Shown here one piece after another: positions 1 through 64,000 of a stretch of DNA of 64,000 nucleotides. The notes below the pieces were generated by a model. The model was not told the DNA's origin, did not search any database, and was given only the letters and a program-made list of their open reading frames with translations. How positions within the stretch are numbered: position 1 is the stretch's first letter; each line of letters opens with the position of its first letter. A program made the position numbers and the translations under genes. The DNA comes from Rosistilla ulvae (GTDB lineage: Bacteria; Planctomycetota; Planctomycetia; Pirellulales; Pirellulaceae): the NCBI RefSeq assembly GCF_007741475.1, contig NZ_CP036261.1, positions 3,411,798 to 3,475,797 on the forward strand. The letters are read 5' to 3'.

Positions 1-220
1 AATTCGTATCGTAGCCCCAAACTCCCATCCGTACTGCCATTTTCTACAACCAGCATTTCCCAATCTTGAAAAGTCTGGTTCTGCACCGACGCTATCAACC
101 TGAGCAAGCAACGCTCGGGATTGAAAGTGGGATGGTCACCGATACTAAGGGAGCCCCCGAATCGGATTGTCCTAGCCCTGCGCCCGCCGCCCCGGTCGAC
201 GATGAATGTTGTACGCTCAC
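1..220 (-). pseudogene. Partial, frameshifted GT2 glycosyltransferase (N-terminal end only)
   Basis: The minus strand reads from a GTG at 220-218, which overlaps the TGA of the preceding glycosyltransferase as GTGA. This frame gives an N-terminus ending in the GT2 start VSVTIP and then runs into a stop. A second frame takes over at once with TFNPERCLLRLIASVQNQTF and, further on, the nucleotide-binding strand LVVENGSTDG typical of GT-A family 2 enzymes. The two halves join perfectly if one base is added to the GGG at 129-131. This is either a real one-base deletion that kills the gene or a sequencing error. The rest lies beyond the left edge. In context it would be the third GT2 of the exopolysaccharide locus. 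Confidence 0.7.
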
Positions 221-1173
221 TCGCAAAGACTGTGGCTGCTCGATTTCGCAACGGAATTCTGGCGCCACTTGACTTGGACACAGTCCTTCGCGATCGACAA
301 GGCCTCACGGAAGGTCGTAGAAGCCCAAACTCCACCCACAATCGCGTCTCGGAGATGCTTGCCACAATAATGCACCGCTCCCTGATGCATCGCGATTCTG
401 GCACAACGAAGGTGAAACATGCTCCGTCGCTCCCGCAAGGTCCGGGGGGGACCTAGCAATTGGCTAGGCGACCACTCGACCCCCAGTACAGCAAGGGATT
501 GCTGCAAAGCGATCAGCTCGTCCTCGGTACAGCTTTGATTTGCACTCGCGGGATGTTGTCGGTACTGGATCGCTGGCCACGAAACATTTGCCAAAAGGCC
601 AATGCTACTAAGCCTTAAAAAAAACTCAATATCCTCGCCGTACTTCAGTGTAAGGTTATATCCGCCAACAGAGTCTACCGCGGATCTGTGAAACATGCTG
701 GCGCCCTGCGTAAGCGCATCCCCATCGCCCGTCCGCAGGCGGTCCACAATCCCTTGATGATCATGTAAGTGCACCGATCCTGCAATTTCCATACCATAGG
801 GGCAGATCTTGATGTGCTCTGCTCCCACGCAAACAACATCAGGATGATCCTCCAAAAAACGAAAGTGTCTTTCCAACCGCCAGGGGAACGCGATGTCATC
901 CGGATCCATCATCGCAATGTATTTACCGCGCGAGATGTCAATGCCTCGCTGGCGAGTAACGGCGCGTCCCATATTCAACTGATGAACAACACGAATTCGA
1001 TGATCCTGAGCAGCCAAGGCATCGAGTATTGCGCCGGAGCGATCACATGAACCATCATCTAAAGCGACGATTTCAAAGTCACTCAATGTCTGCCGCAGCA
1101 AGCTATTGATTGCCTCAGCGACAAACGGTTGCTGGTTATAAACGGGAACGACGACTGAGACTGTAGGTGTCAT
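217..1173 (-). CDS. Glycosyltransferase family 2
   Basis: A 318-residue GT-A fold glycosyltransferase that would move a sugar from a nucleotide donor onto a growing glycan at the cytoplasmic face of the membrane. The N-terminus TPTVSVVVPVYNQQPFVAEA and the LDDGSCDRSG segment form the nucleotide-binding half. MMDPDDIAFPWR holds the metal-binding acidic motif near residue 92, and GEDIEFFLRLS near residue 180 is the usual acidic ED motif of the acceptor half. Length is normal for a single-domain GT2. It overlaps the next gene by four bases, so the two are probably translated together. Donor and acceptor cannot be told from sequence. Confidence 0.9.
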   Translation of the reverse strand: MTPTVSVVVPVYNQQPFVAEAINSLLRQTLSDFEIVALDDGSCDRSGAILDALAAQDHRIRVVHQLNMGRAVTRQRGIDISRGKYIAMMDPDDIAFPWRLERHFRFLEDHPDVVCVGAEHIKICPYGMEIAGSVHLHDHQGIVDRLRTGDGDALTQGASMFHRSAVDSVGGYNLTLKYGEDIEFFLRLSSIGLLANVSWPAIQYRQHPASANQSCTEDELIALQQSLAVLGVEWSPSQLLGPPRTLRERRSMFHLRCARIAMHQGAVHYCGKHLRDAIVGGVWASTTFREALSIAKDCVQVKWRQNSVAKSSSHSLCE

Positions 1174-1302
1174 AGAAATCGAAATGCGATGACTTGGGAA
1201 ACGGAGGCATCTCGGATCAGCGGTGAATCAAGACCATGTCGCCGCCAGCCTTCAAGTACAACAACGCTCCACACACACCTAGCAGCCCAATCGAGAAATA
1301 GC

Positions 1303-2226
1303 TCAACGCGACGCAAAACTTTCAATTGCGTCTTTCAAACAATAAAGCCAACGCGGATAGAGCTTTTTCGTAAGCTCTGATGGCAATTCGATATCCGGCG
1401 AAGCCATTTCGCCGAGCAGCTTCCGATAACGAAAAACACCGTCCAGATCTCGCTTCCAAAACAACATCTGATGTGGGTACACCAACCGCTCAATTAGATT
1501 TTTCCGGACCACCAGCGATTCGCTCCGAGTGAACTCAGCTTCATGCTCATTAAACCACCCAAACAAGGCCTGTGTAGAGCGGAACAGGTGATCCGGCTGT
1601 TCTGTCTGTTGGGACGCAGTACGCCGATAGAATGTTAGGGGATCCGCAATTCTCGAGAACGGGCCGAGGTTTCGCAGTTCCAAGAAGAAAATAATATCTT
1701 CACTGTCACGCACGTGCTCGGGAAATCGAACCCGTGCAGCAAGCTCCCTTCGCACCAAAGCGGTCGAAGGGAGGACACACCACTCCAAAAGCATCTTCGT
1801 CTGAAAGCCAGGGGCTGAGTGACTCTCCGGCCGTGCAGGAGCCTCAACAGGGACGCCGTTTACCAATAGGCAAAAGTCCGTATAGACACATGACAATTCC
1901 GGAACCCGGTTGAACTGAGATATCTGAGCCTCGAGCTTATTTGGCTCCCATAGGTCGTCAGCATCTAAGAACGCAACAAAATCACCTTTTGCTAGCTCGA
2001 TACCTCGATTTCTCGCCACCGACTCTCCGGAGTTGGGTTGCCGGTATACGGTTACATGCGGCGCAAAAGACTCGGCGATTTCGACAGAGTTGTCCGTCGA
2101 GCCATCGTCTACGAGCAAGATCTCCAGTGGCCGGTGCGTTTGTGCCAATGCCGATCGAAGGGTTTCATCCAAATACGACGCACCGTTGTAGCACGGGATG
2201 ACAACAGAAATTGTGGAGTCGTTCAT
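1303..2226 (-). CDS. Glycosyltransferase family 2
   Basis: A second GT2 enzyme of 307 residues from the ATG at 2226. The open frame extends further upstream, but the extra 63 residues show no family resemblance, and the family's start strand STISVVIPCYNG follows directly after this ATG. LVDDGSTDNS is the donor-binding segment, FLDADDLWEPNK holds the DxD-like metal site, and DSEDIIFFLELR is the acceptor-side acidic motif. It lies 212 bp downstream of the pyruvyl transferase gene and 129 bp before the next GT2, on the same strand, and so belongs to the same polysaccharide assembly set. Specificity is unknown. Confidence 0.9.
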   Translation of the reverse strand: MNDSTISVVIPCYNGASYLDETLRSALAQTHRPLEILLVDDGSTDNSVEIAESFAPHVTVYRQPNSGESVARNRGIELAKGDFVAFLDADDLWEPNKLEAQISQFNRVPELSCVYTDFCLLVNGVPVEAPARPESHSAPGFQTKMLLEWCVLPSTALVRRELAARVRFPEHVRDSEDIIFFLELRNLGPFSRIADPLTFYRRTASQQTEQPDHLFRSTQALFGWFNEHEAEFTRSESLVVRKNLIERLVYPHQMLFWKRDLDGVFRYRKLLGEMASPDIELPSELTKKLYPRWLYCLKDAIESFASR

Positions 2227-2438
2227 TGTTGGTTCGTTTATTAAACACCTCGCTTGCAAAGCGCTAAGTGCTGCAAGCGCAAACTCCGTTAAAGCACTGT
2301 GTGGCGTCTGGAAAGCCCAAGGTTTCGTGGCCTGCTTGTACTCTTTTGGATCGCACTTTGATCCAATTGAAGAGGAATACGTCTGTTCGGATCGGAGAGG
2401 GTCAGTCGTGATCAAAACGATCGGACGTGGTTCGAAGC

Positions 2439-3551
2439 CTAAAACAGAACTTGCTCAACACAATTCCACATCGCGGTTGTCTTTTGGCCATATTCATCCC
2501 TTCCACGCTCAAGCGATTTTGCGGTGGTCGGGCACTCCAAGGCCTTTGTTATTGCCTCGTCGATCTTTTGGTTGCTGAGGATCGGTTGTAATAGAAGGTC
2601 CGTGATTCCAAAGTCGGAAAACAGGCAACTGTATTTGTGGCTCCAGCCTACGCCAACAGCGGGGACCAGGCTGCACAATGCACTCACGATTGCATGGTAG
2701 CGGGAACCAACGACTAACCGTCCGTTGCTAATGAGCCCCTTGATCATGAGCGGGTCTTTTTCGGTTACCAGAGGTACTTTGTTTCCAGCAATTGTTCGTG
2801 AAAGTTCCCTATCGCCTTGCGAATGGGCGAGAACAACCGGTCGTTCCCCACGCGCCAAAAGATTTGCAATCACGATCCGAAAAAATTCCAAGTAGTTCGC
2901 CCTGTGTAAGTCACTGCCTTTTTCTAGAATCATTACGTTGGGGATGAGCCAAGTTGCGCCGTGATATTCCCGGTATTGATAACATGTCAGGGCAGGCGCA
3001 AGAATTGTAAAGTCTGGGCTGCGTTCAAATGGCACCTGCACGTCAAGATGCTTCATGCTTTCTACAGAAATTTTATCCCGTGGGAAAATGTAATCAATAT
3101 TGTCGCAGGCCTTTTTGAAGTTATCGGCAATTGCCTGATCGTTGAAGGTCCCGACGCTTTGCGGTAGAAGGATGATTTTCCTGCCTTGCTTTTTCCATTT
3201 TCTAGCGTTCGTTAACAGTTCTTCCGTTTTCGCTCGCCCCCACTGGTCACCGTACGCAAACCCCGAGGCGTCTAGTGTCGCATCAACTGACTGATCCGCA
3301 ACGATGCCATACTGTTGCAGAAAATACTCCGGAGCGTATTTGCTGAAAAACCAAGTCTTACTGAATTTGTCACCTTGGATTAATGCAGACAGTCCCGCGC
3401 GACCACGCCCGCGAAAGTTGTCACAGGCAGGTTGGACGGCACAACAGACGTCGTTGTGTGTTGTTCCTGCCCATCGGCCAATTGCGTGCGCCATCAGTTG
3501 AGCTCCTGCGTTGTGGCGTCCAGTCCCCGTAATTTCGATATGGCATGTCAA
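2439..3551 (-). CDS. Polysaccharide pyruvyl transferase family protein (WcaK/CsaB type)
   Basis: A 370-residue protein of the polysaccharide pyruvyl transferase family (PF04230), which adds ketal-linked pyruvate from phosphoenolpyruvate to sugar residues of cell-surface glycans. The family start IEITGTGRHNAGAQLM, the central segment ILLPQSVGTF and the late motif VGSRYHAIVSALCSLVPAVG followed by GWSHKY are all visible. It starts with TTG, which overlaps the stop of the upstream nitroreductase-like gene as TTGA, so the two appear translationally coupled. Pyruvylation would give the glycan a negative charge. Base composition from here to about 6,000 looks less GC-rich than the rest, by eye, as is common for glycan cassettes. 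The family call is firm; the acceptor sugar is unknown. Confidence 0.88.
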   Translation of the reverse strand: MTCHIEITGTGRHNAGAQLMAHAIGRWAGTTHNDVCCAVQPACDNFRGRGRAGLSALIQGDKFSKTWFFSKYAPEYFLQQYGIVADQSVDATLDASGFAYGDQWGRAKTEELLTNARKWKKQGRKIILLPQSVGTFNDQAIADNFKKACDNIDYIFPRDKISVESMKHLDVQVPFERSPDFTILAPALTCYQYREYHGATWLIPNVMILEKGSDLHRANYLEFFRIVIANLLARGERPVVLAHSQGDRELSRTIAGNKVPLVTEKDPLMIKGLISNGRLVVGSRYHAIVSALCSLVPAVGVGWSHKYSCLFSDFGITDLLLQPILSNQKIDEAITKALECPTTAKSLERGRDEYGQKTTAMWNCVEQVLF

Positions 3552-4696
3552 CGGTTAACCCTCATGTTGTTATAGCTTCTGAGTTCTTCAAGTGACTTCT
3601 TTTGAGAAAATGCAACCTTCTCTTGGGGGTCGGCGTAACCAACGGCAATACACATCACCGGTCGTTCATGGATTTCAAGTGTTAAAGCATCTGCTATTGC
3701 CGTTTCTCTTTCCTCAATGTCTGGCCAGTTTATGCAGCATGAACTTAGCCCGAGGGTTTCGGAAGCAAGTATAAAGCTCATTGCTGCGAGGGATGCATCG
3801 ATGTAAATCAGATGTCGATCGCGTTCGTGGAAGTAGTTTGTCTGCGAACCAACAATCACCACGAAAACTGGAATGTTCTGGGCATAACCTGCCGTTCCCA
3901 TTGGCAGATCAACAAGATTTGACAACAGAGGTTGTTCGTCGACAATGATGAATCTAAATGGCTGTCGATTACATGCGCTTGGCGATTGGGAAGCAAGCAA
4001 GATTGCTTTGTCTAACAGATTCCGGTCGACCTTGCGTTCTAGAAACCAGCGGACGGAACGTCTGCGAATTGCTAGAGCGTGCAGGTCATCGTACGATACC
4101 GTGGGAGGGTTTGTTAGATTGCGCAGGTACGGACGCTGTGGGCTGAGATCGCTGGTGTTCACTAGTGATGCGTTTGTATATTTTTGGCGGGCAGCGTTGA
4201 TCAAATGGTCTGTATCTGCAACAGCCGAAAAGTACTCGTTTAATATCGTATCGGCCCAAGTCAGTATTGGCGGAGCTTTAAGTGCATCACGTGCGATGGC
4301 GTTCGAATACAGCGTGAAGACAGCCACAGTCTCTGTTATGTAGGCGTTCGCGAATATTTCCCGCCTTGGTTTCATCAACAGGGCTTTTTCAAGCCTATGT
4401 ATATTTCTCGTCAATAGGGCCGACGAGGACACAGCGTTGGCGTTCATTCTGCCTTCAGCATATTCAAGCTTTGCAGCCGCTAATGCCTGTTGTTCCCGAG
4501 CGAATGAGGAATTCCATAGGCAATAATACCAAGGTGCAATGGATCGATATTTGGCTGCAAGTCGCAAGAAAGTGGCGTCGATGCGACGGGAAATGGTCAA
4601 CCTTAATGGCTTTATGGATGAGATCCCAGTTCGGACAATCTGCCGAACGCTGCGCGCCGATCCTTTTACTGGGTTCGCGATGTTTTTGAAGTTCAC
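3548..4696 (-). CDS. Nitroreductase-like FMN protein in polysaccharide locus
   Basis: A 382-residue protein whose C-terminal half (about residues 210-375) is a nitroreductase fold: RRRSVRWFLERKVD is the FMN phosphate-binding start, SPSACNRQPFRFIIV is the FMN-binding strand, and the end has an IAVGYADP motif. The N-terminal 200 residues are extra and unlike classical nitroreductases. Nitroreductase-like proteins of this long form occur beside pyruvyl transferases in glycan gene clusters, and here the two genes overlap, which suggests a linked role in glycan modification. The reaction is not known. A role as a general NAD(P)H nitroreductase is possible but does not explain the context. Confidence 0.8.
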   Translation of the reverse strand: MNFKNIANPVKGSARSVRQIVRTGISSIKPLRLTISRRIDATFLRLAAKYRSIAPWYYCLWNSSFAREQQALAAAKLEYAEGRMNANAVSSSALLTRNIHRLEKALLMKPRREIFANAYITETVAVFTLYSNAIARDALKAPPILTWADTILNEYFSAVADTDHLINAARQKYTNASLVNTSDLSPQRPYLRNLTNPPTVSYDDLHALAIRRRSVRWFLERKVDRNLLDKAILLASQSPSACNRQPFRFIIVDEQPLLSNLVDLPMGTAGYAQNIPVFVVIVGSQTNYFHERDRHLIYIDASLAAMSFILASETLGLSSCCINWPDIEERETAIADALTLEIHERPVMCIAVGYADPQEKVAFSQKKSLEELRSYNNMRVNR

Positions 4697-4735
4697 GGAA
4701 ATCAGCTCATTCCAACATAGTCGTGGCTGTCAATG

Positions 4736-6034
4736 CTAAGATCGGAGCGATCTTGCCGCTTGCATTGATATGGGATTGATCGACCACTGCGTGTCTCCAT
4801 ACACGATAGTAGTTCTCGCCGGGAAACTTTTTCCTGTTCCGTATAAATCTTCGTGTTGTATGTCAAAGGATCGACAGGCCGTAAGTAGTTCGATGGTGTT
4901 TCGGCCCTCGTCGAATTGGATGTCAACTGTATAAGTTCCTGGCGCAAGGCGACAGTTGCGTAATGCGCAAAAAAGTTCAACTTCGGTGTTAGCGTCTATG
5001 TGAATTGTTTCAGGGTGTTGGTAGTCCGTGTGAAGCGTTACAACGCGATTGCCTAATGAATCGAATACCCGGATAGCGAGCCGCGCATTCTCGATTAGTC
5101 TGTGAGCAATGATAGCCACTCGGAATTCAATCGTATCCGTTACGTAGATCAGCGCGGACTCAGTGTCCTGCGACTGAATCGCTACTTCCGATACTCTTGT
5201 TCGATTTAGATCCGAAGATGATAGTTTTGAGTCAGCGCTGACTTCTATTTGTGATTTTAGGTAAATGGTTACACAATCATCGATGTCGCCACTAGCAATC
5301 ATCGATCCGGCTTCGATAACACATCCTGTGCGACATAGGTTGCTGACTGCCGGAATGTTGTGACTTACAAACAATACCGTCCTACCCTCGCCTGCAACAT
5401 CCTGCATCTTCCCCATGCACTTTTTCTGAAACTCTGCATCCCCCACCGCCAACACTTCGTCGATGATCAGTATTTCTGGTTCCAGATGAGCTGCTACCGC
5501 AAACGCCAACCGGACCTTCATCCCGCTGCTGTAGCGCTTAATAGGAGTGTCCAGATACTTTTCAACTCCTGAGAACTCGACGATTTCGTCAAACTTTCGG
5601 TCGATCTCTTTTTTGGTCATTCCTAAGATGGTGCCGTTTAGATAGACGTTTTCACGGCCCGATAGCTCGGGATGAAAGCCGGTGCCAACTTCCAACAAAC
5701 TCGACACGCGGCCGCGAATCGTGGCACGTCCGCTGGTCGGCTCGGTGATCCGGCTGAGGATCTTCAGCAGCGTGCTCTTACCCGCCCCATTGCGGCCGAT
5801 GACGCCCAACACCTCGCCTTCACGCACTTCGAAGGAGACATCCCTTAATGCCCAGTGGATGCTTTCGGAGTGGTGCGAATGCATCGACGTATCTAAATGC
5901 CGCAGTTCTTTGAACTTTCGCAGCGGTGCCTTGAGCAATCCGGTCGCCGCGGACAACAGTGTATCGGGAATTTCTTCCGTTAAACCAATGCGGTAGGCCT
6001 TAGAAAGATTTTCGACAGTGATAGCAGTCGTCAA
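4736..6034 (-). CDS. wzt: ABC transporter ATP-binding protein, Wzt type (polysaccharide export)
   Basis: A 432-residue ATPase that would power export of a lipid-linked polysaccharide across the inner membrane with the permease encoded just upstream. Walker A is GRNGAGKST at about residues 80-88, the ABC signature is YSSGMKVR near 168, Walker B with its catalytic Glu is ILIIDEV near 188, and the switch His is in LFVSHN near 225. Beyond residue 250 there is an extra beta-rich domain, as in Wzt proteins, where it binds the modified end of the finished glycan. This suggests that some chain-terminating modification exists in the pathway. It lies 64 bp after the permease gene. Confidence 0.92.
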   Translation of the reverse strand: MTTAITVENLSKAYRIGLTEEIPDTLLSAATGLLKAPLRKFKELRHLDTSMHSHHSESIHWALRDVSFEVREGEVLGVIGRNGAGKSTLLKILSRITEPTSGRATIRGRVSSLLEVGTGFHPELSGRENVYLNGTILGMTKKEIDRKFDEIVEFSGVEKYLDTPIKRYSSGMKVRLAFAVAAHLEPEILIIDEVLAVGDAEFQKKCMGKMQDVAGEGRTVLFVSHNIPAVSNLCRTGCVIEAGSMIASGDIDDCVTIYLKSQIEVSADSKLSSSDLNRTRVSEVAIQSQDTESALIYVTDTIEFRVAIIAHRLIENARLAIRVFDSLGNRVVTLHTDYQHPETIHIDANTEVELFCALRNCRLAPGTYTVDIQFDEGRNTIELLTACRSFDIQHEDLYGTGKSFPARTTIVYGDTQWSINPISMQAARSLRS

Positions 6035-6098
6035 GCTATTACTTCCTCTATTATTGAACTATGCATACCGTGAACCAAAGCGACGCTCGCCTGCACAA

Positions 6099-7043
6099 TC
6101 AAGCCACATCCGCGAAGACTTTTTCTCGGCTGCGGAAGAACATCATTCCGCTCAACAATGTGACCGTCGCGGTGACCGTTCCAATCGCGATCCAGCCGTA
6201 GGGCATCGGACCGCTGCCCAACAGGGCAGCCCGAAACCCTTCCACCACGCCCACCATCGGATTTATCGCATACAACGACTGCGGCCATATCACCCAGCCG
6301 CCGGGGAGCGTGTACGTTTCCGGTACGCTGCTGGTCGGATAAATCACCGGACTGGCGTACATCAGCAATTGCACAATAAAGGTCAGCGCGTGAGCGATGT
6401 CGCGGAACTGGATCGCCAGCGCCGTCAGCCATAAACTCAACCCCAAAGCCGACACCATCATCAATAAGATCAAATAGGGAAGCATCAAAATGCCCGAGTT
6501 GGGCAGGCGACCGAAGAAGAGTAGCACGCCCATCGAAAGGGTAAACGCGATGAAGAAGTCGAACAGTTTTGCCACCACGTCGGACAATGGCAAAATCAAT
6601 CGGGGGAAATATACTTTGGAGATCATGCTGGCGTTGCCGACCAGGCTGTTCGAACCTCCCGACAAGGCGTTTGAAAAATACGTCCAGGGAATCAACCCCA
6701 CCAGACTGAAAAACGCATAGGGCACGCCGTCCGAATCGATGTTGGCCAAACGGCCAAAGACCAACGTGAATAACAACACCTGAAAGGCCGGCTGGATGAC
6801 CGCCCAACCTACCCCGATCGCCGATTGCGCGTACCTCGCTTTGATGCTCCGCCAGGTCAAAAACCGCAGCATGTCGCGGTAAGCGTACAATTCCCCCAGG
6901 TTGACGAATTGCCAGGGCTTGGATCGCTCGATCACGGTGATGGGCGCATCGCAGGATTCCGCGTCCATCGCATCCGACACTGTCGCTTCAGGTTCGACCA
7001 TGTGATCGACATCGCGGATCGATTTGAGAGAGGGTTGGGTCAT
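6099..7043 (-). CDS. wzm: ABC-2 type polysaccharide export permease, Wzm type
   Basis: A 314-residue integral membrane protein of the ABC-2 family. About 60 cytoplasmic residues precede LGELYAYRDMLRFLTWRSIK, the amphipathic segment typical of polysaccharide and teichoic acid permeases. Six hydrophobic segments follow, with loops such as SKVYFPRLILPLSDV and NPMVGVVEGFRAALLG that are conserved in the family. With the Wzt-type ATPase downstream it forms a complete exporter. A frame overlapping it at 6,031-6,807 is only a shadow. The short upstream gap (7,044-7,141) probably holds its own promoter, because the gene before it is broken. Confidence 0.92.
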   Translation of the reverse strand: MTQPSLKSIRDVDHMVEPEATVSDAMDAESCDAPITVIERSKPWQFVNLGELYAYRDMLRFLTWRSIKARYAQSAIGVGWAVIQPAFQVLLFTLVFGRLANIDSDGVPYAFFSLVGLIPWTYFSNALSGGSNSLVGNASMISKVYFPRLILPLSDVVAKLFDFFIAFTLSMGVLLFFGRLPNSGILMLPYLILLMMVSALGLSLWLTALAIQFRDIAHALTFIVQLLMYASPVIYPTSSVPETYTLPGGWVIWPQSLYAINPMVGVVEGFRAALLGSGPMPYGWIAIGTVTATVTLLSGMMFFRSREKVFADVA

Positions 7044-7141
7044 GGGAATTGTTTTGTCAGCAACATGCTGCTTTTTCTACATTAAGTGCATCGAATTGGG
7101 GTCGAGCGATGGTTTGCTAGGGGCCCGGTGGACCGCTAGAG

Positions 7142-7744
7142 TCAATCGTTCTCTGGAGCGTTTTCAATTCGACCGAGGTATCGGCTGTTTTCAGATTCCA
7201 ACAGGTTTTCGTAACGTTGCACCTTGGACAGATAGTTGCGCGGCGAATCGAAATTCGAAAACGGAATTCGCAATCGCCAGATGCAGCACTTCTGGGCCTC
7301 CGTCAGGATTTCCACGCCCAACGCCTTGATACCCGAATACCAGCTGCAATTGTTCTGACGATACGAAAAATTGGGAGTATCCGATTCGGTAAATCCAGCT
7401 CCATCATCTCGTGTCCCAGTAAAGATGCATCCCGATGAGACGTGTCCCCAAGGGATCCCCAACGACTCACACGCTTCTCGAATCACACCCGGAAGCACGG
7501 CGTTGCCCGATAGACAATTCATCTTGTCGAGTTCACAGGCATCCACATTCGGTTTCCCTGTGTAGCCGGCGCAGTTGATGACTGCGTCGGGTGCTACGTC
7601 CGTGAGTCGTTTGGATAGCGAGTCGACCGAATAGATGTCGCAGTTGGATCTACCGATTGTCGTCAGGCGGTAACCACGGGTTTCGATTTGGCGGGCAAAT
7701 TCTCCGCCGACGTATCCGGTCGCTCCAATGAGTGCGATGTGCAT
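7142..7744 (-). pseudogene. Truncated RmlD/NAD-dependent epimerase-like protein
   Basis: The 200 residues begin with the NAD(P)-binding motif GATGYVGGEFA of short-chain-dehydrogenase-type sugar nucleotide reductases. They continue through INCAGYTGKPNVDACE, a HVSSGCIFTG segment and the catalytic YSGIKALGVE (YxxxK). Related proteins run to about 300 residues. This one stops soon after RLRIPFSNFDSPRNYLSK, with an unrelated tail of some 17 residues, and nothing resembling the missing C-terminal third is found in the 98 bp downstream. It keeps the coenzyme domain but lacks most of the substrate domain, so it is probably inactive. A functional short form cannot be excluded. Confidence 0.65.
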
Positions 7745-8071
7745 GATGTGTTAGTCGTGGGCCAGGGTTATTAAGTGTTTCAAACTGAAGCGTCCGTGGA
7801 AATGGAAACCCGACGCGTAAGCGAGGAATTTGCATGCTTCCTCGCTTACGCGTCGGGTTCCCAACAATCCCCAGACTCAAACACTGATTTGCCCTGAGTC
7901 GTGGGCCATCGACTTGAACGGTGACTGAAAAAACGTTGTAGAATGCGCATTGTAAATGGATCAAGCGGTTGCCAAGATTCGCGCGGACTTCGTTCCTGTG
8001 GGTGACGGTGAGTCTACCTAGGCAAGTGTTTGCAAGTTGGTTGCAGGTCCAGGGGTTAGATTAGTTGCGGA
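7745..8071. other. Intergenic gap with one palindromic repeat
   Basis: No convincing gene is seen in these 327 bases. A near-perfect inverted repeat lies at 7,804-7,862 and is described separately. The rest shows nothing else I can name. Confidence 0.6.
7804..7862. repeat. Inverted repeat, family A copy 1
   Basis: Two arms of about 24 bases, built on CCCGACGCGTAAGCGAGG and its complement, flank a 9-base centre. The only irregularity is one extra A in the left arm. Related copies lie at 43,389-43,441 and 45,894-45,948. It lies in a gap between genes, like the other copies, and could fold into a long hairpin. Confidence 0.9.
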
Positions 8072-8668
8072 TTAGCGGCCGGATAGTGGGTTCGCTGCGT
8101 TTCCTACAACAATCACTCGTGATGCTGTCGGTTTGGTGACGATGCTGCCGGCTCCAACGATCGTCTGTTCGCCGATGTCGGCCAGGACGATCGCTCCGGC
8201 GCCGATCCAGCTGTCGCGGCCGACTGTTACTCGCGCTTGTTTGCCCGGTTGCAAGCGGATCGGGATGTCGAGTCTTGTCGTTCCATGGGTCTGCGGTCCG
8301 CTGGGGATTTGCACTGCGGGGCCCAACAGCACGTCCTGCTGCAGCGTCACCAAGCCGAGCATGCATCGCGGGCCGATGTAGACGTTCGCTTCGATCCGCG
8401 CCCCGACTTTCGATAGCAGGGTGCCAAAACCTATAGTTGCTGTGGGGGCGCAATGTTCCAAGGCCATCCGGCAAAAAGCGACGCGCAGATAACTGCCCAG
8501 CGTCCCCGGAAGCCACGCCAACAACTGGGTGTGCGTCTCCAACGATCCATCGCGGCCGGCAATCCGTCCCAAGATCCCGTGCGTGAGCCCAAGGGGCAGG
8601 ATGATCAGGGTTGCGAGTCCGCGGCACGTTGCTTTGATTGCTGGTTTCAATGCGTCAAGGTGGTGCAA
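8072..8668 (-). CDS. Left-handed beta-helix (hexapeptide) acyltransferase
   Basis: About 198 residues of a WbbJ/serine-acetyltransferase-like enzyme that would O-acetylate a sugar. The C-terminal half shows irregular hexapeptide repeats (IGFGTLLSKVGARIEANVYI, then VTVGRDSWIGAGAIVLADI, then TIVGAGSIVT), which form the trimeric beta-helix. The N-terminal half is hydrophobic around TLIILPLGLTHGILG and may lie on the membrane. A long upstream extension of the frame overlaps the GT4 gene and is not believed. The start is most likely the TTG at 8,668, 14 bases after the GT4 stop; an in-frame TTG at 8,650 is the alternative. Clear ribosome-binding sites are absent, so the start is uncertain. Confidence 0.78.
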   Translation of the reverse strand: MHHLDALKPAIKATCRGLATLIILPLGLTHGILGRIAGRDGSLETHTQLLAWLPGTLGSYLRVAFCRMALEHCAPTATIGFGTLLSKVGARIEANVYIGPRCMLGLVTLQQDVLLGPAVQIPSGPQTHGTTRLDIPIRLQPGKQARVTVGRDSWIGAGAIVLADIGEQTIVGAGSIVTKPTASRVIVVGNAANPLSGR

Positions 8669-8682
8669 TACGAGTGGTTTCG

Positions 8683-9912
8683 CTAGCGTTGGGCGACTTC
8701 GACGGGGGCGAGCGCTTGGTAGTGCCGGTAGTAGGCGGCGATCGTCTGCTGCAGGTCGAATTTCTTCACAACGCGGGCTCTCGCCATCTCCCCCATCGCT
8801 TGCGACTTGACCGGGTCGCTGAGCAGGTTCTGGAAGCGGCCGGCCAACGCTTCGTGATCGCCTCGCGGGACGAGGAATCCCTCCACGCCGTCCCCTACAT
8901 GTTCGCCATTGCCACCGACATCGGTCACGACCGCGGGGCACTGGCTGGCCATCGCTTCCAACAGCGTCAACGAGGCCGCTTCGCTGACACTTGTCAGCGT
9001 AAACAAATCGACGGCGCGAAGAATGTCGGCCACATCGGAGCGAATCCCCCAAAATTCGATCGAATCGGGGAAGGTTGGCGAAGGGGAGTTAGATTGGGCG
9101 AGTTGATCGACGAGCGATTCGATTGCTTCGCGCTGGGGACCGTCGCCGACCAACAGCAACCGAGCATCGGGCAGTTGTTGATGCAGTTGATACCAGCCGC
9201 GAATCAGGGTGGCGTGATCTTTGACGGGATGAAACCTGGCGATACAGGCGGCGTAGGGGCGATCGAGGTCGAGCCCCAATCGACGCCGCAGGTCGGCTTG
9301 TGTTGCAGCGTCGCCACGCGGCGGCAGCTGTTCGAGGTCTACTCCATTGGCCAACGTGAAGGCGGCTGGAAACCCTTCGATCTGTTGCAGCGCGCGGGTG
9401 CTGAATTCACAACAGGCTGTCGTTCGATCGGCGTAGCGTTGCAACAGCAACCGGTTCGCCCAACGCCGCTTGGGCGAGACGATATCGGGGTAGTGCCGCC
9501 CATGTTCGGTGAACAGGATCTTGACCGGCGCGCGGTGCAGCAGTCGGGCCAGGGCGGAGTAGAAAAATGGGGTGTATTGATGGGCGTGCAGGAGCTCGAT
9601 GCCGCGGCTGCGAACTTCCGCAGCCAGTCGTCGGGGAACGTTGCGATCGAGCCCCGGTTGGCGATCCAAGACGACGACGGGGACGCCCGCATCGCGCAGC
9701 TGTTGCCCCAGTTCTCCCAACGCGTCGAGACAAAAGACTGTCGGTTCGATCTTGTCTGCCAGACGCTCGATGATTTGTTTCACCAACACCTCCGCACCCG
9801 CCACCTGCATCACATGCATCACAAAACCGACGCGGAGCGGCGCCTCTGGCGGACGATCGACGGCCGTCGTTTGTTGGGTGGAAGTTGTTGAACGGGAGGT
9901 GGCGAGGGACAT
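8683..9912 (-). CDS. Glycosyltransferase family 4
   Basis: A 409-residue GT-B fold retaining glycosyltransferase. The N-terminal acceptor domain carries HVMQVAGAEVLVKQIIERL and later ARFHPVKDHATLIRGW. The C-terminal donor domain has LLLVGDGPQREAIES and the classic ESVSEA-like stretch TSVSEAASLTLLEAMASQCP, followed by VVTDVGGNGEHV, where the EA motif binds the nucleotide sugar. Length is normal. It is followed by the acyltransferase gene, with almost no gap, so the two are probably co-translated. The transferred sugar cannot be named. Confidence 0.92.
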   Translation of the reverse strand: MSLATSRSTTSTQQTTAVDRPPEAPLRVGFVMHVMQVAGAEVLVKQIIERLADKIEPTVFCLDALGELGQQLRDAGVPVVVLDRQPGLDRNVPRRLAAEVRSRGIELLHAHQYTPFFYSALARLLHRAPVKILFTEHGRHYPDIVSPKRRWANRLLLQRYADRTTACCEFSTRALQQIEGFPAAFTLANGVDLEQLPPRGDAATQADLRRRLGLDLDRPYAACIARFHPVKDHATLIRGWYQLHQQLPDARLLLVGDGPQREAIESLVDQLAQSNSPSPTFPDSIEFWGIRSDVADILRAVDLFTLTSVSEAASLTLLEAMASQCPAVVTDVGGNGEHVGDGVEGFLVPRGDHEALAGRFQNLLSDPVKSQAMGEMARARVVKKFDLQQTIAAYYRHYQALAPVEVAQR

Positions 9913-10045
9913 TTGGACGCAGGGACGCGAGCGTCGTTTCTTTCGGGGGTTGGATTGCCTAGATCAGGCGCGGTGGGATGAAGAGCGGCGTGGCGTTCCA
10001 AGCGGAACGCTGAGGTTGGATGCCCGATCCTCTGCGAGGAGCTGG

Positions 10046-10118
10046 CAGGTGGCTATCGATTCCATCGATCAAGTAAATACCAAACGGCAACAGGTGGTGA
10101 TCGATTCCATCGATCAAG
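10046..10118. repeat. Tandem repeat, two units of about 28 bases
   Basis: Units at 10,046-10,073 and 10,091-10,118 share the core ATCGATTCCATCGATCAAG with a 45-base period, and only two bases of the 28-base unit differ. Each core is itself nearly palindromic around ATCGAT. They lie in the 273-base gap upstream of the GT4 gene that ends at 8,683, so they could be protein-binding sites or a simple duplication. Confidence 0.8.
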
Positions 10119-10185
10119 CAACTAACCAACGCTAGCGAACGGCCGCTACTGTCATGGTCCGCCATAGCGTTTTGTTGGGACCGTG

Positions 10186-11520
10186 TCATGATACGTTTGT
10201 CACTGACCGGCGCGACAGCAATAAGCTATCGAATCCAGTCAGTGTGGCGGGCCATGTGTAGCGTTGGCAGACGAGTTGCCGGGCGTCGTGGGCAATTCGC
10301 TGGCGCTGCGGTTGATCGCGACAAAGGTCGACAATGTGTTGAACCCACTGGTCGGCCGACTCGGCGATCCGCAGGTGCTGTCCATCGACGGCGTCGATTC
10401 CGGTCGCTGCTTGAGCGGACGCGACAACCGGTTTGCCCATCGCCATCGCTTCGAGAACCTTGTTTTGGATTCCGCGGGCTATTAACAACGGAGCGATCAC
10501 GATATCGGACGAGCGCAGGTAGGGTCGAACGTCGGGGACCGCCCCGGTCACTTGAACCCCAGGCAATTGGGCGAGCTTTCGGACGGCGGGGCTAGGATGT
10601 TTGCCGATGATATCGAAGCTGATTTCCAGGATCTCGCGTCGCAAACCGCTCCACACATTTTCCAGAAACCATTCGACAGCCGCGACGTTGGGCGGATAGT
10701 TCATCACGCCGACAAAAGCGAGCTTTGGACGCTCGTCGCCACTCCGATCGGGATCGACCGCAGCGGCGTCGGAGGGCTGCGGGTTGAAGTACGCGGTGTC
10801 GACTCCGTTGGGAACGCCGTGGATCGCGTGCGCACCGGCACCGAGGCTGGTTCGCAACAGCTCCGCTTCGGCATCGCTGACCAGCGTGACCGCTTGCGCC
10901 GTGCGGACAGCTTCCCGTTCCAGCCGCCCGACACGTCGAGCTTCGGTCCGGTAGATCACACGTTTCCAAAAGTTGGCTCTGTCGGCGTAGGCGTGGAATT
11001 TCTGGCTGTCGACATCGACCAAATCGACAACTTTGGGCAGCTTGCACAGCGGACGGGATCGGGCGTACCGAAGCATGCCGCTGCAGTAAACAAAAACGGA
11101 ATCAAACGGATCGCTGTCGGCCCAACGATCGACGGTTTTCGCCAACGCCGCCGACCAGAAGAGCCCTTCGGTGAGGGCGTCGCCGCGGACGGCCGACGCA
11201 CCAGCTCGCAACCACTGGGTCCGTTTCCCCAACGGCGCGATCGCAATCCGCTCGCAGACCGATTCGAGACGCAGGCGGGCGGTGGGGCAGATCGGTTCGT
11301 CGGAGACGCAGGCCAACGAGACGTCGTACTGTTTCGATAGATGCTGCAGAATATTCCACGATCGAATTCGATCGCCGCGATCGGGCGGAAAGGGCACTCG
11401 ATGGGTTAACATCAAGATCCGGCGACGCGGCGTCTGTGCTGTCGGGATCTCCATGTCGGAATCGGAGGCCGGTCTGTTTTCGAATCCGAGCGCGTTCATC
11501 GTTTTAGGGCGTTTTGACAA
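10186..11520 (-). CDS. Glycosyltransferase family 4, exosortase-associated type (TIGR03087-like)
   Basis: A 444-residue GT-B glycosyltransferase whose start, MLTHRVPFPPDRGDRIRSWN, matches the PEP-CTERM/EpsH-system sugar transferases that travel with exosortases. The donor half includes LAFVGVMNYPPNVAAVEWFL and the nucleotide-sugar site IAPLLIARGIQNKVLEAMAM. The first 30 or so residues before the motif are low in family resemblance, so the true start may be the Met at residue 23. Its presence beside the deacetylase, the EpsI-like protein and the initiating transferase supports an exosortase-linked exopolysaccharide pathway. The sugar is unknown. Confidence 0.9.
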   Translation of the reverse strand: MSKRPKTMNALGFENRPASDSDMEIPTAQTPRRRILMLTHRVPFPPDRGDRIRSWNILQHLSKQYDVSLACVSDEPICPTARLRLESVCERIAIAPLGKRTQWLRAGASAVRGDALTEGLFWSAALAKTVDRWADSDPFDSVFVYCSGMLRYARSRPLCKLPKVVDLVDVDSQKFHAYADRANFWKRVIYRTEARRVGRLEREAVRTAQAVTLVSDAEAELLRTSLGAGAHAIHGVPNGVDTAYFNPQPSDAAAVDPDRSGDERPKLAFVGVMNYPPNVAAVEWFLENVWSGLRREILEISFDIIGKHPSPAVRKLAQLPGVQVTGAVPDVRPYLRSSDIVIAPLLIARGIQNKVLEAMAMGKPVVASAQAATGIDAVDGQHLRIAESADQWVQHIVDLCRDQPQRQRIAHDARQLVCQRYTWPATLTGFDSLLLSRRSVTNVS

Positions 11521-11537
11521 TTCATCATGCGAACAAC

Positions 11538-12386
11538 TTATGCGAGTGCGTTATCGTTCCAACGCTGCAGGACGTCGCAGACCGGGGCGAAGCGGAATTC
11601 GTTTAAGACCTGTTTCAGTCGTCGCTCGGTGCGGCGGAGACCGACGTAGTGGCGGAATCGGCTGCGCAGTCCAACACCCGCGATTCGCGGTTGTTCCGGA
11701 TCGACCTCCCACGGATGCAGATACAGCATCGAAGGGTTCTGACCGCTGTGGATCGAGCGCATGGCGTACATCGTCATGGCAACCGGGAACATGCGAAAAT
11801 ATCCGCCGCCGACGGGGATCTTTAGCGGCCCCAGCAGCGCGACCGACGGTGGGATCTCGACGATCGTCCCAGCGGCTGTCTCGCGGTGGTGGATCTCGTG
11901 TTGGGCATCGGGAACACCGTAGCGATCGTGGCGGATGGGGAAGACGCTGCTGTCGACAGTAAAACCCTCTTCGACCAAGATCTCAAAGGCCCACATCGAT
12001 TTGGATGTTATCGAAAAACTGGGGGCGCGGTAGGCGTCGACCCGCTTCCCCGTGGCGTCGGAGATCGCCGATCGGCTGTCGCGAATGTCGTCGCGAAACT
12101 GTTGCGGCGTGAGGTTGTAGACCAATTGATGCCAGTAGCCGTGGGAGGCGAGTTCATGTCCCGCCGCGGCAATTCGACGGAGGAGTTCGGGATGGCGATG
12201 GGCGACCCAACCGAGAACGAAGAAGGTTCCCCGCACGTTGCAGTCATCGAACAGCTGCAGCAGCCGATCGGTATTCGCTTCGACGCGACTGGGCAACGCT
12301 TCCCATTCGCTCCGCTTGATGCGATGTTCGAACCCCGAGACTTGAAAATAGTCTTCGACGTCAACTGTCAGAATGTTTGGATTCAA
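11538..12386 (-). CDS. Polysaccharide deacetylase, exosortase-system type
   Basis: A 282-residue NodB-homology deacetylase of the TIGR03006 type with a C-terminal DUF3473-like region. The catalytic motifs are TVDVEDYFQ (metal Asp) near residue 7 and SHGYWH (metal His pair) near residue 82, followed by YRAPSFSI. The C-terminal part has LYLHPWEVDPEQPR. It should remove N-acetyl groups from amino sugars in the polymer. No signal peptide is seen, so it may act in the cytoplasm on precursors or be exported another way. It is encoded 17 bp upstream of the GT4 gene that follows it, so the two are probably one transcript. Confidence 0.92.
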   Translation of the reverse strand: MNPNILTVDVEDYFQVSGFEHRIKRSEWEALPSRVEANTDRLLQLFDDCNVRGTFFVLGWVAHRHPELLRRIAAAGHELASHGYWHQLVYNLTPQQFRDDIRDSRSAISDATGKRVDAYRAPSFSITSKSMWAFEILVEEGFTVDSSVFPIRHDRYGVPDAQHEIHHRETAAGTIVEIPPSVALLGPLKIPVGGGYFRMFPVAMTMYAMRSIHSGQNPSMLYLHPWEVDPEQPRIAGVGLRSRFRHYVGLRRTERRLKQVLNEFRFAPVCDVLQRWNDNALA

Positions 12387-12557
12387 GATGGAAATGCGGC
12401 GTTGGATGCAGCTGCCGAAGCAGAAGGTGTTCGCAGGGGGCGATTCATTTTCGGGAATGTGCCCTTTCCGCGTTCGGGAAGAGCGATTGGATTAAGCCGC
12501 ATGATGACGTGCAAGGGAGGATGCCGCCGAATCAAACGGCAACGTGCAATCCGGTTG

Positions 12558-13442
12558 TTAACGAGGGCGAACCGCGATCGGCGACGCGGGATCGATCCGC
12601 GCGACCGACTGTTCCCAAGCGACGTCGGCGCTGGTAGCGGCCCATTCTTTGCGTCGCTGCGACGTTTCCAATAGTTCTTGCAACGAAACGGTGGGGCTGT
12701 TGGCGTTTGTTGCGGGCAGGTGTTTCAACCGATCGGAGCGGTCGAGCCCCATGCAATAGGTCAACCATTGACCGCGGAGAAAGCAGACACGCAGCGCCGT
12801 CAATAGGATCATCCTCAGGTCGAGCCAGGCGTTTGCGTGATCGATGTGCTCCAAATCGAGCGTTTGCTTGCGTTCGACGCTGCGCAGATCGCTGTCGGGA
12901 GGAAGATTGATCTGGGCCAATCCCGTAATACCGGGGCGGACGATAAGCCGTCGTTCGTATCCAGCGATCTCTTCACGCAGGAAATCGACAAATTCGGGGC
13001 GTTCGGGGCGGGGACCCACCAAAGCCATCTCGCCGCGCATCACGTTGACCAATTGCGGCAATTCGTCCAAATGCAGTTTTCGCAACACATGGCCGACCGA
13101 TGTGATCCGCGGGTCGCGCCCGGAAGACCATTGGGGGCCATTGGCTTCGGCGTCGATCCGCATCGTCCGCAGCTTGTAGACCCAAAAGAGATCGCCGCCG
13201 CGCCCGACGCGTTTCTGCCGGAAGATGCCGGGGCCCTTGGAGGTCAGCCGGACGATCGCCCAACAGATGCCAATCACCGGAGCTGTTATCACCAACAATC
13301 CGGTTCCCACAATTCGCTCCAAGCGGTTTTTGCGGACGAAGTAGCGATAGCGGCGATGACGCCGCGGCAGCGCCAGCGGCGGGCTGCTATCTTCTTGATT
13401 TGCATACGCCGCTTCTGGCAACAGATCTTCAATTGTCAGCAT
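12558..13442 (-). CDS. Undecaprenyl-phosphate sugar transferase (bacterial sugar transferase family)
   Basis: An initiating glycosyltransferase (PF02397) that would move a sugar phosphate from a nucleotide sugar to undecaprenyl phosphate, the first step of chain assembly. The membrane hairpin is around IVGTGLLVITAPVIGICWAI. The catalytic core shows FRQKRVGRGG, VYKLRTMRIDAE, LRKLHLDELPQLVNVMRGEM and ALVGPRPERPEF, all diagnostic. Only the C-terminal catalytic module is present, as in short monotopic members. The ATG at 13,442 is preceded by AGGCG at a good distance, while the longer TTG frame is not. About 60 extra residues follow the core and look disordered. Confidence 0.93.
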   Translation of the reverse strand: MLTIEDLLPEAAYANQEDSSPPLALPRRHRRYRYFVRKNRLERIVGTGLLVITAPVIGICWAIVRLTSKGPGIFRQKRVGRGGDLFWVYKLRTMRIDAEANGPQWSSGRDPRITSVGHVLRKLHLDELPQLVNVMRGEMALVGPRPERPEFVDFLREEIAGYERRLIVRPGITGLAQINLPPDSDLRSVERKQTLDLEHIDHANAWLDLRMILLTALRVCFLRGQWLTYCMGLDRSDRLKHLPATNANSPTVSLQELLETSQRRKEWAATSADVAWEQSVARIDPASPIAVRPR

Positions 13443-13487
13443 GCCAATCGCCTGTATCAAAGAGGTAGGTCAAACAAAGGTAGTCGA

Positions 13488-14225
13488 TCATTGGCTTTCC
13501 GACGATGCCAAGGCGTGCGCATCGAGCTCCGGAAGGAAGCTGCGGAGGAAGTCTTGTACGCCGGGTTCTTGTCCCATTTCCGGGGGCGGTCCGGCGACCT
13601 GGATCTTGTACAATCGGTCGGTCATCCAGACACGCGGGTACTCGGCGGCGTACCACTGCGTTCCATCGCTCCATCCGTACCACACCTCCAGGTGCGGTTG
13701 TTCCTCGGTGGTTTGGCGGAACTGGACCCGCCACAGTCGATCGTTAGGGCGGTCGTTGTCGACAATCTCCGCGACGCGTTCCCCCGCCGGTTCGGTCCCC
13801 TGGCTGCTGTAGCAGACCTCAGGGGTGTGGACGGCGATCGGTCCACGAGGCCCAAACATGACGGCAACCGTGACGCGTTGATCGGTCGACCGATTGCGAT
13901 ACTCGTGAACCAACGATCCGTAGCACTGCAAGATCTGTTGAGCTTGTGGATCGAGCTGCGACTCGGAGATCCGGTCCCATTGGCCGCAGGTTGTCGGTAG
14001 ATCCTGCAATTGATCCCCGATCTTTTGCAGGTCGGTTTGTGGTTGCCAACGGCCGTCCAAGACGCCGTGGAAGAAACCGGACAGGAGAATCAGCGACAGG
14101 CAGGCGACCAACGCAACGGTTCGGGACCGCATCGGTTGGGATTGGGCCTTTTGCCCGCTGGGACTGTCATCGCTGGCGGCAATCGGCGCCCGATCGGTGG
14201 TTTGATTTATGGGGTTCGACATCAT
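13488..14225 (-). CDS. epsI: Exosortase-associated EpsI-like protein (DUF3485)
   Basis: A 245-residue protein with one membrane segment (about residues 36-54, VALVACLSLILLSGFFHGVL) and a periplasmic domain of the EpsI family (PF11984), which accompanies exosortases. Family landmarks include the CYGSLVHEYRN stretch, the conserved HTPEVCYSSQG motif and a following VQFRQ strand. The exact role is not known; EpsI is needed for exopolysaccharide production in some bacteria and is often fused to exosortase. Here it is encoded 8 kb from the exosortase but in the same gene set. It precedes the initiating sugar transferase gene by 45 bp. Confidence 0.88.
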   Translation of the reverse strand: MMSNPINQTTDRAPIAASDDSPSGQKAQSQPMRSRTVALVACLSLILLSGFFHGVLDGRWQPQTDLQKIGDQLQDLPTTCGQWDRISESQLDPQAQQILQCYGSLVHEYRNRSTDQRVTVAVMFGPRGPIAVHTPEVCYSSQGTEPAGERVAEIVDNDRPNDRLWRVQFRQTTEEQPHLEVWYGWSDGTQWYAAEYPRVWMTDRLYKIQVAGPPPEMGQEPGVQDFLRSFLPELDAHALASSESQ

Positions 14226-14338
14226 GCAGACTAGTGGTTTGTCAAACTTTGATGTTAGGACGGATGTTAGTGGACGAGGTCACGAGCTGTTGATTAACCG
14301 AAAGTCGCAACTACGTTTCAGACGCCGGCAGCCAATAG

Positions 14339-14368
14339 CCGGTGGCTGAGCGTACGCGATACCACCGG
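14339..14368. repeat. Short palindrome CCGGTGG/CCACCGG
   Basis: Seven-base arms flank 16 bases. It lies inside the family B pair and may be one more repetitive unit of this region. Confidence 0.55.
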
Positions 14369-14532
14369 GATGTAGCGAGACGCGACGTTTCGACCCCGCA
14401 GGCGGTCGCAGCGGACCTGCATAGGATTCTGTGCCCGCCTTCGCGGTCAGCGAGGCGATCGATTTAGGAACCGTAGGTGGCGTTTGCGCTTACCTTCGGC
14501 TAATTGCCCCAATCCCTTCGAGGCTGTGGTTC

Positions 14533-14661
14533 TTTTCAAATGAGCGGCGAGGCGCTAGCCGCCGGTACGGAATTTTCAAATGAGCGGCGAGGCGCTAGCC
14601 GCCGGTTCAGAACCCAATGCATTCATGAGGGAAAAACCGGCGGCTAGCGCCTTGCCGCTCA
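14533..14661. repeat. Repeat family C: two direct copies and one inverted copy
   Basis: TGAGCGGCGAGGCGCTAGCC is the core. Identical 34-base copies stand at 14,533-14,566 and 14,573-14,606 with a 40-base period. A third copy at 14,636-14,661 is on the other strand with one mismatch. Each core is partly palindromic (GGCGCTAGCC), so the set can fold into several alternative hairpins. Confidence 0.88.
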
Positions 14662-14951
14662 CGAAGTTCGAGTGCGGCAACCCATTAAATCACAGCCTTT
14701 TGGGGATACTTGTGGGTAATCAACAGGAGGTCACGAGGCCCGGTAGTCTCTGGCGCGAAAAGGACTCGTGACCTCGTCCACTACCCTGAATTCAAATGTG
14801 GATGAAGCACTGGGATCGTTTGGGGCAAGGAAATTCCAAGAGCTCCATCGCGGCGGGGCTCGAATCGCCCTGGGGATTGGGGCGAAACAAGGTGTCTAAA
14901 GACGTGGTCCGCATCTCAGCGCGAGATCGGGGCGTCCATTGGCGTTGGCGA

Positions 14952-17900
14952 TCAGGAAGCTTTCCGTCGCCCAAACTCCTCTTGAATCGCTTCCAAATCG
15001 CGCGTTTCGGCGGGCGTCAGCACCGCCGATTTGATCGCGCGAATATCCAACTGGGCCCATTGCGCTCGCGCAGCGACGCGGTCTCCCGAACGCAACAACG
15101 CCATCACAAGGTGAAACCGGTAGTGTGGTTCCGGCGACGACCCCGTCGCTTCGCGAAGCGTAACAACCGCCTCGTCGATTTGATCGTTTCGCAGCAGGAC
15201 GAGTCCGAGCGTATCGAGCAGTTCGGGGGATCGTCCGTAGAGATCGATCGCTTTGCGAATTCGGGGCAGGGCGTCGCCAAAGCGGCCTTGCACCTCCGAC
15301 AACGCCATCGCCAAGTTGTTCAGGATGCGTACATTTTGAGGCGCCAATTTTTCAGCGCGTTCGTACAGGGCGACGGCTTCGGCATAACGCTGTTGCGACA
15401 GACGCAACGTGGCGACCGATTCCATCACCGGGGCGACCGATTTGTAGCGATGGATCGCATCGTCCAGATAGCCTTCGATCTCGATCGGCACGGTGACCGT
15501 GTTGCCGCTGAGAACGATCAGATCGGCGATCAAGGCCAACGTTTCGCCACGCATCGTCTTTTCGAATTCCGTTTGGCAGACGTCCAAGGCGATATCGAAC
15601 TTGCGTCCCCGGGCCAACGCGATCACGTAGGGGCGGAGGTATTTGGGATCTTCCTCAAACGCTTGTTGCAGCCAGTCGAGGGCTTGTTCGTGGAAGCCGA
15701 GTCGCGACAGCGTGCGGCCGGCGGTTTCCCAGGCGCTCGCTTGCGGCGTCCCTTCGGATCCGATCATCTGCTGTGTCCAAGAGGCTGCCAGTTGGGCGGC
15801 CTTTTTCTCGTCTCCCTGATGCCGAGCCAAACGCAAACGGATGTCGAGCGCCATCGCCCCGCCATCGGCCATCTTGTCCAATTGATCGGCCAACGCATCG
15901 ATTTCGGATGTCTGTTCGGCGGCGAGCAAAAGGTCGGCAAAGCGATAGATGTCCAACGGCAACGGGTCGGTTCGCCGAACGAGGATCGTGTACAGACGCC
16001 GCGATTCGGCAAAGGGACGGGACGCTTGCCGCGTGTCGCCCGATTCGGTCGCGATCGCCCAACGCCGGCGTTCCAACGCGGCGAGCATGCGGACGGCGTC
16101 GTCGTGATTATCTTTGTCGTTGCGAATGACATCTCGCAAGATCTTGTCCGCCTGCTGTTGGCGTTGTTCGTCGCCGCGGTTGATCAAGATCAACGCGTGC
16201 AACAGTTTGTTTTTGGCCGATAGCGTTTGCTCGGATCCCAACAAAGCGTCGAGCCGTTTCCAAGGGACCTCGCCGCCATCCCGCAACGCGATCGCAAGCG
16301 CCAAGCGGTTGCGGACCTCGACGTGGTCGGGGCGAAATTGAAGGGCGGTTTCCAGCATCTCGATCGATTTGGCGTCGTTCTTCGCCGCCTTGTAGTAATC
16401 TGACAACGCGATCAGACATTCGGGGCTTTCCGGTTTGATCCGGTACGCTTTGGTCAGCGCCGCAAACGCCGCTGGTAGATCGTTCAATTTTAGATAGGTG
16501 AGTCCGACGAACAGCGACCGCGTTGGTTCGGTGATCTTACTGTTGGCAGCTTGTTGGAGTTCGCGGGTCACTTCCGGAGTACCAAAAAAGGCGTTCTGGA
16601 ATTGAACACGCAATTGATAGACCGCGAGGCTGCTGTCCCCCGATTCAACCAGTGCGCGATCCAAGGCTTCGCTCGCTTCGGCGATCAACGCTTTGCGGGC
16701 TTGCGGTTCGTCTGTCGATTTGGCCGCGGCCGACGCGGTTTGGGCCAACAACAGCCAGGTCTTCGTTTCGCGAGGGTTCCGTTCGGCGCTGGCGCGGGCG
16801 AGGTCGAGTCCCTGCCGAAAGTCTCCCTTCATCTCGGCGATTGCAATCGCGAGTTGGGCGACGGTCGAATTCGCTTTCTTCAACCGTTCAAAACCTTGAA
16901 ACGCAGCTTCCGCTTCGTCGATTCGATTCGCTGTCGTCAATTGCGATACCAACAGCAGCAGGCTCGAAACGCGTTGGTCTCCGCCATCAATGCCGCGACG
17001 CAAGGCGTCGATCGCTCGAATCGTTTCGCCATTTCGGGCGGCGATCAACCCTTCGAGACTAATTCCCAGTGCCCAGCGAGGACGCAGCACCGCGATTTCC
17101 CGTTGCAATTGATTCGCTTGCTTCAACAGCGCGTCGCGCTGCGGATCATTCGGTTTTGCGCGATCATATTCGTGCAACAGGCGCGATGCAACGGCAAGTC
17201 GCCACCAAGCCCCGGAACTCCCTTCATCGTCGCGGAGCATGTTTTCCCAGTGCTCGGCCGATCGCTGTGCGTCGTCCGACGGCGTTTCGGTTGTCGCATC
17301 GGCCGTATCCGATGGCGGTTGGGAGAGCGCGAGGCTGTGCAAGCGATAGATTAGGTCGGGGGTGGGTGCAATCGCAACGACGCGACGCAGTAGATCGAAC
17401 CCGCGTTGCTGCAGCGAATTTGACAACGCGATATCCGCTCCTTGGGTCAGGCATGTCACCGCGTCAGTTGGCGTTTTGGATGCGTGCTGAGTCAAGGTTT
17501 CGATCGCGAGTTCCGCTTTCCCTTGCATCGCCAAGACGGAGGCTTTGGTTTGGCAGAAGAGGAGTGAGTCTTCGCCTGCCAATCGGCCCAGATCGTCGAG
17601 ATGCTGCCGCGATTGCTGCAGATTGTTGGATGACGCGAGACTGATCACCGCTACCGATTGCAGTTCGGGGCTGTCAGGATATTGTTTCAGCAATTGCTCC
17701 AACCGCTCCTGCGGCTCCAGCTTGTGCGATCCATCCTCTGCGGCCGGCATTGCCAGTGCCAGAATTTCCATCTGGACCGTCAACCTACGTCGTTCTTCGG
17801 GCTGATCGTCATCCATCTTGTTGATGGCAAGTTTCGCCTTTTCCAGCGTTTTCATCGAGGCACCGTAGTCGCGTTCGCTGGCGGTTCGTTTTGTTTGTTG

Positions 17901-19667
17901 GCGAATCATCGCCTGGGCCTGTTCCAGCAAGATCGCAGCCGAATTGACATTGGTGCCGCGCCATTGATCGATCGATCGATCGCTGTTGCCTGCCTTGCCC
18001 CACGCTCGGGCTGCGGCGACTCGGTACTGCATCACGGCGGGCATCTGATTGCTCGCCTGTTCAAATGCGGCGGCGGCGAGATCCCACGATTTGGCCTGTT
18101 CGTATGCCGAACCGAGCAGAGCTAATGCGCCAACGCGATCGTTGGCCGCTGCGGGGGCTTGGGAATCGACAGCCTTCTTCAGGTACGCGATCGCATTGAC
18201 TGTCTGTTTTTGTCGCAACGCCAATTGGCCGTTGAGATAGATCGCGACCCAACGAGCTGCATCGAGGGCGTTCTCGCGGTCTTTGCGTTGCCCGGCCGAG
18301 AGTGTGGTGCCAGTTGATCCCGATAACGCTAGGGTGAGCCGGTTGGTGATTGCGGCCAATTTGTCAACGGCTTGCTGTGCGTCGGCGACGGTGCCGGCGG
18401 CGACGCTGGTTCTCGCCTGGGCGACATGGAGGTCCAAAGATGCGTCTTCCAGTCGCTCGATTCCAGCGCTCCACAATTCCCACGCCTTCTCACGCTGCTG
18501 GGCATCCCAGAACAATTGGCCTCGCGTCAAATAGACAGCTTCGATCGCTTGAGGTGCGACGGGCAACGATTCCAATGCAATCAGAGCGTCCAGAGTTTCT
18601 GCGGCGCCCGATCGCGTTTCTGGGGTTGGATCGTCTCGCAGTTTGGCGGCTGCCGCTTGATAGACGATTTGGAAGTCCCAAAACGGATTGCGGGAAAGGT
18701 CGGATTGCGTCGGTTCATTCTCGTTTTCTGCCGCGAGCGACTTCAGGCGTTGCAACGCAGCATCGTCCGCTTCGGCCAACAGTTTCGCTGCCTGGTCGGG
18801 CTGCGTCGATTGCAGATGGCTGTAGACGGTCCAGATCGCGTGTCCATCGTCTCGCTTTTGGCTCAAATTGGCGAGGACTTCGTCGCCGATCTGCTTCGGC
18901 TTTTCGCTTCCGTCGGCTTCCGCAAACGCACCTTCGGGTTTGGTGGTGCATAGTTCCAGGAGAGCCGCAGCGAGCGAGATCTCGTCGCGGTTCGCTGTCC
19001 AAGCCGTATAGACGACCGAACCCAAAGGTTGTTGCGCGAGCCATTGCCAGAATCCGGTTTCGCGATTGAATTTATCCGGATCCAGTTTCACCTTGCCGGC
19101 TTGTCCTTGGGACAGCATCAACCGGGTTTGCGCCAGCCCGAGAAGCATCTCCGGATCATCCTGCGGCGCGGATAGTTCGATGATCCGATTTTGCGTCTCG
19201 TTGACATAACGCGGGCCATATTGCAACAGGCGAGCGATCAACTTCCGTTCCAAAACGGTCCGCTCTTCTCCCGGCGATTCGTCCAATGCGATGACAGCGC
19301 TTCGCAGATGGCGGATGGCGCGATCGTTGCGAGAACGGCGTTCGACGGGTTCCAGATCGTTCGAATCGGCTGATTTGTCGGCAGCGCGTGCCAGCTGGAT
19401 CGCAAGCTGCGTGTCGGACGGTTGAAGGATCCGCAACTGTTCGAGCCAACGGATTTGTTGGTCCCAATCCTGCGATTCGGCTGCCGTATCCGCTTTCGCT
19501 TGAATCGATTCGGACAGCTTGCTCGATCTCACCCAATAGATCCCGCCGCAGATCGCCGCGGCAACCGCAGCGACGACCAGGGTCTTTGCCAGAAATCGCA
19601 GATCTACTTCCCAACGAACACTTCGTTCGTTTCGTTTTTGAGTCGATTCGATGGTTGCGGAGTTCAT
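14952..19667 (-). CDS. Giant membrane-anchored TPR protein of the exopolysaccharide locus
   Basis: About 1,571 residues from the ATG at 19,667; the frame opens 14 codons earlier without support. One membrane segment (FLAKTLVVAAVAAAICGGIY) follows a short cytoplasmic tail. The remainder is helix-rich and built of tetratricopeptide-like units, for example LRILQPSDTQLAIQLARAA, LRLSQQRYAEAVALYERAEK and GRFGDALPRIRKAIDLYGRS near the end. Exosortase loci often carry a large TPR protein (the TIGR02917 type), thought to be a periplasmic scaffold. It is 51 bp downstream of the tyrosine kinase gene with no other gene between. No enzyme motif was seen. Confidence 0.87.
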   Translation of the reverse strand: MNSATIESTQKRNERSVRWEVDLRFLAKTLVVAAVAAAICGGIYWVRSSKLSESIQAKADTAAESQDWDQQIRWLEQLRILQPSDTQLAIQLARAADKSADSNDLEPVERRSRNDRAIRHLRSAVIALDESPGEERTVLERKLIARLLQYGPRYVNETQNRIIELSAPQDDPEMLLGLAQTRLMLSQGQAGKVKLDPDKFNRETGFWQWLAQQPLGSVVYTAWTANRDEISLAAALLELCTTKPEGAFAEADGSEKPKQIGDEVLANLSQKRDDGHAIWTVYSHLQSTQPDQAAKLLAEADDAALQRLKSLAAENENEPTQSDLSRNPFWDFQIVYQAAAAKLRDDPTPETRSGAAETLDALIALESLPVAPQAIEAVYLTRGQLFWDAQQREKAWELWSAGIERLEDASLDLHVAQARTSVAAGTVADAQQAVDKLAAITNRLTLALSGSTGTTLSAGQRKDRENALDAARWVAIYLNGQLALRQKQTVNAIAYLKKAVDSQAPAAANDRVGALALLGSAYEQAKSWDLAAAAFEQASNQMPAVMQYRVAAARAWGKAGNSDRSIDQWRGTNVNSAAILLEQAQAMIRQQTKRTASERDYGASMKTLEKAKLAINKMDDDQPEERRRLTVQMEILALAMPAAEDGSHKLEPQERLEQLLKQYPDSPELQSVAVISLASSNNLQQSRQHLDDLGRLAGEDSLLFCQTKASVLAMQGKAELAIETLTQHASKTPTDAVTCLTQGADIALSNSLQQRGFDLLRRVVAIAPTPDLIYRLHSLALSQPPSDTADATTETPSDDAQRSAEHWENMLRDDEGSSGAWWRLAVASRLLHEYDRAKPNDPQRDALLKQANQLQREIAVLRPRWALGISLEGLIAARNGETIRAIDALRRGIDGGDQRVSSLLLLVSQLTTANRIDEAEAAFQGFERLKKANSTVAQLAIAIAEMKGDFRQGLDLARASAERNPRETKTWLLLAQTASAAAKSTDEPQARKALIAEASEALDRALVESGDSSLAVYQLRVQFQNAFFGTPEVTRELQQAANSKITEPTRSLFVGLTYLKLNDLPAAFAALTKAYRIKPESPECLIALSDYYKAAKNDAKSIEMLETALQFRPDHVEVRNRLALAIALRDGGEVPWKRLDALLGSEQTLSAKNKLLHALILINRGDEQRQQQADKILRDVIRNDKDNHDDAVRMLAALERRRWAIATESGDTRQASRPFAESRRLYTILVRRTDPLPLDIYRFADLLLAAEQTSEIDALADQLDKMADGGAMALDIRLRLARHQGDEKKAAQLAASWTQQMIGSEGTPQASAWETAGRTLSRLGFHEQALDWLQQAFEEDPKYLRPYVIALARGRKFDIALDVCQTEFEKTMRGETLALIADLIVLSGNTVTVPIEIEGYLDDAIHRYKSVAPVMESVATLRLSQQRYAEAVALYERAEKLAPQNVRILNNLAMALSEVQGRFGDALPRIRKAIDLYGRSPELLDTLGLVLLRNDQIDEAVVTLREATGSSPEPHYRFHLVMALLRSGDRVAARAQWAQLDIRAIKSAVLTPAETRDLEAIQEEFGRRKAS

Positions 19668-19718
19668 ATTTAGTGATGGACGAGCGAGCAACGCTGGGGA
19701 TAACAACAACGCGATTGG

Positions 19719-21989
19719 TTAGGCGTTTTCGATCGTCTGCGGTTCAGGGCGAGCAGTGAAGTAGCGGTAATCGCCATACCGATAGGCATACTGGCTGCTG
19801 GGCACTCCGCTGAAGACGGTTCCGGCGACGTTGGCCCCTGAGGCTTCCAAGCGACGGCTACTCCGGACCACCGAATCGGTGCGGCTGACGTCACGCATCA
19901 CGCATACCAACGTCGCATCGGTTTCCGAGGCGATCGCCAACGTCTCCCCGGCCGCCAAGACGGGGGCGGTGTCGAAGATGACAAAGCTGTACTTTTCGAG
20001 TGCTTGATCCAAGAGATCGCGGATCGACGATGCGCTAACCAAACGATGCGGACTCTGATGCATCTTCCCGGCGGGTAGCACATGCACCAGTTCGCCGAGA
20101 CTTGTGTCGACTGCGTCTTTCAATTCGATATCGCCCGAGAGGACCTTCGACAAACCGGGGCCGAGATCGAGGCCAAAAATCGCGTGTTGGTCGGGGCTGC
20201 GAAGATCGCCATCGATCAGCAAAACGGTCTTCCCCGAGGCTTTGGCGACAGAGATCGCCAACTGGGATGCGACGCTACTTTTGCCTTCACCCGACATGCT
20301 GCTGGCGATCGTCAACGTGCGTACGCCGCTCGTCTCTTTCGACAGCAACAGATTGGCGCGCAGGGTATCGATGCTTTCCTCGAAGACGCGTCGTCCTTTG
20401 CGAGAACCGAACTTCGGCGGCAGCTTAGCCACCTCGCCCATGATCGGTGCCATCAGCTTGGATTCCAGTTTGGCCGAATCGCAGATCTTCTGCGATCGAA
20501 GTTCCCACAACAGGCCAAGGAAAAACGGAATCGCGAAGGCTCCCCCGGCAGCGACGATCATCTTTTTCGTCGGCATCGGTTCGACGGGGGCTAGCGGCGG
20601 AGTGGCCTCGGCAAGGGTGTGCAATCCGCTGCCGCGACGACGTTCGGTGCGAATTGCCGCCAATCTTTGATTCAGTTGGCCCAGGATCCCCGCGGCGATC
20701 TCACGATCTTCGGTCGCGAATCGCAGGTCCGCTGCTTTGCCGCCACGCTGTTCCAGACGCGATTTCTCGATATCGTATTCCTGTTGAATGATCGCGCGTC
20801 GCGCTTTCAGATCGACGAGCTGTTGATTGATCGATTCGCGTTGTGCAAACGAGGCCGCTTTTCTCTCGGCAAGGCTTTCCTTATAGGTTCGCTCGGCGGT
20901 CCGGCGCAATCGTTCGGTGATCGCTTCGGGGGCGCGCTGGCGCGCCGCAGCCACGGCGTTGTCGAGTTCGCGTTGTTGTTCCGCCGCTTTCTCTTTCAGC
21001 TCTTTGTGATACTCCTGTCGCAGCGGTGCCAGGCCGCGATCCTCGAGGTTCCGGACCCGTGATTCCCGTTCGGCGAGCAACTTTCGGTTCGTGACGACGC
21101 TTGGATCGGCCTCTACATACTGGTCGATCTCTTCGGGATAGGGCGTCCGAACCTTCGACCGATCCAGATCGGTGTTTGCCGATTCTTCCCCCATCGCCGC
21201 GTTCATCGCGACTTTTGCTTCGAGAATCGATTCTTCGACGATCATGTTTGAAAGGTCGGTTCGAAGCCCCGCGAGGACCGAGAGATCGTTTTCGAGTCCT
21301 TCCACGCGATGGGTGGGATCGTATCCGATCACCACCTTGCTTAGATCTCGCACTCGTTCACCATGTACATGGACTTCGTTTTTCCATTGATCGATCGACG
21401 GCGTCAGCCAACTCTCCAAATTCGAAACGCGATCGTTGTCCAAGCGGTCGCGAATCGAAAGGAAGGAGTGGGTGATTTTGTTGCAGATCGTCGCGGCGGC
21501 GACGGGATCTTCATGTTCGAATTGAATCGACAACAACGTGGAAGAGCCAGCATTCGACAAGCCGACGCTACTGCGCAGTTGCCCGACGTTCAACGGTGTC
21601 TCCGATCCATAAAATGCTTGAACCTCGGGGTCGTTTTTGACTTCTTCGAGCACCAGTGCGTTGAGCACCAACGGACGTTCGCTGGCGACAAGGTTTCGCG
21701 GCGTTGGCATGATGCCTTTAAACACAACAAAATCTTGATTGACTTCCAGTAGATGCGACGCTTTGTAGACCGGCACAAATCCGCTGAAGACAGCAAACGC
21801 CGCCGCGGCGGCAAGCGCGAGTCCGATCGGGGTGGCCCAGATCCAACAATGCCGGATGGTGACCCACAGCAACTTGGGATCGAGATCGGTCGATCCGCTC
21901 GGTGCACCGTGAGCTGCGCGGACCGGCGGCCGAGCATGGTTACGGAATTGCGAAGCCGCCTGAGGCGATGAAGTGGGCGTTTTTTGCAT
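19719..21989 (-). CDS. Wzz/BY-type tyrosine kinase (polysaccharide co-polymerase)
   Basis: A 756-residue fusion of a Wzz chain-length domain and a bacterial tyrosine kinase. Two membrane segments (near residues 45-65 and again before WELRSQK) enclose a long periplasmic coiled coil with many Glu, Arg and Gln residues. The kinase has Walker A SMSGEGKSS, Walker A' VLLIDGDLRSPDQH and Walker B FVIFDTAPVL. The C-terminus has a tyrosine cluster (QYAYRYGDYRYF) for autophosphorylation. It would control chain length by cycling phosphorylation. The ATG at 21,989 is preceded by AGGA at 8-9 bases, so the longer frame was discarded. It is encoded upstream of the giant TPR protein. Confidence 0.93.
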   Translation of the reverse strand: MQKTPTSSPQAASQFRNHARPPVRAAHGAPSGSTDLDPKLLWVTIRHCWIWATPIGLALAAAAAFAVFSGFVPVYKASHLLEVNQDFVVFKGIMPTPRNLVASERPLVLNALVLEEVKNDPEVQAFYGSETPLNVGQLRSSVGLSNAGSSTLLSIQFEHEDPVAAATICNKITHSFLSIRDRLDNDRVSNLESWLTPSIDQWKNEVHVHGERVRDLSKVVIGYDPTHRVEGLENDLSVLAGLRTDLSNMIVEESILEAKVAMNAAMGEESANTDLDRSKVRTPYPEEIDQYVEADPSVVTNRKLLAERESRVRNLEDRGLAPLRQEYHKELKEKAAEQQRELDNAVAAARQRAPEAITERLRRTAERTYKESLAERKAASFAQRESINQQLVDLKARRAIIQQEYDIEKSRLEQRGGKAADLRFATEDREIAAGILGQLNQRLAAIRTERRRGSGLHTLAEATPPLAPVEPMPTKKMIVAAGGAFAIPFFLGLLWELRSQKICDSAKLESKLMAPIMGEVAKLPPKFGSRKGRRVFEESIDTLRANLLLSKETSGVRTLTIASSMSGEGKSSVASQLAISVAKASGKTVLLIDGDLRSPDQHAIFGLDLGPGLSKVLSGDIELKDAVDTSLGELVHVLPAGKMHQSPHRLVSASSIRDLLDQALEKYSFVIFDTAPVLAAGETLAIASETDATLVCVMRDVSRTDSVVRSSRRLEASGANVAGTVFSGVPSSQYAYRYGDYRYFTARPEPQTIENA

Positions 21990-22238
21990 TGTCAATTTCC
22001 TACGACGAAACGCTACGAAAGCCAGATTTGGAAGAGAAGATGTTCGATCGATGCCGCACGCGACAATCGAGCACTGCCGGTCGTCGCTGCGAACGCTCGC
22101 CATGCCGAAACCGGAGTTTGCGGGCCAGCGAGCAACGGCGTCGATCTTTGATGGAAGGTGGTGATGCGGAACGCTGCAGCCAAGTGAGCTCGAGCGGATT
22201 GGTAGTCTTGTGCGGTGGAATGCGTGGTGCGCATCGCT

Positions 22239-23465
22239 CTAGACACTCTGAACCGTTTTCTGCAGACGTTCGGATGGATTGTAGACCTCGACGGGACGAT
22301 ACAACCGCTGCCAGTAGACGTTGACCAGCCACATCAAAAGTGCGGCGGCCGGGATCATCAGGTAGCCCATCGAATCGTGGATCGTTTTGTGCGCCGCGGG
22401 GGATTCAAACCACTGGTAGAGAATACAAGTGATCGTGATCCGCAACGCGTTCACCAAGATCGCCATCGGGGCGGCGGCCAACATCAGGACAACACGATCG
22501 ATCCAGCTGCGGTTGGCGGTTACGGCCCAGAAGTACGCGATCGCAAAGACGCCGACAAAAATTCGTAGTCCCGAGCAAGCTTGTTCAATCATAAAATGCG
22601 ATTCGCCGATCCAAAGCGTATGTCCTTCGGCGATCGCCGGCTGTCCAAGGATCCGCAACATTGTCGTACTCAATAGGGTTGCCATCCCCTGCAGCTTCCA
22701 ACTGAGCATCGTTTCGGCTCGGTAGGGAAGCGGTACCAAAACGACAAGGAACAGGATTGCGGGAGCGGCCCAACGCGTCGCCTGCCATCCGAACAGCAAC
22801 CAAACGACGCCGGCCACCATCGGGACAAGCGACCAACCATCCATGAAGTCCATATAGGCCAATCGCCCGGCGACACGCATTGCGATCGCGATCCCCAGCA
22901 GCCACAGACCGCGCCAATCGACCCCGCGGCGGATCCCGGGGAAGCTTTCCCAACGAAGCCACAACAACACGATTGCGAGCGGAACACCTAGGTAACCATG
23001 GGAATAATCTGCCTCATTACGCCATGTCTGTTCCAGCCATAGGAACGTTGGGTAATAGGCAAATCCGAGTCCCGCGATCAGGGCCAGTGTCCAAGCCCAC
23101 AACACACGGGAATTCCATGTGGGGGGCGTGGTGATTTGTGTCGCCGCATCTCCTTTGACTCGTTGCCTGCGACCGGAACCCTGCTTGACGGAGTGGCGTT
23201 TCCCTTTGGCTGCGGGGGTTGTGCCCGATGGTTGGGGCGACTTGGATTGCGGGTGGTTGCGCGACAGGGTTGATCTGTCGATCCTCGTGACGGCGCGGCG
23301 TTTATTTCTGCCCAAAAAAACGTCCAAGTGCTGTAAGGCGTTTGGTAGAAGTAGTTTACGCGATCCGATGCGTTGGCTGTCGGCGCAGACTTCGTGCTCG
23401 TGGGTGACCGGCTTTGTCCGGTCACTTAGCTTGGATTTCAACCGCGGCAGCCTTGCGTTCAACAC
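22239..23465 (-). CDS. Exosortase (planctomycete type)
   Basis: An integral membrane cysteine peptidase-like sorting enzyme. After a basic, low-complexity N-terminal tail of about 115 residues there are eight or so membrane segments. The catalytic triad is visible: Cys in EQACSGLR, Arg in VNALRITIT and His in IHDSMGYLM. Family members cleave and anchor proteins with a C-terminal sorting tripartite signal and usually sit in exopolysaccharide loci. The frame starts with GTG, and the N-terminal tail may be over-extended, but no better start is seen. It may belong to the planctomycete exosortase U group; that subfamily label is inference. No obvious sorting substrate is in this window. Confidence 0.9.
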   Translation of the reverse strand: MLNARLPRLKSKLSDRTKPVTHEHEVCADSQRIGSRKLLLPNALQHLDVFLGRNKRRAVTRIDRSTLSRNHPQSKSPQPSGTTPAAKGKRHSVKQGSGRRQRVKGDAATQITTPPTWNSRVLWAWTLALIAGLGFAYYPTFLWLEQTWRNEADYSHGYLGVPLAIVLLWLRWESFPGIRRGVDWRGLWLLGIAIAMRVAGRLAYMDFMDGWSLVPMVAGVVWLLFGWQATRWAAPAILFLVVLVPLPYRAETMLSWKLQGMATLLSTTMLRILGQPAIAEGHTLWIGESHFMIEQACSGLRIFVGVFAIAYFWAVTANRSWIDRVVLMLAAAPMAILVNALRITITCILYQWFESPAAHKTIHDSMGYLMIPAAALLMWLVNVYWQRLYRPVEVYNPSERLQKTVQSV

Positions 23466-24108
23466 ATGAACGAACGGCTGGCGGGAGTCTGCGGGAGATC
23501 GTGATTCGCCATCGTCTGCGAATCCACCCCAGGAAGGTGCCCCAGCAGTGGCCCGACGTCCGGGGGATGTCGTGCTCTGCCCGAGTAGGTATGCTAGACA
23601 GTACCTGTGGGGGCGTCAACGAACTGGAAGTCGGAATTCAACCTTTATTCCACAACCTCCATACGACCGGCAATGCAATCTGCTTAGGGGGGCTTTGTTT
23701 CCCGCAAAGTTTTCGTGCTCGCATGGCCGGTTCGGAGTGCAGTTGTTGGGTTGCTGACGTCGGTCCACAGGGCCGATCCCCATTTCATTTAGAACTGCCA
23801 ACCATCCCGCGATTGCGTCGATTTGGATTGGACAACCGAACCATCCCGGTTGACGGTGGATGGGACTTCACGGGATTACGGCTGCTAGCCCAGCGGGCCG
23901 TTGGAGCGAAATTTTTCGGACGCTACGTCGAACAACCCTCGCGGTCGCGAACCCATTGAAAGAGAATGCCCGCCGATGAATTGCGTGGATTGGACTATCG
24001 AGACAGCCACACCGGAACCCCACCGATCGCACTGCGCTGCAATCGGTGAACGGGTAACCAATCGATCGGTAGTCGATCGAGCCGGTGGGAGTTAAGGTGG
24101 GCCGAGCC
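23466..24108. other. Divergent intergenic region, exosortase and O-antigen ligase arms
   Basis: These 643 bases separate two divergently transcribed arms of the exopolysaccharide locus and should hold both promoters. No consensus promoter stands out. A 27-codon frame at 23,965-24,048 begins MPADELRGLDYRDSHTG behind an AAGAGA, but is too short to call. Confidence 0.5.
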
Positions 24109-26373
24109 ATGGGAAACATCGATTGGAGAGAAGCCGTCCGGGGGGTGGTGGCATTGGGCCTTGTGGGGACCATCGTCGGTTCGGCTTGGGCGCACGGTGG
24201 TGGTTATCTGAGTACGCAGTTTCATGTCGGCATCGCGATCTTAGCGCTCGCGCCGTTGGGCATCTTCTTGTCGATCGGCCGGCGTGAGCGCAAACGAACA
24301 AACTGGATAGTCGTTGCCGCAGCCTTTGTTTGGATTGTCGGTTTAGCGCAAACGATTCCGTTGCCACAATCGTTCATCGTTTGGGTGGCGCCAGCGGCGG
24401 CTGAAGTCGGTCGCGTGTGGTTGCCGGAGGCTATTGTTGCTGAGGCTGGCATTGTCAAAAGCCAGTCCACAGTCAGCGTTGCATCCACTTACACAAAAAC
24501 TGCCTTGGCGGTTCCCGCGACGTTTGGCATCGCATGTTGGTTGGCATCGCTTGTCTTTTCCGACCGGCGTTGGGGGAAAGTCTTTCTAGCGGTGATCGCG
24601 ATCGCGGGAGGTGCGTTTTCGTTCTTTGGATTGGCGGATGCGATTCGATTGGGGCGCGACGAAGCTGTCGAACTTCGTCAACGTTTGATCATTTCACCGG
24701 TTGGTGCCGACGATCCGTTTGGTCCGTTCGTCAACAACAACAATGCCGCTGGATATTCAAACATCGCGATCGGCTGCACCATCGGCTTGCTGGCGCTGAA
24801 CCGCCGGCGTTTGCGGCCGCATGCTTCCGCGTCCCATGCGGCGGCGCCGCCAGATCGGCAGGCTGTCGTCGATCGATCCGGGGCACGGGACGACCGACGT
24901 TTTGTCTTTCTCCTGTTGGCGATCATTCTGCTGTTAAACATCGCCGGTGTGATGGGCAGCGCATCGCGCGGTGGTTTCCTGGGGGTGCTGGCCGGTGGGG
25001 TTGCGGTGTTTGCATCACGCCCGCGATGGACATCGCGAGGGCGCACGATGTTGCTTGTCGCCGTTGTACTGGCGGCTTCGCTGGGGTTGCTTGAAGTTTT
25101 GGGGCTGCGAGCGATGTTCGCCGCTCGCCTGGAAACGCTGTACCAAGGAACGGCTTGGGAAGACCCACGGATGGATCACTGGAGCGACGCGTTCAGCGCG
25201 ATCGGGTTCTTCTTTCCTCTCGGTGCGGGGTTGGGAACCTATCGCTTTGCGTACCTTCCATTTCAACAATCGGGCGGCCCGAGATGGTTCGTCAATGCCG
25301 ACGGGATGCCGATCGAATGGTTGCTGGAAGGTGGGATTTGGTTGTTGCCGATCATCGTCGGGTGTCTGTTGTGGTTGTTGAATAGATGCTGGCAATTACG
25401 GGCCCAAATCGAAGAGATCGAATCGGACGAGACGAACTTTGCCGATGCGTTATTGACTGCTGCACGGTTCGTCTTTCCGGCGATGTTTGTCAGCCAGTGC
25501 TTTGATTATGGAATCTTGCTGCCATCGTTGCTTCTTAGTGTTGCGTGTATCAGTGGGGCTCTGATTGGGATGGGGAATCGTGTCGCGGAGACGCATTGTC
25601 CGCCCGATCTGGCGACTACTGCGGATTGTCCTGGGACAATATCCGAATCAATTGACACCGGCCGTCGACAATCAGAAACGGGCTTCGTGAAGGCTACCAT
25701 CCCGTTGATTCGCGGTGGGACGTCGTTGCTTGAACCGCTCGCATTGATGGCTCTATTGGTTGGGCTGTGGTTTGCGAACGGCGCGTTGTCGCGCGGAAGC
25801 GTGGTGCAACAGATCCACCTGCAGCGCAACGCTTATCGGAATCATTCCCCGCTGGATTTTCCACAGCTTGCGGCGAAGATCGCTGCTGTCGAACGCGTCT
25901 CGATGGAAGCCCCCGATCATTCCGAAGCCCATCTGTTGTTGGCCCGATTGCTGATCGATCAACAGCGACAACTTGGCGCAAGATATCTAGTCGACAACAA
26001 CGTGGTGGGGGCGGACAAGGTGAACCGCTGGGTCTCGCCACGAACCGTGCGGCGAGCGTTCTACACGCGGGCATCGGATCCGGCAAACTCCTTGCACGAT
26101 TTATTAATGCCAACTCAAGCGTTGTCGCAGTGGGAACTGGCCCGACAGCACGCGATCGCCGCGCTGTCGCTTTGTCCTCTGGACGACCGTCCGCGGCTAC
26201 TTTTGATCGAACTGGACATGTTGAGCGTCGATCCCCAGCAGACCACGCCGGTATTGATCCAACAGGTTCGGATGCTACGGAGCCGGACACCGAGTGTGCT
26301 GCAACACGTCGACCGACTTGAAACCGTTCGTGTCGTGCCTCCCCATGGTGCGTCGGACACCGGCATCGAATGA
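24109..26373 (+). CDS. O-antigen ligase/polymerase-like membrane protein (Wzy_C family)
   Basis: About 754 residues with 10 or more membrane segments in the first 500, then a soluble C-terminal domain of some 190 residues. The pattern of the Wzy/WaaL family is seen: a large periplasmic loop containing FVNNNNAAGYSNIAIGC, and GSASRGGFLGVLAGGVAVF, then LGAGLGTYRFAYLPFQQSGG with the conserved Gly-Thr-Tyr. It would polymerise or ligate glycan units in the periplasm. The C-terminal part (SEAHLLLARLLIDQQR) looks TPR-like. The ATG at 24,109 has a purine stretch upstream; a GTG at 24,085 is an alternative start. Polymerase or ligase cannot be decided from sequence. Confidence 0.87.
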   Translation: MGNIDWREAVRGVVALGLVGTIVGSAWAHGGGYLSTQFHVGIAILALAPLGIFLSIGRRERKRTNWIVVAAAFVWIVGLAQTIPLPQSFIVWVAPAAAEVGRVWLPEAIVAEAGIVKSQSTVSVASTYTKTALAVPATFGIACWLASLVFSDRRWGKVFLAVIAIAGGAFSFFGLADAIRLGRDEAVELRQRLIISPVGADDPFGPFVNNNNAAGYSNIAIGCTIGLLALNRRRLRPHASASHAAAPPDRQAVVDRSGARDDRRFVFLLLAIILLLNIAGVMGSASRGGFLGVLAGGVAVFASRPRWTSRGRTMLLVAVVLAASLGLLEVLGLRAMFAARLETLYQGTAWEDPRMDHWSDAFSAIGFFFPLGAGLGTYRFAYLPFQQSGGPRWFVNADGMPIEWLLEGGIWLLPIIVGCLLWLLNRCWQLRAQIEEIESDETNFADALLTAARFVFPAMFVSQCFDYGILLPSLLLSVACISGALIGMGNRVAETHCPPDLATTADCPGTISESIDTGRRQSETGFVKATIPLIRGGTSLLEPLALMALLVGLWFANGALSRGSVVQQIHLQRNAYRNHSPLDFPQLAAKIAAVERVSMEAPDHSEAHLLLARLLIDQQRQLGARYLVDNNVVGADKVNRWVSPRTVRRAFYTRASDPANSLHDLLMPTQALSQWELARQHAIAALSLCPLDDRPRLLLIELDMLSVDPQQTTPVLIQQVRMLRSRTPSVLQHVDRLETVRVVPPHGASDTGIE

Positions 26374-26501
26374 GCGGACGCTGGCGATGACGATTCTCGA
26401 ATACATCCGATTTTTAGACGCGTGCTCCGCTGGCGGTCGCGTTTAAATTGGTCAGAACGATCACGCTTCATTTGTAAATGGGACAGCTTGAGGAACGATC
26501 T

Positions 26502-28031
26502 ATGAGTAACACCGCTGCGACACCGAAGGTCTTGACCGTTGGGGCTTGGAGCTTGCTGGGTGCGACGCTTGGACTAGGCGCCGCCTATTTTGTCTACGTG
26601 CGAGAACTCCCCGTCTTTGAATCGACGGCGGTTGTTGCGATCCGTGGAATCGGAGCTGCCAATCCCGCGACGGAGGAATCCCAGGCGGGACCCTCCGCCA
26701 CCGAACCACCAGGTTCGTCGAGCGTTGTTGGAATCGCGGCGGAGCAACTTGTGATCCTGAGCGAACCTGTGCTCAAGCTGGCGATCGATCCGCGGGATGG
26801 GGATGTCGCTGGTTTTCTGCGGCGGCATGATTTGCAGGTCGACTACATCGACAGTTCCGCCCACGAAGGAGCGATGTTTGCGATCAAGGGGCGTGCGGAA
26901 ACGCCTTCTGCGGCGGCGGAAATTGTCGGGTCGGTTGTCGCGGCGTATGTCGGCTACGTCTCCAAAGAGGATGGATCGGAATTGTGGCAACAGACGCTTG
27001 CCCAATTCACTGAAACCCACGCGGCCGTCAATCAGCGGATCGAGGAATTGGAGCAGCAACTCGAAAAGTTGGCCTTGCCTGCGGAGGCCTCAATTCTCAA
27101 CGGAAGCGTGATCTCGCGAGCGGCGTCGGAAGCCGAGTCGCTGCAGGCCGATATGGAACATGTGGCAAGCCAGAGGTCGTTGGCGGTGACCAAATTGCAG
27201 AAGGTGGAATTGCTGTTGGCCGCCGGAGATCCCGATCCGGCGTATCAAGAACTCTTGGCGGTACTTCAAATCACGGCCCCCCCTGCGCCCCAGCCCCAAC
27301 ATTCAGCGATGGATCGACGTGATGCCAAGCAAACCGAGGCGCAGCAGCGTGCAGCGGAGATTGAACAGGTCCGTCAGCAACGCATCGCGTTGACCGAACA
27401 GGTGCAACGCGAATTGGTGCCGCTGCAGCAGGAATTGGATCTTCTGTTGTTGAATGTTGGAACCGAACATCCCAAGGCGAAAGGGTTGCGAAAACAAATC
27501 GCCGCGGTGCGGGCAAAACTTGCGAGATTGCCGGTCGTTCCCGCATCACTGGATCCCGTACCCAATCCTTTCGATCAAAGAGACGCCCCGTCGAACGATC
27601 CTGCCGAAGCGATACAGGAGAGAGATTTGCTGCGTCAGAAGATCACATCCCGGTTGGCAGCCCTACGAGTCGAGATCCAACGCCTCGACGCTCGGTACAG
27701 TACGATTGAAACCGAGCTCGATGATGCGGCGACGGTCGTCGCCGGCCAACAGCAGGTATTGCAGGAGGAGCAGCGCTTGCGTCAGGCATTGAGTCAGCAA
27801 TATCTCGCTGCTGATCAGATCACCCGCACGCTCGCTGCCGTACCGAAACTTGTTTCCCGGCAGGTAAAAGTGGTCACCGTTGTGCAGTCGCCCGATCGTG
27901 GAATGCAAATCGCCCCGAAGCTCGGCATGCATCTTGCCGGTGGCGGCGGCCTGGGCGTTCTGGCGGGACTGATGTTGTCTGGATTGTTTCTGGTGACGGC
28001 ACAGGAGAATCGATCCGACGCCTTGGGATAG
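26502..28031 (+). CDS. Wzz-like chain-length protein without kinase domain
   Basis: A 509-residue inner membrane protein with a segment near the N-terminus (SLLGATLGLGAAYFVYV) and another near the C-terminus (LAGGGGLGVLAGLMLSGLFL). Between them a periplasmic region has the Wzz-like strand LPVFESTAVVAI and then a long coiled coil rich in Gln, Glu and Arg. Unlike the protein encoded at 19,719-21,989, it has no Walker motifs. It follows the ligase gene by 128 bp on the same strand. The start ATG at 26,502 is preceded by GAGGAACG at a good distance; the ATG at 26,478 is less well placed. It may regulate chain length or link to an outer membrane channel encoded elsewhere. Confidence 0.83.
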   Translation: MSNTAATPKVLTVGAWSLLGATLGLGAAYFVYVRELPVFESTAVVAIRGIGAANPATEESQAGPSATEPPGSSSVVGIAAEQLVILSEPVLKLAIDPRDGDVAGFLRRHDLQVDYIDSSAHEGAMFAIKGRAETPSAAAEIVGSVVAAYVGYVSKEDGSELWQQTLAQFTETHAAVNQRIEELEQQLEKLALPAEASILNGSVISRAASEAESLQADMEHVASQRSLAVTKLQKVELLLAAGDPDPAYQELLAVLQITAPPAPQPQHSAMDRRDAKQTEAQQRAAEIEQVRQQRIALTEQVQRELVPLQQELDLLLLNVGTEHPKAKGLRKQIAAVRAKLARLPVVPASLDPVPNPFDQRDAPSNDPAEAIQERDLLRQKITSRLAALRVEIQRLDARYSTIETELDDAATVVAGQQQVLQEEQRLRQALSQQYLAADQITRTLAAVPKLVSRQVKVVTVVQSPDRGMQIAPKLGMHLAGGGGLGVLAGLMLSGLFLVTAQENRSDALG

Positions 28032-28378
28032 GTGGCGCGATGGAGCGGCTGAATCAGACGCGTTGACCGGTAGCCGGTCGGCCGCGTCAAATTCCTTGCA
28101 ATTCCGACCACACTCCCAGTCCCCCTACACCTCCATTTCTACTATACTCAGGGCGGCAGGAAATTTGAGTCTTGACAAAGCCGACGCTCTATGCATTGCA
28201 CGCCTAGGTAATGGCGGCGTGCGGTTGTGTCGGAGTTTGTCGAGGATTTCAGGGCGGGTGCTTCGCGGTCTGACGCGAAATCCCCAAGTCCAATGGCCCC
28301 TAGAGACTCCGATTGCCGCGTTGGCGCTGTCCTCTTGCTGGATCTCGATCTCCCACTTGCTATTTTCAGGACTACGTT
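28032..28378. other. Intergenic region, probable promoter of the secreted-protein gene
   Basis: No gene is seen. A TATACT near 28,143 could be a -10 box, but no -35 box stands at the normal distance. Nothing else stands out. Confidence 0.4.
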
Positions 28379-29557
28379 ATGATCACGCACAAAATTCTGC
28401 TTGCGGCAAGTTTCGCAGCGTTCAGCATTCCCGCCATTGGTCGATCGGTCAACGCGCAAGAATCGCTGTTGCCCGATCCAGTCCCTGTCGTTGCCGAGGC
28501 GTATGCCGAGGGAGTTGTCCCGTACGACTTTTTCGGGTATGCGGATGCTGGCGTCTTGAGGCTTCAAATCGTCGATCTGCAAAACACCGGTCAGGTCTCG
28601 GTCGAGGGGCTCAACGCCAAGTTGATCGCGTTTGATGGGATGTCGATGACGGCTGCGGTTTCGCCCAGCGGCGCTGTCGAGTTCAGCGGGGTTCAACCGG
28701 GAGCGCACAGCATTCTATTTTCGGGGCCGGGAAAGTTTGCGGCGATCGCGATCTACGTTCGCAATCGCGATTCGCAAACCGGCATTGTCGAGCCCTTGTA
28801 TATACCCACGATCACGGTATCGAGCGATCTCGAAATTCGAAACTACACGAACTACCTGGCCTATGCCAAGCCACAGTTCAAATACGACGACCGGCTGGAT
28901 TTTGCCCCGGCGGCAACGCGCGCGAAAAGCTATTACAGCGCCCAATTGCAAACCGACGGCGTAATGACGGGGCGCGTCTATGCTGTTTCAAATCAGTCGC
29001 GCGAACTCAACCGGACCACCGAGATCAACATCTACCAACGCGGACGCAAGTTGCAGACCGTGGTTTCTGACGCTTCGGGTTGGTTTCGCGTTGCCGGTTT
29101 GCAGCCGGGCGTCTACGACGTCGTCTCGACCGGCTGGCTGGGCTATGCCGCTTTCTCGTTTCAACTGCTTCCGGCAGCACCTGCCGCGGCGGCCGTCAAG
29201 TTCCGCAAGACGGCATTCCGGACGGCCAACAACAATCGGCAGGGTGCGAGTCCAACGCTGGAAATCCTGCTGATCCCCGGTCCGATGCGACCGTTTCTCC
29301 AAGAAGCTGTCGAATCGGAGATGGATCAACGCGGCGAAACGACTAACCCCATGGCGTCACCGGCAGCGGCGGCCGGTTCGCCAGCCGGTAGCCCAGGATC
29401 TGGCGGCGGCGGTGGCGGTGGCGGTGGCGGTGGCGGTGGCGGTGCAGGACTGGGAGCACTGGCAGCTGCAGCGGCCGCGGCGGCAAGTGGCGGTGACGGT
29501 GGATCTTCGGTAGCCGACAACACGGCTGCTTCGTGCAAAGTCGTAACGAACCAGTAG
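28379..29557 (+). CDS. Secreted protein with carboxypeptidase-regulatory-like domain and Gly/Ala tail
   Basis: A 392-residue exported protein of unknown function. The signal peptide is ITHKILLAASFAAFSIPAIG with likely cleavage after SVNA. The middle shows two beta-sandwich-like units (VSVEGLNAKLIAFDGM and later SDASGWFRVAGLQPGVYDVV) like carboxypeptidase-regulatory or SdrD-B repeats that usually mediate surface contacts. The C-terminal tail is a run of about 14 glycines followed by an Ala-rich stretch and a single Cys near the end. AGGA stands eight bases before the ATG. Its place at the end of the O-antigen ligase/Wzz arm suggests a matrix component. It lacks a recognisable exosortase sorting signal. 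Confidence 0.8.
   Translation: MITHKILLAASFAAFSIPAIGRSVNAQESLLPDPVPVVAEAYAEGVVPYDFFGYADAGVLRLQIVDLQNTGQVSVEGLNAKLIAFDGMSMTAAVSPSGAVEFSGVQPGAHSILFSGPGKFAAIAIYVRNRDSQTGIVEPLYIPTITVSSDLEIRNYTNYLAYAKPQFKYDDRLDFAPAATRAKSYYSAQLQTDGVMTGRVYAVSNQSRELNRTTEINIYQRGRKLQTVVSDASGWFRVAGLQPGVYDVVSTGWLGYAAFSFQLLPAAPAAAAVKFRKTAFRTANNNRQGASPTLEILLIPGPMRPFLQEAVESEMDQRGETTNPMASPAAAAGSPAGSPGSGGGGGGGGGGGGGGAGLGALAAAAAAAASGGDGGSSVADNTAASCKVVTNQ
29402..29445. repeat. GGC/GGT simple triplet repeat inside a coding region
   Basis: Some 14 consecutive GGC or GGT codons, mostly alternating as GGCGGT, encode the polyglycine run. Slippage would add or remove glycines without shifting the frame. Confidence 0.9.
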
Positions 29558-29663
29558 GCGTCGATTCGACGACGCTTTGACAAAGATGGTTGCATCAGCA
29601 TCCCGCTCTCGCATGCCAAATGGAATCCGTCGATCGGGAACACGATGTTGTGGCTGGGGGCGG

Positions 29664-32600
29664 TTAGTTTTTTGTGGATTGGTCGAGGTTCTGTTTCTCA
29701 CGACTGATGATTTCTTGCAGCGTCTCGGCGTTCCCCTCGTGGCTCATGCCTGAGATCACGACCAATGGGTCAAACGATCTCCAGACCGGCATGTTGGCCA
29801 AAAGGCCGGTTAAAACAAATCCGCTTCGCATCACCCAGGTGATGTATCCTAAGGCAAAGCTGGAGCTGGTGATTCCGACCGTGGTGAAGGTAATCGCATT
29901 GCCAAACAATTGCCCATCGATCTGGCTGCGAAATGCATCCATCTCTTCCCAAGCCATACCGGGTTGGGCGATGAAGTCGTATTGCGCGATGATGTTTCCG
30001 TCGTCGTTGCGGGTCGCTTGGGAATCGTTCGCGGCCGTTTTTTCGACGTCGCGTTCCAAGGTTATCGCTTGGCGTTGAAGTTGCGGTGCCCAGTTGAACT
30101 GTTCATCGTCGCCCAACATGACTCCTAAGATCGCCGCATCGTCTTCGTCGGTTTTGGCAAGGTCTTCCAGAATTTCGATCGCTGCAGTCTCGACCCGACG
30201 TGGCGTGACACTCTCGTTGGCTGAATTGGTGTTGGCGCTGCCAGCGGCGATCGCTGATTCCACGATGGTCAGCTTTGAATCGTCCAGGTTGTCGGTCAGC
30301 GAATTGCTGCTCGAACTATCGTTGGACGATGACCCGCTGTCCCCAACGGATCCCGTTCCGCCGGACAGATTCGCCGCCGCAATCACGATCACGACCTCTT
30401 GGGGTTCCGATGCCGCTTGGCCGTCAAAGGCGACGTAGGTAAATCGATCGATGCCGGCGAATTCGACGTCGGGGTGGTAGACGAAAGAACCGTCGGGGGA
30501 CAGAGTCAACGTGCCGTTGCTGGGGCCGGAGACCAATTGCGCCGTCAGCGGATCGCCATCGACGTCGGTATCGTTTTGCAATAGCCCGCTGCCGGTCAGT
30601 GTCTCGCCACCAACAACATCAAACGAATCGCCGCCCGCGACCGGATTGTCGTTAACCGAAGTGACGCGGACGCTTCTGGCGACAGTCGCGCTTAGCAGGT
30701 TTCCATCGTTGATTTCAACCTGCAACACTCGCGGCGTTTCGGACGGCGTTTCGCTTGGATTCCGGTACATTACCGACCGGATCGCGGCTTCGTAGTTCGC
30801 CCGAGTGTCGGTGCCAATCAACGTCAGTGTTGCCGACGCCTTGTCCCAATGCCCGTGAATGTTTCCGACGTTGGTGAATTCGAGGTTGTCTTGGTTGGCG
30901 GCATATCCGCTGCCAAACCAGATCCGTGCCGATTGCAGGGTGCTGCCGTCCACGTCGTGCAGCGTGATGTTGGCGAGCGGTGCGACGGGACCTTGGTTTT
31001 CGATGTAGCTAAGCGTCTCGGTCCCGATCTGAATCGTCGGCGCGTCGTTGGTGCCGCGCACGACGATTGAAACGACGGCTGTAGAGAGTCCATCGCTGCC
31101 ATCGCTGATTGTATACGTGAAGGTTTCAACCGCTTGTTCCCCCAGCGCCAACGATTCGAATTGGCCGTTGGGATCATAGGAGAAGGTGCCGTCGCCAAGA
31201 TTGACGAGCGTCCCCAAAATTCCAGTCGCATCGACCGAGACGAACGAAAGCGTATCGAATTCGTTGGGGTCGATGTCATTGTCGAAGACGTTGCCGGTGA
31301 TGAACGACGTTCCTTCATCGGTGATGAACCCAAATCCTCCGTCGGGGAATGCCGTCGGTGCGACGTTGGTGACGATCAGCGTCGCAGTGGATGTGGCAGT
31401 CAGCCCGAGGGCGTCGGTTACTTGTAATCCAATCGTGTAGCTGCCATCGCCGGTGATTCCGTGGGTGTTCAAGGTCGCCCAATCGGCGATTGCCAGTTCC
31501 CCCAGCGATTCGCCCGGTTCGCCAAAGATTCCATCTCCATCGAGATCCCAGCGATAGGAGACGATCGCGTTATCGACATCGGACGACAGCGAACCGTCCA
31601 GCGACAGCGACGACCCTTCTTCGATCGTGTAGGTTCCGCCCGCATGAGCAGTCGGTGCATCGTTGACTGGGGTGACCGTCAGATGGACAGTCCCCACCGA
31701 CGAGACGCCGCTTAGATCGGTGAGGGTGTAGGTAAACGAATCGCTTGCCACTTCGCCGCCACCGTGAACGTAGGTGAACGATCCGTCGGCGGCCAGATGG
31801 AACGTGGCGGCATGCAGCGGGGCGTCCAGCAGTGCGACTTGCAGCGTCTGCCCCTCGGGATCGTAATCGTTTTGAAGAACTCCACCCGGGCCGCTCTCCA
31901 CTGGCCCACCACTGACAAACAGCCCCAGTCCCTGCAGACGTTCGGCATTGATTTGGGCGGCCGTTCGCGCGGTATCGGTGATCCGCAGTTCATCGATCAA
32001 GCCATCGAAGGCGCGCGACGTCGCCTGGGCAAAATTTCCAACCGTCATGTCGATCGCTGCATCGGAAAGGACCGAACCCGAAGGCGTTCGCATTTCGGTC
32101 ACCGTTTGCAGGACGCCATCGACGTAGATCTGCGGGTCGTTCGAACTGAAGTTGGAGTCATAGACCAAGGCGACGTGGTGCCATGTGTTCAATTGGATCG
32201 ACCCGACGGGTGTTCGCCAGTCCGCCTCGCCGCCACTAAAACCAACGTTGAACAACAAGAAGCCATCAGCGGTGCCTTGGTTGCCGACCTCGAGAGCCCA
32301 GCCCGCGCCGCCGGTTGAGCCACCGTTGAAGAGACTCGATGCCTTATCGACGATCCGGCCAAAGTTGCCGCCGCCCCAATCCTCTGCGTTGATCCAACCG
32401 CTGATCGAACCACCGTTTTCAAAAATGTTATCGAGAGAGGTATCCGATCCCAATGACACGGTGCTGTTGGTTCCATTAAACGAAGCCGCCGAACCGACCT
32501 GTCCCGCGGTCGATGATCCGGCGGTTCCGGCCCCATCGTTATCGGCGGTGCTGGAATCCTGTAGGTCGCCATCCAAATGCAGCACGGCCACATTGTCGGT

Positions 32601-35600
32601 GGTCCATGTGGCACTGGGGGCACTCAGCGGCATCGCGCCGGGGTTATCGTAATACATCCAGATCGAATCGCTGTTGCTGGCTGCATCGATCGTTGGCACT
32701 CGAACCCATACATACGAATATCCCGATTCGTCCCACGATTGGATCTCGTGTGTTAAAAGAGTGCCGTCGCTGTCGATGAATCGCAGGTCCTGACCTTGAT
32801 CCTGCGTCCTGGAATAGTCGATCGTGATCGCGTCGGTCGCCGTCCCATGCAACTTGACCAACACCGCAAAGTCGGTCAGAGCGCTGCCGCTGGCCGAATT
32901 GTCCAACGTCAACAACTGGCGCTGATGCCAACTTGCGTTGTGCCAATCCGAATCGACGCTGACGTTGATCGTTCCCCCTTCGGCGACGGTAAAGTTGTCG
33001 TCGCCGGCGACCGGTGCCAACGTTGGGGTCACGTTGACGGTGACGGTTTCGATGGCAGAGACGTTCACGTCGTCGGAGACCGTAATCTGCAGCGTGTAGA
33101 GAGGGGTGGTGGTCGCATCGAGGACCGTCTGGTCGCGAAGACTCAGTTCACCTGTCGTTGCATCCAATTGAAAAGCATCCAACGTGTTGCCACCGACAAT
33201 CGTCCAGTTCTGCAACACGCTGGGGGAAGCATCCACATCGCTAGCGTTGAGCGTCCCCAGCAAGGTGCCGCTGGGTTCGATCTCGGATAACGTGAATTCG
33301 GCCCCGGCAGCTATCACCGGGGCGTTGTCGTTTTCGTCGGCGATCGCAATACTGACCGACTGCACCACCGATGTGTTGACGCCATCGCTGACCGTCACGC
33401 TGAGTGCATAACCGGTGGTGGCTTCAAAGTCGAGGTTGGTCGCATCGGCAATGGTGATCTGGCCACTGGCCGCATCGATCGCAAAGATGCCATCGAGGTT
33501 TCCGTCGGTGATCGTCCAATTGCCGAAGGTCGCGGCCGTGTCGGCATCGGATGCGGAGAGGTTGGCGACCAGGGTACCGACGCCGCTCGATTCCGAAACC
33601 GTTGCCAACGGAACGCTTGCGATCACCGGCGCGTTGTCGTTGGTGTCGGCGACGGTGACAAGGATCGCGATCACATCCGACGCGCCGCCGGTGTCGGTCG
33701 CCGCCACTTGAACCGAATAGCCGTTGTCGCCATCGCTATCGGTCGGGTTTTCAAAATCGGGTGCGGCGACGAACGAGAGTACCCCGGTGTTCGCATCGAT
33801 TGTAAAGCGGCTTTCATCGGGGCCGCCGATAATGCTGTAGACGATCGTGTCGGCAGGATCGGTTGCTGTCACCGTCTGTGCGATCGTGCTGTTTTCGTCG
33901 ATCGTCACGATTGCGTTCGACGTGACCGAAGGGGCGACGTTCAACACCGTCAATGTTGTGGTTGACGTGTCGACGCCTCCTTTGCCATCGGAAACTCGCA
34001 ATCCGATGGTATAGACGCCATCGTTGTCGATCCCGACACCTTGCAACACGGACCAGGGAAGTGTCGCCGTCGAAGTGCGAAGGACCGCCGTTTCACCAAA
34101 CGAACCGTCGTTATCGAGATCCCATTCGAACTGCAATGGATCGGTATCGGCGTCGGTCGATCCGGTCCCATCGATGGTTAATGCGTCGCCTTCATTGATC
34201 GTGTAAGGCCCGCCGGTTACCGCGATGGGAGCGGTGTTGTGGAAGGGGTTGAATTGCCGAACAAACACCCCGGTGGTGTCCCCCGGTCCCGCACCGCTCC
34301 AGACGGCAACAAATTGGTCGGGACCGACAACTGCTAGAGAGACTTGGTTCTGGTCGCCGGCGGTCGATGTATTGATGCGGAATTCGTCGCCGTTGGTGGT
34401 TCCGTCCGCGTTGTACTTTTGTGCAAAGACGCCGCTGTTGTCGATTGCTCCCGTCCGATCCCCATTCCCCTGCCAAGCGACGATGTAGCTGCCGTCGTCG
34501 GCCATGTCGACAACGGGGGAGGATTGCTCGCCGGCTTGTGTCGTGTTGACTGTTGTTGCCGCCCCGATCACATTGCCGGCGCTATCGTAACGCAGCATCT
34601 TGATCGTCGTACCCGATTCGGTCCAGACGACGACCATGCTGCCATCGTGATGAACCGCCAGATCGGATTCTCCCGCCATCGTCAAGGCGGAGTCTTCGGG
34701 CTTCAGTTCGGAGCCGACAGTGTTCCCGAACGCGTCGAATTTCTGTACTCGAATATCGCTAAAAGCCTGCCATCCGACGACATATCCGCCACCGTTGAGC
34801 ATACTGATATGCGGATTCGTTGGGCCCGTGTGAAACACAAGGATATCGTTGATGGTGGCGATGTTGTTTTCCGTAGGCCCCGTTTTGGTGCCGTCGGCGT
34901 CAAAGGTTTGCGCGAAGACCGAACGCGAGAATAAGTTGTTCTGTTCCCATACGATCGCAAAGTCTCCCGTCGCGCGATCGACGGCAACGACGGCCGATTG
35001 TTGCGGCCCGACGGTCGTGGCGTTGACTTGAATCTCGCCCCCCAACTTGTTCCCCGCTGCATCGAAGCGTTGAGCGTAGACGCCGTTGTCATCGCCGTCT
35101 TGGTTCGTGCTGGTCCATGTCGCGACGAAGTTCCCTGCCGAATCGCTTGCAACCGAAACGGCAATTTGATCGTTGGCGGTCTGGTTGTTCAGTTGAAACT
35201 CATTCTTCAACACGGTTCCATCGGCTGCGTAGATGGCACCGTAGACTCCCCATCCCGAACCATCTTGATTATCGCTCGACCAAACGACGACATAGTTGCC
35301 GTTGTCGGCGATCGCAATCGAATTCAGGCTTCCGCGATCGTGTCCCGCTGTCTCCTGGGTGTTGCTTGTGGTCGTGTTGACTCGCGATGTGGCGGTCGCG
35401 GCGATCGATGGTGTCACCCGTTCGATTGCGCCGATATCGGGCGAGGCATCGCGCGCGATGCCTCGTTGATCGACCGTTGACGGTCCGGTCGCGGTCCCGG
35501 CGTTGATCGCAGCGCTGCCAGCGACGGGCATATGCGATAGCGTCGCGCCGCCGTTGTCGGCAAGACCCGCCAATTGCGGATCGACCCCCGTCAAATCGCC

Positions 35601-37283
35601 GCCTAATCCAGTCGCCGATCCGACGACCTGAATCATGTTGGAACCATCGCTGTTGAAGTCGCCGGCGACATCTTTAAGTCCGGTAAACGATTTGTTTCCG
35701 GCGATAATCGTATTCGAAAGCGTTACCTCATCACCGTCCGAATACACTCCGCCACCGTCGTTGGCATCGTTTAAGGTGATCGTGGAACTGATGATCGTGA
35801 TGTCCGTATCGGTCCAAATCCCTCCACCCTCGTGCAATGCGATGTTTCCGCTGATGGTGACATTCGTAAGCGTCCCCCCATTGGCACCGTGATAGTAGAT
35901 CGCGCCGCCATCCTCAGCTGTGTTGTTCGTAAACAGGACGCCGGTGGCATTCAGCGTTCCGTGCACGTGAACGCCGCCGCCGCGATCATTGCCGCCGTCA
36001 TTTCCTTGCACGACGGAATCGATCAGATTCAACGTGCTCTCTTGGTCGACAAAGATTCCGCCACCGTAATTGTCGTTGGCGCCCCCTTGGATCGTGACGC
36101 CTGAGATCGTCGCGACCGTGGTATTGCCGCGGGTGTGAAACACGCGGTCGATCCCGCCGCCGTCGATGATCGTCTGGTCAGCTGCCGCACCGAGGATGGT
36201 GACCGATTGGGTGATATCCAAGTCGCCGCGAAGCGCGTTGTTGTCGTTGCCGGCGAGCGTTAGCGTATAGGTCCCTGCGCCTAACTGAATTGTGTCGCCA
36301 CCGCTGCCGCCGTTGGTCGCGATGATCGCTTCCCGCAGCGAGGTCAATCCATCCCCCGCATCGACCACGTCCGCGGTGGTATCGACGGTGATCACCGCCA
36401 ATTTCCCCATCCAATCGGACTGCAGCGATTCGCTGAACGCAACCTCCGTTTGGACCGATCCGGTCGTGTACTCCAGCAGCCAGTCGGCGTCATACGCCCC
36501 GTTTCCCGTGTCGTCATCGCTAGCCGCCACGTCGCAAGCGCATAGTGCCCCCAACGCATCGATCATCGCACGACCGTCGCTGGTCGACGCGATGTCGCAG
36601 CCGTAGATCAGCAGATCGGCGCCGTCGGCAAGGCTGCCGCCCCAGTTCGCGATTTGTCCGGCGTAGCCATCCATCTCGTCGATGCCGAGCCAGGTGTTGC
36701 CCAACTTGATCTGCCCCTCTTCCCCGTGAGAGACGATGTGGATGCCTTGAACATCCTGTTGGCCTGCCAGGATCTCGCTGATCTGATCGACGCCATCGCG
36801 TTGGGCGTCCAAAATGAAGACAGCAAAGCGGCTGTCGTCGCGGTTCAGATCGGCCGTTAGCGCATCGAGATCGGCCACCGCGGAGTCGATGAATACGATC
36901 TGGTTGGCGTTGGATGCCCGCGTCGCATCGCTAGCCGCGGCGCCGTCGGACACTTCGGCCGCTTCGGATTCCAACAGATGGGCGACCTGAGAAGATTGCA
37001 CGCCGGTGCCATCGACGTCGACCAAATCGGCAACCGCCCCCATCGGCGTGGCGCTAAATAGGACGCGATCTTCCAAGACATCCAATGTCGGCGTCTGGCC
37101 TGCGGTACGAACGGGACTCGATAGCGCACTGCCAACACGGGTCGCCCCTTCGTCCACCAGCAACCATGCCCGATCGATCAGAGTTCCGAATCCGAATGTC
37201 ATGCTGAGTCTCGTGTCCTGTCGCCTGTTGTCAATAGCTCTCATGGAGGACAAGCCAAACCACTTGCGGAATCGCTCGACCAT
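29664..37283 (-). CDS. Giant surface protein: LEPR-like N-terminus, DUF4347, beta-helix, cadherin and LamG repeats
   Basis: About 2,539 residues with no classical signal peptide. Residues 70-80 read LEDRVLFSATP, resembling the planctomycete LEPR-XLL motif. A DUF4347 domain follows (about 125-290; IVSHGEEGQIKLGNTWLG, LLIYGCDIA), then a right-handed beta-helix opening with TSLREAIIATNGG. Next are repeats with the pattern YVVVW..DG, a PKD-like unit (ITGDGSYTIGLQVTD occurs later too), several cadherin-like units, a LamG domain (VAVLHLDGDLQDSS) and VCBS-like units. The C-terminal 60 residues have a hydrophobic stretch (SFALGYITWVMRSGFVLTGL) and RSFDPLVVISG, as in related planctomycete proteins. 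Probably an adhesin or envelope protein. The exact start is uncertain; ATG codons at 37,244 and 37,202 are alternatives. Confidence 0.87.
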   Translation of the reverse strand: MVERFRKWFGLSSMRAIDNRRQDTRLSMTFGFGTLIDRAWLLVDEGATRVGSALSSPVRTAGQTPTLDVLEDRVLFSATPMGAVADLVDVDGTGVQSSQVAHLLESEAAEVSDGAAASDATRASNANQIVFIDSAVADLDALTADLNRDDSRFAVFILDAQRDGVDQISEILAGQQDVQGIHIVSHGEEGQIKLGNTWLGIDEMDGYAGQIANWGGSLADGADLLIYGCDIASTSDGRAMIDALGALCACDVAASDDDTGNGAYDADWLLEYTTGSVQTEVAFSESLQSDWMGKLAVITVDTTADVVDAGDGLTSLREAIIATNGGSGGDTIQLGAGTYTLTLAGNDNNALRGDLDITQSVTILGAAADQTIIDGGGIDRVFHTRGNTTVATISGVTIQGGANDNYGGGIFVDQESTLNLIDSVVQGNDGGNDRGGGVHVHGTLNATGVLFTNNTAEDGGAIYYHGANGGTLTNVTISGNIALHEGGGIWTDTDITIISSTITLNDANDGGGVYSDGDEVTLSNTIIAGNKSFTGLKDVAGDFNSDGSNMIQVVGSATGLGGDLTGVDPQLAGLADNGGATLSHMPVAGSAAINAGTATGPSTVDQRGIARDASPDIGAIERVTPSIAATATSRVNTTTSNTQETAGHDRGSLNSIAIADNGNYVVVWSSDNQDGSGWGVYGAIYAADGTVLKNEFQLNNQTANDQIAVSVASDSAGNFVATWTSTNQDGDDNGVYAQRFDAAGNKLGGEIQVNATTVGPQQSAVVAVDRATGDFAIVWEQNNLFSRSVFAQTFDADGTKTGPTENNIATINDILVFHTGPTNPHISMLNGGGYVVGWQAFSDIRVQKFDAFGNTVGSELKPEDSALTMAGESDLAVHHDGSMVVVWTESGTTIKMLRYDSAGNVIGAATTVNTTQAGEQSSPVVDMADDGSYIVAWQGNGDRTGAIDNSGVFAQKYNADGTTNGDEFRINTSTAGDQNQVSLAVVGPDQFVAVWSGAGPGDTTGVFVRQFNPFHNTAPIAVTGGPYTINEGDALTIDGTGSTDADTDPLQFEWDLDNDGSFGETAVLRTSTATLPWSVLQGVGIDNDGVYTIGLRVSDGKGGVDTSTTTLTVLNVAPSVTSNAIVTIDENSTIAQTVTATDPADTIVYSIIGGPDESRFTIDANTGVLSFVAAPDFENPTDSDGDNGYSVQVAATDTGGASDVIAILVTVADTNDNAPVIASVPLATVSESSGVGTLVANLSASDADTAATFGNWTITDGNLDGIFAIDAASGQITIADATNLDFEATTGYALSVTVSDGVNTSVVQSVSIAIADENDNAPVIAAGAEFTLSEIEPSGTLLGTLNASDVDASPSVLQNWTIVGGNTLDAFQLDATTGELSLRDQTVLDATTTPLYTLQITVSDDVNVSAIETVTVNVTPTLAPVAGDDNFTVAEGGTINVSVDSDWHNASWHQRQLLTLDNSASGSALTDFAVLVKLHGTATDAITIDYSRTQDQGQDLRFIDSDGTLLTHEIQSWDESGYSYVWVRVPTIDAASNSDSIWMYYDNPGAMPLSAPSATWTTDNVAVLHLDGDLQDSSTADNDGAGTAGSSTAGQVGSAASFNGTNSTVSLGSDTSLDNIFENGGSISGWINAEDWGGGNFGRIVDKASSLFNGGSTGGAGWALEVGNQGTADGFLLFNVGFSGGEADWRTPVGSIQLNTWHHVALVYDSNFSSNDPQIYVDGVLQTVTEMRTPSGSVLSDAAIDMTVGNFAQATSRAFDGLIDELRITDTARTAAQINAERLQGLGLFVSGGPVESGPGGVLQNDYDPEGQTLQVALLDAPLHAATFHLAADGSFTYVHGGGEVASDSFTYTLTDLSGVSSVGTVHLTVTPVNDAPTAHAGGTYTIEEGSSLSLDGSLSSDVDNAIVSYRWDLDGDGIFGEPGESLGELAIADWATLNTHGITGDGSYTIGLQVTDALGLTATSTATLIVTNVAPTAFPDGGFGFITDEGTSFITGNVFDNDIDPNEFDTLSFVSVDATGILGTLVNLGDGTFSYDPNGQFESLALGEQAVETFTYTISDGSDGLSTAVVSIVVRGTNDAPTIQIGTETLSYIENQGPVAPLANITLHDVDGSTLQSARIWFGSGYAANQDNLEFTNVGNIHGHWDKASATLTLIGTDTRANYEAAIRSVMYRNPSETPSETPRVLQVEINDGNLLSATVARSVRVTSVNDNPVAGGDSFDVVGGETLTGSGLLQNDTDVDGDPLTAQLVSGPSNGTLTLSPDGSFVYHPDVEFAGIDRFTYVAFDGQAASEPQEVVIVIAAANLSGGTGSVGDSGSSSNDSSSSNSLTDNLDDSKLTIVESAIAAGSANTNSANESVTPRRVETAAIEILEDLAKTDEDDAAILGVMLGDDEQFNWAPQLQRQAITLERDVEKTAANDSQATRNDDGNIIAQYDFIAQPGMAWEEMDAFRSQIDGQLFGNAITFTTVGITSSSFALGYITWVMRSGFVLTGLLANMPVWRSFDPLVVISGMSHEGNAETLQEIISREKQNLDQSTKN

Positions 37284-37409
37284 AGAAAGACTACGTCAGA
37301 CGAAGGGGACGCGAGAAGAAAGCGGCGCCGCCGCGAGAAACCAACCAGCGCAGATAACGGGCTTCTGCCGCCTGCACCGATTATCCGCTGCGAAAAAGCG
37401 GTACAGCGA

Positions 37410-38156
37410 TCAGAAATCGATGACTTGCAGGTCTTCGGCAACGCCGATGCCGGGACAATTCGATTCTGCGTCGGCGATCCCGACGGGATCATCCGACGTT
37501 TCCAGCGGATTCAGATGGACCAACCAGGTTTGTCGGGCAGCGATCGCGGCGGCGGTTCTGCCGACACGGTCGGTCGAGCTGTGCCCGGTCTTGATCGCCC
37601 ATTCGTCCTGGCTGGCGCGGAAATTGCATTCGTGCAACAACAAGTCGACACCCCGAACCACCGGAACGTATTCGGCGGTGGGATCGGCCGTCGTGTCGGT
37701 TACATACGCCATGCTACGGTCGGGCCAATCGATTCGATAACCGACCGATCCGCCCGGATGTTCCAGGGCAAACGGCAGCACCATCGAATCGCCAGCCAGT
37801 GGGAAGGCGTGCCCGGCGACGACGGGCTTCCATTGGACATCCAATTCCACCGGAAAGATCGCTTCGCTGAACAAGTGGCTTTGGATCGCTGCCAATTTCT
37901 CCGGTTCACCCCACACGCGAACCTCGCTAACCGGCCGTTGGAAGACGACGCTCAATAAAAACGTGAGGCCGCAGATATGATCCAAATGACTGTGCGAGAG
38001 CAGGATGTCCAAGTGATCGGTTTCGATCAACGACGGTAGACGAAACAAACCAGCCCCGGCGTCGAGGACGATCCCCGACTCGGGTAAAAAATAACACGAC
38101 GTCTGACGCGTTTCGCTGGGATGGTAGCCGGCGGTTCCAAGGCAATGCAGTTTCAT
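37410..38156 (-). CDS. MBL-fold metallo-hydrolase (RNase Z-like group)
   Basis: A 248-residue metallo-beta-lactamase fold protein starting MKLHCLGTAGYHPSETRQTS. The metal site SHSHLDHICG (HxHxDH) is intact, followed by a later VTDTTADP Asp, a LLLHECNF His and GHSSTDRVGRTAA as in RNase Z-like and arylsulfatase-like members. The frame opens 117 codons earlier, but those overlap the neighbouring gene's 3' end and show no similarity. Substrate is unknown; the tRNase Z group is the nearest in motif layout but the exosite arm was not recognised. It is encoded 110 bp downstream of the cytochrome c maturation gene. Confidence 0.87.
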   Translation of the reverse strand: MKLHCLGTAGYHPSETRQTSCYFLPESGIVLDAGAGLFRLPSLIETDHLDILLSHSHLDHICGLTFLLSVVFQRPVSEVRVWGEPEKLAAIQSHLFSEAIFPVELDVQWKPVVAGHAFPLAGDSMVLPFALEHPGGSVGYRIDWPDRSMAYVTDTTADPTAEYVPVVRGVDLLLHECNFRASQDEWAIKTGHSSTDRVGRTAAAIAARQTWLVHLNPLETSDDPVGIADAESNCPGIGVAEDLQVIDF

Positions 38157-38265
38157 ATTCGAAGGATACACCAAAAACGCCCGTAGCGCGGGCAAATACT
38201 GGCACCGTTTTTCCCGTCGATTGGGCGGTCCGCCATCCTTCGTCCTGCAACGGATGCGTTGGGGG

Positions 38266-41200
38266 TTACACTGCCCCCTTGGAATCTCTACCGCTATACA
38301 ATGATCCAGCGATACCGATACCGATGATTGCGAATTGGCTGACGACAAACGCCAGCAGGGCCATTTTGACGCTGTCTTGACCGCCATAAGAGTGCAGGCC
38401 GAATCCGAGTTGATTCGTCCCAAACCAGCTCCAAGCGGTGATGATATTCCCAGCGACGGCCAACGTCGCAAAACCTCGTTCGCCAACCATGCCATCCCAG
38501 CGGGCATGCAACATCAGGGCGTTCCAAATCACGATCAACAGGGCGCCGTTTTCCTTAGGATCCCAGCCCCAGAAGCGGCCCCAGCTGTCGTCGGCCCACA
38601 ATCCGCCCAACACGGTACCGATGAAGCTGAATAGGATTCCGAAACAGCAGACACCGTAGATCATCCGGTACAGATCGCGACGATAGGAGAACAATTTGGG
38701 GCTGATCCGTTTGGAGAAAAATAGATACAAGATCCCCATGATCCCCGCCAGGAACGTGGCGGTGTAACCGAGAGTGATCGTGACCACGTGCGTCGCCAAC
38801 CAGAACTGGGTGTCGAGTACCGCTTGCAACACCGGCATCGTATCGCCCGAATTCAAGCTGTAAGCGACCAACAATCCAAAAACACCACACATTGCAGCGA
38901 CGACGTTGCCGATGCCGTGTCGGTAGATCCGTTCCAACCCCATCCCAAACAGCACGCCAGCCCAAGAGATGAAGACCGCCGACGAATAGAGATTGATCAC
39001 CGGTGCGCGACCGGTAATCATCATCCGCACCACGAGGATCAAAGTGTGCAGGGCCAGCGAGCAACCGATCAGATAAAATGCGGTCTTCTGCGCTCGGGGC
39101 GATTTAATCATCAGACAGTACAACGAAATCAGCAGTGCCAATACATACACGGTGAACGCCGCGACGCTTGAGTGGGTGCCGACCAGCCAGCGTTCCAGTT
39201 GAACCCGCCAAGGTTGCATGTTGCTTGGGTTCGCCGCAGCGACGGCCGAGAGAACACTATCTAAACCGTCGTTAAACGCAGTCGGATCCTCGGCGCCGTA
39301 ACCAGCACGCATCGCGTTGAATCCTGCCAGCCCCGGAATTTCCGCATCGGCTCCGTCCAATTCCGCCGCATACGCTTCCAATGCCGCCGGGGCGTACATC
39401 TTCCATTCCGGTTGCGTTCCTTCGATTTGTGTCTCGGTGTCTTCTTGAGGTGGGAAGATCGCGGGGCCACCGACCTGCAACACTTCTCGGACCTGCATCG
39501 TATTGACCCGCAAGACCGCTTCGCGAAGATCGCGCAACGACATCCCCTCCGGAATCTCGCTCTCGCTGAGATCGTCGACCCGCAACGGTTCGCGGAATAC
39601 CTGTTTGATCATCAAGAAGTGATTCAGGCGGCGATACAATTGCATGATCGCATTTTCTTTGAAACTCAATTCTTGAGCTTCTTTCTCGCGAGTCGCCTTG
39701 GCGATCTTTTCGATCTTGGCAAACGAAGGCTGCAGCTCGCGGAAGCTGTACCGTTTTTCGGTCCGTTCGGACAACCCAACCTCGCTGAGGACTTCGGTGG
39801 CGTCGATCCGAACCATCGGGAAATCCATGATGTCATCGCCATCACCGATCGATTCAAAGAACCACTCCATCGCCGTCAGTTTCTTGCCCACGCGATCGAT
39901 GAGCGCTTGCGGTGCCTTGGATGTCGGCAGCGAGTCTTTGTTGCTGACGACTTTCATCGCCTCGCGAGCGAATTGGTCCAGCGGCAATACACGGCCGCCC
40001 GACATCACCGGGATCTCGCCGGCCCGGTAGAGGTCCATTTCCTTGGCTCGCTGCTCGCTGCTGCTCATATCTTTCCAGAACGTCGGCGGGATCAACATGC
40101 TGATCTGATAGAACGCGACCACCGCCACCGTCGCCACGATCGGCCATCGGCTGCCCGTCTTCTCCGGTTTGGGAAGCTTCTTCTCCTCCCGCTCGCGGCG
40201 GCCAACAAAACGGTCCAACGTCCCGATGAAGTGGACCATCATTCCCAGACCGACGATGCCACAAGCGACATACGGTATCAACCATCCCTCGTTGCGGACG
40301 ACTTGCAGAACCGTCGCTTTGGTCCCACCGGGCGATTCCAAATATTGCGACTGATAAAACGTCTCGCCGCGATAGCGCAACGGATTGTTCATCCAAATCC
40401 GTTCCTTGCGGTCTTCCCCCGTCTCGGTATCGACGATCCGAATGAAGGAACTGTAATCGCGAGGCGTCTCGGTGCCGCTGTAGTTCACCCGGCGGACTTC
40501 GGACAATTGAATCCAATACGGTTTCGGCACGCGAGCGTATCGCAATCCAACGGCAAACTCTTTGTCGTTCGCTTCGAGAATGTCAAAGCTGTCTTTGAAC
40601 GAACTGCCACTGAACAACTTCTCCGCATCGTTCAGATACTGCGAAACCAAAAACGTTCCCAGCGGTTCGGTCTCCCCTTTGGCATAAAACCGAACGTATG
40701 CCGATACGATGTTAGTCCCCTCGCTGGCACCGCCGACCGGGGCTGCCTCTTTGACAGCCAGGCGTTGACCGAGGCCGGTGTCGGCCGGGTTTTCCCCCTC
40801 GTCGGCGACTTGGGAGTTGGGCATGTAATCGACGACTTCGATCTCGAAGGGCAGGCGTGGATCGCTGATCCGCGAATCGCTCCCTTCGTACGCCGCCAGC
40901 ATCGAATCGGGGATCGCAATCACCTGCGTCTCCCCTTCTTTCGATTTGTCCATGAACGCCAGTTCGACTTGGTCCATGTTGATCAAAGTGTTGGACGATT
41001 CGCGTTGCGATAGGATCAACCGTTGCTCCAATTGGCGATCACCAAAGGCAAATTGCCCGATCATCAGAAGGGCGACGCCAAAGTGCAGCAGCAGATTGCC
41101 ACCCTGTTGTCCAAACAACAACAGGCAGCCAACCAACAGGATGCTGGCCACGCCCAAGCCTTTCGCCATCTGCCAAACGATCCGCAGTCCCGGTTCGCCG

Positions 41201-41862
41201 ATCGTAAAGCCGGCAAGGATCGCGATCGCACCGGCACCAAACAGCACGGCCAAGGTTCCAAAGGCGTATTTCCAACCACGACGCGGCGCCGATACGATGC
41301 CGGCGATCGATCCGGCCAACGCCATGAAGACCATCGCGCATAACCCATACCAAACCATCGGATACGACGGGGGTTGTCCCTGCAAACCTTCCGCGTTGGA
41401 AGCGCCAAATACGATCGCCAACAGAACGCCCAGGCCGACGGCGCAGACCGCGGTACCAGCGATCAACCGCGTGCCGGTCGCACGAATATGAAACCGCGTG
41501 ATCTTGGCGGCGATCAAGTTGATCAGTAGCGCCAACCCGATCAATTTTCCGCCGGGAAATGGGAACCAGGCACCATCGGGCATCAGCGTGTTGGCACCGA
41601 TCCGATGTTGGTGAAAGTAGAACGGTTGCGGCACAAAATCGTCGATGTAAACACGGCTGACCCAGCTGGTGAAATAAGCGTCTTTCACCTGTTGCATGTT
41701 CATTTCATCTTGAGCCAGCGTGCCGGCCAGGATGATCACGATCGAAAGCGCAAACAACGCCACGGTCCACTTCAGCGAACCTAAAAATGAAAGCACCGAC
41801 ATCGCCATTGCGTTGATTCCAAGTTCGGAATCGCGCTTGCGATCTGCAGTTACCGTTGCCAT
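38266..41862 (-). CDS. ResB-CcsA fusion, system II cytochrome c maturation
   Basis: A 1,198-residue membrane protein that would carry haem to the periplasm and attach it to apocytochrome c. The N-terminal third is ResB-like (SFLGSLKWTVALFALSIVI, then paired membrane segments and a large periplasmic region with FYAKGETEPLG). A 300-residue linker with low hydrophobicity follows, containing MSGGRVLPLDQFAREAMKVV. The C-terminal 300 residues are CcsA-like, with the haem-binding tryptophan-rich motif WGRFWGWDPKENGALL and conserved His residues on flanking helices (ATHVVTITLGY). ResB and CcsA are usually separate genes, and fused forms are known in several phyla. Upstream lies a lipoprotein gene after a 48-bp gap. 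Confidence 0.93.
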   Translation of the reverse strand: MATVTADRKRDSELGINAMAMSVLSFLGSLKWTVALFALSIVIILAGTLAQDEMNMQQVKDAYFTSWVSRVYIDDFVPQPFYFHQHRIGANTLMPDGAWFPFPGGKLIGLALLINLIAAKITRFHIRATGTRLIAGTAVCAVGLGVLLAIVFGASNAEGLQGQPPSYPMVWYGLCAMVFMALAGSIAGIVSAPRRGWKYAFGTLAVLFGAGAIAILAGFTIGEPGLRIVWQMAKGLGVASILLVGCLLLFGQQGGNLLLHFGVALLMIGQFAFGDRQLEQRLILSQRESSNTLINMDQVELAFMDKSKEGETQVIAIPDSMLAAYEGSDSRISDPRLPFEIEVVDYMPNSQVADEGENPADTGLGQRLAVKEAAPVGGASEGTNIVSAYVRFYAKGETEPLGTFLVSQYLNDAEKLFSGSSFKDSFDILEANDKEFAVGLRYARVPKPYWIQLSEVRRVNYSGTETPRDYSSFIRIVDTETGEDRKERIWMNNPLRYRGETFYQSQYLESPGGTKATVLQVVRNEGWLIPYVACGIVGLGMMVHFIGTLDRFVGRREREEKKLPKPEKTGSRWPIVATVAVVAFYQISMLIPPTFWKDMSSSEQRAKEMDLYRAGEIPVMSGGRVLPLDQFAREAMKVVSNKDSLPTSKAPQALIDRVGKKLTAMEWFFESIGDGDDIMDFPMVRIDATEVLSEVGLSERTEKRYSFRELQPSFAKIEKIAKATREKEAQELSFKENAIMQLYRRLNHFLMIKQVFREPLRVDDLSESEIPEGMSLRDLREAVLRVNTMQVREVLQVGGPAIFPPQEDTETQIEGTQPEWKMYAPAALEAYAAELDGADAEIPGLAGFNAMRAGYGAEDPTAFNDGLDSVLSAVAAANPSNMQPWRVQLERWLVGTHSSVAAFTVYVLALLISLYCLMIKSPRAQKTAFYLIGCSLALHTLILVVRMMITGRAPVINLYSSAVFISWAGVLFGMGLERIYRHGIGNVVAAMCGVFGLLVAYSLNSGDTMPVLQAVLDTQFWLATHVVTITLGYTATFLAGIMGILYLFFSKRISPKLFSYRRDLYRMIYGVCCFGILFSFIGTVLGGLWADDSWGRFWGWDPKENGALLIVIWNALMLHARWDGMVGERGFATLAVAGNIITAWSWFGTNQLGFGLHSYGGQDSVKMALLAFVVSQFAIIGIGIAGSLYSGRDSKGAV

Positions 41863-41910
41863 GGGAGAGCCCTTCTCTATGTATTGCGGTCGTGGGAACG
41901 AAGGCTTTTG

Positions 41911-42972
41911 TTAGCCCTTCGCCGCTGGTTTGATTGTACCTAGGAACTCTGTCAGCGGCTGGTCGGCCGCTTTCACCGCGGCGGGAACGCCGGTCATCTT
42001 GATAAACAGGCTCGATCCGCCCTCCAGCGGAACCATCGTCACATCGATCGCCTTCTCGCCCCCCTCGTCTCCATACAACCGGAAGCGGGTGCCGGTGATT
42101 CCCATCACCGTGATCTCTTCGCCCGATTCGAGAACCCCCGCCGCATCGTCCGGCTTGCTCTTCGGGTTCACTTGGCTCATCCACATCCCGATATTCGCTT
42201 GCATGTCACCCCCGGCTTCGATCAACGTCACCTCCGCCGCACCGTCGTCGGTCGCGACGTCAAAGGCAGCCAATCGCATGCCACCCGACCGCCCCTCGGT
42301 CCAGCCCTCGGGAAGTTCGTAATCGTATTTGCGGGGCGAGTCGGACTCTGCCGCCACGGGGGGAGTTGCATGGGGAGGCATTGCACCACCGCCACCACCC
42401 ATCATCGGCGGACGACCTCCCATCGAAGGTCCCGACTTAAAGACGCCATCGATACTGACCCAGATCGGCTGGGATTCCGACGGCGGATTCTCGACCGTCA
42501 ACGCTTCGCCACCGGCATATTGCCCGGTCTCCGGCGGCAATGCCATCTGGCCACGCCACCGATTGACGTTGGCGAGCACCTGTTCATCCCAGTCGCCGTT
42601 GTTGCCCAGTTCGGCCACGCTCATTTCGATCACGCGTTCACCGGCCGGAATCTGGAACTTCGCATGTTGCATCATGCCTGGCGAGATCCGTTTCCAATCG
42701 TCGGGAACGTCCAACTGGGGAACGCCGTCTTCGTATTTCAGCTGTTGAACCCACTTCTTAAAGTCCGATTCGATCTCCGCGACCGAATCGACATCGGCCA
42801 CCAACTTATAAAACCAAACCTTCTGCGTGGCCGGTACGATTCCGCCGAGCATTCGGTCCTGTTGAATCAACGATTCGGGGACCTCGGTCGGGATCGTGTA
42901 CGTGGTGATCTGGTCGCTCGAACCGCAGCCGACGTGCAGGAGCATCAACAAGCAAAGCCCCAGCGATCGCAT
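41911..42972 (-). CDS. Putative lipoprotein of unknown function
   Basis: A 353-residue protein beginning at the ATG at 42,972 with a lipoprotein signal (LGLCLLMLLHVGC). The frame opens 62 codons earlier but that part has no signal features. The mature protein has two similar beta-rich halves, one around VDDWKRISPG-like residues near 110 and the second around YDYELPEGWTEGRSGGMRLA near 215. They are split by a Met/Gly/Pro-rich linker. Both halves look like the PsbP/DUF-type fold that follows a DWxxxxPG motif, but this is only a resemblance. It is encoded upstream of the ResB-CcsA fusion, 48 bp away, so a link with cytochrome maturation or membrane stress is possible. Confidence 0.75.
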   Translation of the reverse strand: MRSLGLCLLMLLHVGCGSSDQITTYTIPTEVPESLIQQDRMLGGIVPATQKVWFYKLVADVDSVAEIESDFKKWVQQLKYEDGVPQLDVPDDWKRISPGMMQHAKFQIPAGERVIEMSVAELGNNGDWDEQVLANVNRWRGQMALPPETGQYAGGEALTVENPPSESQPIWVSIDGVFKSGPSMGGRPPMMGGGGGAMPPHATPPVAAESDSPRKYDYELPEGWTEGRSGGMRLAAFDVATDDGAAEVTLIEAGGDMQANIGMWMSQVNPKSKPDDAAGVLESGEEITVMGITGTRFRLYGDEGGEKAIDVTMVPLEGGSSLFIKMTGVPAAVKAADQPLTEFLGTIKPAAKG

Positions 42973-43787
42973 GTTGCCAGGCAACGGGAGCGTATTTGAT
43001 TTTTTAGGCGTCAAAGCATTACCAAAGTTAGCATCGCGGGAGAGTGCATCGCCCCGTGATTTTAGAATGTGTGGTTCGGTGCAACCGGAGGTGGGTTTGT
43101 CGGAAGCAAGCATCAACATCGTGTCGATCGTTCCTTCTCGTGGAGCTTCTGGCTCCAAGGGAGGGTTCGTCGCTAGGTAGGGAGCTGCGTTTACTTCCGT
43201 GTATCTTCAACCGATCCCAAGCATACCACACGCAGCTTTCAAAGGGCAGCATCGGGACCATTAATAGGCGGGGAAATCGGTTTCCACCCTGTTTGAAGTA
43301 TAGCCGAGGTATTTGGATCGGGCGATCCAGAATGCCAAAGCGACCAGGGCAAATCCCTTTTTCAAGCTGGTGCGTTTCAGGAATTGATAACCCGCGGCGT
43401 AAGCGAGGCGCGGTGCGGTTTCCTCGCTTACGCGTCGGGTTAGCAAGCGTTCCTGCACCCATGCACTGCCCACTCTCCTGCAATCTATCAGCTGGATGGG
43501 TGCTTGGTAAGCGGAAACGCAACGTCAAAGTGTCGCGGGGAACGATCGCTCGAGCGGCCCAGCCAAGACGGAGGATCTGCGGGAAATGGGGCACAACCAC
43601 TTGTGCTTCCCCCTCCTATGATAACACTCTGTTGAGACTGATTCGCAGTATCAGGACGAATGGCAACGACGCAGTTTGCCAGGGAGCAGCCTGTCCTCAG
43701 CCAGCCACGCTCGGATTCCATCGCTTCGGTTCCGTGAAACCGTTAGCGATCCAACCCGTTTTGCAACCTTTGCATGGAGCTGCTGTG
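42973..43787. other. Divergent intergenic region with family A repeat
   Basis: An 815-base gap between two divergent genes. The long plus-strand frame that crosses it lacks any similarity and belongs in part to an over-extended call of the prepilin gene. The family A repeat at 43,389-43,441 is the only clear structure. Confidence 0.6.
43389..43441. repeat. Inverted repeat, family A copy 2
   Basis: The left arm AACCCGCGGCGTAAGCGAGG pairs with the right arm CCTCGCTTACGCGTCGGGTT around a 13-base centre, with one mismatch (CGCGG against CGACG). Confidence 0.88.
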
Positions 43788-44867
43788 ATGGCACTTGATT
43801 TCCTTGACGTCGAACGTTCGACGAACCCTTCCCTCGCCAAGAACCGTAAAAACGCTGGCTTTACCCTGGTCGAACTGCTGGTCGTGATTGCGATCATCGG
43901 GATCCTGGTCGGCCTGTTGCTGCCGGCCGTTCAAGTGGCTCGCGAAGCCGCCCGCCGGATGCAGTGCGGCAATAATATGAAGCAGCTCGGCTTGGCCCTT
44001 CACAACTACGCCTCGACCTATAACGAAGCCTTCCCGAACAACGGCTGGTCCTATACCGGTGGTTACCCCGCCGATTTCTCTCCGTTTGCAAAGCTGCTGG
44101 CTTACGTGGAACAGGAGAATCTGCAGGACCTTATCGATTTCAACATCTACATGGGACATCCCGCCGTCGCCGACCTGCCAGTCGAATTGCGGGTGGCTGC
44201 GGCAACACGCGTCCCTACGTTCGAATGCCCCAGCGATGTCGGGGCCGATCTGCACTCGATGACCCTTCCCTCGGGGACGGCGATCGCCGTCGCGGGAACC
44301 AGTTATGCGATGAACCAAGGGAGCGGGATGGACGGCGCGTTTCATCCGGGCAACGGAACGCCATCCAACGGATTGTGCTGGATCGGATCGAAGATCAAGT
44401 TCCGCGACGTGATCGATGGGACCAGCAATACCATCGCGTTCGCCGAGACGACGATCGGGGGCGGCACCGACATCGCCTCGCCAACGCCGATTCAAGACGT
44501 CCGCCAATATCGCGCCAATACATCGACCGTCGACGTCGCGACCGTCAACACTGCCAATTCGAGTGGCCTCAGCGGGGTGCAAGGGAGCATCACGTCGTGG
44601 CGTGGGGATCGCAACCACTACTGGCTGCGCGGCAGTGTCCCCAGCGGCCCGGTGATGAACGGCAGCCTGACGCCCAACAGCGAGGTCCCCGACATGGTGG
44701 TCGGTTCGTCGAAGATGACAGCCGCTCGCAGCTACCACCCTGGAATCGCCGTCGTTTGTCTTGTCGATGGAAGCGTCCGCAACGTCAGCGACACGATCGA
44801 TCTCAACGCTTGGCACGCCAGTTGGACTCGCGGCGGTGGCGAAGTACAGACGGTTTCGGGCCAATAG
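43788..44867 (+). CDS. DUF1559 prepilin-like protein with H-X9-DG C-terminus
   Basis: A 359-residue type IV pilin-like protein of the group greatly expanded in planctomycetes. The prepilin peptidase site and helix are clear (NAGFTLVELLVVIAIIGILV), followed by LLPAVQVAREAARRMQC. The body has the DUF1559 hallmarks (CPSDVGADL, DGTSNTIAFAE). The C-terminus carries SYHPGIAVVCLVDGSVRNV, which is the H-X9-DG motif. It would be processed at the inner membrane and may join a pseudopilus. The ATG at 43,788 is preceded by GGAG at nine bases. The much longer frame is rejected because its start region is repeat-bearing intergenic DNA. Confidence 0.94.
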   Translation: MALDFLDVERSTNPSLAKNRKNAGFTLVELLVVIAIIGILVGLLLPAVQVAREAARRMQCGNNMKQLGLALHNYASTYNEAFPNNGWSYTGGYPADFSPFAKLLAYVEQENLQDLIDFNIYMGHPAVADLPVELRVAAATRVPTFECPSDVGADLHSMTLPSGTAIAVAGTSYAMNQGSGMDGAFHPGNGTPSNGLCWIGSKIKFRDVIDGTSNTIAFAETTIGGGTDIASPTPIQDVRQYRANTSTVDVATVNTANSSGLSGVQGSITSWRGDRNHYWLRGSVPSGPVMNGSLTPNSEVPDMVVGSSKMTAARSYHPGIAVVCLVDGSVRNVSDTIDLNAWHASWTRGGGEVQTVSGQ

Positions 44868-44875
44868 GATTGGCC
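44859..44875 (+). terminator. Short hairpin at the prepilin stop codon
   Basis: GGCCAAT and ATTGGCC flank AGG, and the hairpin includes the TAG stop. It is between two convergent genes and lacks a T run, so a terminator role is only possible. Confidence 0.35.
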
Positions 44876-44898
44876 TCGGCGCTGCCGCATGCCGCCGG

Positions 44899-45807
44899 TC
44901 AATCGGCGGCGGGCTGCAGTCGGGCTTGCATGAATCTCAAAACGTTCGCGCGAGCCCCCTCATCCATGAACGCCAATAGATGTCCCAGCCCTTCGACACG
45001 GACAAATTCGCTGTCGATCTTCATCTCGACCTGGCGGCGGTAGAGGGCTTCGGCGCTCCCGATCGGGACCAACAGGTCGCCAGTGCCATGGTAGAACAGC
45101 GTCGGCGGATCGCCGGCGCTGGCCAACACCGCTGGCGAGCCAAATTCGTAGGCTTCGGGGCGCTCGCGGCGTGTGCCGCCGAAGAAGTAGGCCAACAGCG
45201 AATTATCCAACGGGAGATCGCGAAAATCGGCCGGCGTCCCACCGGCGACAACCGCGATCGGGCGATGGAGCTTGCCCCAGCAGGGATCCTCCGCCGGCAG
45301 CAGCGTCGTCTTGCCGATCGTTTCGGGCGATTCGTCACCCAGCATTGCGATCATGCTGCACAGATGCGCCCCGGCGCTGTAACCAAACATTCCCAACCGC
45401 TGCAGATCCCAGTGGTTTTCCGCGGCGTGGTCGTGGATCCAAGCCAACGCGCCGCGCACGTCATCCAGTTGAGCGGGGAATTTGAAGCTTGGCGCGAGGC
45501 GATAGTTGATCGAGACGGCAGCGATCCCGTGCTCGGCAAACATACGCGCGTAAGTCCCCGGCAACGCCTTGTCGCCACTCATCCACGCCCCGCCGTGAAC
45601 GACCAACACGATGGGACAGGTTCCATCGACTTCTGCAGGTTGGTAGATGTCGGCCATCAACGGGCCTTCGCTGGTCGTTTGATAGGGCACATCCAAGCGA
45701 ACCGAATAGCCCGCCTGTCGACTCGGTTGCGTTTCGTCGGCCGAAACGCCTTGGATCGCGATGAGAAGAATCAGTGGTAGGCCGGCGACAATTTGGATAG
45801 TGTTCAT
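44899..45807 (-). CDS. Alpha/beta hydrolase, esterase/lipase family, secreted
   Basis: A 302-residue exported hydrolase of the BD-FAE/hormone-sensitive-lipase-like group. The signal peptide is IQIVAGLPLILLIAIQGVSA. The oxyanion-hole motif is VVHGGAWMSGDK near residue 70, the nucleophile elbow is MFGYSAGAHLCS with the active Ser, and the C-terminal catalytic His is in GLGHLLAF. Length is normal. It faces the prepilin gene tail to tail. The substrate could be a carbohydrate ester; several planctomycete enzymes of this group act on acetylated or feruloylated polysaccharides, but nothing here proves it. Confidence 0.9.
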   Translation of the reverse strand: MNTIQIVAGLPLILLIAIQGVSADETQPSRQAGYSVRLDVPYQTTSEGPLMADIYQPAEVDGTCPIVLVVHGGAWMSGDKALPGTYARMFAEHGIAAVSINYRLAPSFKFPAQLDDVRGALAWIHDHAAENHWDLQRLGMFGYSAGAHLCSMIAMLGDESPETIGKTTLLPAEDPCWGKLHRPIAVVAGGTPADFRDLPLDNSLLAYFFGGTRRERPEAYEFGSPAVLASAGDPPTLFYHGTGDLLVPIGSAEALYRRQVEMKIDSEFVRVEGLGHLLAFMDEGARANVLRFMQARLQPAAD

Positions 45808-45893
45808 TTAATCAGCCTAAAGAGCCGCCAACACCTCCGCAACACCGACGCCCCCCCTGGGCATATCACTGTCGGAGTTTAGGCAGTATTTAG

Positions 45894-45948
45894 TAACCCG
45901 ACGCGTAAGCGACTCACCGCGTGGATTCCTCTCTTACGCGTCGGGGTA
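45894..45948. repeat. Inverted repeat, family A copy 3
   Basis: Left arm TAACCCGACGCGTAAGCGA and right arm TCTCTTACGCGTCGGGGTA with a 16-base centre. This copy is more diverged near the loop than copy 1. Confidence 0.85.
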
Positions 45949-46287
45949 CGATTTCCCCTGGCGTTCCAGCTTGAAAATGGGATTGCCCCGCCGAGGCACT
46001 CCGCTGCACCGCCGCACGATGTTCATTGCCACCGATGAACGGGCACCCCCGCTATCCCCGCCCCACATTCGCCGGTCGGCTAGTACGTCGACGCAGCAAT
46101 GCGTGGGGGAATGTGGCGGCCCGAACCGGGACTGCCGATTCAGCGGCTTCGATACGCTGCCAAGTTGACAGCAACCGCCACGGAAAGGCCGCCGGCTGAC
46201 AAATCAAAAACTTTCCATCGGCGACAAGTTCGGGAAAATCCAAGCATTTTGGCCGTCAGACGGTTTCTGATGCGGGCGGGAGACGTT

Positions 46288-46302
46288 TGGCACAGCGATT
46301 GC
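46288..46302 (+). promoter_or_regulatory. Sigma-54 (-24/-12) promoter candidate for groES-groEL
   Basis: TGGCAC, five bases, then TTGC matches the RpoN consensus, with the GG and GC doublets at the correct spacing. It stands 134 bases upstream of the groES ATG. Transcription would need an enhancer-binding activator. Confidence 0.6.
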
Positions 46303-46436
46303 TTATGGTGGCAGCAAACGCATTTCGAGTGCCAACTGGTACCGGTCTATCGAGAACTCGCATCGGCGAGGGAGGGATAGTCGGGCCATTGACTGATAAT
46401 GAAATTTGACTCAACCGTTCTGGAGGTGTGACGGAA

Positions 46437-46757
46437 ATGGCAGTAGCAACAAAATCGAAGACAAAGATTGGACTGCAACCGCTCGGCGATCGCTTGGTCG
46501 TCCAACGTGAGGAATCCGAAGAGACCACCGCGGGTGGAATCGTGTTGCCAGGTTCGGCACAAGAAAAGCCCGCTCGCGGTACTGTTGTCGCTTTGGGCGA
46601 TGGCAAGCTGTTGGACGACGGCTCTCGTGCTGCTCACCAAGTCGCCGTGGGCGATCGGGTGATCTTCAGCAGCTACGCTGGCGAAACTGTCGAAACACAA
46701 GACCAAGAATACCTGCTGATGCGTGAAGACGACATCTTGGCTGTCATCGAAGGCTAG
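46437..46757 (+). CDS. groES: Co-chaperonin GroES
   Basis: About 106 residues of the 10-kDa chaperonin that caps GroEL. The family core LQPLGDRLVVQREESEETTA, the mobile loop GGIVLPGSAQEKPARG and GKLLDDG, VAVGDRVIFSSYAGE are all present. The ATG at 46,437 follows a strong GGAGG by ten bases; a GTG at 46,428 is too close to it. It is followed by groEL after 142 bases, the usual order. The sigma-54-like promoter and long leader suggest non-standard heat-shock control. Confidence 0.97.
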   Translation: MAVATKSKTKIGLQPLGDRLVVQREESEETTAGGIVLPGSAQEKPARGTVVALGDGKLLDDGSRAAHQVAVGDRVIFSSYAGETVETQDQEYLLMREDDILAVIEG

Positions 46758-46893
46758 GGTCCCACCCCATCCTCGACACAACGATGGACGCCATTGGCGA
46801 TCCGTCAACAAAGTCAGGGTGATGCGACAACCGCATCGGGCCCTTTCCTGTTATCAACGAACAACCTAAACACCATCTATTTGGAGCGATTAG

Positions 46894-48516
<1,623 letters not shown>

Positions 48517-48548
48517 TCGACACGCTTGTTGATTAGATCGATCGATGA

Positions 48549-48578
48549 AACCTCAGCCTCTTCGGCTGAGGTTTTTTT
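48549..48578 (+). terminator. Rho-independent terminator after groEL
   Basis: A stem AACCTCAGCC with its complement GGCTGAGGTT encloses TCTT and is followed by seven T residues, 33 bases after the groEL stop. Confidence 0.93.
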
Positions 48579-48891
48579 ATGCGCGGTGCCAAATCGGAAA
48601 AGCCTGCAAAATGCTGCACGTTCGACCATCTGAACCGGCACTTTCGCGCCCCTTCATTGCGACATCTTCGCACGCTATCGCCTTGTGCGATGAGAAACTG
48701 TGCCGGTCGTTTGGGTTCGCCGACCCGGTCGTCTGACGTTTCCCGCATCGGGTTGTGCTGCCCCTCAGGTTTGCAGCGATCGAACCGATAACCCCCAACA
48801 AGGCATTCGCAACGAACATGACGATGGCCGGGGCGTTCGGGCCTCACCAGGATCGTCGACTCTTTCCGAATCAACGTTAGGCTAGGATGCT
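48579..48891. other. Intergenic region, nothing recognised
   Basis: No gene, repeat or clear promoter was found in these 313 bases. It should hold the promoter of the outer membrane factor gene. Confidence 0.5.
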
Positions 48892-50475
48892 ATGAGACGT
48901 GTCACGACCAGTTTGACCCTTATCTTCGCGACGACATTGACCGGGTGTGCCACCACCGGAAAGGGACGCGTTGCCGATAGTTCGTCCGCTTCGGATTCGG
49001 CGCCGATCGCGTCGCAACCCACGCCCGCCGCACCGGCCGACAGAAAGCCCGTGATTGCGACGGTCGCCTATCGCGTGGAGGGCGAAGCGACAGCGGACCA
49101 ACAGGGACCGGCTGTCGACCAAACCACGCCTGTTCAAGAATCCACCCAAGGTTCAGCGACTGGTTTGACGCTCGCCCCCGCCTTCATCCCCGAGAACGAT
49201 TTCTCACCGGCCGGCGATGGATCGGTCGTCTATTCGGTTGTCGATACGATGCAGCCCGCGACGGCTTACACGCTGGTCGACATCGAACAGATGGCCCTGC
49301 AGAACAATCCCGCTATCGCCGAAGCCAACGCCGCTCGCAGCAAAGCGGCCGGATTGCGACATCAGGTCGGGATTCGGCCGAATCCGACGCTCGGATATTC
49401 CGGGCAGCAACTGGCCGATGAAGGGACCGATCAACACCTGCTGTTCCTGGAACAGGAGTTCGTCACGGGCAACAAGCTTGGGCTCAATCGGGCCGTCCTT
49501 TCGCATACCGCGTCGGCCCAACGTTGGGAAATCGAGACACAACGATATCGTGTGTTGACCGATGTTCGCGTTCGCTTCTATGAAGCACTCGCTTCGCAGC
49601 AACAACTCGATGCGACTCGCGAATTTGAAACGGTTGCCAAACGAGGCGTCGAGGTCGCAAGGCAGCGACAGGAAGCGGAAGAGGGAACGTTGATCGAAGT
49701 GCTGCAGGCGCAGACGATGCTCAGCGAAATCACTTTGGCAGCCGAGCGTTCGGAGCTAGCGTATCGCGGGGCGTGGCAAGATCTCGCCGCCATCGCTGGA
49801 TTGTCCGCCGCGTCGCCGGCCCGTTTAGTCGCGGAATTGAATCCCCCCGCCGCCGCTCCCAATTGGGAGAACGCTTTCCAGGAAATCGTCACGCAAAGTC
49901 CAGAGATGTCCGTTGCCAACGCTTTGGTTTGCGAGAAAGCGGCGTTCCTGAAGCGACAACAGGTTCAAATGCTTCCCAACATCACGGGCCAACTGGGGGC
50001 GGGTTTTGATAACGGAACCGATTCGGGCATGTTGAATGTCCAGTTCTCCGCGCCGATTCCGGTTTGGAACAAGAACTCGGGCAACATCTCCGCCGCCTAC
50101 GCCGACTATCGCCGCGCCGTCGAGAACGTCAAGCGGATCGAGCAGTCGATTAAGTCTCGGTTGGCCCGAACGGCGCAAGATTTCGATTCCACGATCGCGA
50201 CCGTCAAAAAGTACGAGGAAGAGATCATTCCACAAGCGACCAAAAGCTTGGAGTTGTCCGAGGAGGGCTACAAAGCGGGCGAACTGGAATTCTTGCAGGT
50301 CCTGATCGTGCGACGCAGTTTCTACGACTCGATGATCCGATTCATCGAAGCCAAAGGGCAATTGGCCCAAGCCAACGCCAAGGTCGATGGTTTGCTGTTG
50401 GCCGGTGGCTTGGATGCACCGCAGGACTACACCGATGGTGACGGGATCCGGGGAGCCTCGCTGGGCGGACAATAA
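48892..50475 (+). CDS. TolC-family outer membrane factor (lipoprotein)
   Basis: A 527-residue outer membrane channel component of the CzcC/TolC type. The N-terminus is a lipoprotein signal (TSLTLIFATTLTGCATTGKG), and a low-complexity linker of 100 residues precedes the first coiled-coil helix. The two OEP repeats begin around LVDIEQMALQNNPAIAEANA and NAFQEIVTQSPEMSVANALV, with helix segments such as EFETVAKRGVEVARQRQEAE and SLELSEEGYKAGELEFLQVL. No RND pump or adaptor gene is nearby in the window, so its partner is encoded elsewhere. Metal efflux is the best-known use of the closest family but is not proven here. Confidence 0.9.
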   Translation: MRRVTTSLTLIFATTLTGCATTGKGRVADSSSASDSAPIASQPTPAAPADRKPVIATVAYRVEGEATADQQGPAVDQTTPVQESTQGSATGLTLAPAFIPENDFSPAGDGSVVYSVVDTMQPATAYTLVDIEQMALQNNPAIAEANAARSKAAGLRHQVGIRPNPTLGYSGQQLADEGTDQHLLFLEQEFVTGNKLGLNRAVLSHTASAQRWEIETQRYRVLTDVRVRFYEALASQQQLDATREFETVAKRGVEVARQRQEAEEGTLIEVLQAQTMLSEITLAAERSELAYRGAWQDLAAIAGLSAASPARLVAELNPPAAAPNWENAFQEIVTQSPEMSVANALVCEKAAFLKRQQVQMLPNITGQLGAGFDNGTDSGMLNVQFSAPIPVWNKNSGNISAAYADYRRAVENVKRIEQSIKSRLARTAQDFDSTIATVKKYEEEIIPQATKSLELSEEGYKAGELEFLQVLIVRRSFYDSMIRFIEAKGQLAQANAKVDGLLLAGGLDAPQDYTDGDGIRGASLGGQ

Positions 50476-50500
50476 GCGATTGATGCAACGCGATTCGTGA

Positions 50501-50535
50501 GGCGTTAATGGAGTCGGTCCGATTCCAATAACGCC
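50501..50535. repeat. Imperfect hairpin after the TolC-family gene
   Basis: GGCGTTA and TAACGCC form the base, and TGGAGTCG against CGATTCCA extends it with a wobble pair. It stands 25 bases beyond the stop. There is no T run, so terminator activity is uncertain. Confidence 0.6.
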
Positions 50536-50563
50536 TACCGACGACGGGGAATCTTCAAACGCA

Positions 50564-50704
50564 ATACCGTTCAACGAAGGAGCCTCGGACCGTCGCAAGA
50601 ATTAGCGGCGTGATGTAGTGGACGAGGTTACGAATCCCAGCGATTTGGTCTGATGCATGCAAAAGGAATCGTGGCCTTGTCCACTACGCTTCGTTGAACG
50701 GTAT
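50564..50704. repeat. Nested inverted repeats, including family B copy 2
   Basis: An outer perfect pair, ATACCGTTCAACGAAG (50,564-50,579) and its complement (50,689-50,704), surrounds an inner pair at 50,615-50,637 and 50,665-50,687 related to GTAGTGGACGAGGTCACGA. The inner arms differ at four positions. The 141-base unit has the shape of a small non-autonomous element. Confidence 0.85.
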
Positions 50705-50898
50705 AGTCTTTAAATGGCGTTCGCCTCCCAAGTGCCAATGGACTTCGTGTCGCCGTCTCGGCAAACATGCGGCCGACTCAACATCCCGCACGGGGCACTC
50801 GCTGGCTGGCATTCTTTGCGTTCGTGATCATCTCGTCGTTCTAACGGCGACGCGGTAGCCACCAGGAAAGGCATTCCAGCTCTGCCACCCCACCGCTT

Positions 50899-51255
50899 CT
50901 ACGCCCGGACGCTTCCAACGCAACGCGACCGCCTCAATCTCTCCTGGAAAGCGGCGCTGAAGCAACACCGGCTGAGCCGGCGGCTGAGTCGCACAAAGAT
51001 GCGACGCAGCGGTGATTGCAAGTTATCGATCGGAATCACGTGAACCCGGTCTGCGGTTGAACGCTCCTGTTGTGAGGCATTGAGCTTTCCATGCCAATTC
51101 AGCCCCAGCGTCTTCTTAAGATAGGGAACCCGATCGATGCGTCTTTCGTGATAATCCGATTCGCGAACTTTGTTCAGGGGCGATGCATTGGTGACACCAA
51201 AGCGTCGACCCGCTTCATTCCTAATGATTTGACGAATCCAAAATGAAAGTTGCAT
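50899..51255 (-). CDS. Possible hypothetical protein, weak support
   Basis: An open frame of 118 residues that starts GMQLSFWIRQIIRNEAG-like, just inside the divergent neighbour, and contains VPYLKKTLGLNWHGKL and an Arg-rich end. It is not recognised. Its composition is acceptable for a protein, but no ribosome-binding site was seen. It may be chance or a decayed gene. The plus-strand gene at 51,243 overlaps its start by 13 bases. The stretch from 50,705 to 50,898 holds nothing else that I can name. Confidence 0.25.
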   Translation of the reverse strand: MQLSFWIRQIIRNEAGRRFGVTNASPLNKVRESDYHERRIDRVPYLKKTLGLNWHGKLNASQQERSTADRVHVIPIDNLQSPLRRIFVRLSRRLSRCCFSAAFQERLRRSRCVGSVRA

Positions 51256-51608
51256 CCCCATCGTGGCAGCGGACAACCGTCGCGGCTCGGATCGCTGGCG
51301 AGGATATTTGCTGTGGCGATTACGTGACCGTTTTGAATGAACAACTGGAACTGCCATCCTATCTGTGGTCTTGTTCGGCAACCTCGCTGCCGCCGGACGA
51401 ACTGGTTCGCATTCGCTATATGCCGCAAGAAGCTGGACATCCGCTGAAAGTGATCGGTGTCTGCCTGCCGTTTGTTTATGCCAAGAACGACCGAGCGGCG
51501 GTCGTGACGATCGACACTCGCCGACAACAATTAGTCCGACTGGACCGCAAATGCGCCCGAAACGTTTGGAAGCAGTTAAGCAAGAAGGTCGCCAAGAAGA
51601 AGCGTTAG
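51243..51608 (+). CDS. Small conserved-looking protein of unknown function
   Basis: 121 residues with no signal peptide or membrane segment. The second half, DELVRIRYMPQEAGHPLKVI followed by GVCLPFVYAK and then VVTIDTRRQQLVRLDRKCAR, has the balanced composition of a real globular domain and ends in a Lys-rich tail KKVAKKKR. No enzymatic motif is evident. The two Cys pairs (ICCG and later CSA, VCLP) are not in a zinc-ribbon spacing. It is a single-gene unit between the repeat-bearing gap and a small minus-strand gene. I think similar short proteins exist in other planctomycetes, but this is from general recall and not from a search. Confidence 0.65.
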   Translation: MKVASPSWQRTTVAARIAGEDICCGDYVTVLNEQLELPSYLWSCSATSLPPDELVRIRYMPQEAGHPLKVIGVCLPFVYAKNDRAAVVTIDTRRQQLVRLDRKCARNVWKQLSKKVAKKKR

Positions 51609-51695
51609 CCCGACCTGCCATCCGCGTCCGAGAAATCCAGCTGCCGTCGTGGCGGCAGCTGGACCGGCGCGTTTACCTGGCGAAGCGCAATGGGA

Positions 51696-51881
51696 CTAGC
51701 CCATCTTCTTGCGAGCGTTTGTTAGGCCCTTGGACATCGTGTCGGCCAGCTCGGCAGCGTCCATCGCTGCCAGAACCAAAAACGCTTCGCTAAGAACTCG
51801 TTTTGTGACAGCGGCGTTGATCGCCGTCTTGTCGGTGTCGACTCGCGTGCAGACTTCGTTGTAGAAATCGGTAAGCTTCAT
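51696..51881 (-). CDS. Small helical protein of unknown function (61 residues)
   Basis: A short all-helical protein reading MKLTDFYNEVCTRVDTDKTA, then a segment rich in Ala and Leu (SEAFLVLAAMDAAELADTMS) and a Lys-rich end. GAGGGA stands six bases before the ATG, a strong ribosome-binding site for this window. It is encoded between the 121-residue protein and the sulfatase gene on the other strand. Function is not recognised. A role as a small DNA- or RNA-binding protein is possible given its basic tail but is not shown. Confidence 0.7.
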   Translation of the reverse strand: MKLTDFYNEVCTRVDTDKTAINAAVTKRVLSEAFLVLAAMDAAELADTMSKGLTNARKKMG

Positions 51882-51960
51882 ATCATCCCTCGATATTGTT
51901 GGCGGTCCAAAAAAGAAGCCGCTGAGTATAACGCAATTGTCGTTGGCGTTCGATCGCAGT

Positions 51961-53391
51961 TTATCGCTCGCTTGCTTTCGGTTGACCGGGGGCGGCCCCC
52001 AACACTCCGTTGCGGCCCATCTGATCGTGAAGGGCTTCGCTCAACTGGCTCGTCAAATCGCCGCGGTTCTTGGCGATGTTGGTCGTCTCATTTTCGTCGA
52101 CGCTGTGGTCATACAGCATCGACGCCATCGTCCGTCCCGATTTATCGCGATACTCGGAAAAACGAAATCGATCGGTCCGAATCGTATCGCCCGCTTGGTA
52201 CCGCCCGACCGCCGCGGTCTTCCACGGGGCGTTGGTATCACCCATCAACGCGACGAGACTCTTTCCCTGCAAGTGCGTCGGCAACGGCAACTGGGTGAGT
52301 TCACAGAGGGTGGGATAGATGTCGATCGATTCGACAAGGCCCGATCGCCGCTCTCCACCGTTGACTCCCGGCGCTCGAATGATCAAGGGGATCTGCATCG
52401 ATGTTTCATAACATGAGTGCTTGCACCACAGCGTATGTTCGCCCAGGTTCCAACCATGATCTCCCCACAGCACAACAACGGTGTTGTCGGCCAGGCCGAG
52501 GGCGTCGAGTTCATCCAACACGGTGCCGATCAGCGCGTCGACATAGCTCACGCAAGCGTAGTAGCCATGAATTAGATGCTTCGCCGTTGCGTCGGATACC
52601 GGCCCTTTCGATGGTATGCCGGCGTAAGCTCGCAATTCGCCCGAACTGTGAAGCGATTGAGGCGGGGCGTCTTGCGGCGTGGCGTAATTTGGGGGCAACT
52701 GAATAGCATCGCGGTCATACAGATCCCAATACTTCTGCGGTGCGATGAATGGGAGATGTGGTTTGAAGAAACCGACAGCCAGGAAAAAGGGTGAGTCCTG
52801 TTTCTTCAACCTCCTCAAATCGGCGATCGCACGCTCGGCTAATTTGCCATCGGCATAAGCATCGTCGGCGACGTCGGCCGCCTCCCACGCCGGCCCTCGC
52901 GTGCGGCTACCTTTTCTCTGTCGCTGTTCATGCAAACTGTGGTTCTCCGGGCGGCGATACCAGGGGATTCCCGTCGGCCGCCATGCGGGTTCCGACCAAC
53001 CAACGGCATTGTCCTGTGGATGATGGAAGATTTTGCCCAACGAAACTGTGTGGTAGCCGTTTTCCCGGAAATGGGTGTTCAGCGTCTTGATACCGGGGGC
53101 ATCTTTCTCCGCCCAGGCGAGATAGTTTACGAAGCGATTGCGGGACGGGCGGATGCCGCTCATCATGCTGGCCCGCGATGCACCACACGTCGGAACCATA
53201 CAATACGCCCGTTCAAACAAAACTCCCGATGCCGCCAGGCGATCGATGTTCGGAGAATGAATATGTTGTTTTCCGTAACATGCGAGTTCCGGCCGCAGAT
53301 CGTCGACGGCGATGAACAGCACGTTTGGTCGTTCCGCAGCGCCAACTTCCACAACCATTAACGCCAAGCCTACAGCTAACAATCGCAGCAT
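51961..53391 (-). CDS. Sulfatase, iduronate-2-sulfatase-like, secreted
   Basis: A 476-residue exported sulfatase. The signal peptide is LRLLAVGLALMVVEVGAAER. The N-terminal metal site is VLFIAVDDLRPELACYG, and the formylglycine motif is VPTCGASRASMMSGIRP: the Cys is followed by G-A-S-R, the CxAxR form in place of the common CxPSR. Later motifs include VVLWGDHGWNLGEHTLWCKH, as in iduronate-2-sulfatase. It would hydrolyse sulfate esters of marine polysaccharides. Planctomycetes code for dozens of such enzymes. A maturation enzyme must be encoded elsewhere. Confidence 0.94.
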   Translation of the reverse strand: MLRLLAVGLALMVVEVGAAERPNVLFIAVDDLRPELACYGKQHIHSPNIDRLAASGVLFERAYCMVPTCGASRASMMSGIRPSRNRFVNYLAWAEKDAPGIKTLNTHFRENGYHTVSLGKIFHHPQDNAVGWSEPAWRPTGIPWYRRPENHSLHEQRQRKGSRTRGPAWEAADVADDAYADGKLAERAIADLRRLKKQDSPFFLAVGFFKPHLPFIAPQKYWDLYDRDAIQLPPNYATPQDAPPQSLHSSGELRAYAGIPSKGPVSDATAKHLIHGYYACVSYVDALIGTVLDELDALGLADNTVVVLWGDHGWNLGEHTLWCKHSCYETSMQIPLIIRAPGVNGGERRSGLVESIDIYPTLCELTQLPLPTHLQGKSLVALMGDTNAPWKTAAVGRYQAGDTIRTDRFRFSEYRDKSGRTMASMLYDHSVDENETTNIAKNRGDLTSQLSEALHDQMGRNGVLGAAPGQPKASER

Positions 53392-53934
53392 CCCAAGCCT
53401 CCATCTATTGGTGAATCTAGATTCGCCATCAAGTTCGGATCGGAAGAGACCATCTACGAGACATAATCACCTCCGAAACCCACCGCTGACGTCCCCGCAT
53501 TGTAGCCAGTCGCGTTGCGTCATGCTGGGCAGGTCGTGGCCGCTCCGCCGACGACTCCACGTTTCACACGTTGGGCGGTCGCATACCAGCAGCCCTCCCT
53601 CATGCTTTGTGTCTTTTGTGGATCTTCGTGGCGAAACGGTCAGCCACAAAGATCCACAAGAATCACAAAACGAGAACCCGATAGAGACTCGGACTTCTTT
53701 GAATAAAGTAGGCGAAGGATGGATCAATACATTGTACGCGACTATTGAGACGCCTTTGATCCTGAGTGTCGAAGCGTCGGTAGAGTGCAGTCTGGGGGCG
53801 CAAGTTTTGACTGTCTCTAAACGTCCGGTTCGCCAACAAATGGTGTCCCATCGCGAAGCGTCAGATTTGACGCAAATGGAGAGCGGCACCGTCGGCGAAG
53901 GACAACGGTGAAGACCTGGCCGCGAACCGGAGAC
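53392..53934. other. Intergenic region with one inverted repeat
   Basis: These 543 bases hold a hairpin-forming sequence at 53,614-53,662: TTTTGTGGATCTTCGTGGC and, on the other side, GCCACAAAGATCCACAAGAA. The arms are imperfect. No gene is supported. Confidence 0.6.
53614..53662. repeat. Inverted repeat around GTGGATCTTCGTGGC
   Basis: Arms of about 19-20 bases are separated by 9-10 bases and differ by a few mismatches. It lies between the sulfatase and porin genes and may be another dispersed element of this genome. Confidence 0.65.
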
Positions 53935-55425
53935 TCAGAAGCTGAATTGCATCTGGGTGCGAAACAGCCAACCGCGATCGCCGGGATTGACGTCCAGCGC
54001 CGACGAACTGATCGGAGCGCCATCGAGCCGGGTGACGTCGGTGACCAACTTGGCTCGATTGCCGCGCAGATACCACGCCAATCCTGCCCCGACCTCGTCG
54101 GTACTCTGGTCGCTTGCCCCAAGCGTCCCCGAGTCGCCGTCGACTCGGGACCAACGGGTCAGCACCTGCAGCTTCTCTGGGACGACAAAATATCCCACTT
54201 GAAACCAAAATCCATGGTCTAGCAAGCTTGGGAGCGCCGCCCCCTCGAAATCGCTCAGGTTGCGAAAGTAGTATTCCATCGTTGTCGACCAACCGCGCCA
54301 TTTGAACGAGGTATCGACGGCGAACTGTGCAACGTGATAGCTGTCGACCGCGACTGGAAGGATCGAGGCGAAGGTCTGTCCCGAATCGACGACGCGCGGC
54401 GTGTTGAATTCCGTCGATCCGTTGCGGCTGATCGTCGTGCCAGCAAAGGCGCATCCGACCCGCATCGCCAGTCGATCGTGCGATTCGAAATCGGCCAGTT
54501 GGGAACTGCCCCAGTCGCCGATCGGATAGCCTTGCAGCCGAATCGAGTAGGCGAAGTTGTCGTCCAGGTTGCCGCTGCTGCCCGTCTCCGCACCGCCGGT
54601 GACAAACCCGTTGAAGATCGCCGTTTCCCATTCGATCGGAATCGCAGTGTGCTTCGATTGTCCAAACAGCCCGATGGCGAGACTGCGGTTGACGTCGAAA
54701 TAAGTGCTTGCGACCGACCGATCGCTAAACTCAAACTCTTTACCCGACAGCCAGCGTGCCATGGTGAATGGCATCTTGTATTTGCCAGCACGGAAACCAA
54801 ACGTCCCCTTCTCGAATCCAAACTGCGCATGCCCGATGTCGTAGTTGAGGTAGAAGTCGAGCAGACGCATGTTGTCGCCACTGCTGCTGCGGCCGTCGAA
54901 CTGCGTGAAATAGTTCAGGTCGGGGAGGAACGCGTTGCCCGACAGTATCAGCCGCGCCCGCTTCATTTGGAACTGATTCAGATCGGTATTGGGGAGAGCG
55001 ACGTCCGACGCGGTATGACGCAGCTGGCCCCATCCGTTGACCTTCAATCGAAACGGAAACGCATCGGTCTCCAGATTGCGTTCTCGTAGGCTGGCGAGCA
55101 CAAATCCATCGTCGTAACCGACGCGGATGGTGTCCGAAAAGCGACGCAATTCGGCCGACGCGACGGCGCCGTCTCCGGGCGTCCAGGGCGAACGCGGGTC
55201 GCCGATGTCGCAGACCTGATCCGCCGCGGGGCTCGACCGATCGGCAGCCGCGTCGTAGCTGGCGGGGGCTACCGCGTTGCTAGCGATCATCGATTCCTGA
55301 GCGAACGCGGGAACGCTCCCCAGCGAAACGATCAGCGCGACATTGATTGCGATTGCGGTAAGGAAGCGCACATCCGGATCCAGAGTCAGAAGTGGTCGAT
55401 ACGGGACAATACTATCCATCGGCAT
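53935..55425 (-). CDS. Outer membrane porin, OprO/OprP family (phosphate-selective type)
   Basis: A 496-residue outer membrane beta-barrel protein. A signal peptide ends at VPAFAQES. The barrel starts at GYDDGFVLASLRERNLETDA and shows the FDGRSSSGDNMRLLDFYLNY and FGFEKGTFGFRAGKYKMPFT stretches that define the family (PF07396), with strands ending in Phe at the C-terminus (TQMQFSF). This places it in the outer membrane. Phosphate selectivity depends on residues that cannot be judged here. Planctomycetes encode many of these porins, and no pho box was seen upstream. Confidence 0.9.
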   Translation of the reverse strand: MPMDSIVPYRPLLTLDPDVRFLTAIAINVALIVSLGSVPAFAQESMIASNAVAPASYDAAADRSSPAADQVCDIGDPRSPWTPGDGAVASAELRRFSDTIRVGYDDGFVLASLRERNLETDAFPFRLKVNGWGQLRHTASDVALPNTDLNQFQMKRARLILSGNAFLPDLNYFTQFDGRSSSGDNMRLLDFYLNYDIGHAQFGFEKGTFGFRAGKYKMPFTMARWLSGKEFEFSDRSVASTYFDVNRSLAIGLFGQSKHTAIPIEWETAIFNGFVTGGAETGSSGNLDDNFAYSIRLQGYPIGDWGSSQLADFESHDRLAMRVGCAFAGTTISRNGSTEFNTPRVVDSGQTFASILPVAVDSYHVAQFAVDTSFKWRGWSTTMEYYFRNLSDFEGAALPSLLDHGFWFQVGYFVVPEKLQVLTRWSRVDGDSGTLGASDQSTDEVGAGLAWYLRGNRAKLVTDVTRLDGAPISSSALDVNPGDRGWLFRTQMQFSF

Positions 55426-55712
55426 CCACCGTTAGATCCCGCACGATTGGCATCAGTGTCGGGACTGGTCCGACTGGGTAAACCGTACGGAGTGTTGCCC
55501 AGGCGGTTCGTCCGGACTCTCACAACCGGAAAACTTTGGGGGACCATTCCATTTTGCGTCCCTTGCCAACCGATCTGATATTCCGTGTGACTGTTCGTAA
55601 ACGTAGCCCCCGTTGGACGCAGGTTTTTGCGTCGGCTGCTCCGTTTGCTTGAGGTCCCGCAATCGAACATGGAGGTTTCGGTTATCGCGATTCTCCATAT
55701 ATAAAGTCGGTT

Positions 55713-57668
55713 GTGCGCAAGCGTCTGATTCCAAACCTGTTATGCCATGCCGTTCTGCTGGTCGCGATCACCGGCTGTGGATGCATGCGCTCCGACCGGT
55801 TGCAATCGCCGACGCTCGTTAAGCCATCTTTGGCTGGGTGTTGGCACGACGGATGGCTTGGTCTGGGATCGCTGATCGCGGGCCAGGGAAACATCGACGA
55901 CTTTGAGCGTTACCGCTTACAGGCTTCGCTGCATCCAACGGCAGAGTCGTCGACCGCGTTGGGCGAAAGAGCGTATGCTGTTGCGGAACGACTGCATGGC
56001 CGGTGCGACCACCGCGCCGTCGACTACTGGGCGCAGACGATCGCCTGGCTCGATGATGGCCAGCGGCGTTGTGGGCTCCGCGGCGGGAAGGAGACCAGCG
56101 ATCGAATCGCTCGCGTCCGACACAGTGCACTGATTCGGATCCTTTCCTGTGGCCAGAAGTACGGCCGCCTGGACCCCGCATCGCACCTGACGATACACAC
56201 CAACGCGGGGCCGATTCAGGTTCCCATCGTTCACCATGGTTTCCCTTGGCGGCAGAGCGACTTTCAACGCCTGATGGTCTTTGAGTCGCCCGCCTCTGCG
56301 CTCGGCAACGTCTGCGGACGCGGCGTCCCCTTGATCGTCTTCACCTCGAAAACAACGGGCCAGCAAGCAACGAATGGCTGCGGTGAGGCCTGCGATGCGT
56401 GTTGCACCGTCGATCCGGCAACGAACAACCGCTGCCAAAGATTCTTGGATTCGCGGTTGCCGTTTGCCGCAACGGCGCTGTTGGATCTGCCGGTTTCGCT
56501 ATTTCAAGGCGCAGCGACGAGAGCCGGCCTGGAAACCGATCGATTCAGGGCCGCAACGATGCGGTTGGTCAATCCATTGGGGGGCGACCTTCCGGAGCCC
56601 TGCGATGGAATTGCCAAGAGTCCCGCGATGCCGCTCTACTACGCGCGTCAGAACAGTCAGTACAGCCCGGTCGTCGCCTTTATGGGAGGCGACAACGGTG
56701 TCGATCGGCCCGAACTGAAGTTCCTCGAACCGTACCAACCCGACAAGATTCCATTGCTGCTGGTGCACGGGCTGCTCTCGAATCCCGCCACGTTCTTGGA
56801 AGTCGCCGACGCCGTGCGCGCCGATCCGGTGCTCAGCAGACGGTATCAAATCTGGGTCTTTCGCTATCCCACCGGGGATGACTTTTTTGAATCGACCGCC
56901 ATCTTGCGGGAACAACTTGCTGCCGCGTTTGCATGCCACCCCGACGGGCCCAATCAACAAAATCCGCGACACCGCGCCGTGATCGTGGGGCACAGTCTAG
57001 GCGGGTTGGTGGCGAAACTGCAGGTCACCGACAGTGGCGATCGGTTGTGGCGTTCGATCGCCAACGGGCCATTGGAACAGATGCGAGCGTCGCCCCAAGA
57101 AATCGCTGGCTTCAGGCGCTCCTTCTTTTTCAAGGCCAGCCCAAATATCGGACGCGTCGTCTACATCGCCACGCCACATCGCGGCTCTCCGTGGGCAGCC
57201 AGGTGTATCGGTCGGATCGGATCCTCTTTGGCCGGGTTCCGTTCCGATGACAAGCGGAAATTTCAGAACCTCGTCGCCGCCAATCCAGGTCTCTTCTCCG
57301 GAGCGTTCACCGATTCATTGCCATCGAGTGTCGATCTGCTGCGGCCGAGCAGTCGATTGTTGCAAGCCCTCGCCGCGACGCCATCATCACCGCGCATCGA
57401 TGTCCACTCGATTATCGGAGATTGTTTTCCGCTGCCACGATCGGGACCATCGGACACCGTGGTCCCCGTTTCCAGCGCCTATCGAAAAGAAGCAGTATCG
57501 ACAGCGTATATCGACGCAACCCATACATCGATTCTCCGCTCCAACGACGCGCAACAAGCCCTGCTGGAAATCTTGAGATTACACATCGCGGAATCAGCGT
57601 CCGCCGGTTGTGACTGTAGGGCCGAGGATCCGACAACACGCCTACTAGCCCCAATCGCATCGAACTGA
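55713..57668 (+). CDS. Lipoprotein alpha/beta hydrolase
   Basis: A 651-residue protein starting with GTG at 55,713. The lipoprotein signal is LLCHAVLLVAITGCGCM. The C-terminal half is an alpha/beta hydrolase like triacylglycerol lipases or PGAP1-type proteins: IPLLLVHGLLSNPATFLEVA holds the oxyanion region, VIVGHSLGGLVAKLQV the nucleophile Ser, and RVVYIATPHRGSPWA a conserved loop. The catalytic His is probably in TAYIDATHTSILRS near the end. The first 300 residues have no clear match and contain a Cys-rich stretch (GCGEACDACCTVDPATNNRC). It is expected to be an envelope lipid hydrolase of unknown substrate. Confidence 0.85.
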   Translation: MRKRLIPNLLCHAVLLVAITGCGCMRSDRLQSPTLVKPSLAGCWHDGWLGLGSLIAGQGNIDDFERYRLQASLHPTAESSTALGERAYAVAERLHGRCDHRAVDYWAQTIAWLDDGQRRCGLRGGKETSDRIARVRHSALIRILSCGQKYGRLDPASHLTIHTNAGPIQVPIVHHGFPWRQSDFQRLMVFESPASALGNVCGRGVPLIVFTSKTTGQQATNGCGEACDACCTVDPATNNRCQRFLDSRLPFAATALLDLPVSLFQGAATRAGLETDRFRAATMRLVNPLGGDLPEPCDGIAKSPAMPLYYARQNSQYSPVVAFMGGDNGVDRPELKFLEPYQPDKIPLLLVHGLLSNPATFLEVADAVRADPVLSRRYQIWVFRYPTGDDFFESTAILREQLAAAFACHPDGPNQQNPRHRAVIVGHSLGGLVAKLQVTDSGDRLWRSIANGPLEQMRASPQEIAGFRRSFFFKASPNIGRVVYIATPHRGSPWAARCIGRIGSSLAGFRSDDKRKFQNLVAANPGLFSGAFTDSLPSSVDLLRPSSRLLQALAATPSSPRIDVHSIIGDCFPLPRSGPSDTVVPVSSAYRKEAVSTAYIDATHTSILRSNDAQQALLEILRLHIAESASAGCDCRAEDPTTRLLAPIASN

Positions 57669-57701
57669 CGACGACGGTTGCCTTCACCAACGACCAAGTC
57701 G

Positions 57702-57720
57702 CGTTGGCATGAAGCCAACG
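57702..57720. repeat. Short perfect hairpin CGTTGGC/GCCAACG
   Basis: Seven-base arms around ATGAA, 34 bases after the hydrolase stop. There is no T run. Confidence 0.6.
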
Positions 57721-57726
57721 TCAACG

Positions 57727-58018
57727 CGAAGCGCACCCGGCGTTTCCGCACGAGCCGTTTGATTTGATCTTGCTAGATGTCCAGATGCCGACCATGGATG
57801 GCTTGGAAGCGACAGCGGCGATCCGCGCCGCCGAACAACCTCCGGCGCGGATCCCGATCATCGCGATGACAGCATCGGCGATGAAAGGAGATCGCCAGCG
57901 CTGCCTCGACGCCGGCATGGACGACTATCTATCGAAACCGATCGAAGCTCAACAGCTCTACAATCGGCTCGCCACGCTCTCCGCAAAGCTCGCCTCCGCC
58001 CCACCCCAAGCCCGCTAA
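57727..58018 (+). pseudogene. Response regulator receiver domain remnant (5' part missing)
   Basis: The frame encodes [20 protein letters not shown], which contains the phospho-acceptor Asp, then [20 protein letters not shown] with the conserved Thr/Ser and [10 protein letters not shown] with the conserved Lys. About 50 N-terminal residues, including the acidic pair of the active site, are absent, and no start codon or ribosome-binding site precedes it. An in-frame stop stands upstream. It resembles the last domain of a hybrid histidine kinase. It borders the CRISPR-Cas operon and may mark the scar of an insertion. Confidence 0.75.
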
Positions 58019-58314
58019 CCCGCCGACGCTGCTCTGCTTCAATCCAACCGCGACGGCATCCACCTTCGACGAATTAAAGTCCCGTTTAAAAAGCAGAGTC
58101 CGACGATGGACAATCGCTGCAACATCCCGCTTGTGGCGACAAAGTGGCGCATCTTCGCGACAAGTTGTAGACACCGTTTAAGCAGTAGATTAGCCCTAAG
58201 CGCAACATCCGGAAAACGGTCATTTCGGCACTTGGTTTTGACCAAAGGTGTCACTCTGTCGGGTATCCTGGCGAGTTCAACAAACGCGAGGGAACCGCTG
58301 GGCGACAGAATTTG
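58019..58314. other. Intergenic region upstream of the cas operon
   Basis: These 296 bases hold an 8-base inverted pair, CTCTGCTT near 58,032 and AAGCAGAG near 58,098. No gene and no CRISPR repeat were found. It should contain the cas promoter. Confidence 0.5.
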
Positions 58315-58512
58315 ATGAAACATTACGCGCATACGCTTCCAGGCAATACCGACAAGGAAAACTGGGAACCGCTGGCTGAACACGAACAACGTGTAGTGCG
58401 CGTTGTTTTCAGGCGTCTCAGGAGTAGCAGGAATGTTTTGGGGGCACAGTCGCAATGGTCGTGGCCATGGTGTGCCAGAAGCGTTGGCGGATCATATTCG
58501 CCGCGTCGATGA
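58315..58512 (+). pseudogene. 5' remnant of a second cas3 gene
   Basis: The frame starts MKHYAHTLPGNTDKENWEPL and continues AEHEQRVVRVV, which is the standard start of a Cas3 HD domain (a His near YAH and the HxxxV helix). After about 30 residues the similarity ends near 58,405 and the frame reads out-of-frame sequence of the intact cas3 until it stops. The intact cas3 starts at 58,433 with its own, different HD start. So the operon carries two cas3 beginnings in tandem. Either a cas3 was replaced by recombination or a partial duplication occurred. Confidence 0.75.
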
Positions 58513-60820
58513 CTTCGCCAGGAAGTTTTCCGAGCCGTTGGATCTGTCAGCGGCTGCTAGTATTTCGGCGTTGATGCATGATCTTGGCAAGTACTCCGAT
58601 CGGTTCAACAACTATGTGCAGGGCCGGTCGGGCTGTTCCTCGCCAGATCACTGGTCAGCGGGAGCGAGGCTCGTAATCTCTGCGTTAGGGGGACACAATG
58701 AGCAGCGTCTTCATCTGTTGGACGCGATTCGCTTGGCCATCGAGTCGCATCACAGTCAGCTTTCGACGCTCTCGTACCCACGCGAATCTGCACGCAGGTT
58801 GGACGAATATTTTGCAAGTAAATCGCGGCTGAAATGCGATGAGTTCGCAATCTTGATGGATCGTTGGCGCAAAGATGGGTTTCAGTTGCCGGGCCTCGGA
58901 GATGAAAGGCTTGCGTCGGCTGACGCGGCCGCGATGCTGGAGTCGCGGTTGCTGTACTCCTGTTTGGTTGATGCGGATTTCCTTGCGACTGAAGGACACT
59001 TCAGCGGTGACGTCGCCATTCCATATCAACCTCGTAGCCTTGCTCCAGAGTTTGATTTCGGTGCAGCTGCGGATCACCTTGAATCCATCATGTCGAGCCT
59101 GCCGCAGTCGCAACCCGAGATGCAATGGGTGCGTGATCATGTGGGCGTTCAGTGCCGAGAGCGAGCGTTGGACGCGCCGGGCCTATTTACGCTGACGGCG
59201 CCGACCGGTTCAGGAAAAACACTGGCCATGCTTCTGTTCGCATTTCGGCATGCCCAAAAGCATGGGCACCGTCGCATTGTGTTCGTGATGCCGTTTCTCA
59301 CTATCGTCAGCCAAACGGCTCAAGTCATTCATTCCGCTCTTTCCTCGCTCCCCGGTTTTGATCCGTCTTGGGTGTTGGAGGATCACAGTCTCGCTGGCCG
59401 CAATGTCGATGGTTCAGCTGATTCAGAGAATCCTGAGGAGATGGAACTCGTTCGAGAGCAACGACTCGAAGCCGACAATTGGGACGCACCTATCATACTG
59501 ACTTCGTCGGTTAAGTGCTTGGAGTCATTGCATGCGAACCGCCCTTCCGTCTGTCGAAAATTGCACAGGCTTGCCAAGAGCGTTTTGATTTTTGACGAAG
59601 TGCAAACGCTTCCACCTAAGCTGGCGTCTCTCACGCTGGCGACCTTAACACACTTGTCGCAGCGTTTTGGATCCACCGTGCTGTTTGCGACCGCGACGCA
59701 GCCCGCATTTGAGATGCTCGAATCGGAGGATCGTCCTCCGCTACCTAATCTGCGTTCGCCCAGCCAGCTAAGTGGCAATCCGTGGGCACCCACGGAAATT
59801 CTTCCTGAACATGACAGGCTGTTCCAAGCTACGGCTGGGCGAGTGAAGGTGAAGTGGTGGCTGGATGAAGAGTTGCCACTGGGCGAAGTCGCATCGCAGA
59901 TTGCTAAGTCAGATCGGTCGAGCCTGGCGATCGTAAACCTAAAGCGCCATGCCACGCAGCTATTCCACGAGATCGGGGAACATCGTTGCGAGGTCTATCA
60001 TTTGTCGACTTCGATGTGTGCCGAGCATCGAGATCAAACGCTTGAAGTGGTGAGAAACCGGTTGGCTGAAGAGAGGCCCGTGAAGTTGGTCAGTACGCAA
60101 TGCATCGAGGCTGGCGTTGATTTCCCGAAGCGTTCGTTCGAGGGCGGGTGGCGCAGCATGGCCCCACTTCCGTCGATTGCTCAAGCGGCAGGAAGGATCA
60201 ATAGGTCGTTTGAATACGCAGCGGCCTCCGTGTTGAACGTGTTTCGGCCGAGTGTGGAGGGCGCCCACTATCCACCCGGATATGGAGCTGGCATTGCTGC
60301 GCTGCAGACGCTTCTGACTAGCCTCAGGGAGGAAGGCATCCATCCCGACGAAACCGAGCTCATCTCTTCGCCGGAGCTAATGCAACGATACTATGCGATC
60401 CTTTATGGGCTGACCGATGAGGCGGCGATGACAGACAAGCTTTTGGCCGCAGTGGAAGGGCTCGACTTCGAGGGTGTTCGCAGTGAATACCGGCTTATCG
60501 GTTGCGAACAGCGCAACATCTTAGTGGCGTACAACAAAGCGTCGCAGCGGCACCTGCTTGATTGGCACGCGCGGCCGAACCAGCAGCGAGGTTGGACGCG
60601 GGACTGGATGCGAGCAGCCCGGCCGTACACCGTGACCGTCTATGAGTTTGAATTCGAGAAACTCGCTGCTGCAGGGTGTCTGTTTCCGATCCCGTTTGGC
60701 GCCGAGGAACATCTGGTCCCGGAGGAGTGCAGGTGGTGGGCTCTTCCAGAAGACGCAGGCTACTACGACCCCAACGTCGGGCTAGAGGTCCCACAGGAAG
60801 ATGGACTGCTGGAAGTGTGA
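58433..60820 (+). CDS. cas3: CRISPR-associated helicase-nuclease Cas3 (type I-C)
   Basis: About 795 residues. Cas3 is recruited by Cascade to a target and degrades it with its HD nuclease and SF2 helicase. The HD domain shows His residues at HIRRVDD, the HD pair in SALMHDLGKYSDRF, DHWSAGARL and ESHHSQL. The helicase has Walker A TAPTGSGKTLAM near residue 257, the Walker B box IFDEVQTLPPK near 387, LFATATQPAF, and motif VI QAAGRINRS near 584. The C-terminus (EECRWWALPEDAGYYDPNVG) matches I-C proteins. AGGAG stands eight bases before the ATG. The start is separate from the remnant upstream. Confidence 0.95.
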   Translation: MFWGHSRNGRGHGVPEALADHIRRVDDFARKFSEPLDLSAAASISALMHDLGKYSDRFNNYVQGRSGCSSPDHWSAGARLVISALGGHNEQRLHLLDAIRLAIESHHSQLSTLSYPRESARRLDEYFASKSRLKCDEFAILMDRWRKDGFQLPGLGDERLASADAAAMLESRLLYSCLVDADFLATEGHFSGDVAIPYQPRSLAPEFDFGAAADHLESIMSSLPQSQPEMQWVRDHVGVQCRERALDAPGLFTLTAPTGSGKTLAMLLFAFRHAQKHGHRRIVFVMPFLTIVSQTAQVIHSALSSLPGFDPSWVLEDHSLAGRNVDGSADSENPEEMELVREQRLEADNWDAPIILTSSVKCLESLHANRPSVCRKLHRLAKSVLIFDEVQTLPPKLASLTLATLTHLSQRFGSTVLFATATQPAFEMLESEDRPPLPNLRSPSQLSGNPWAPTEILPEHDRLFQATAGRVKVKWWLDEELPLGEVASQIAKSDRSSLAIVNLKRHATQLFHEIGEHRCEVYHLSTSMCAEHRDQTLEVVRNRLAEERPVKLVSTQCIEAGVDFPKRSFEGGWRSMAPLPSIAQAAGRINRSFEYAAASVLNVFRPSVEGAHYPPGYGAGIAALQTLLTSLREEGIHPDETELISSPELMQRYYAILYGLTDEAAMTDKLLAAVEGLDFEGVRSEYRLIGCEQRNILVAYNKASQRHLLDWHARPNQQRGWTRDWMRAARPYTVTVYEFEFEKLAAAGCLFPIPFGAEEHLVPEECRWWALPEDAGYYDPNVGLEVPQEDGLLEV

Positions 60821-60825
60821 AAAGT

Positions 60826-60907
60826 GCACGGCGCCGAAGCGCCGTGCGGTGCATCAAAAAGTGAAGCTGCGTGATAACTGAGTTTCAATCCACGCATCGA
60901 TCACGAC
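60826..60907 (-). ncRNA. Candidate crRNA-like element: solitary I-C repeat, 34-base stretch, hairpin
   Basis: On the minus strand, 60,907-60,882 carries a 26-base sequence with the GTCG start and GCGTGGATTGAAAC end of type I-C repeats, with the middle shortened. Next are 34 bases (60,881-60,848), which is spacer-sized, then a stem GCACGGCGC closed by TTCG with a following ACTTTTC. The last part could terminate transcription. It points against the cas operon. The promoter was not found. It could be a relict repeat, a regulatory crRNA-like RNA or a toxin-guarding RNA like CreA. Confidence 0.5.
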
Positions 60908-60997
60908 GCTACCGAGACGGGACAACGACGAACAATCTTGACTGCTTGCCTAGGTGTAATTGCCGGTAGAGCCTGAAGTCTTGAGGCAAATTTGTGT

Positions 60998-61029
60998 GTC
61001 ACAGCGGCCAATTTTTTTGTCGCTGTGAC
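60998..61029. promoter_or_regulatory. Perfect 9-base inverted repeat upstream of cas5c
   Basis: GTCACAGCG and CGCTGTGAC are separated by 14 bases that include a run of seven T residues. It stands 74 bases before the likely cas5c ATG. It may be an operator for a dimeric regulator, or a hairpin in the leader. The preceding 90 bases hold nothing recognised. Confidence 0.5.
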
Positions 61030-61103
61030 CTAACGTGTCAATTCGCTCGCTACGATCGACACCACTCGATGAGCTGTTTCTTAAACCAATCCCAGGGGGC
61101 GTC

Positions 61104-61823
61104 ATGATGCCACAAATCCATGTTGTGGAATTCTATGGAGACTTTGGCTGCTTCAGCAGACCGGAGGCCTCGGTCGAACGATTTTCGTATGCCGTACCAC
61201 CTCACAGCGCTGCGAGAAATCTGATGGATTCAATCTACTTTCACCCGCAGTTCCGTTGGGTCGTCCACAAGGCCGAACTTCTGATGGAGCCTCAGTGGGT
61301 TGCGTTGCGACGCAACGAAGTCAAGGAGAAGATAAACCTAAACGCCGTCGGGCGATTCATCGACGGGGAAGGCGTTGAACCGATCCTGGCCGATGGGGAC
61401 AAAGCGTCGACAGGGTCCGATGAAAAGGGGCGTACCCAGCGACAGACGATGGCATTGCGGAACCCTCGGTACCGTTTACACGCCAGCATTGAGCCTTGGC
61501 CCGAGTATCGCAAGATTCAGAAGAAGTACAACGACATTTTTCAACGACGATTGAAGAGCGGGCAGTGTTTTCAACAGCCCTATTTCGGGCAACGAGAGTT
61601 TGTCGCCTACTTTTGTCAGCCAACCGATAAGAAGCCCTTTCCTATGAATCAGGAGCTGGGCTTGATGGTCTATGACACATTTGACCAGAGTCGACCAGGA
61701 TCAAATGAGAGCAGGCCCTCGATCTCTCTGTTTCGAGCGGAGTTGGTTGATGGAGTTCTCGACTATCCCGCTTACGACTCGGAAGCTGTCTTGAGACCTC
61801 ATCGATCGACGGAGGCGAGCTGA
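61104..61823 (+). CDS. cas5c: CRISPR-associated protein Cas5c (type I-C crRNA-processing Cas5)
   Basis: About 239 residues from the ATG at 61,104 (ATG 61,107 is equally good). In type I-C, Cas5 both cuts the pre-crRNA and binds the 5' handle. The family stretch GCFSRPEASVERFSYAVPPH followed by SAARNLMDSIYFHPQFRW, and later ALRRNEVKEKINL and LRNPRYRLHA, is visible. GGGGGCG precedes the start. An upstream in-frame GTG at 61,035 has no ribosome-binding site. The gene overlaps the next as ATGA, so the two are translationally coupled. It lies 283 bp after cas3, a larger gap than usual. Confidence 0.93.
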   Translation: MMPQIHVVEFYGDFGCFSRPEASVERFSYAVPPHSAARNLMDSIYFHPQFRWVVHKAELLMEPQWVALRRNEVKEKINLNAVGRFIDGEGVEPILADGDKASTGSDEKGRTQRQTMALRNPRYRLHASIEPWPEYRKIQKKYNDIFQRRLKSGQCFQQPYFGQREFVAYFCQPTDKKPFPMNQELGLMVYDTFDQSRPGSNESRPSISLFRAELVDGVLDYPAYDSEAVLRPHRSTEAS

Positions 61824-64000
61824 TGTTTCACCTCATCAAGGAGTACGCCGAGAGGCATGATATTGATGCGCGACCCGGGTTTTCGGCCGTCAATTTGCAC
61901 TTCCTGGTCGTCATTACTTCGCGGGGTTCCTTTGCATCCATCAGTCGGTTAGGCGAAGGATCACGTGGCCAACGGGTGCCTGGTTGTCCCCAATTCAATC
62001 TGCCGGAATTGAAAGCAATGGGATCCGGAGCGCGACACTTCCTGGTCGACTCGCTCGATGTCATAGCGTTGTTGACCAATAAGGAAGGGGAGCAGCCTGA
62101 CGGCAAGCAGAGGGCCAAGCATGACGGGTTTATCAATTTGCTGCGCGATGCCGGACAGACGAATCCTTCCATTGCGCTAGTCGTCTCAGCTCTTGCTGGA
62201 TCCTTAACCGAAATTCAGGCGGAACTGCGGACGCTTCGCGCCAAGCCGACCGATAAGGCGACATTTGCAATAGAGGACGGTAACAACACCAAGTGGCTTG
62301 TTCAAGATCCGTCTTGGCATTCCTGGTATCGCGATCTGCGCGCAGCGATTACCGCCACACGTATGGCAAAAGGCAGTAAGGGGGCAGCTGATGGTCCCGT
62401 GAAAATGCGTTGCTTGCTGACCGGCGATCTCGTGCTACCGGCTCCAACTCACGACAAAATCACGGGGCTGGCCGACGTTGGAGGGGACACGAAGGGCGAT
62501 ATTCTCGCATCCTTCAAACAGCAGTCCTTTCAGCACTTTGGCCTTAAAAAGGCAGCGAATTCTGCGATGAGTCCCGAAGCGGTGTCGCTGTACACGACCA
62601 CACTAGATCGGCTGCTGACCAGCGCAGTCAAGATTGCAGATCGCAAGATCGTGTATTGGTACCAAGACGAGCACTCAGAAATGATGCCCGATGTCGATCC
62701 GCTCGCCTATCTGTTCACGGGGCAAACGTCCAACGAGGAACGCGATCAAAACGAAGGTGAAGCCTCAGAAGAATTGGCCGAGCCAAGCCAAGGGCAGAGA
62801 AGACAGGCGGAGGCGTCTGCAAAAAGTGTCTTGGAACGGATCAGGGTTGGTGGCGATGGCCAGTATCTGAATTCGGGTCGGTACGTCGCCTTGTCGATTT
62901 CTGCCAATAAGCCGCGTGTCGTCATTCGAGATGTACGCGTGGGAAGGTTCGAACAACTGTGTGAATCGACGGAGCAATGGGCCAACGACCTCCGGATCTG
63001 CAAACTCAATGGAGCTCCGCTTGCAATGCCCAGCCTGAATCGGTTGGTGAACTGCACGCTACGTGAGCGACAACGGGGTGAAGACTTCGACAAATGGATA
63101 GCGCCTGCATCCCCTGCCTACACCTCGCTTTGGAACGCGGCGATGTCGACTTCTCGCCAAAACATTAGCGAAACGATTGCGGTCCAGGCCTACCAGCGAT
63201 TGCGATTAGCGATGCTAAACGGAGAAGTCGCCGATGCACTCGACGACAAAAGCAAAACGATGAAACTGCGGCGATCGGCCTACTATGCCCGAATTGCTTT
63301 ACTCAAACTTTATCTAACGCGTAGAGAGGATCAGACGATGGAAGTGGCTTTGAACGAGGAGTCTAATTCGAGCGCCTACCACGCCGGACGCATGTTGGCC
63401 GTATTCCAACACGTGCAGACCCTGAGTACTGGCGAACCGAATGCCAGTTTTTTGGATCGATATTACTCGGCCGCTAGCACCACACCTTACCAAGTGTTGC
63501 CCCGGATTTGGAGAATCGCATTAAACCATTTGAAGCGGATTCAACCGCGCACACTTCGAGAAGAGCTTACGGACTTGCTATCGGATATCCATAGCCAAAT
63601 CCCAAGAGAAATCGACGTTTGCAAACCATTGGATTTAGCGGACCAATTCCAGTTCCAACTGGGCTTCTTTCAGCAACAACCTGAACTTCCAACAAAGTTC
63701 CACCTCATCCGCCGCGTACCAACGAAAAAGGGGTACCTAGTGCGGTCAAAATCGGAAGCCACTATTGACAATCTGCTTCACGCTTTCGCTGACGCACATA
63801 GCGACTTGGGGATCAACATCGCATATGAACCGTCGCATGTTGAAGTCCGAGGTGAGCGCATTCGCCGCGGTGGCAGGAACGAATCACCAATCAGACCAGA
63901 CTGGGTCATCCAGACCAACAAGAGCGACCGGAAAATAGTTCTGGAGCACTTCGGAATGCGAGATCGCCCTAACTACTCCCTGAGGATGGAACGCAAAATC
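61823..64000 (+). CDS. cas8c: Cas8c (Csd1) continuing into a PD-(D/E)XK-like nuclease domain; runs off the window
   Basis: An open frame of 726 codons with no stop to the edge. Residues 1 to about 619 are Cas8c, the large Cascade subunit of type I-C: the start FHLIKEYAERHDIDARPGFS, the CPQFNLPELKAMGSGARHFL segment, WNAAMSTSRQNISE-like helices, and the closing QFQLGFFQQQ, which matches the usual GYYHQRQ end. From about 624 it continues as FHLIRRVPTKKGYLVRSKSE, an acidic E645, P692-D693 and LEHFGM (E708-H709), with YSLRMERK. This layout fits the helicase-tail nuclease domain. Length exceeds normal Cas8c by over 100 residues. cas7 has not been reached. Confidence 0.8.
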   Translation, partial: MFHLIKEYAERHDIDARPGFSAVNLHFLVVITSRGSFASISRLGEGSRGQRVPGCPQFNLPELKAMGSGARHFLVDSLDVIALLTNKEGEQPDGKQRAKHDGFINLLRDAGQTNPSIALVVSALAGSLTEIQAELRTLRAKPTDKATFAIEDGNNTKWLVQDPSWHSWYRDLRAAITATRMAKGSKGAADGPVKMRCLLTGDLVLPAPTHDKITGLADVGGDTKGDILASFKQQSFQHFGLKKAANSAMSPEAVSLYTTTLDRLLTSAVKIADRKIVYWYQDEHSEMMPDVDPLAYLFTGQTSNEERDQNEGEASEELAEPSQGQRRQAEASAKSVLERIRVGGDGQYLNSGRYVALSISANKPRVVIRDVRVGRFEQLCESTEQWANDLRICKLNGAPLAMPSLNRLVNCTLRERQRGEDFDKWIAPASPAYTSLWNAAMSTSRQNISETIAVQAYQRLRLAMLNGEVADALDDKSKTMKLRRSAYYARIALLKLYLTRREDQTMEVALNEESNSSAYHAGRMLAVFQHVQTLSTGEPNASFLDRYYSAASTTPYQVLPRIWRIALNHLKRIQPRTLREELTDLLSDIHSQIPREIDVCKPLDLADQFQFQLGFFQQQPELPTKFHLIRRVPTKKGYLVRSKSEATIDNLLHAFADAHSDLGINIAYEPSHVEVRGERIRRGGRNESPIRPDWVIQTNKSDRKIVLEHFGMRDRPNYSLRMERKI

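Follow-up and report, generated by a model that had tools for sequence, protein, structure and literature searches.

A planctomycete type I-C CRISPR-Cas locus in which cas8c ends in a probable Cas11c-nuclease module

The window analysed here, a stretch of 64,000 nucleotides, corresponds to bases 3,411,798-3,475,797 of a 7,475,804-base single-contig genome, the host of which is a planctomycete from the family of the relatives titled Pirellulaceae and Rhodopirellula. Towards the 3′ end of the window, a cas3 gene with intact HD nuclease and helicase motifs (HDLGK, APTGSGKT and DEVQ are all present) is followed by cas5c and by a cas8c frame that opens at 61,823 and is still open at the window edge (Table 1). 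Reading beyond position 64,000, a check proposed in the initial annotation of this DNA, brought the frame to its stop at 64,162 and located cas7, cas4, cas1 and cas2 downstream by Pfam, NCBIfam and PADLOC profiles, followed by a CRISPR array. The array has a 33-base repeat in 33 exact copies, with one 103-base spacing (L002:8839-8941) that encloses a single inexact repeat copy. No exact match to its spacers was found inside the window, and comparison of the array with phages returned a single record, at 65% identity. The order cas3-cas5c-cas8c-cas7-cas4-cas1-cas2 with an array is the type I-C layout, and the locus is a complete type I-C CRISPR-Cas system whose cas8c ends in a Cas11c-nuclease module.

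Table 1. Features of the cas8c-nuclease region, in window positions
Feature	Position	Strand	Details
cas3 (805 aa)	58403..60820	+	PADLOC Cas3c E 2.6e-159; NCBIfam cas3_HD E 5.4e-20, over cut-off
cas5c	61035..61823	+	TIGR01876 E 2.5e-30, over cut-off; PADLOC Cas5c E 1e-39
cas8c-nuclease fusion gene	61823..64000, on to stop 64,160-64,162 (L002:4158-4160)	+	779 aa; PF09709
Predicted internal Cas11c start	63324..63340	+	GAGAGGAT, then ATG of residue 506 at 63,338; Shine-Dalgarno-like, -6.4 kcal/mol
Cas11c small-subunit domain (residues 506-619)	63338..63679	+	Aligns with solved Cas11 chains 8g9s_H and 7kha_K; alignment A1
Probable PD-(D/E)XK-type nuclease domain	63698..64000, last residue ends 64,159	+	About residues 626-779

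Residues 6-625 of the fusion correspond to Cas8c (NCBIfam), and Pfam Cas_Csd1 (PF09709) matched residues 15-620 at E 2.7e-72 with 244.7 bits against a cut-off of 27. TIGR01863 gave 203.3 bits, below its cut-off of 218.65, indicating that the window protein is a divergent member of Cas8c/Csd1. The motifs QFQLGFFQQQ (610-619), VRSKSE (640-645), P692-D693 and E708-H709 all lie where the initial annotation had placed them. The tail, which had been given as about 100 residues, is about 150 aa long, an underestimate that arose because the window cuts the domain.

When the last 169 residues were searched alone, they matched the C-terminal end of the PADLOC profile PDC-S68 at E 1.9e-15. The match was limited to about the last 110 of some 1,200 profile positions, and the window fusion is not itself a whole ATPase/helicase of ~1,200 aa of the PDC-S68 kind. 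The same profile matched all 14 tails of alignment A2. Pfam PDDEXK_7 reached E 0.14 on the window tail, below cut-off; no Pfam family exceeded its cut-off on this tail or on the 14 A2 tails, VRR_NUC was absent from the Pfam matches of the same tails up to E 1, and NCBIfam produced no match on the window tail. The key residues of the domain are E645, P692-D693, E708 and a conserved lysine, K725, all of which are among the 12 invariant columns of A2, a degree of conservation beyond chance. With viral tails added (alignment A5, 12 rows), P692 and K725 were nearly invariant (at least 90%) and the three acidic residues remained invariant. The E708-H-F motif has no lysine two residues on and K725 would have to stand in, such that the acidic residues and the lysine of a PD-(D/E)XK site are present with the lysine displaced from the ExK position. 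The A2 profile also gave a weak match (E 0.13) to T7 endonuclease I (2pfj). On this sequence evidence, the tail is a probable PD-(D/E)XK nuclease domain akin to the ends of PDC-S68 helicases. Four small cousins in which the proline of the PD motif is not kept (L038, L039, L094 and L095) were excluded from A2; these are open frames of 215-328 aa that end in a nuclease cousin carrying VRSRAE and E-[YF]-W-G, and L038 had no Pfam match at E <=0.01.

Tails of this kind also close large ATPases or helicases encoded elsewhere in the phylum and the order, by two Rhizobium plasmids and by one phage-collection record, and they occur in viral contigs as well. A search of 392 phylum genomes with the tail matched nine at E <=0.01, with L036, L037 and L040 being spurious by sequence, while plasmid and phage searches matched two records and one record, respectively, which are large proteins where readable. 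Single-sequence tail scans of genome contigs and viral contigs found no relative, and among 60 relatives the tail search matched one, the window alone. In two genomes of the order, the nuclease domain ends a 691-aa frame (L091:3170-5242 and L092:1643-3715), which in L091 has Pfam DEAD and Helicase_C matches and looks RecQ-like; at L097:1-1923, the domain precedes an FtsK/SpoIIIE-type ATPase. In a nuclease-domain tree of 26 rows, divergence was too high to separate one origin from several.

The homologous domain of L066 was modelled (12 sequences) with a pLDDT of 90.8 and a pTM of 0.85, and the order of elements in the model (helix, strands, helix, strand) is that of the alpha-beta-beta-beta-alpha-beta core. 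Its best PDB matches were Bax1 (E 2.1e-3), an R2 retrotransposon protein and DrdV, followed at E >0.1 by Vsr, TnsA and Card1; none of the 458 fold matches reached E 0.001, and TM-scores were about 0.4-0.5. Bax1, the R2 protein, DrdV, Vsr and TnsA presumably all have PD-(D/E)XK folds. The model of the full Cas11c-nuclease was weak (pLDDT 67.7), too weak to place the domain on Cascade. Together with the profile matches and the conserved catalytic-type residues, the confident L066 model, its nuclease-type (weak) PDB matches and a helicase that carries the same tail (L034, with UvrD_C_2 and AAA matches) support the original proposal that Cas8c continues in frame into a PD-(D/E)XK-like domain. Bax1 is described as the partner nuclease of the XPB helicase, active at repair bubbles (PMC7672443). 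A bubble-like substrate would fit the structure-specific relatives Bax1 and endonuclease I, to which the matches are weak.

The nuclease lies directly after the part of Cas8c that corresponds to the small subunit. In O'Brien 2020 (PMC7684278), type I-C Cascade is described as having seven Cas7, one Cas8c, one Cas5c and two Cas11c subunits, with Cas11c produced from a ribosome-binding site within cas8c and the two copies lining the belly of the complex where the non-target strand probably runs. A start codon preceded by a Shine-Dalgarno sequence of -5 kcal/mol or lower, a threshold of our choosing, was found near the shared Cas11c column in 55 of 61 distinct Cas8c frames, or in 59 when all 66 frames were counted, some of which are one gene fetched twice, with a mean control rate of 10%. 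All three fused genes have such a start, at residue 506 in the window, residue 510 in G468 (-8.7 kcal/mol) and residue 468 in G663 (-5.9 kcal/mol). Since the fused genes keep this start, they should make Cas11c-nuclease as well as Cas8c-nuclease, a prediction from sequence that draws on few independent lineages. Four ordinary Cas8c genes missed the threshold, and the two distinct Cas8c sequences that occur beside a stand-alone Cas11c-nuclease gene (below) ranked last of the 61; the cas8c genes of G620 and G623 have a GTG (-8.4 kcal/mol) about 25 codons downstream of the usual site. The genus with the stand-alone gene thus appears to have lost the usual internal start, again from few independent lineages.

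The module recurs in two layouts. Cas8c-nuclease fusions like that of the window (G000) were found in G468, a Pirellulaceae metagenome assembly, and in G663, so that the search for the same fusion in related genomes, also proposed at the outset, was positive. In G614 (titled Rhodopirellula baltica BR-MGV), G623 (Rhodopirellula sp. SM50) and G620, of the same genus, an ordinary Cas8c is accompanied by a separate Cas11c-nuclease gene of 276-277 aa, which shares 10 bases with the end of cas7. Because the fused genes retain the internal start and the unit is a separate gene in three relatives, Cas11c-nuclease is the better name for it. The cas3 gene lies beside all six modules, identified by profile in the window and by eye in the five others, including G623. 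Around the G663 fusion, which is 728 aa long and belongs to another family, cas3, cas5, cas7, cas4, cas1, cas2 and repeats were recognized by eye. In G620 (L056:4945-5733) and G623 (L057:7717-8409), the Cas11c-nuclease gene is separated from cas4 by an additional open reading frame of 230-262 aa, which looks kinase-like by eye; the L056 copy had no Pfam match at E <=0.01, and no frame of at least 150 aa was listed at this site in G614.

The module is rare among Cas8c genes. Within the family, Cas8c was matched in 28 of 241 genomes, five of which carry the nuclease module; none was found on the 22 Cas8c ends read among the remaining 23, G500 being a fragment. Across the order, the Cas11c-nuclease profile (A1) matched 57 of 396 genomes, with three matches (window, G614 and G663) spanning both parts without a stop. 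In the phylum, the whole fusion protein was matched in 40 of 392 genomes, and no nuclease was found on the other Cas8c C-terminal ends in the 35 of these that were read, comprising 28 of 29 loci (the 29th lies at a contig end) and seven more. Two phylum Cas8c genes run 62 and 98 residues past the end of the match with sequence unlike the nuclease, and 12 family genes and these last seven phylum genes end 0-30 residues past it with no nuclease hit, compared to about 155 residues past Cas8c in the window protein. The scan of named genomes yielded four loci, three fusions and one ordinary Cas8c. A viral scan with A1 found no match, and all 13 plasmid records found with the stand-alone protein align to query residues 5-120, the Cas11 domain, only. 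G001 and G002, from the genus of the window, had no Cas8c match.

The G468 operon was compared with that of G024, which has no tail and in which cas7 comes next after cas8c. Cas3 (72% identity), Cas5 (84%), Cas7 (91%), Cas4 (65%), Cas1 (84%) and Cas2 (81%) are shared, and Cas8c is 77% identical over residues 1-387 and 26-38% identical from about codon 388. In the Cas8c tree, G468 stands beside G024 (SH-aLRT 98), whereas in a tree of the Cas11 part only, G468 groups with the window and the stand-alone modules (96/92), a grouping based on few columns and with long branches for G468 and G663. The simplest reading of these sequences is an in-frame exchange in G468 of the 3′ half of cas8c for one ending in Cas11c-nuclease. 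In the Cas11-only tree, G663 fell outside the group, and one clade of five was not rejected (AU p 0.41); in a 58-row Cas8c tree, which includes G663 as L072 without a fusion label, one clade of window and G468 was likewise not rejected (AU p 0.207). G663, on its long branch, may represent a second origin.

Several known systems resemble this arrangement in part. The closest published case found is in type I-E, where Cas11 is fused to a VRR-NUC nuclease; Altae-Tran 2023 (PMC10910872) mentions it in one sentence, and also mentions an incomplete type I-C system with fused Cas8 and Cas5. Both cases place a nuclease of the PD-(D/E)XK superfamily on the Cascade small subunit. The window differs in being type I-C, in carrying a domain of the helicase-tail (PDC-S68) type that Pfam VRR_NUC did not match, and in having the nuclease on Cas8c and probably also on an internally translated Cas11c. 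In the Cas8-HNH (type I-F1) and Cas5-HNH (type I-E) Cascades (PMC10910872, PMC11459484, PMC11480323), a nuclease is also built into a Cascade subunit and can substitute for Cas3, which those systems lack; the window fusion, in contrast, had no Pfam match to an HNH domain, and its locus pairs a PD-(D/E)XK domain with a retained cas3 that has its HD motif. Ordinary type I-C resembles the window in that Cas8c ends in a Cas11c-like part and has an internal start, but no nuclease follows Cas11c (PMC7684278). The PDC-S68 candidates of PADLOC, which are large ATPases/helicases, share the nuclease domain but have no Cas domains, with the nuclease ending a profile of ~1,200 positions. Among the literature matches listed, which were open-licence papers and no preprints, none described type I-C with a nuclease attached to Cas8c or Cas11c. 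We regard the arrangement as a nuclease-bearing Cascade that differs from the known ones in subtype, in nuclease family and in occurring in two gene layouts.

Taken together, these observations make it somewhat probable that the Cas11c-nuclease cassette equips type I-C Cascade with a nuclease at the R-loop in a system that retains Cas3, with cleavage as the presumed activity. One cas8c-nuclease gene would yield full-length Cas8c-nuclease and Cas11c-nuclease, and a single Cascade with the D. vulgaris composition of one Cas8c and two Cas11c would then array as many as three nuclease domains along the non-target strand. Upon target binding and R-loop formation, the domains on Cas8c and both Cas11c would be held along the displaced strand, where they could nick or cut it, or the junction between double- and single-stranded DNA, resulting in cleavage by Cascade itself. 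Since cas3 adjoins all six modules, the nuclease would act in addition to Cas3, and its cleavage might add to that of Cas3 or supply the nick through which Cas3 enters. A bolder proposal, which we regard as possible but doubtful, is that of a transferable cassette providing up to three branched-DNA nucleases at intervals along the displaced strand, target cutting without Cas3 and resistance to blocks on Cas3, either spliced onto Cas8c or encoded separately after silencing of the Cas11c start.

An active nuclease could have a main job other than interference, either trimming or freeing DNA fragments close to Cascade for Cas1-Cas2-Cas4 in primed adaptation or making an R-loop nick that just loads Cas3. 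The presence of cas3 beside every module means that a second destroyer is not strictly needed, and adaptation genes follow in the loci read; however, the domain sits on the interference complex and not on the adaptation proteins, and no link to spacer capture was found, so we regard this as unlikely.

The domain could also be a catalytically dead PD-(D/E)XK fold whose role is limited to binding DNA and stabilizing the R-loop, a function also attributed to the Cas11c surface. Dead domains of this class exist elsewhere, and the lysine is out of its classical ExK place. A dead fold is nevertheless improbable given that none of E645, P692-D693, E708 and K725 varies across the 14 A2 tails, whether fused or not, and that the three acidic residues persist in the 12 rows of A5. 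The nuclease parts of G623 and G620, in addition, differ at 10 codons with two amino-acid changes (dN/dS 0.07); against G614, synonymous sites were saturated.

If the internal Cas11c start were unused, the nuclease would be present on full-length Cas8c only, giving one nuclease at the Cas8c end of Cascade. The Shine-Dalgarno sequence in the window, at -6.4 kcal/mol, is of moderate strength and is surpassed within the gene by that of a GTG at residue 640 (-7.9 kcal/mol); in G468, that of an ATG at residue 222 (-9.3 kcal/mol) likewise surpasses the one at the Cas11c start. We nonetheless consider this quite improbable, as a start with a Shine-Dalgarno sequence lies near the shared column in each of the three fused genes and the small-subunit form is a gene of its own in three relatives.

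A deletion or assembly join that fused cas8c to a helicase end and removed cas7, cas4, cas1 and cas2, the alternative offered in the initial annotation, agrees with the tail belonging to a helicase-tail family but is refuted by the complete operon and array that follow in a single-contig genome, the unbroken frame with no deletion, the recurrence of the architecture in other assemblies, and the lack of any second PDC-S68 match in this genome at E <=0.001.

Type I systems are thought to require Cas3 for cutting. The Cas11c-nuclease arrangement places a different nuclease family on a small subunit present in more than one copy, in a subtype that is both common and compact and with Cas3 retained, and the G468 and G024 pair, with similar operons with and without the cassette, together with the Rhodopirellula operons, makes the role of the cassette directly testable. 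Should the proposed cutting prove true, these planctomycetes would possess a multi-nuclease Cascade of natural origin, which might counter anti-Cas3 inhibitors and could serve as a compact scaffold in genome tools.
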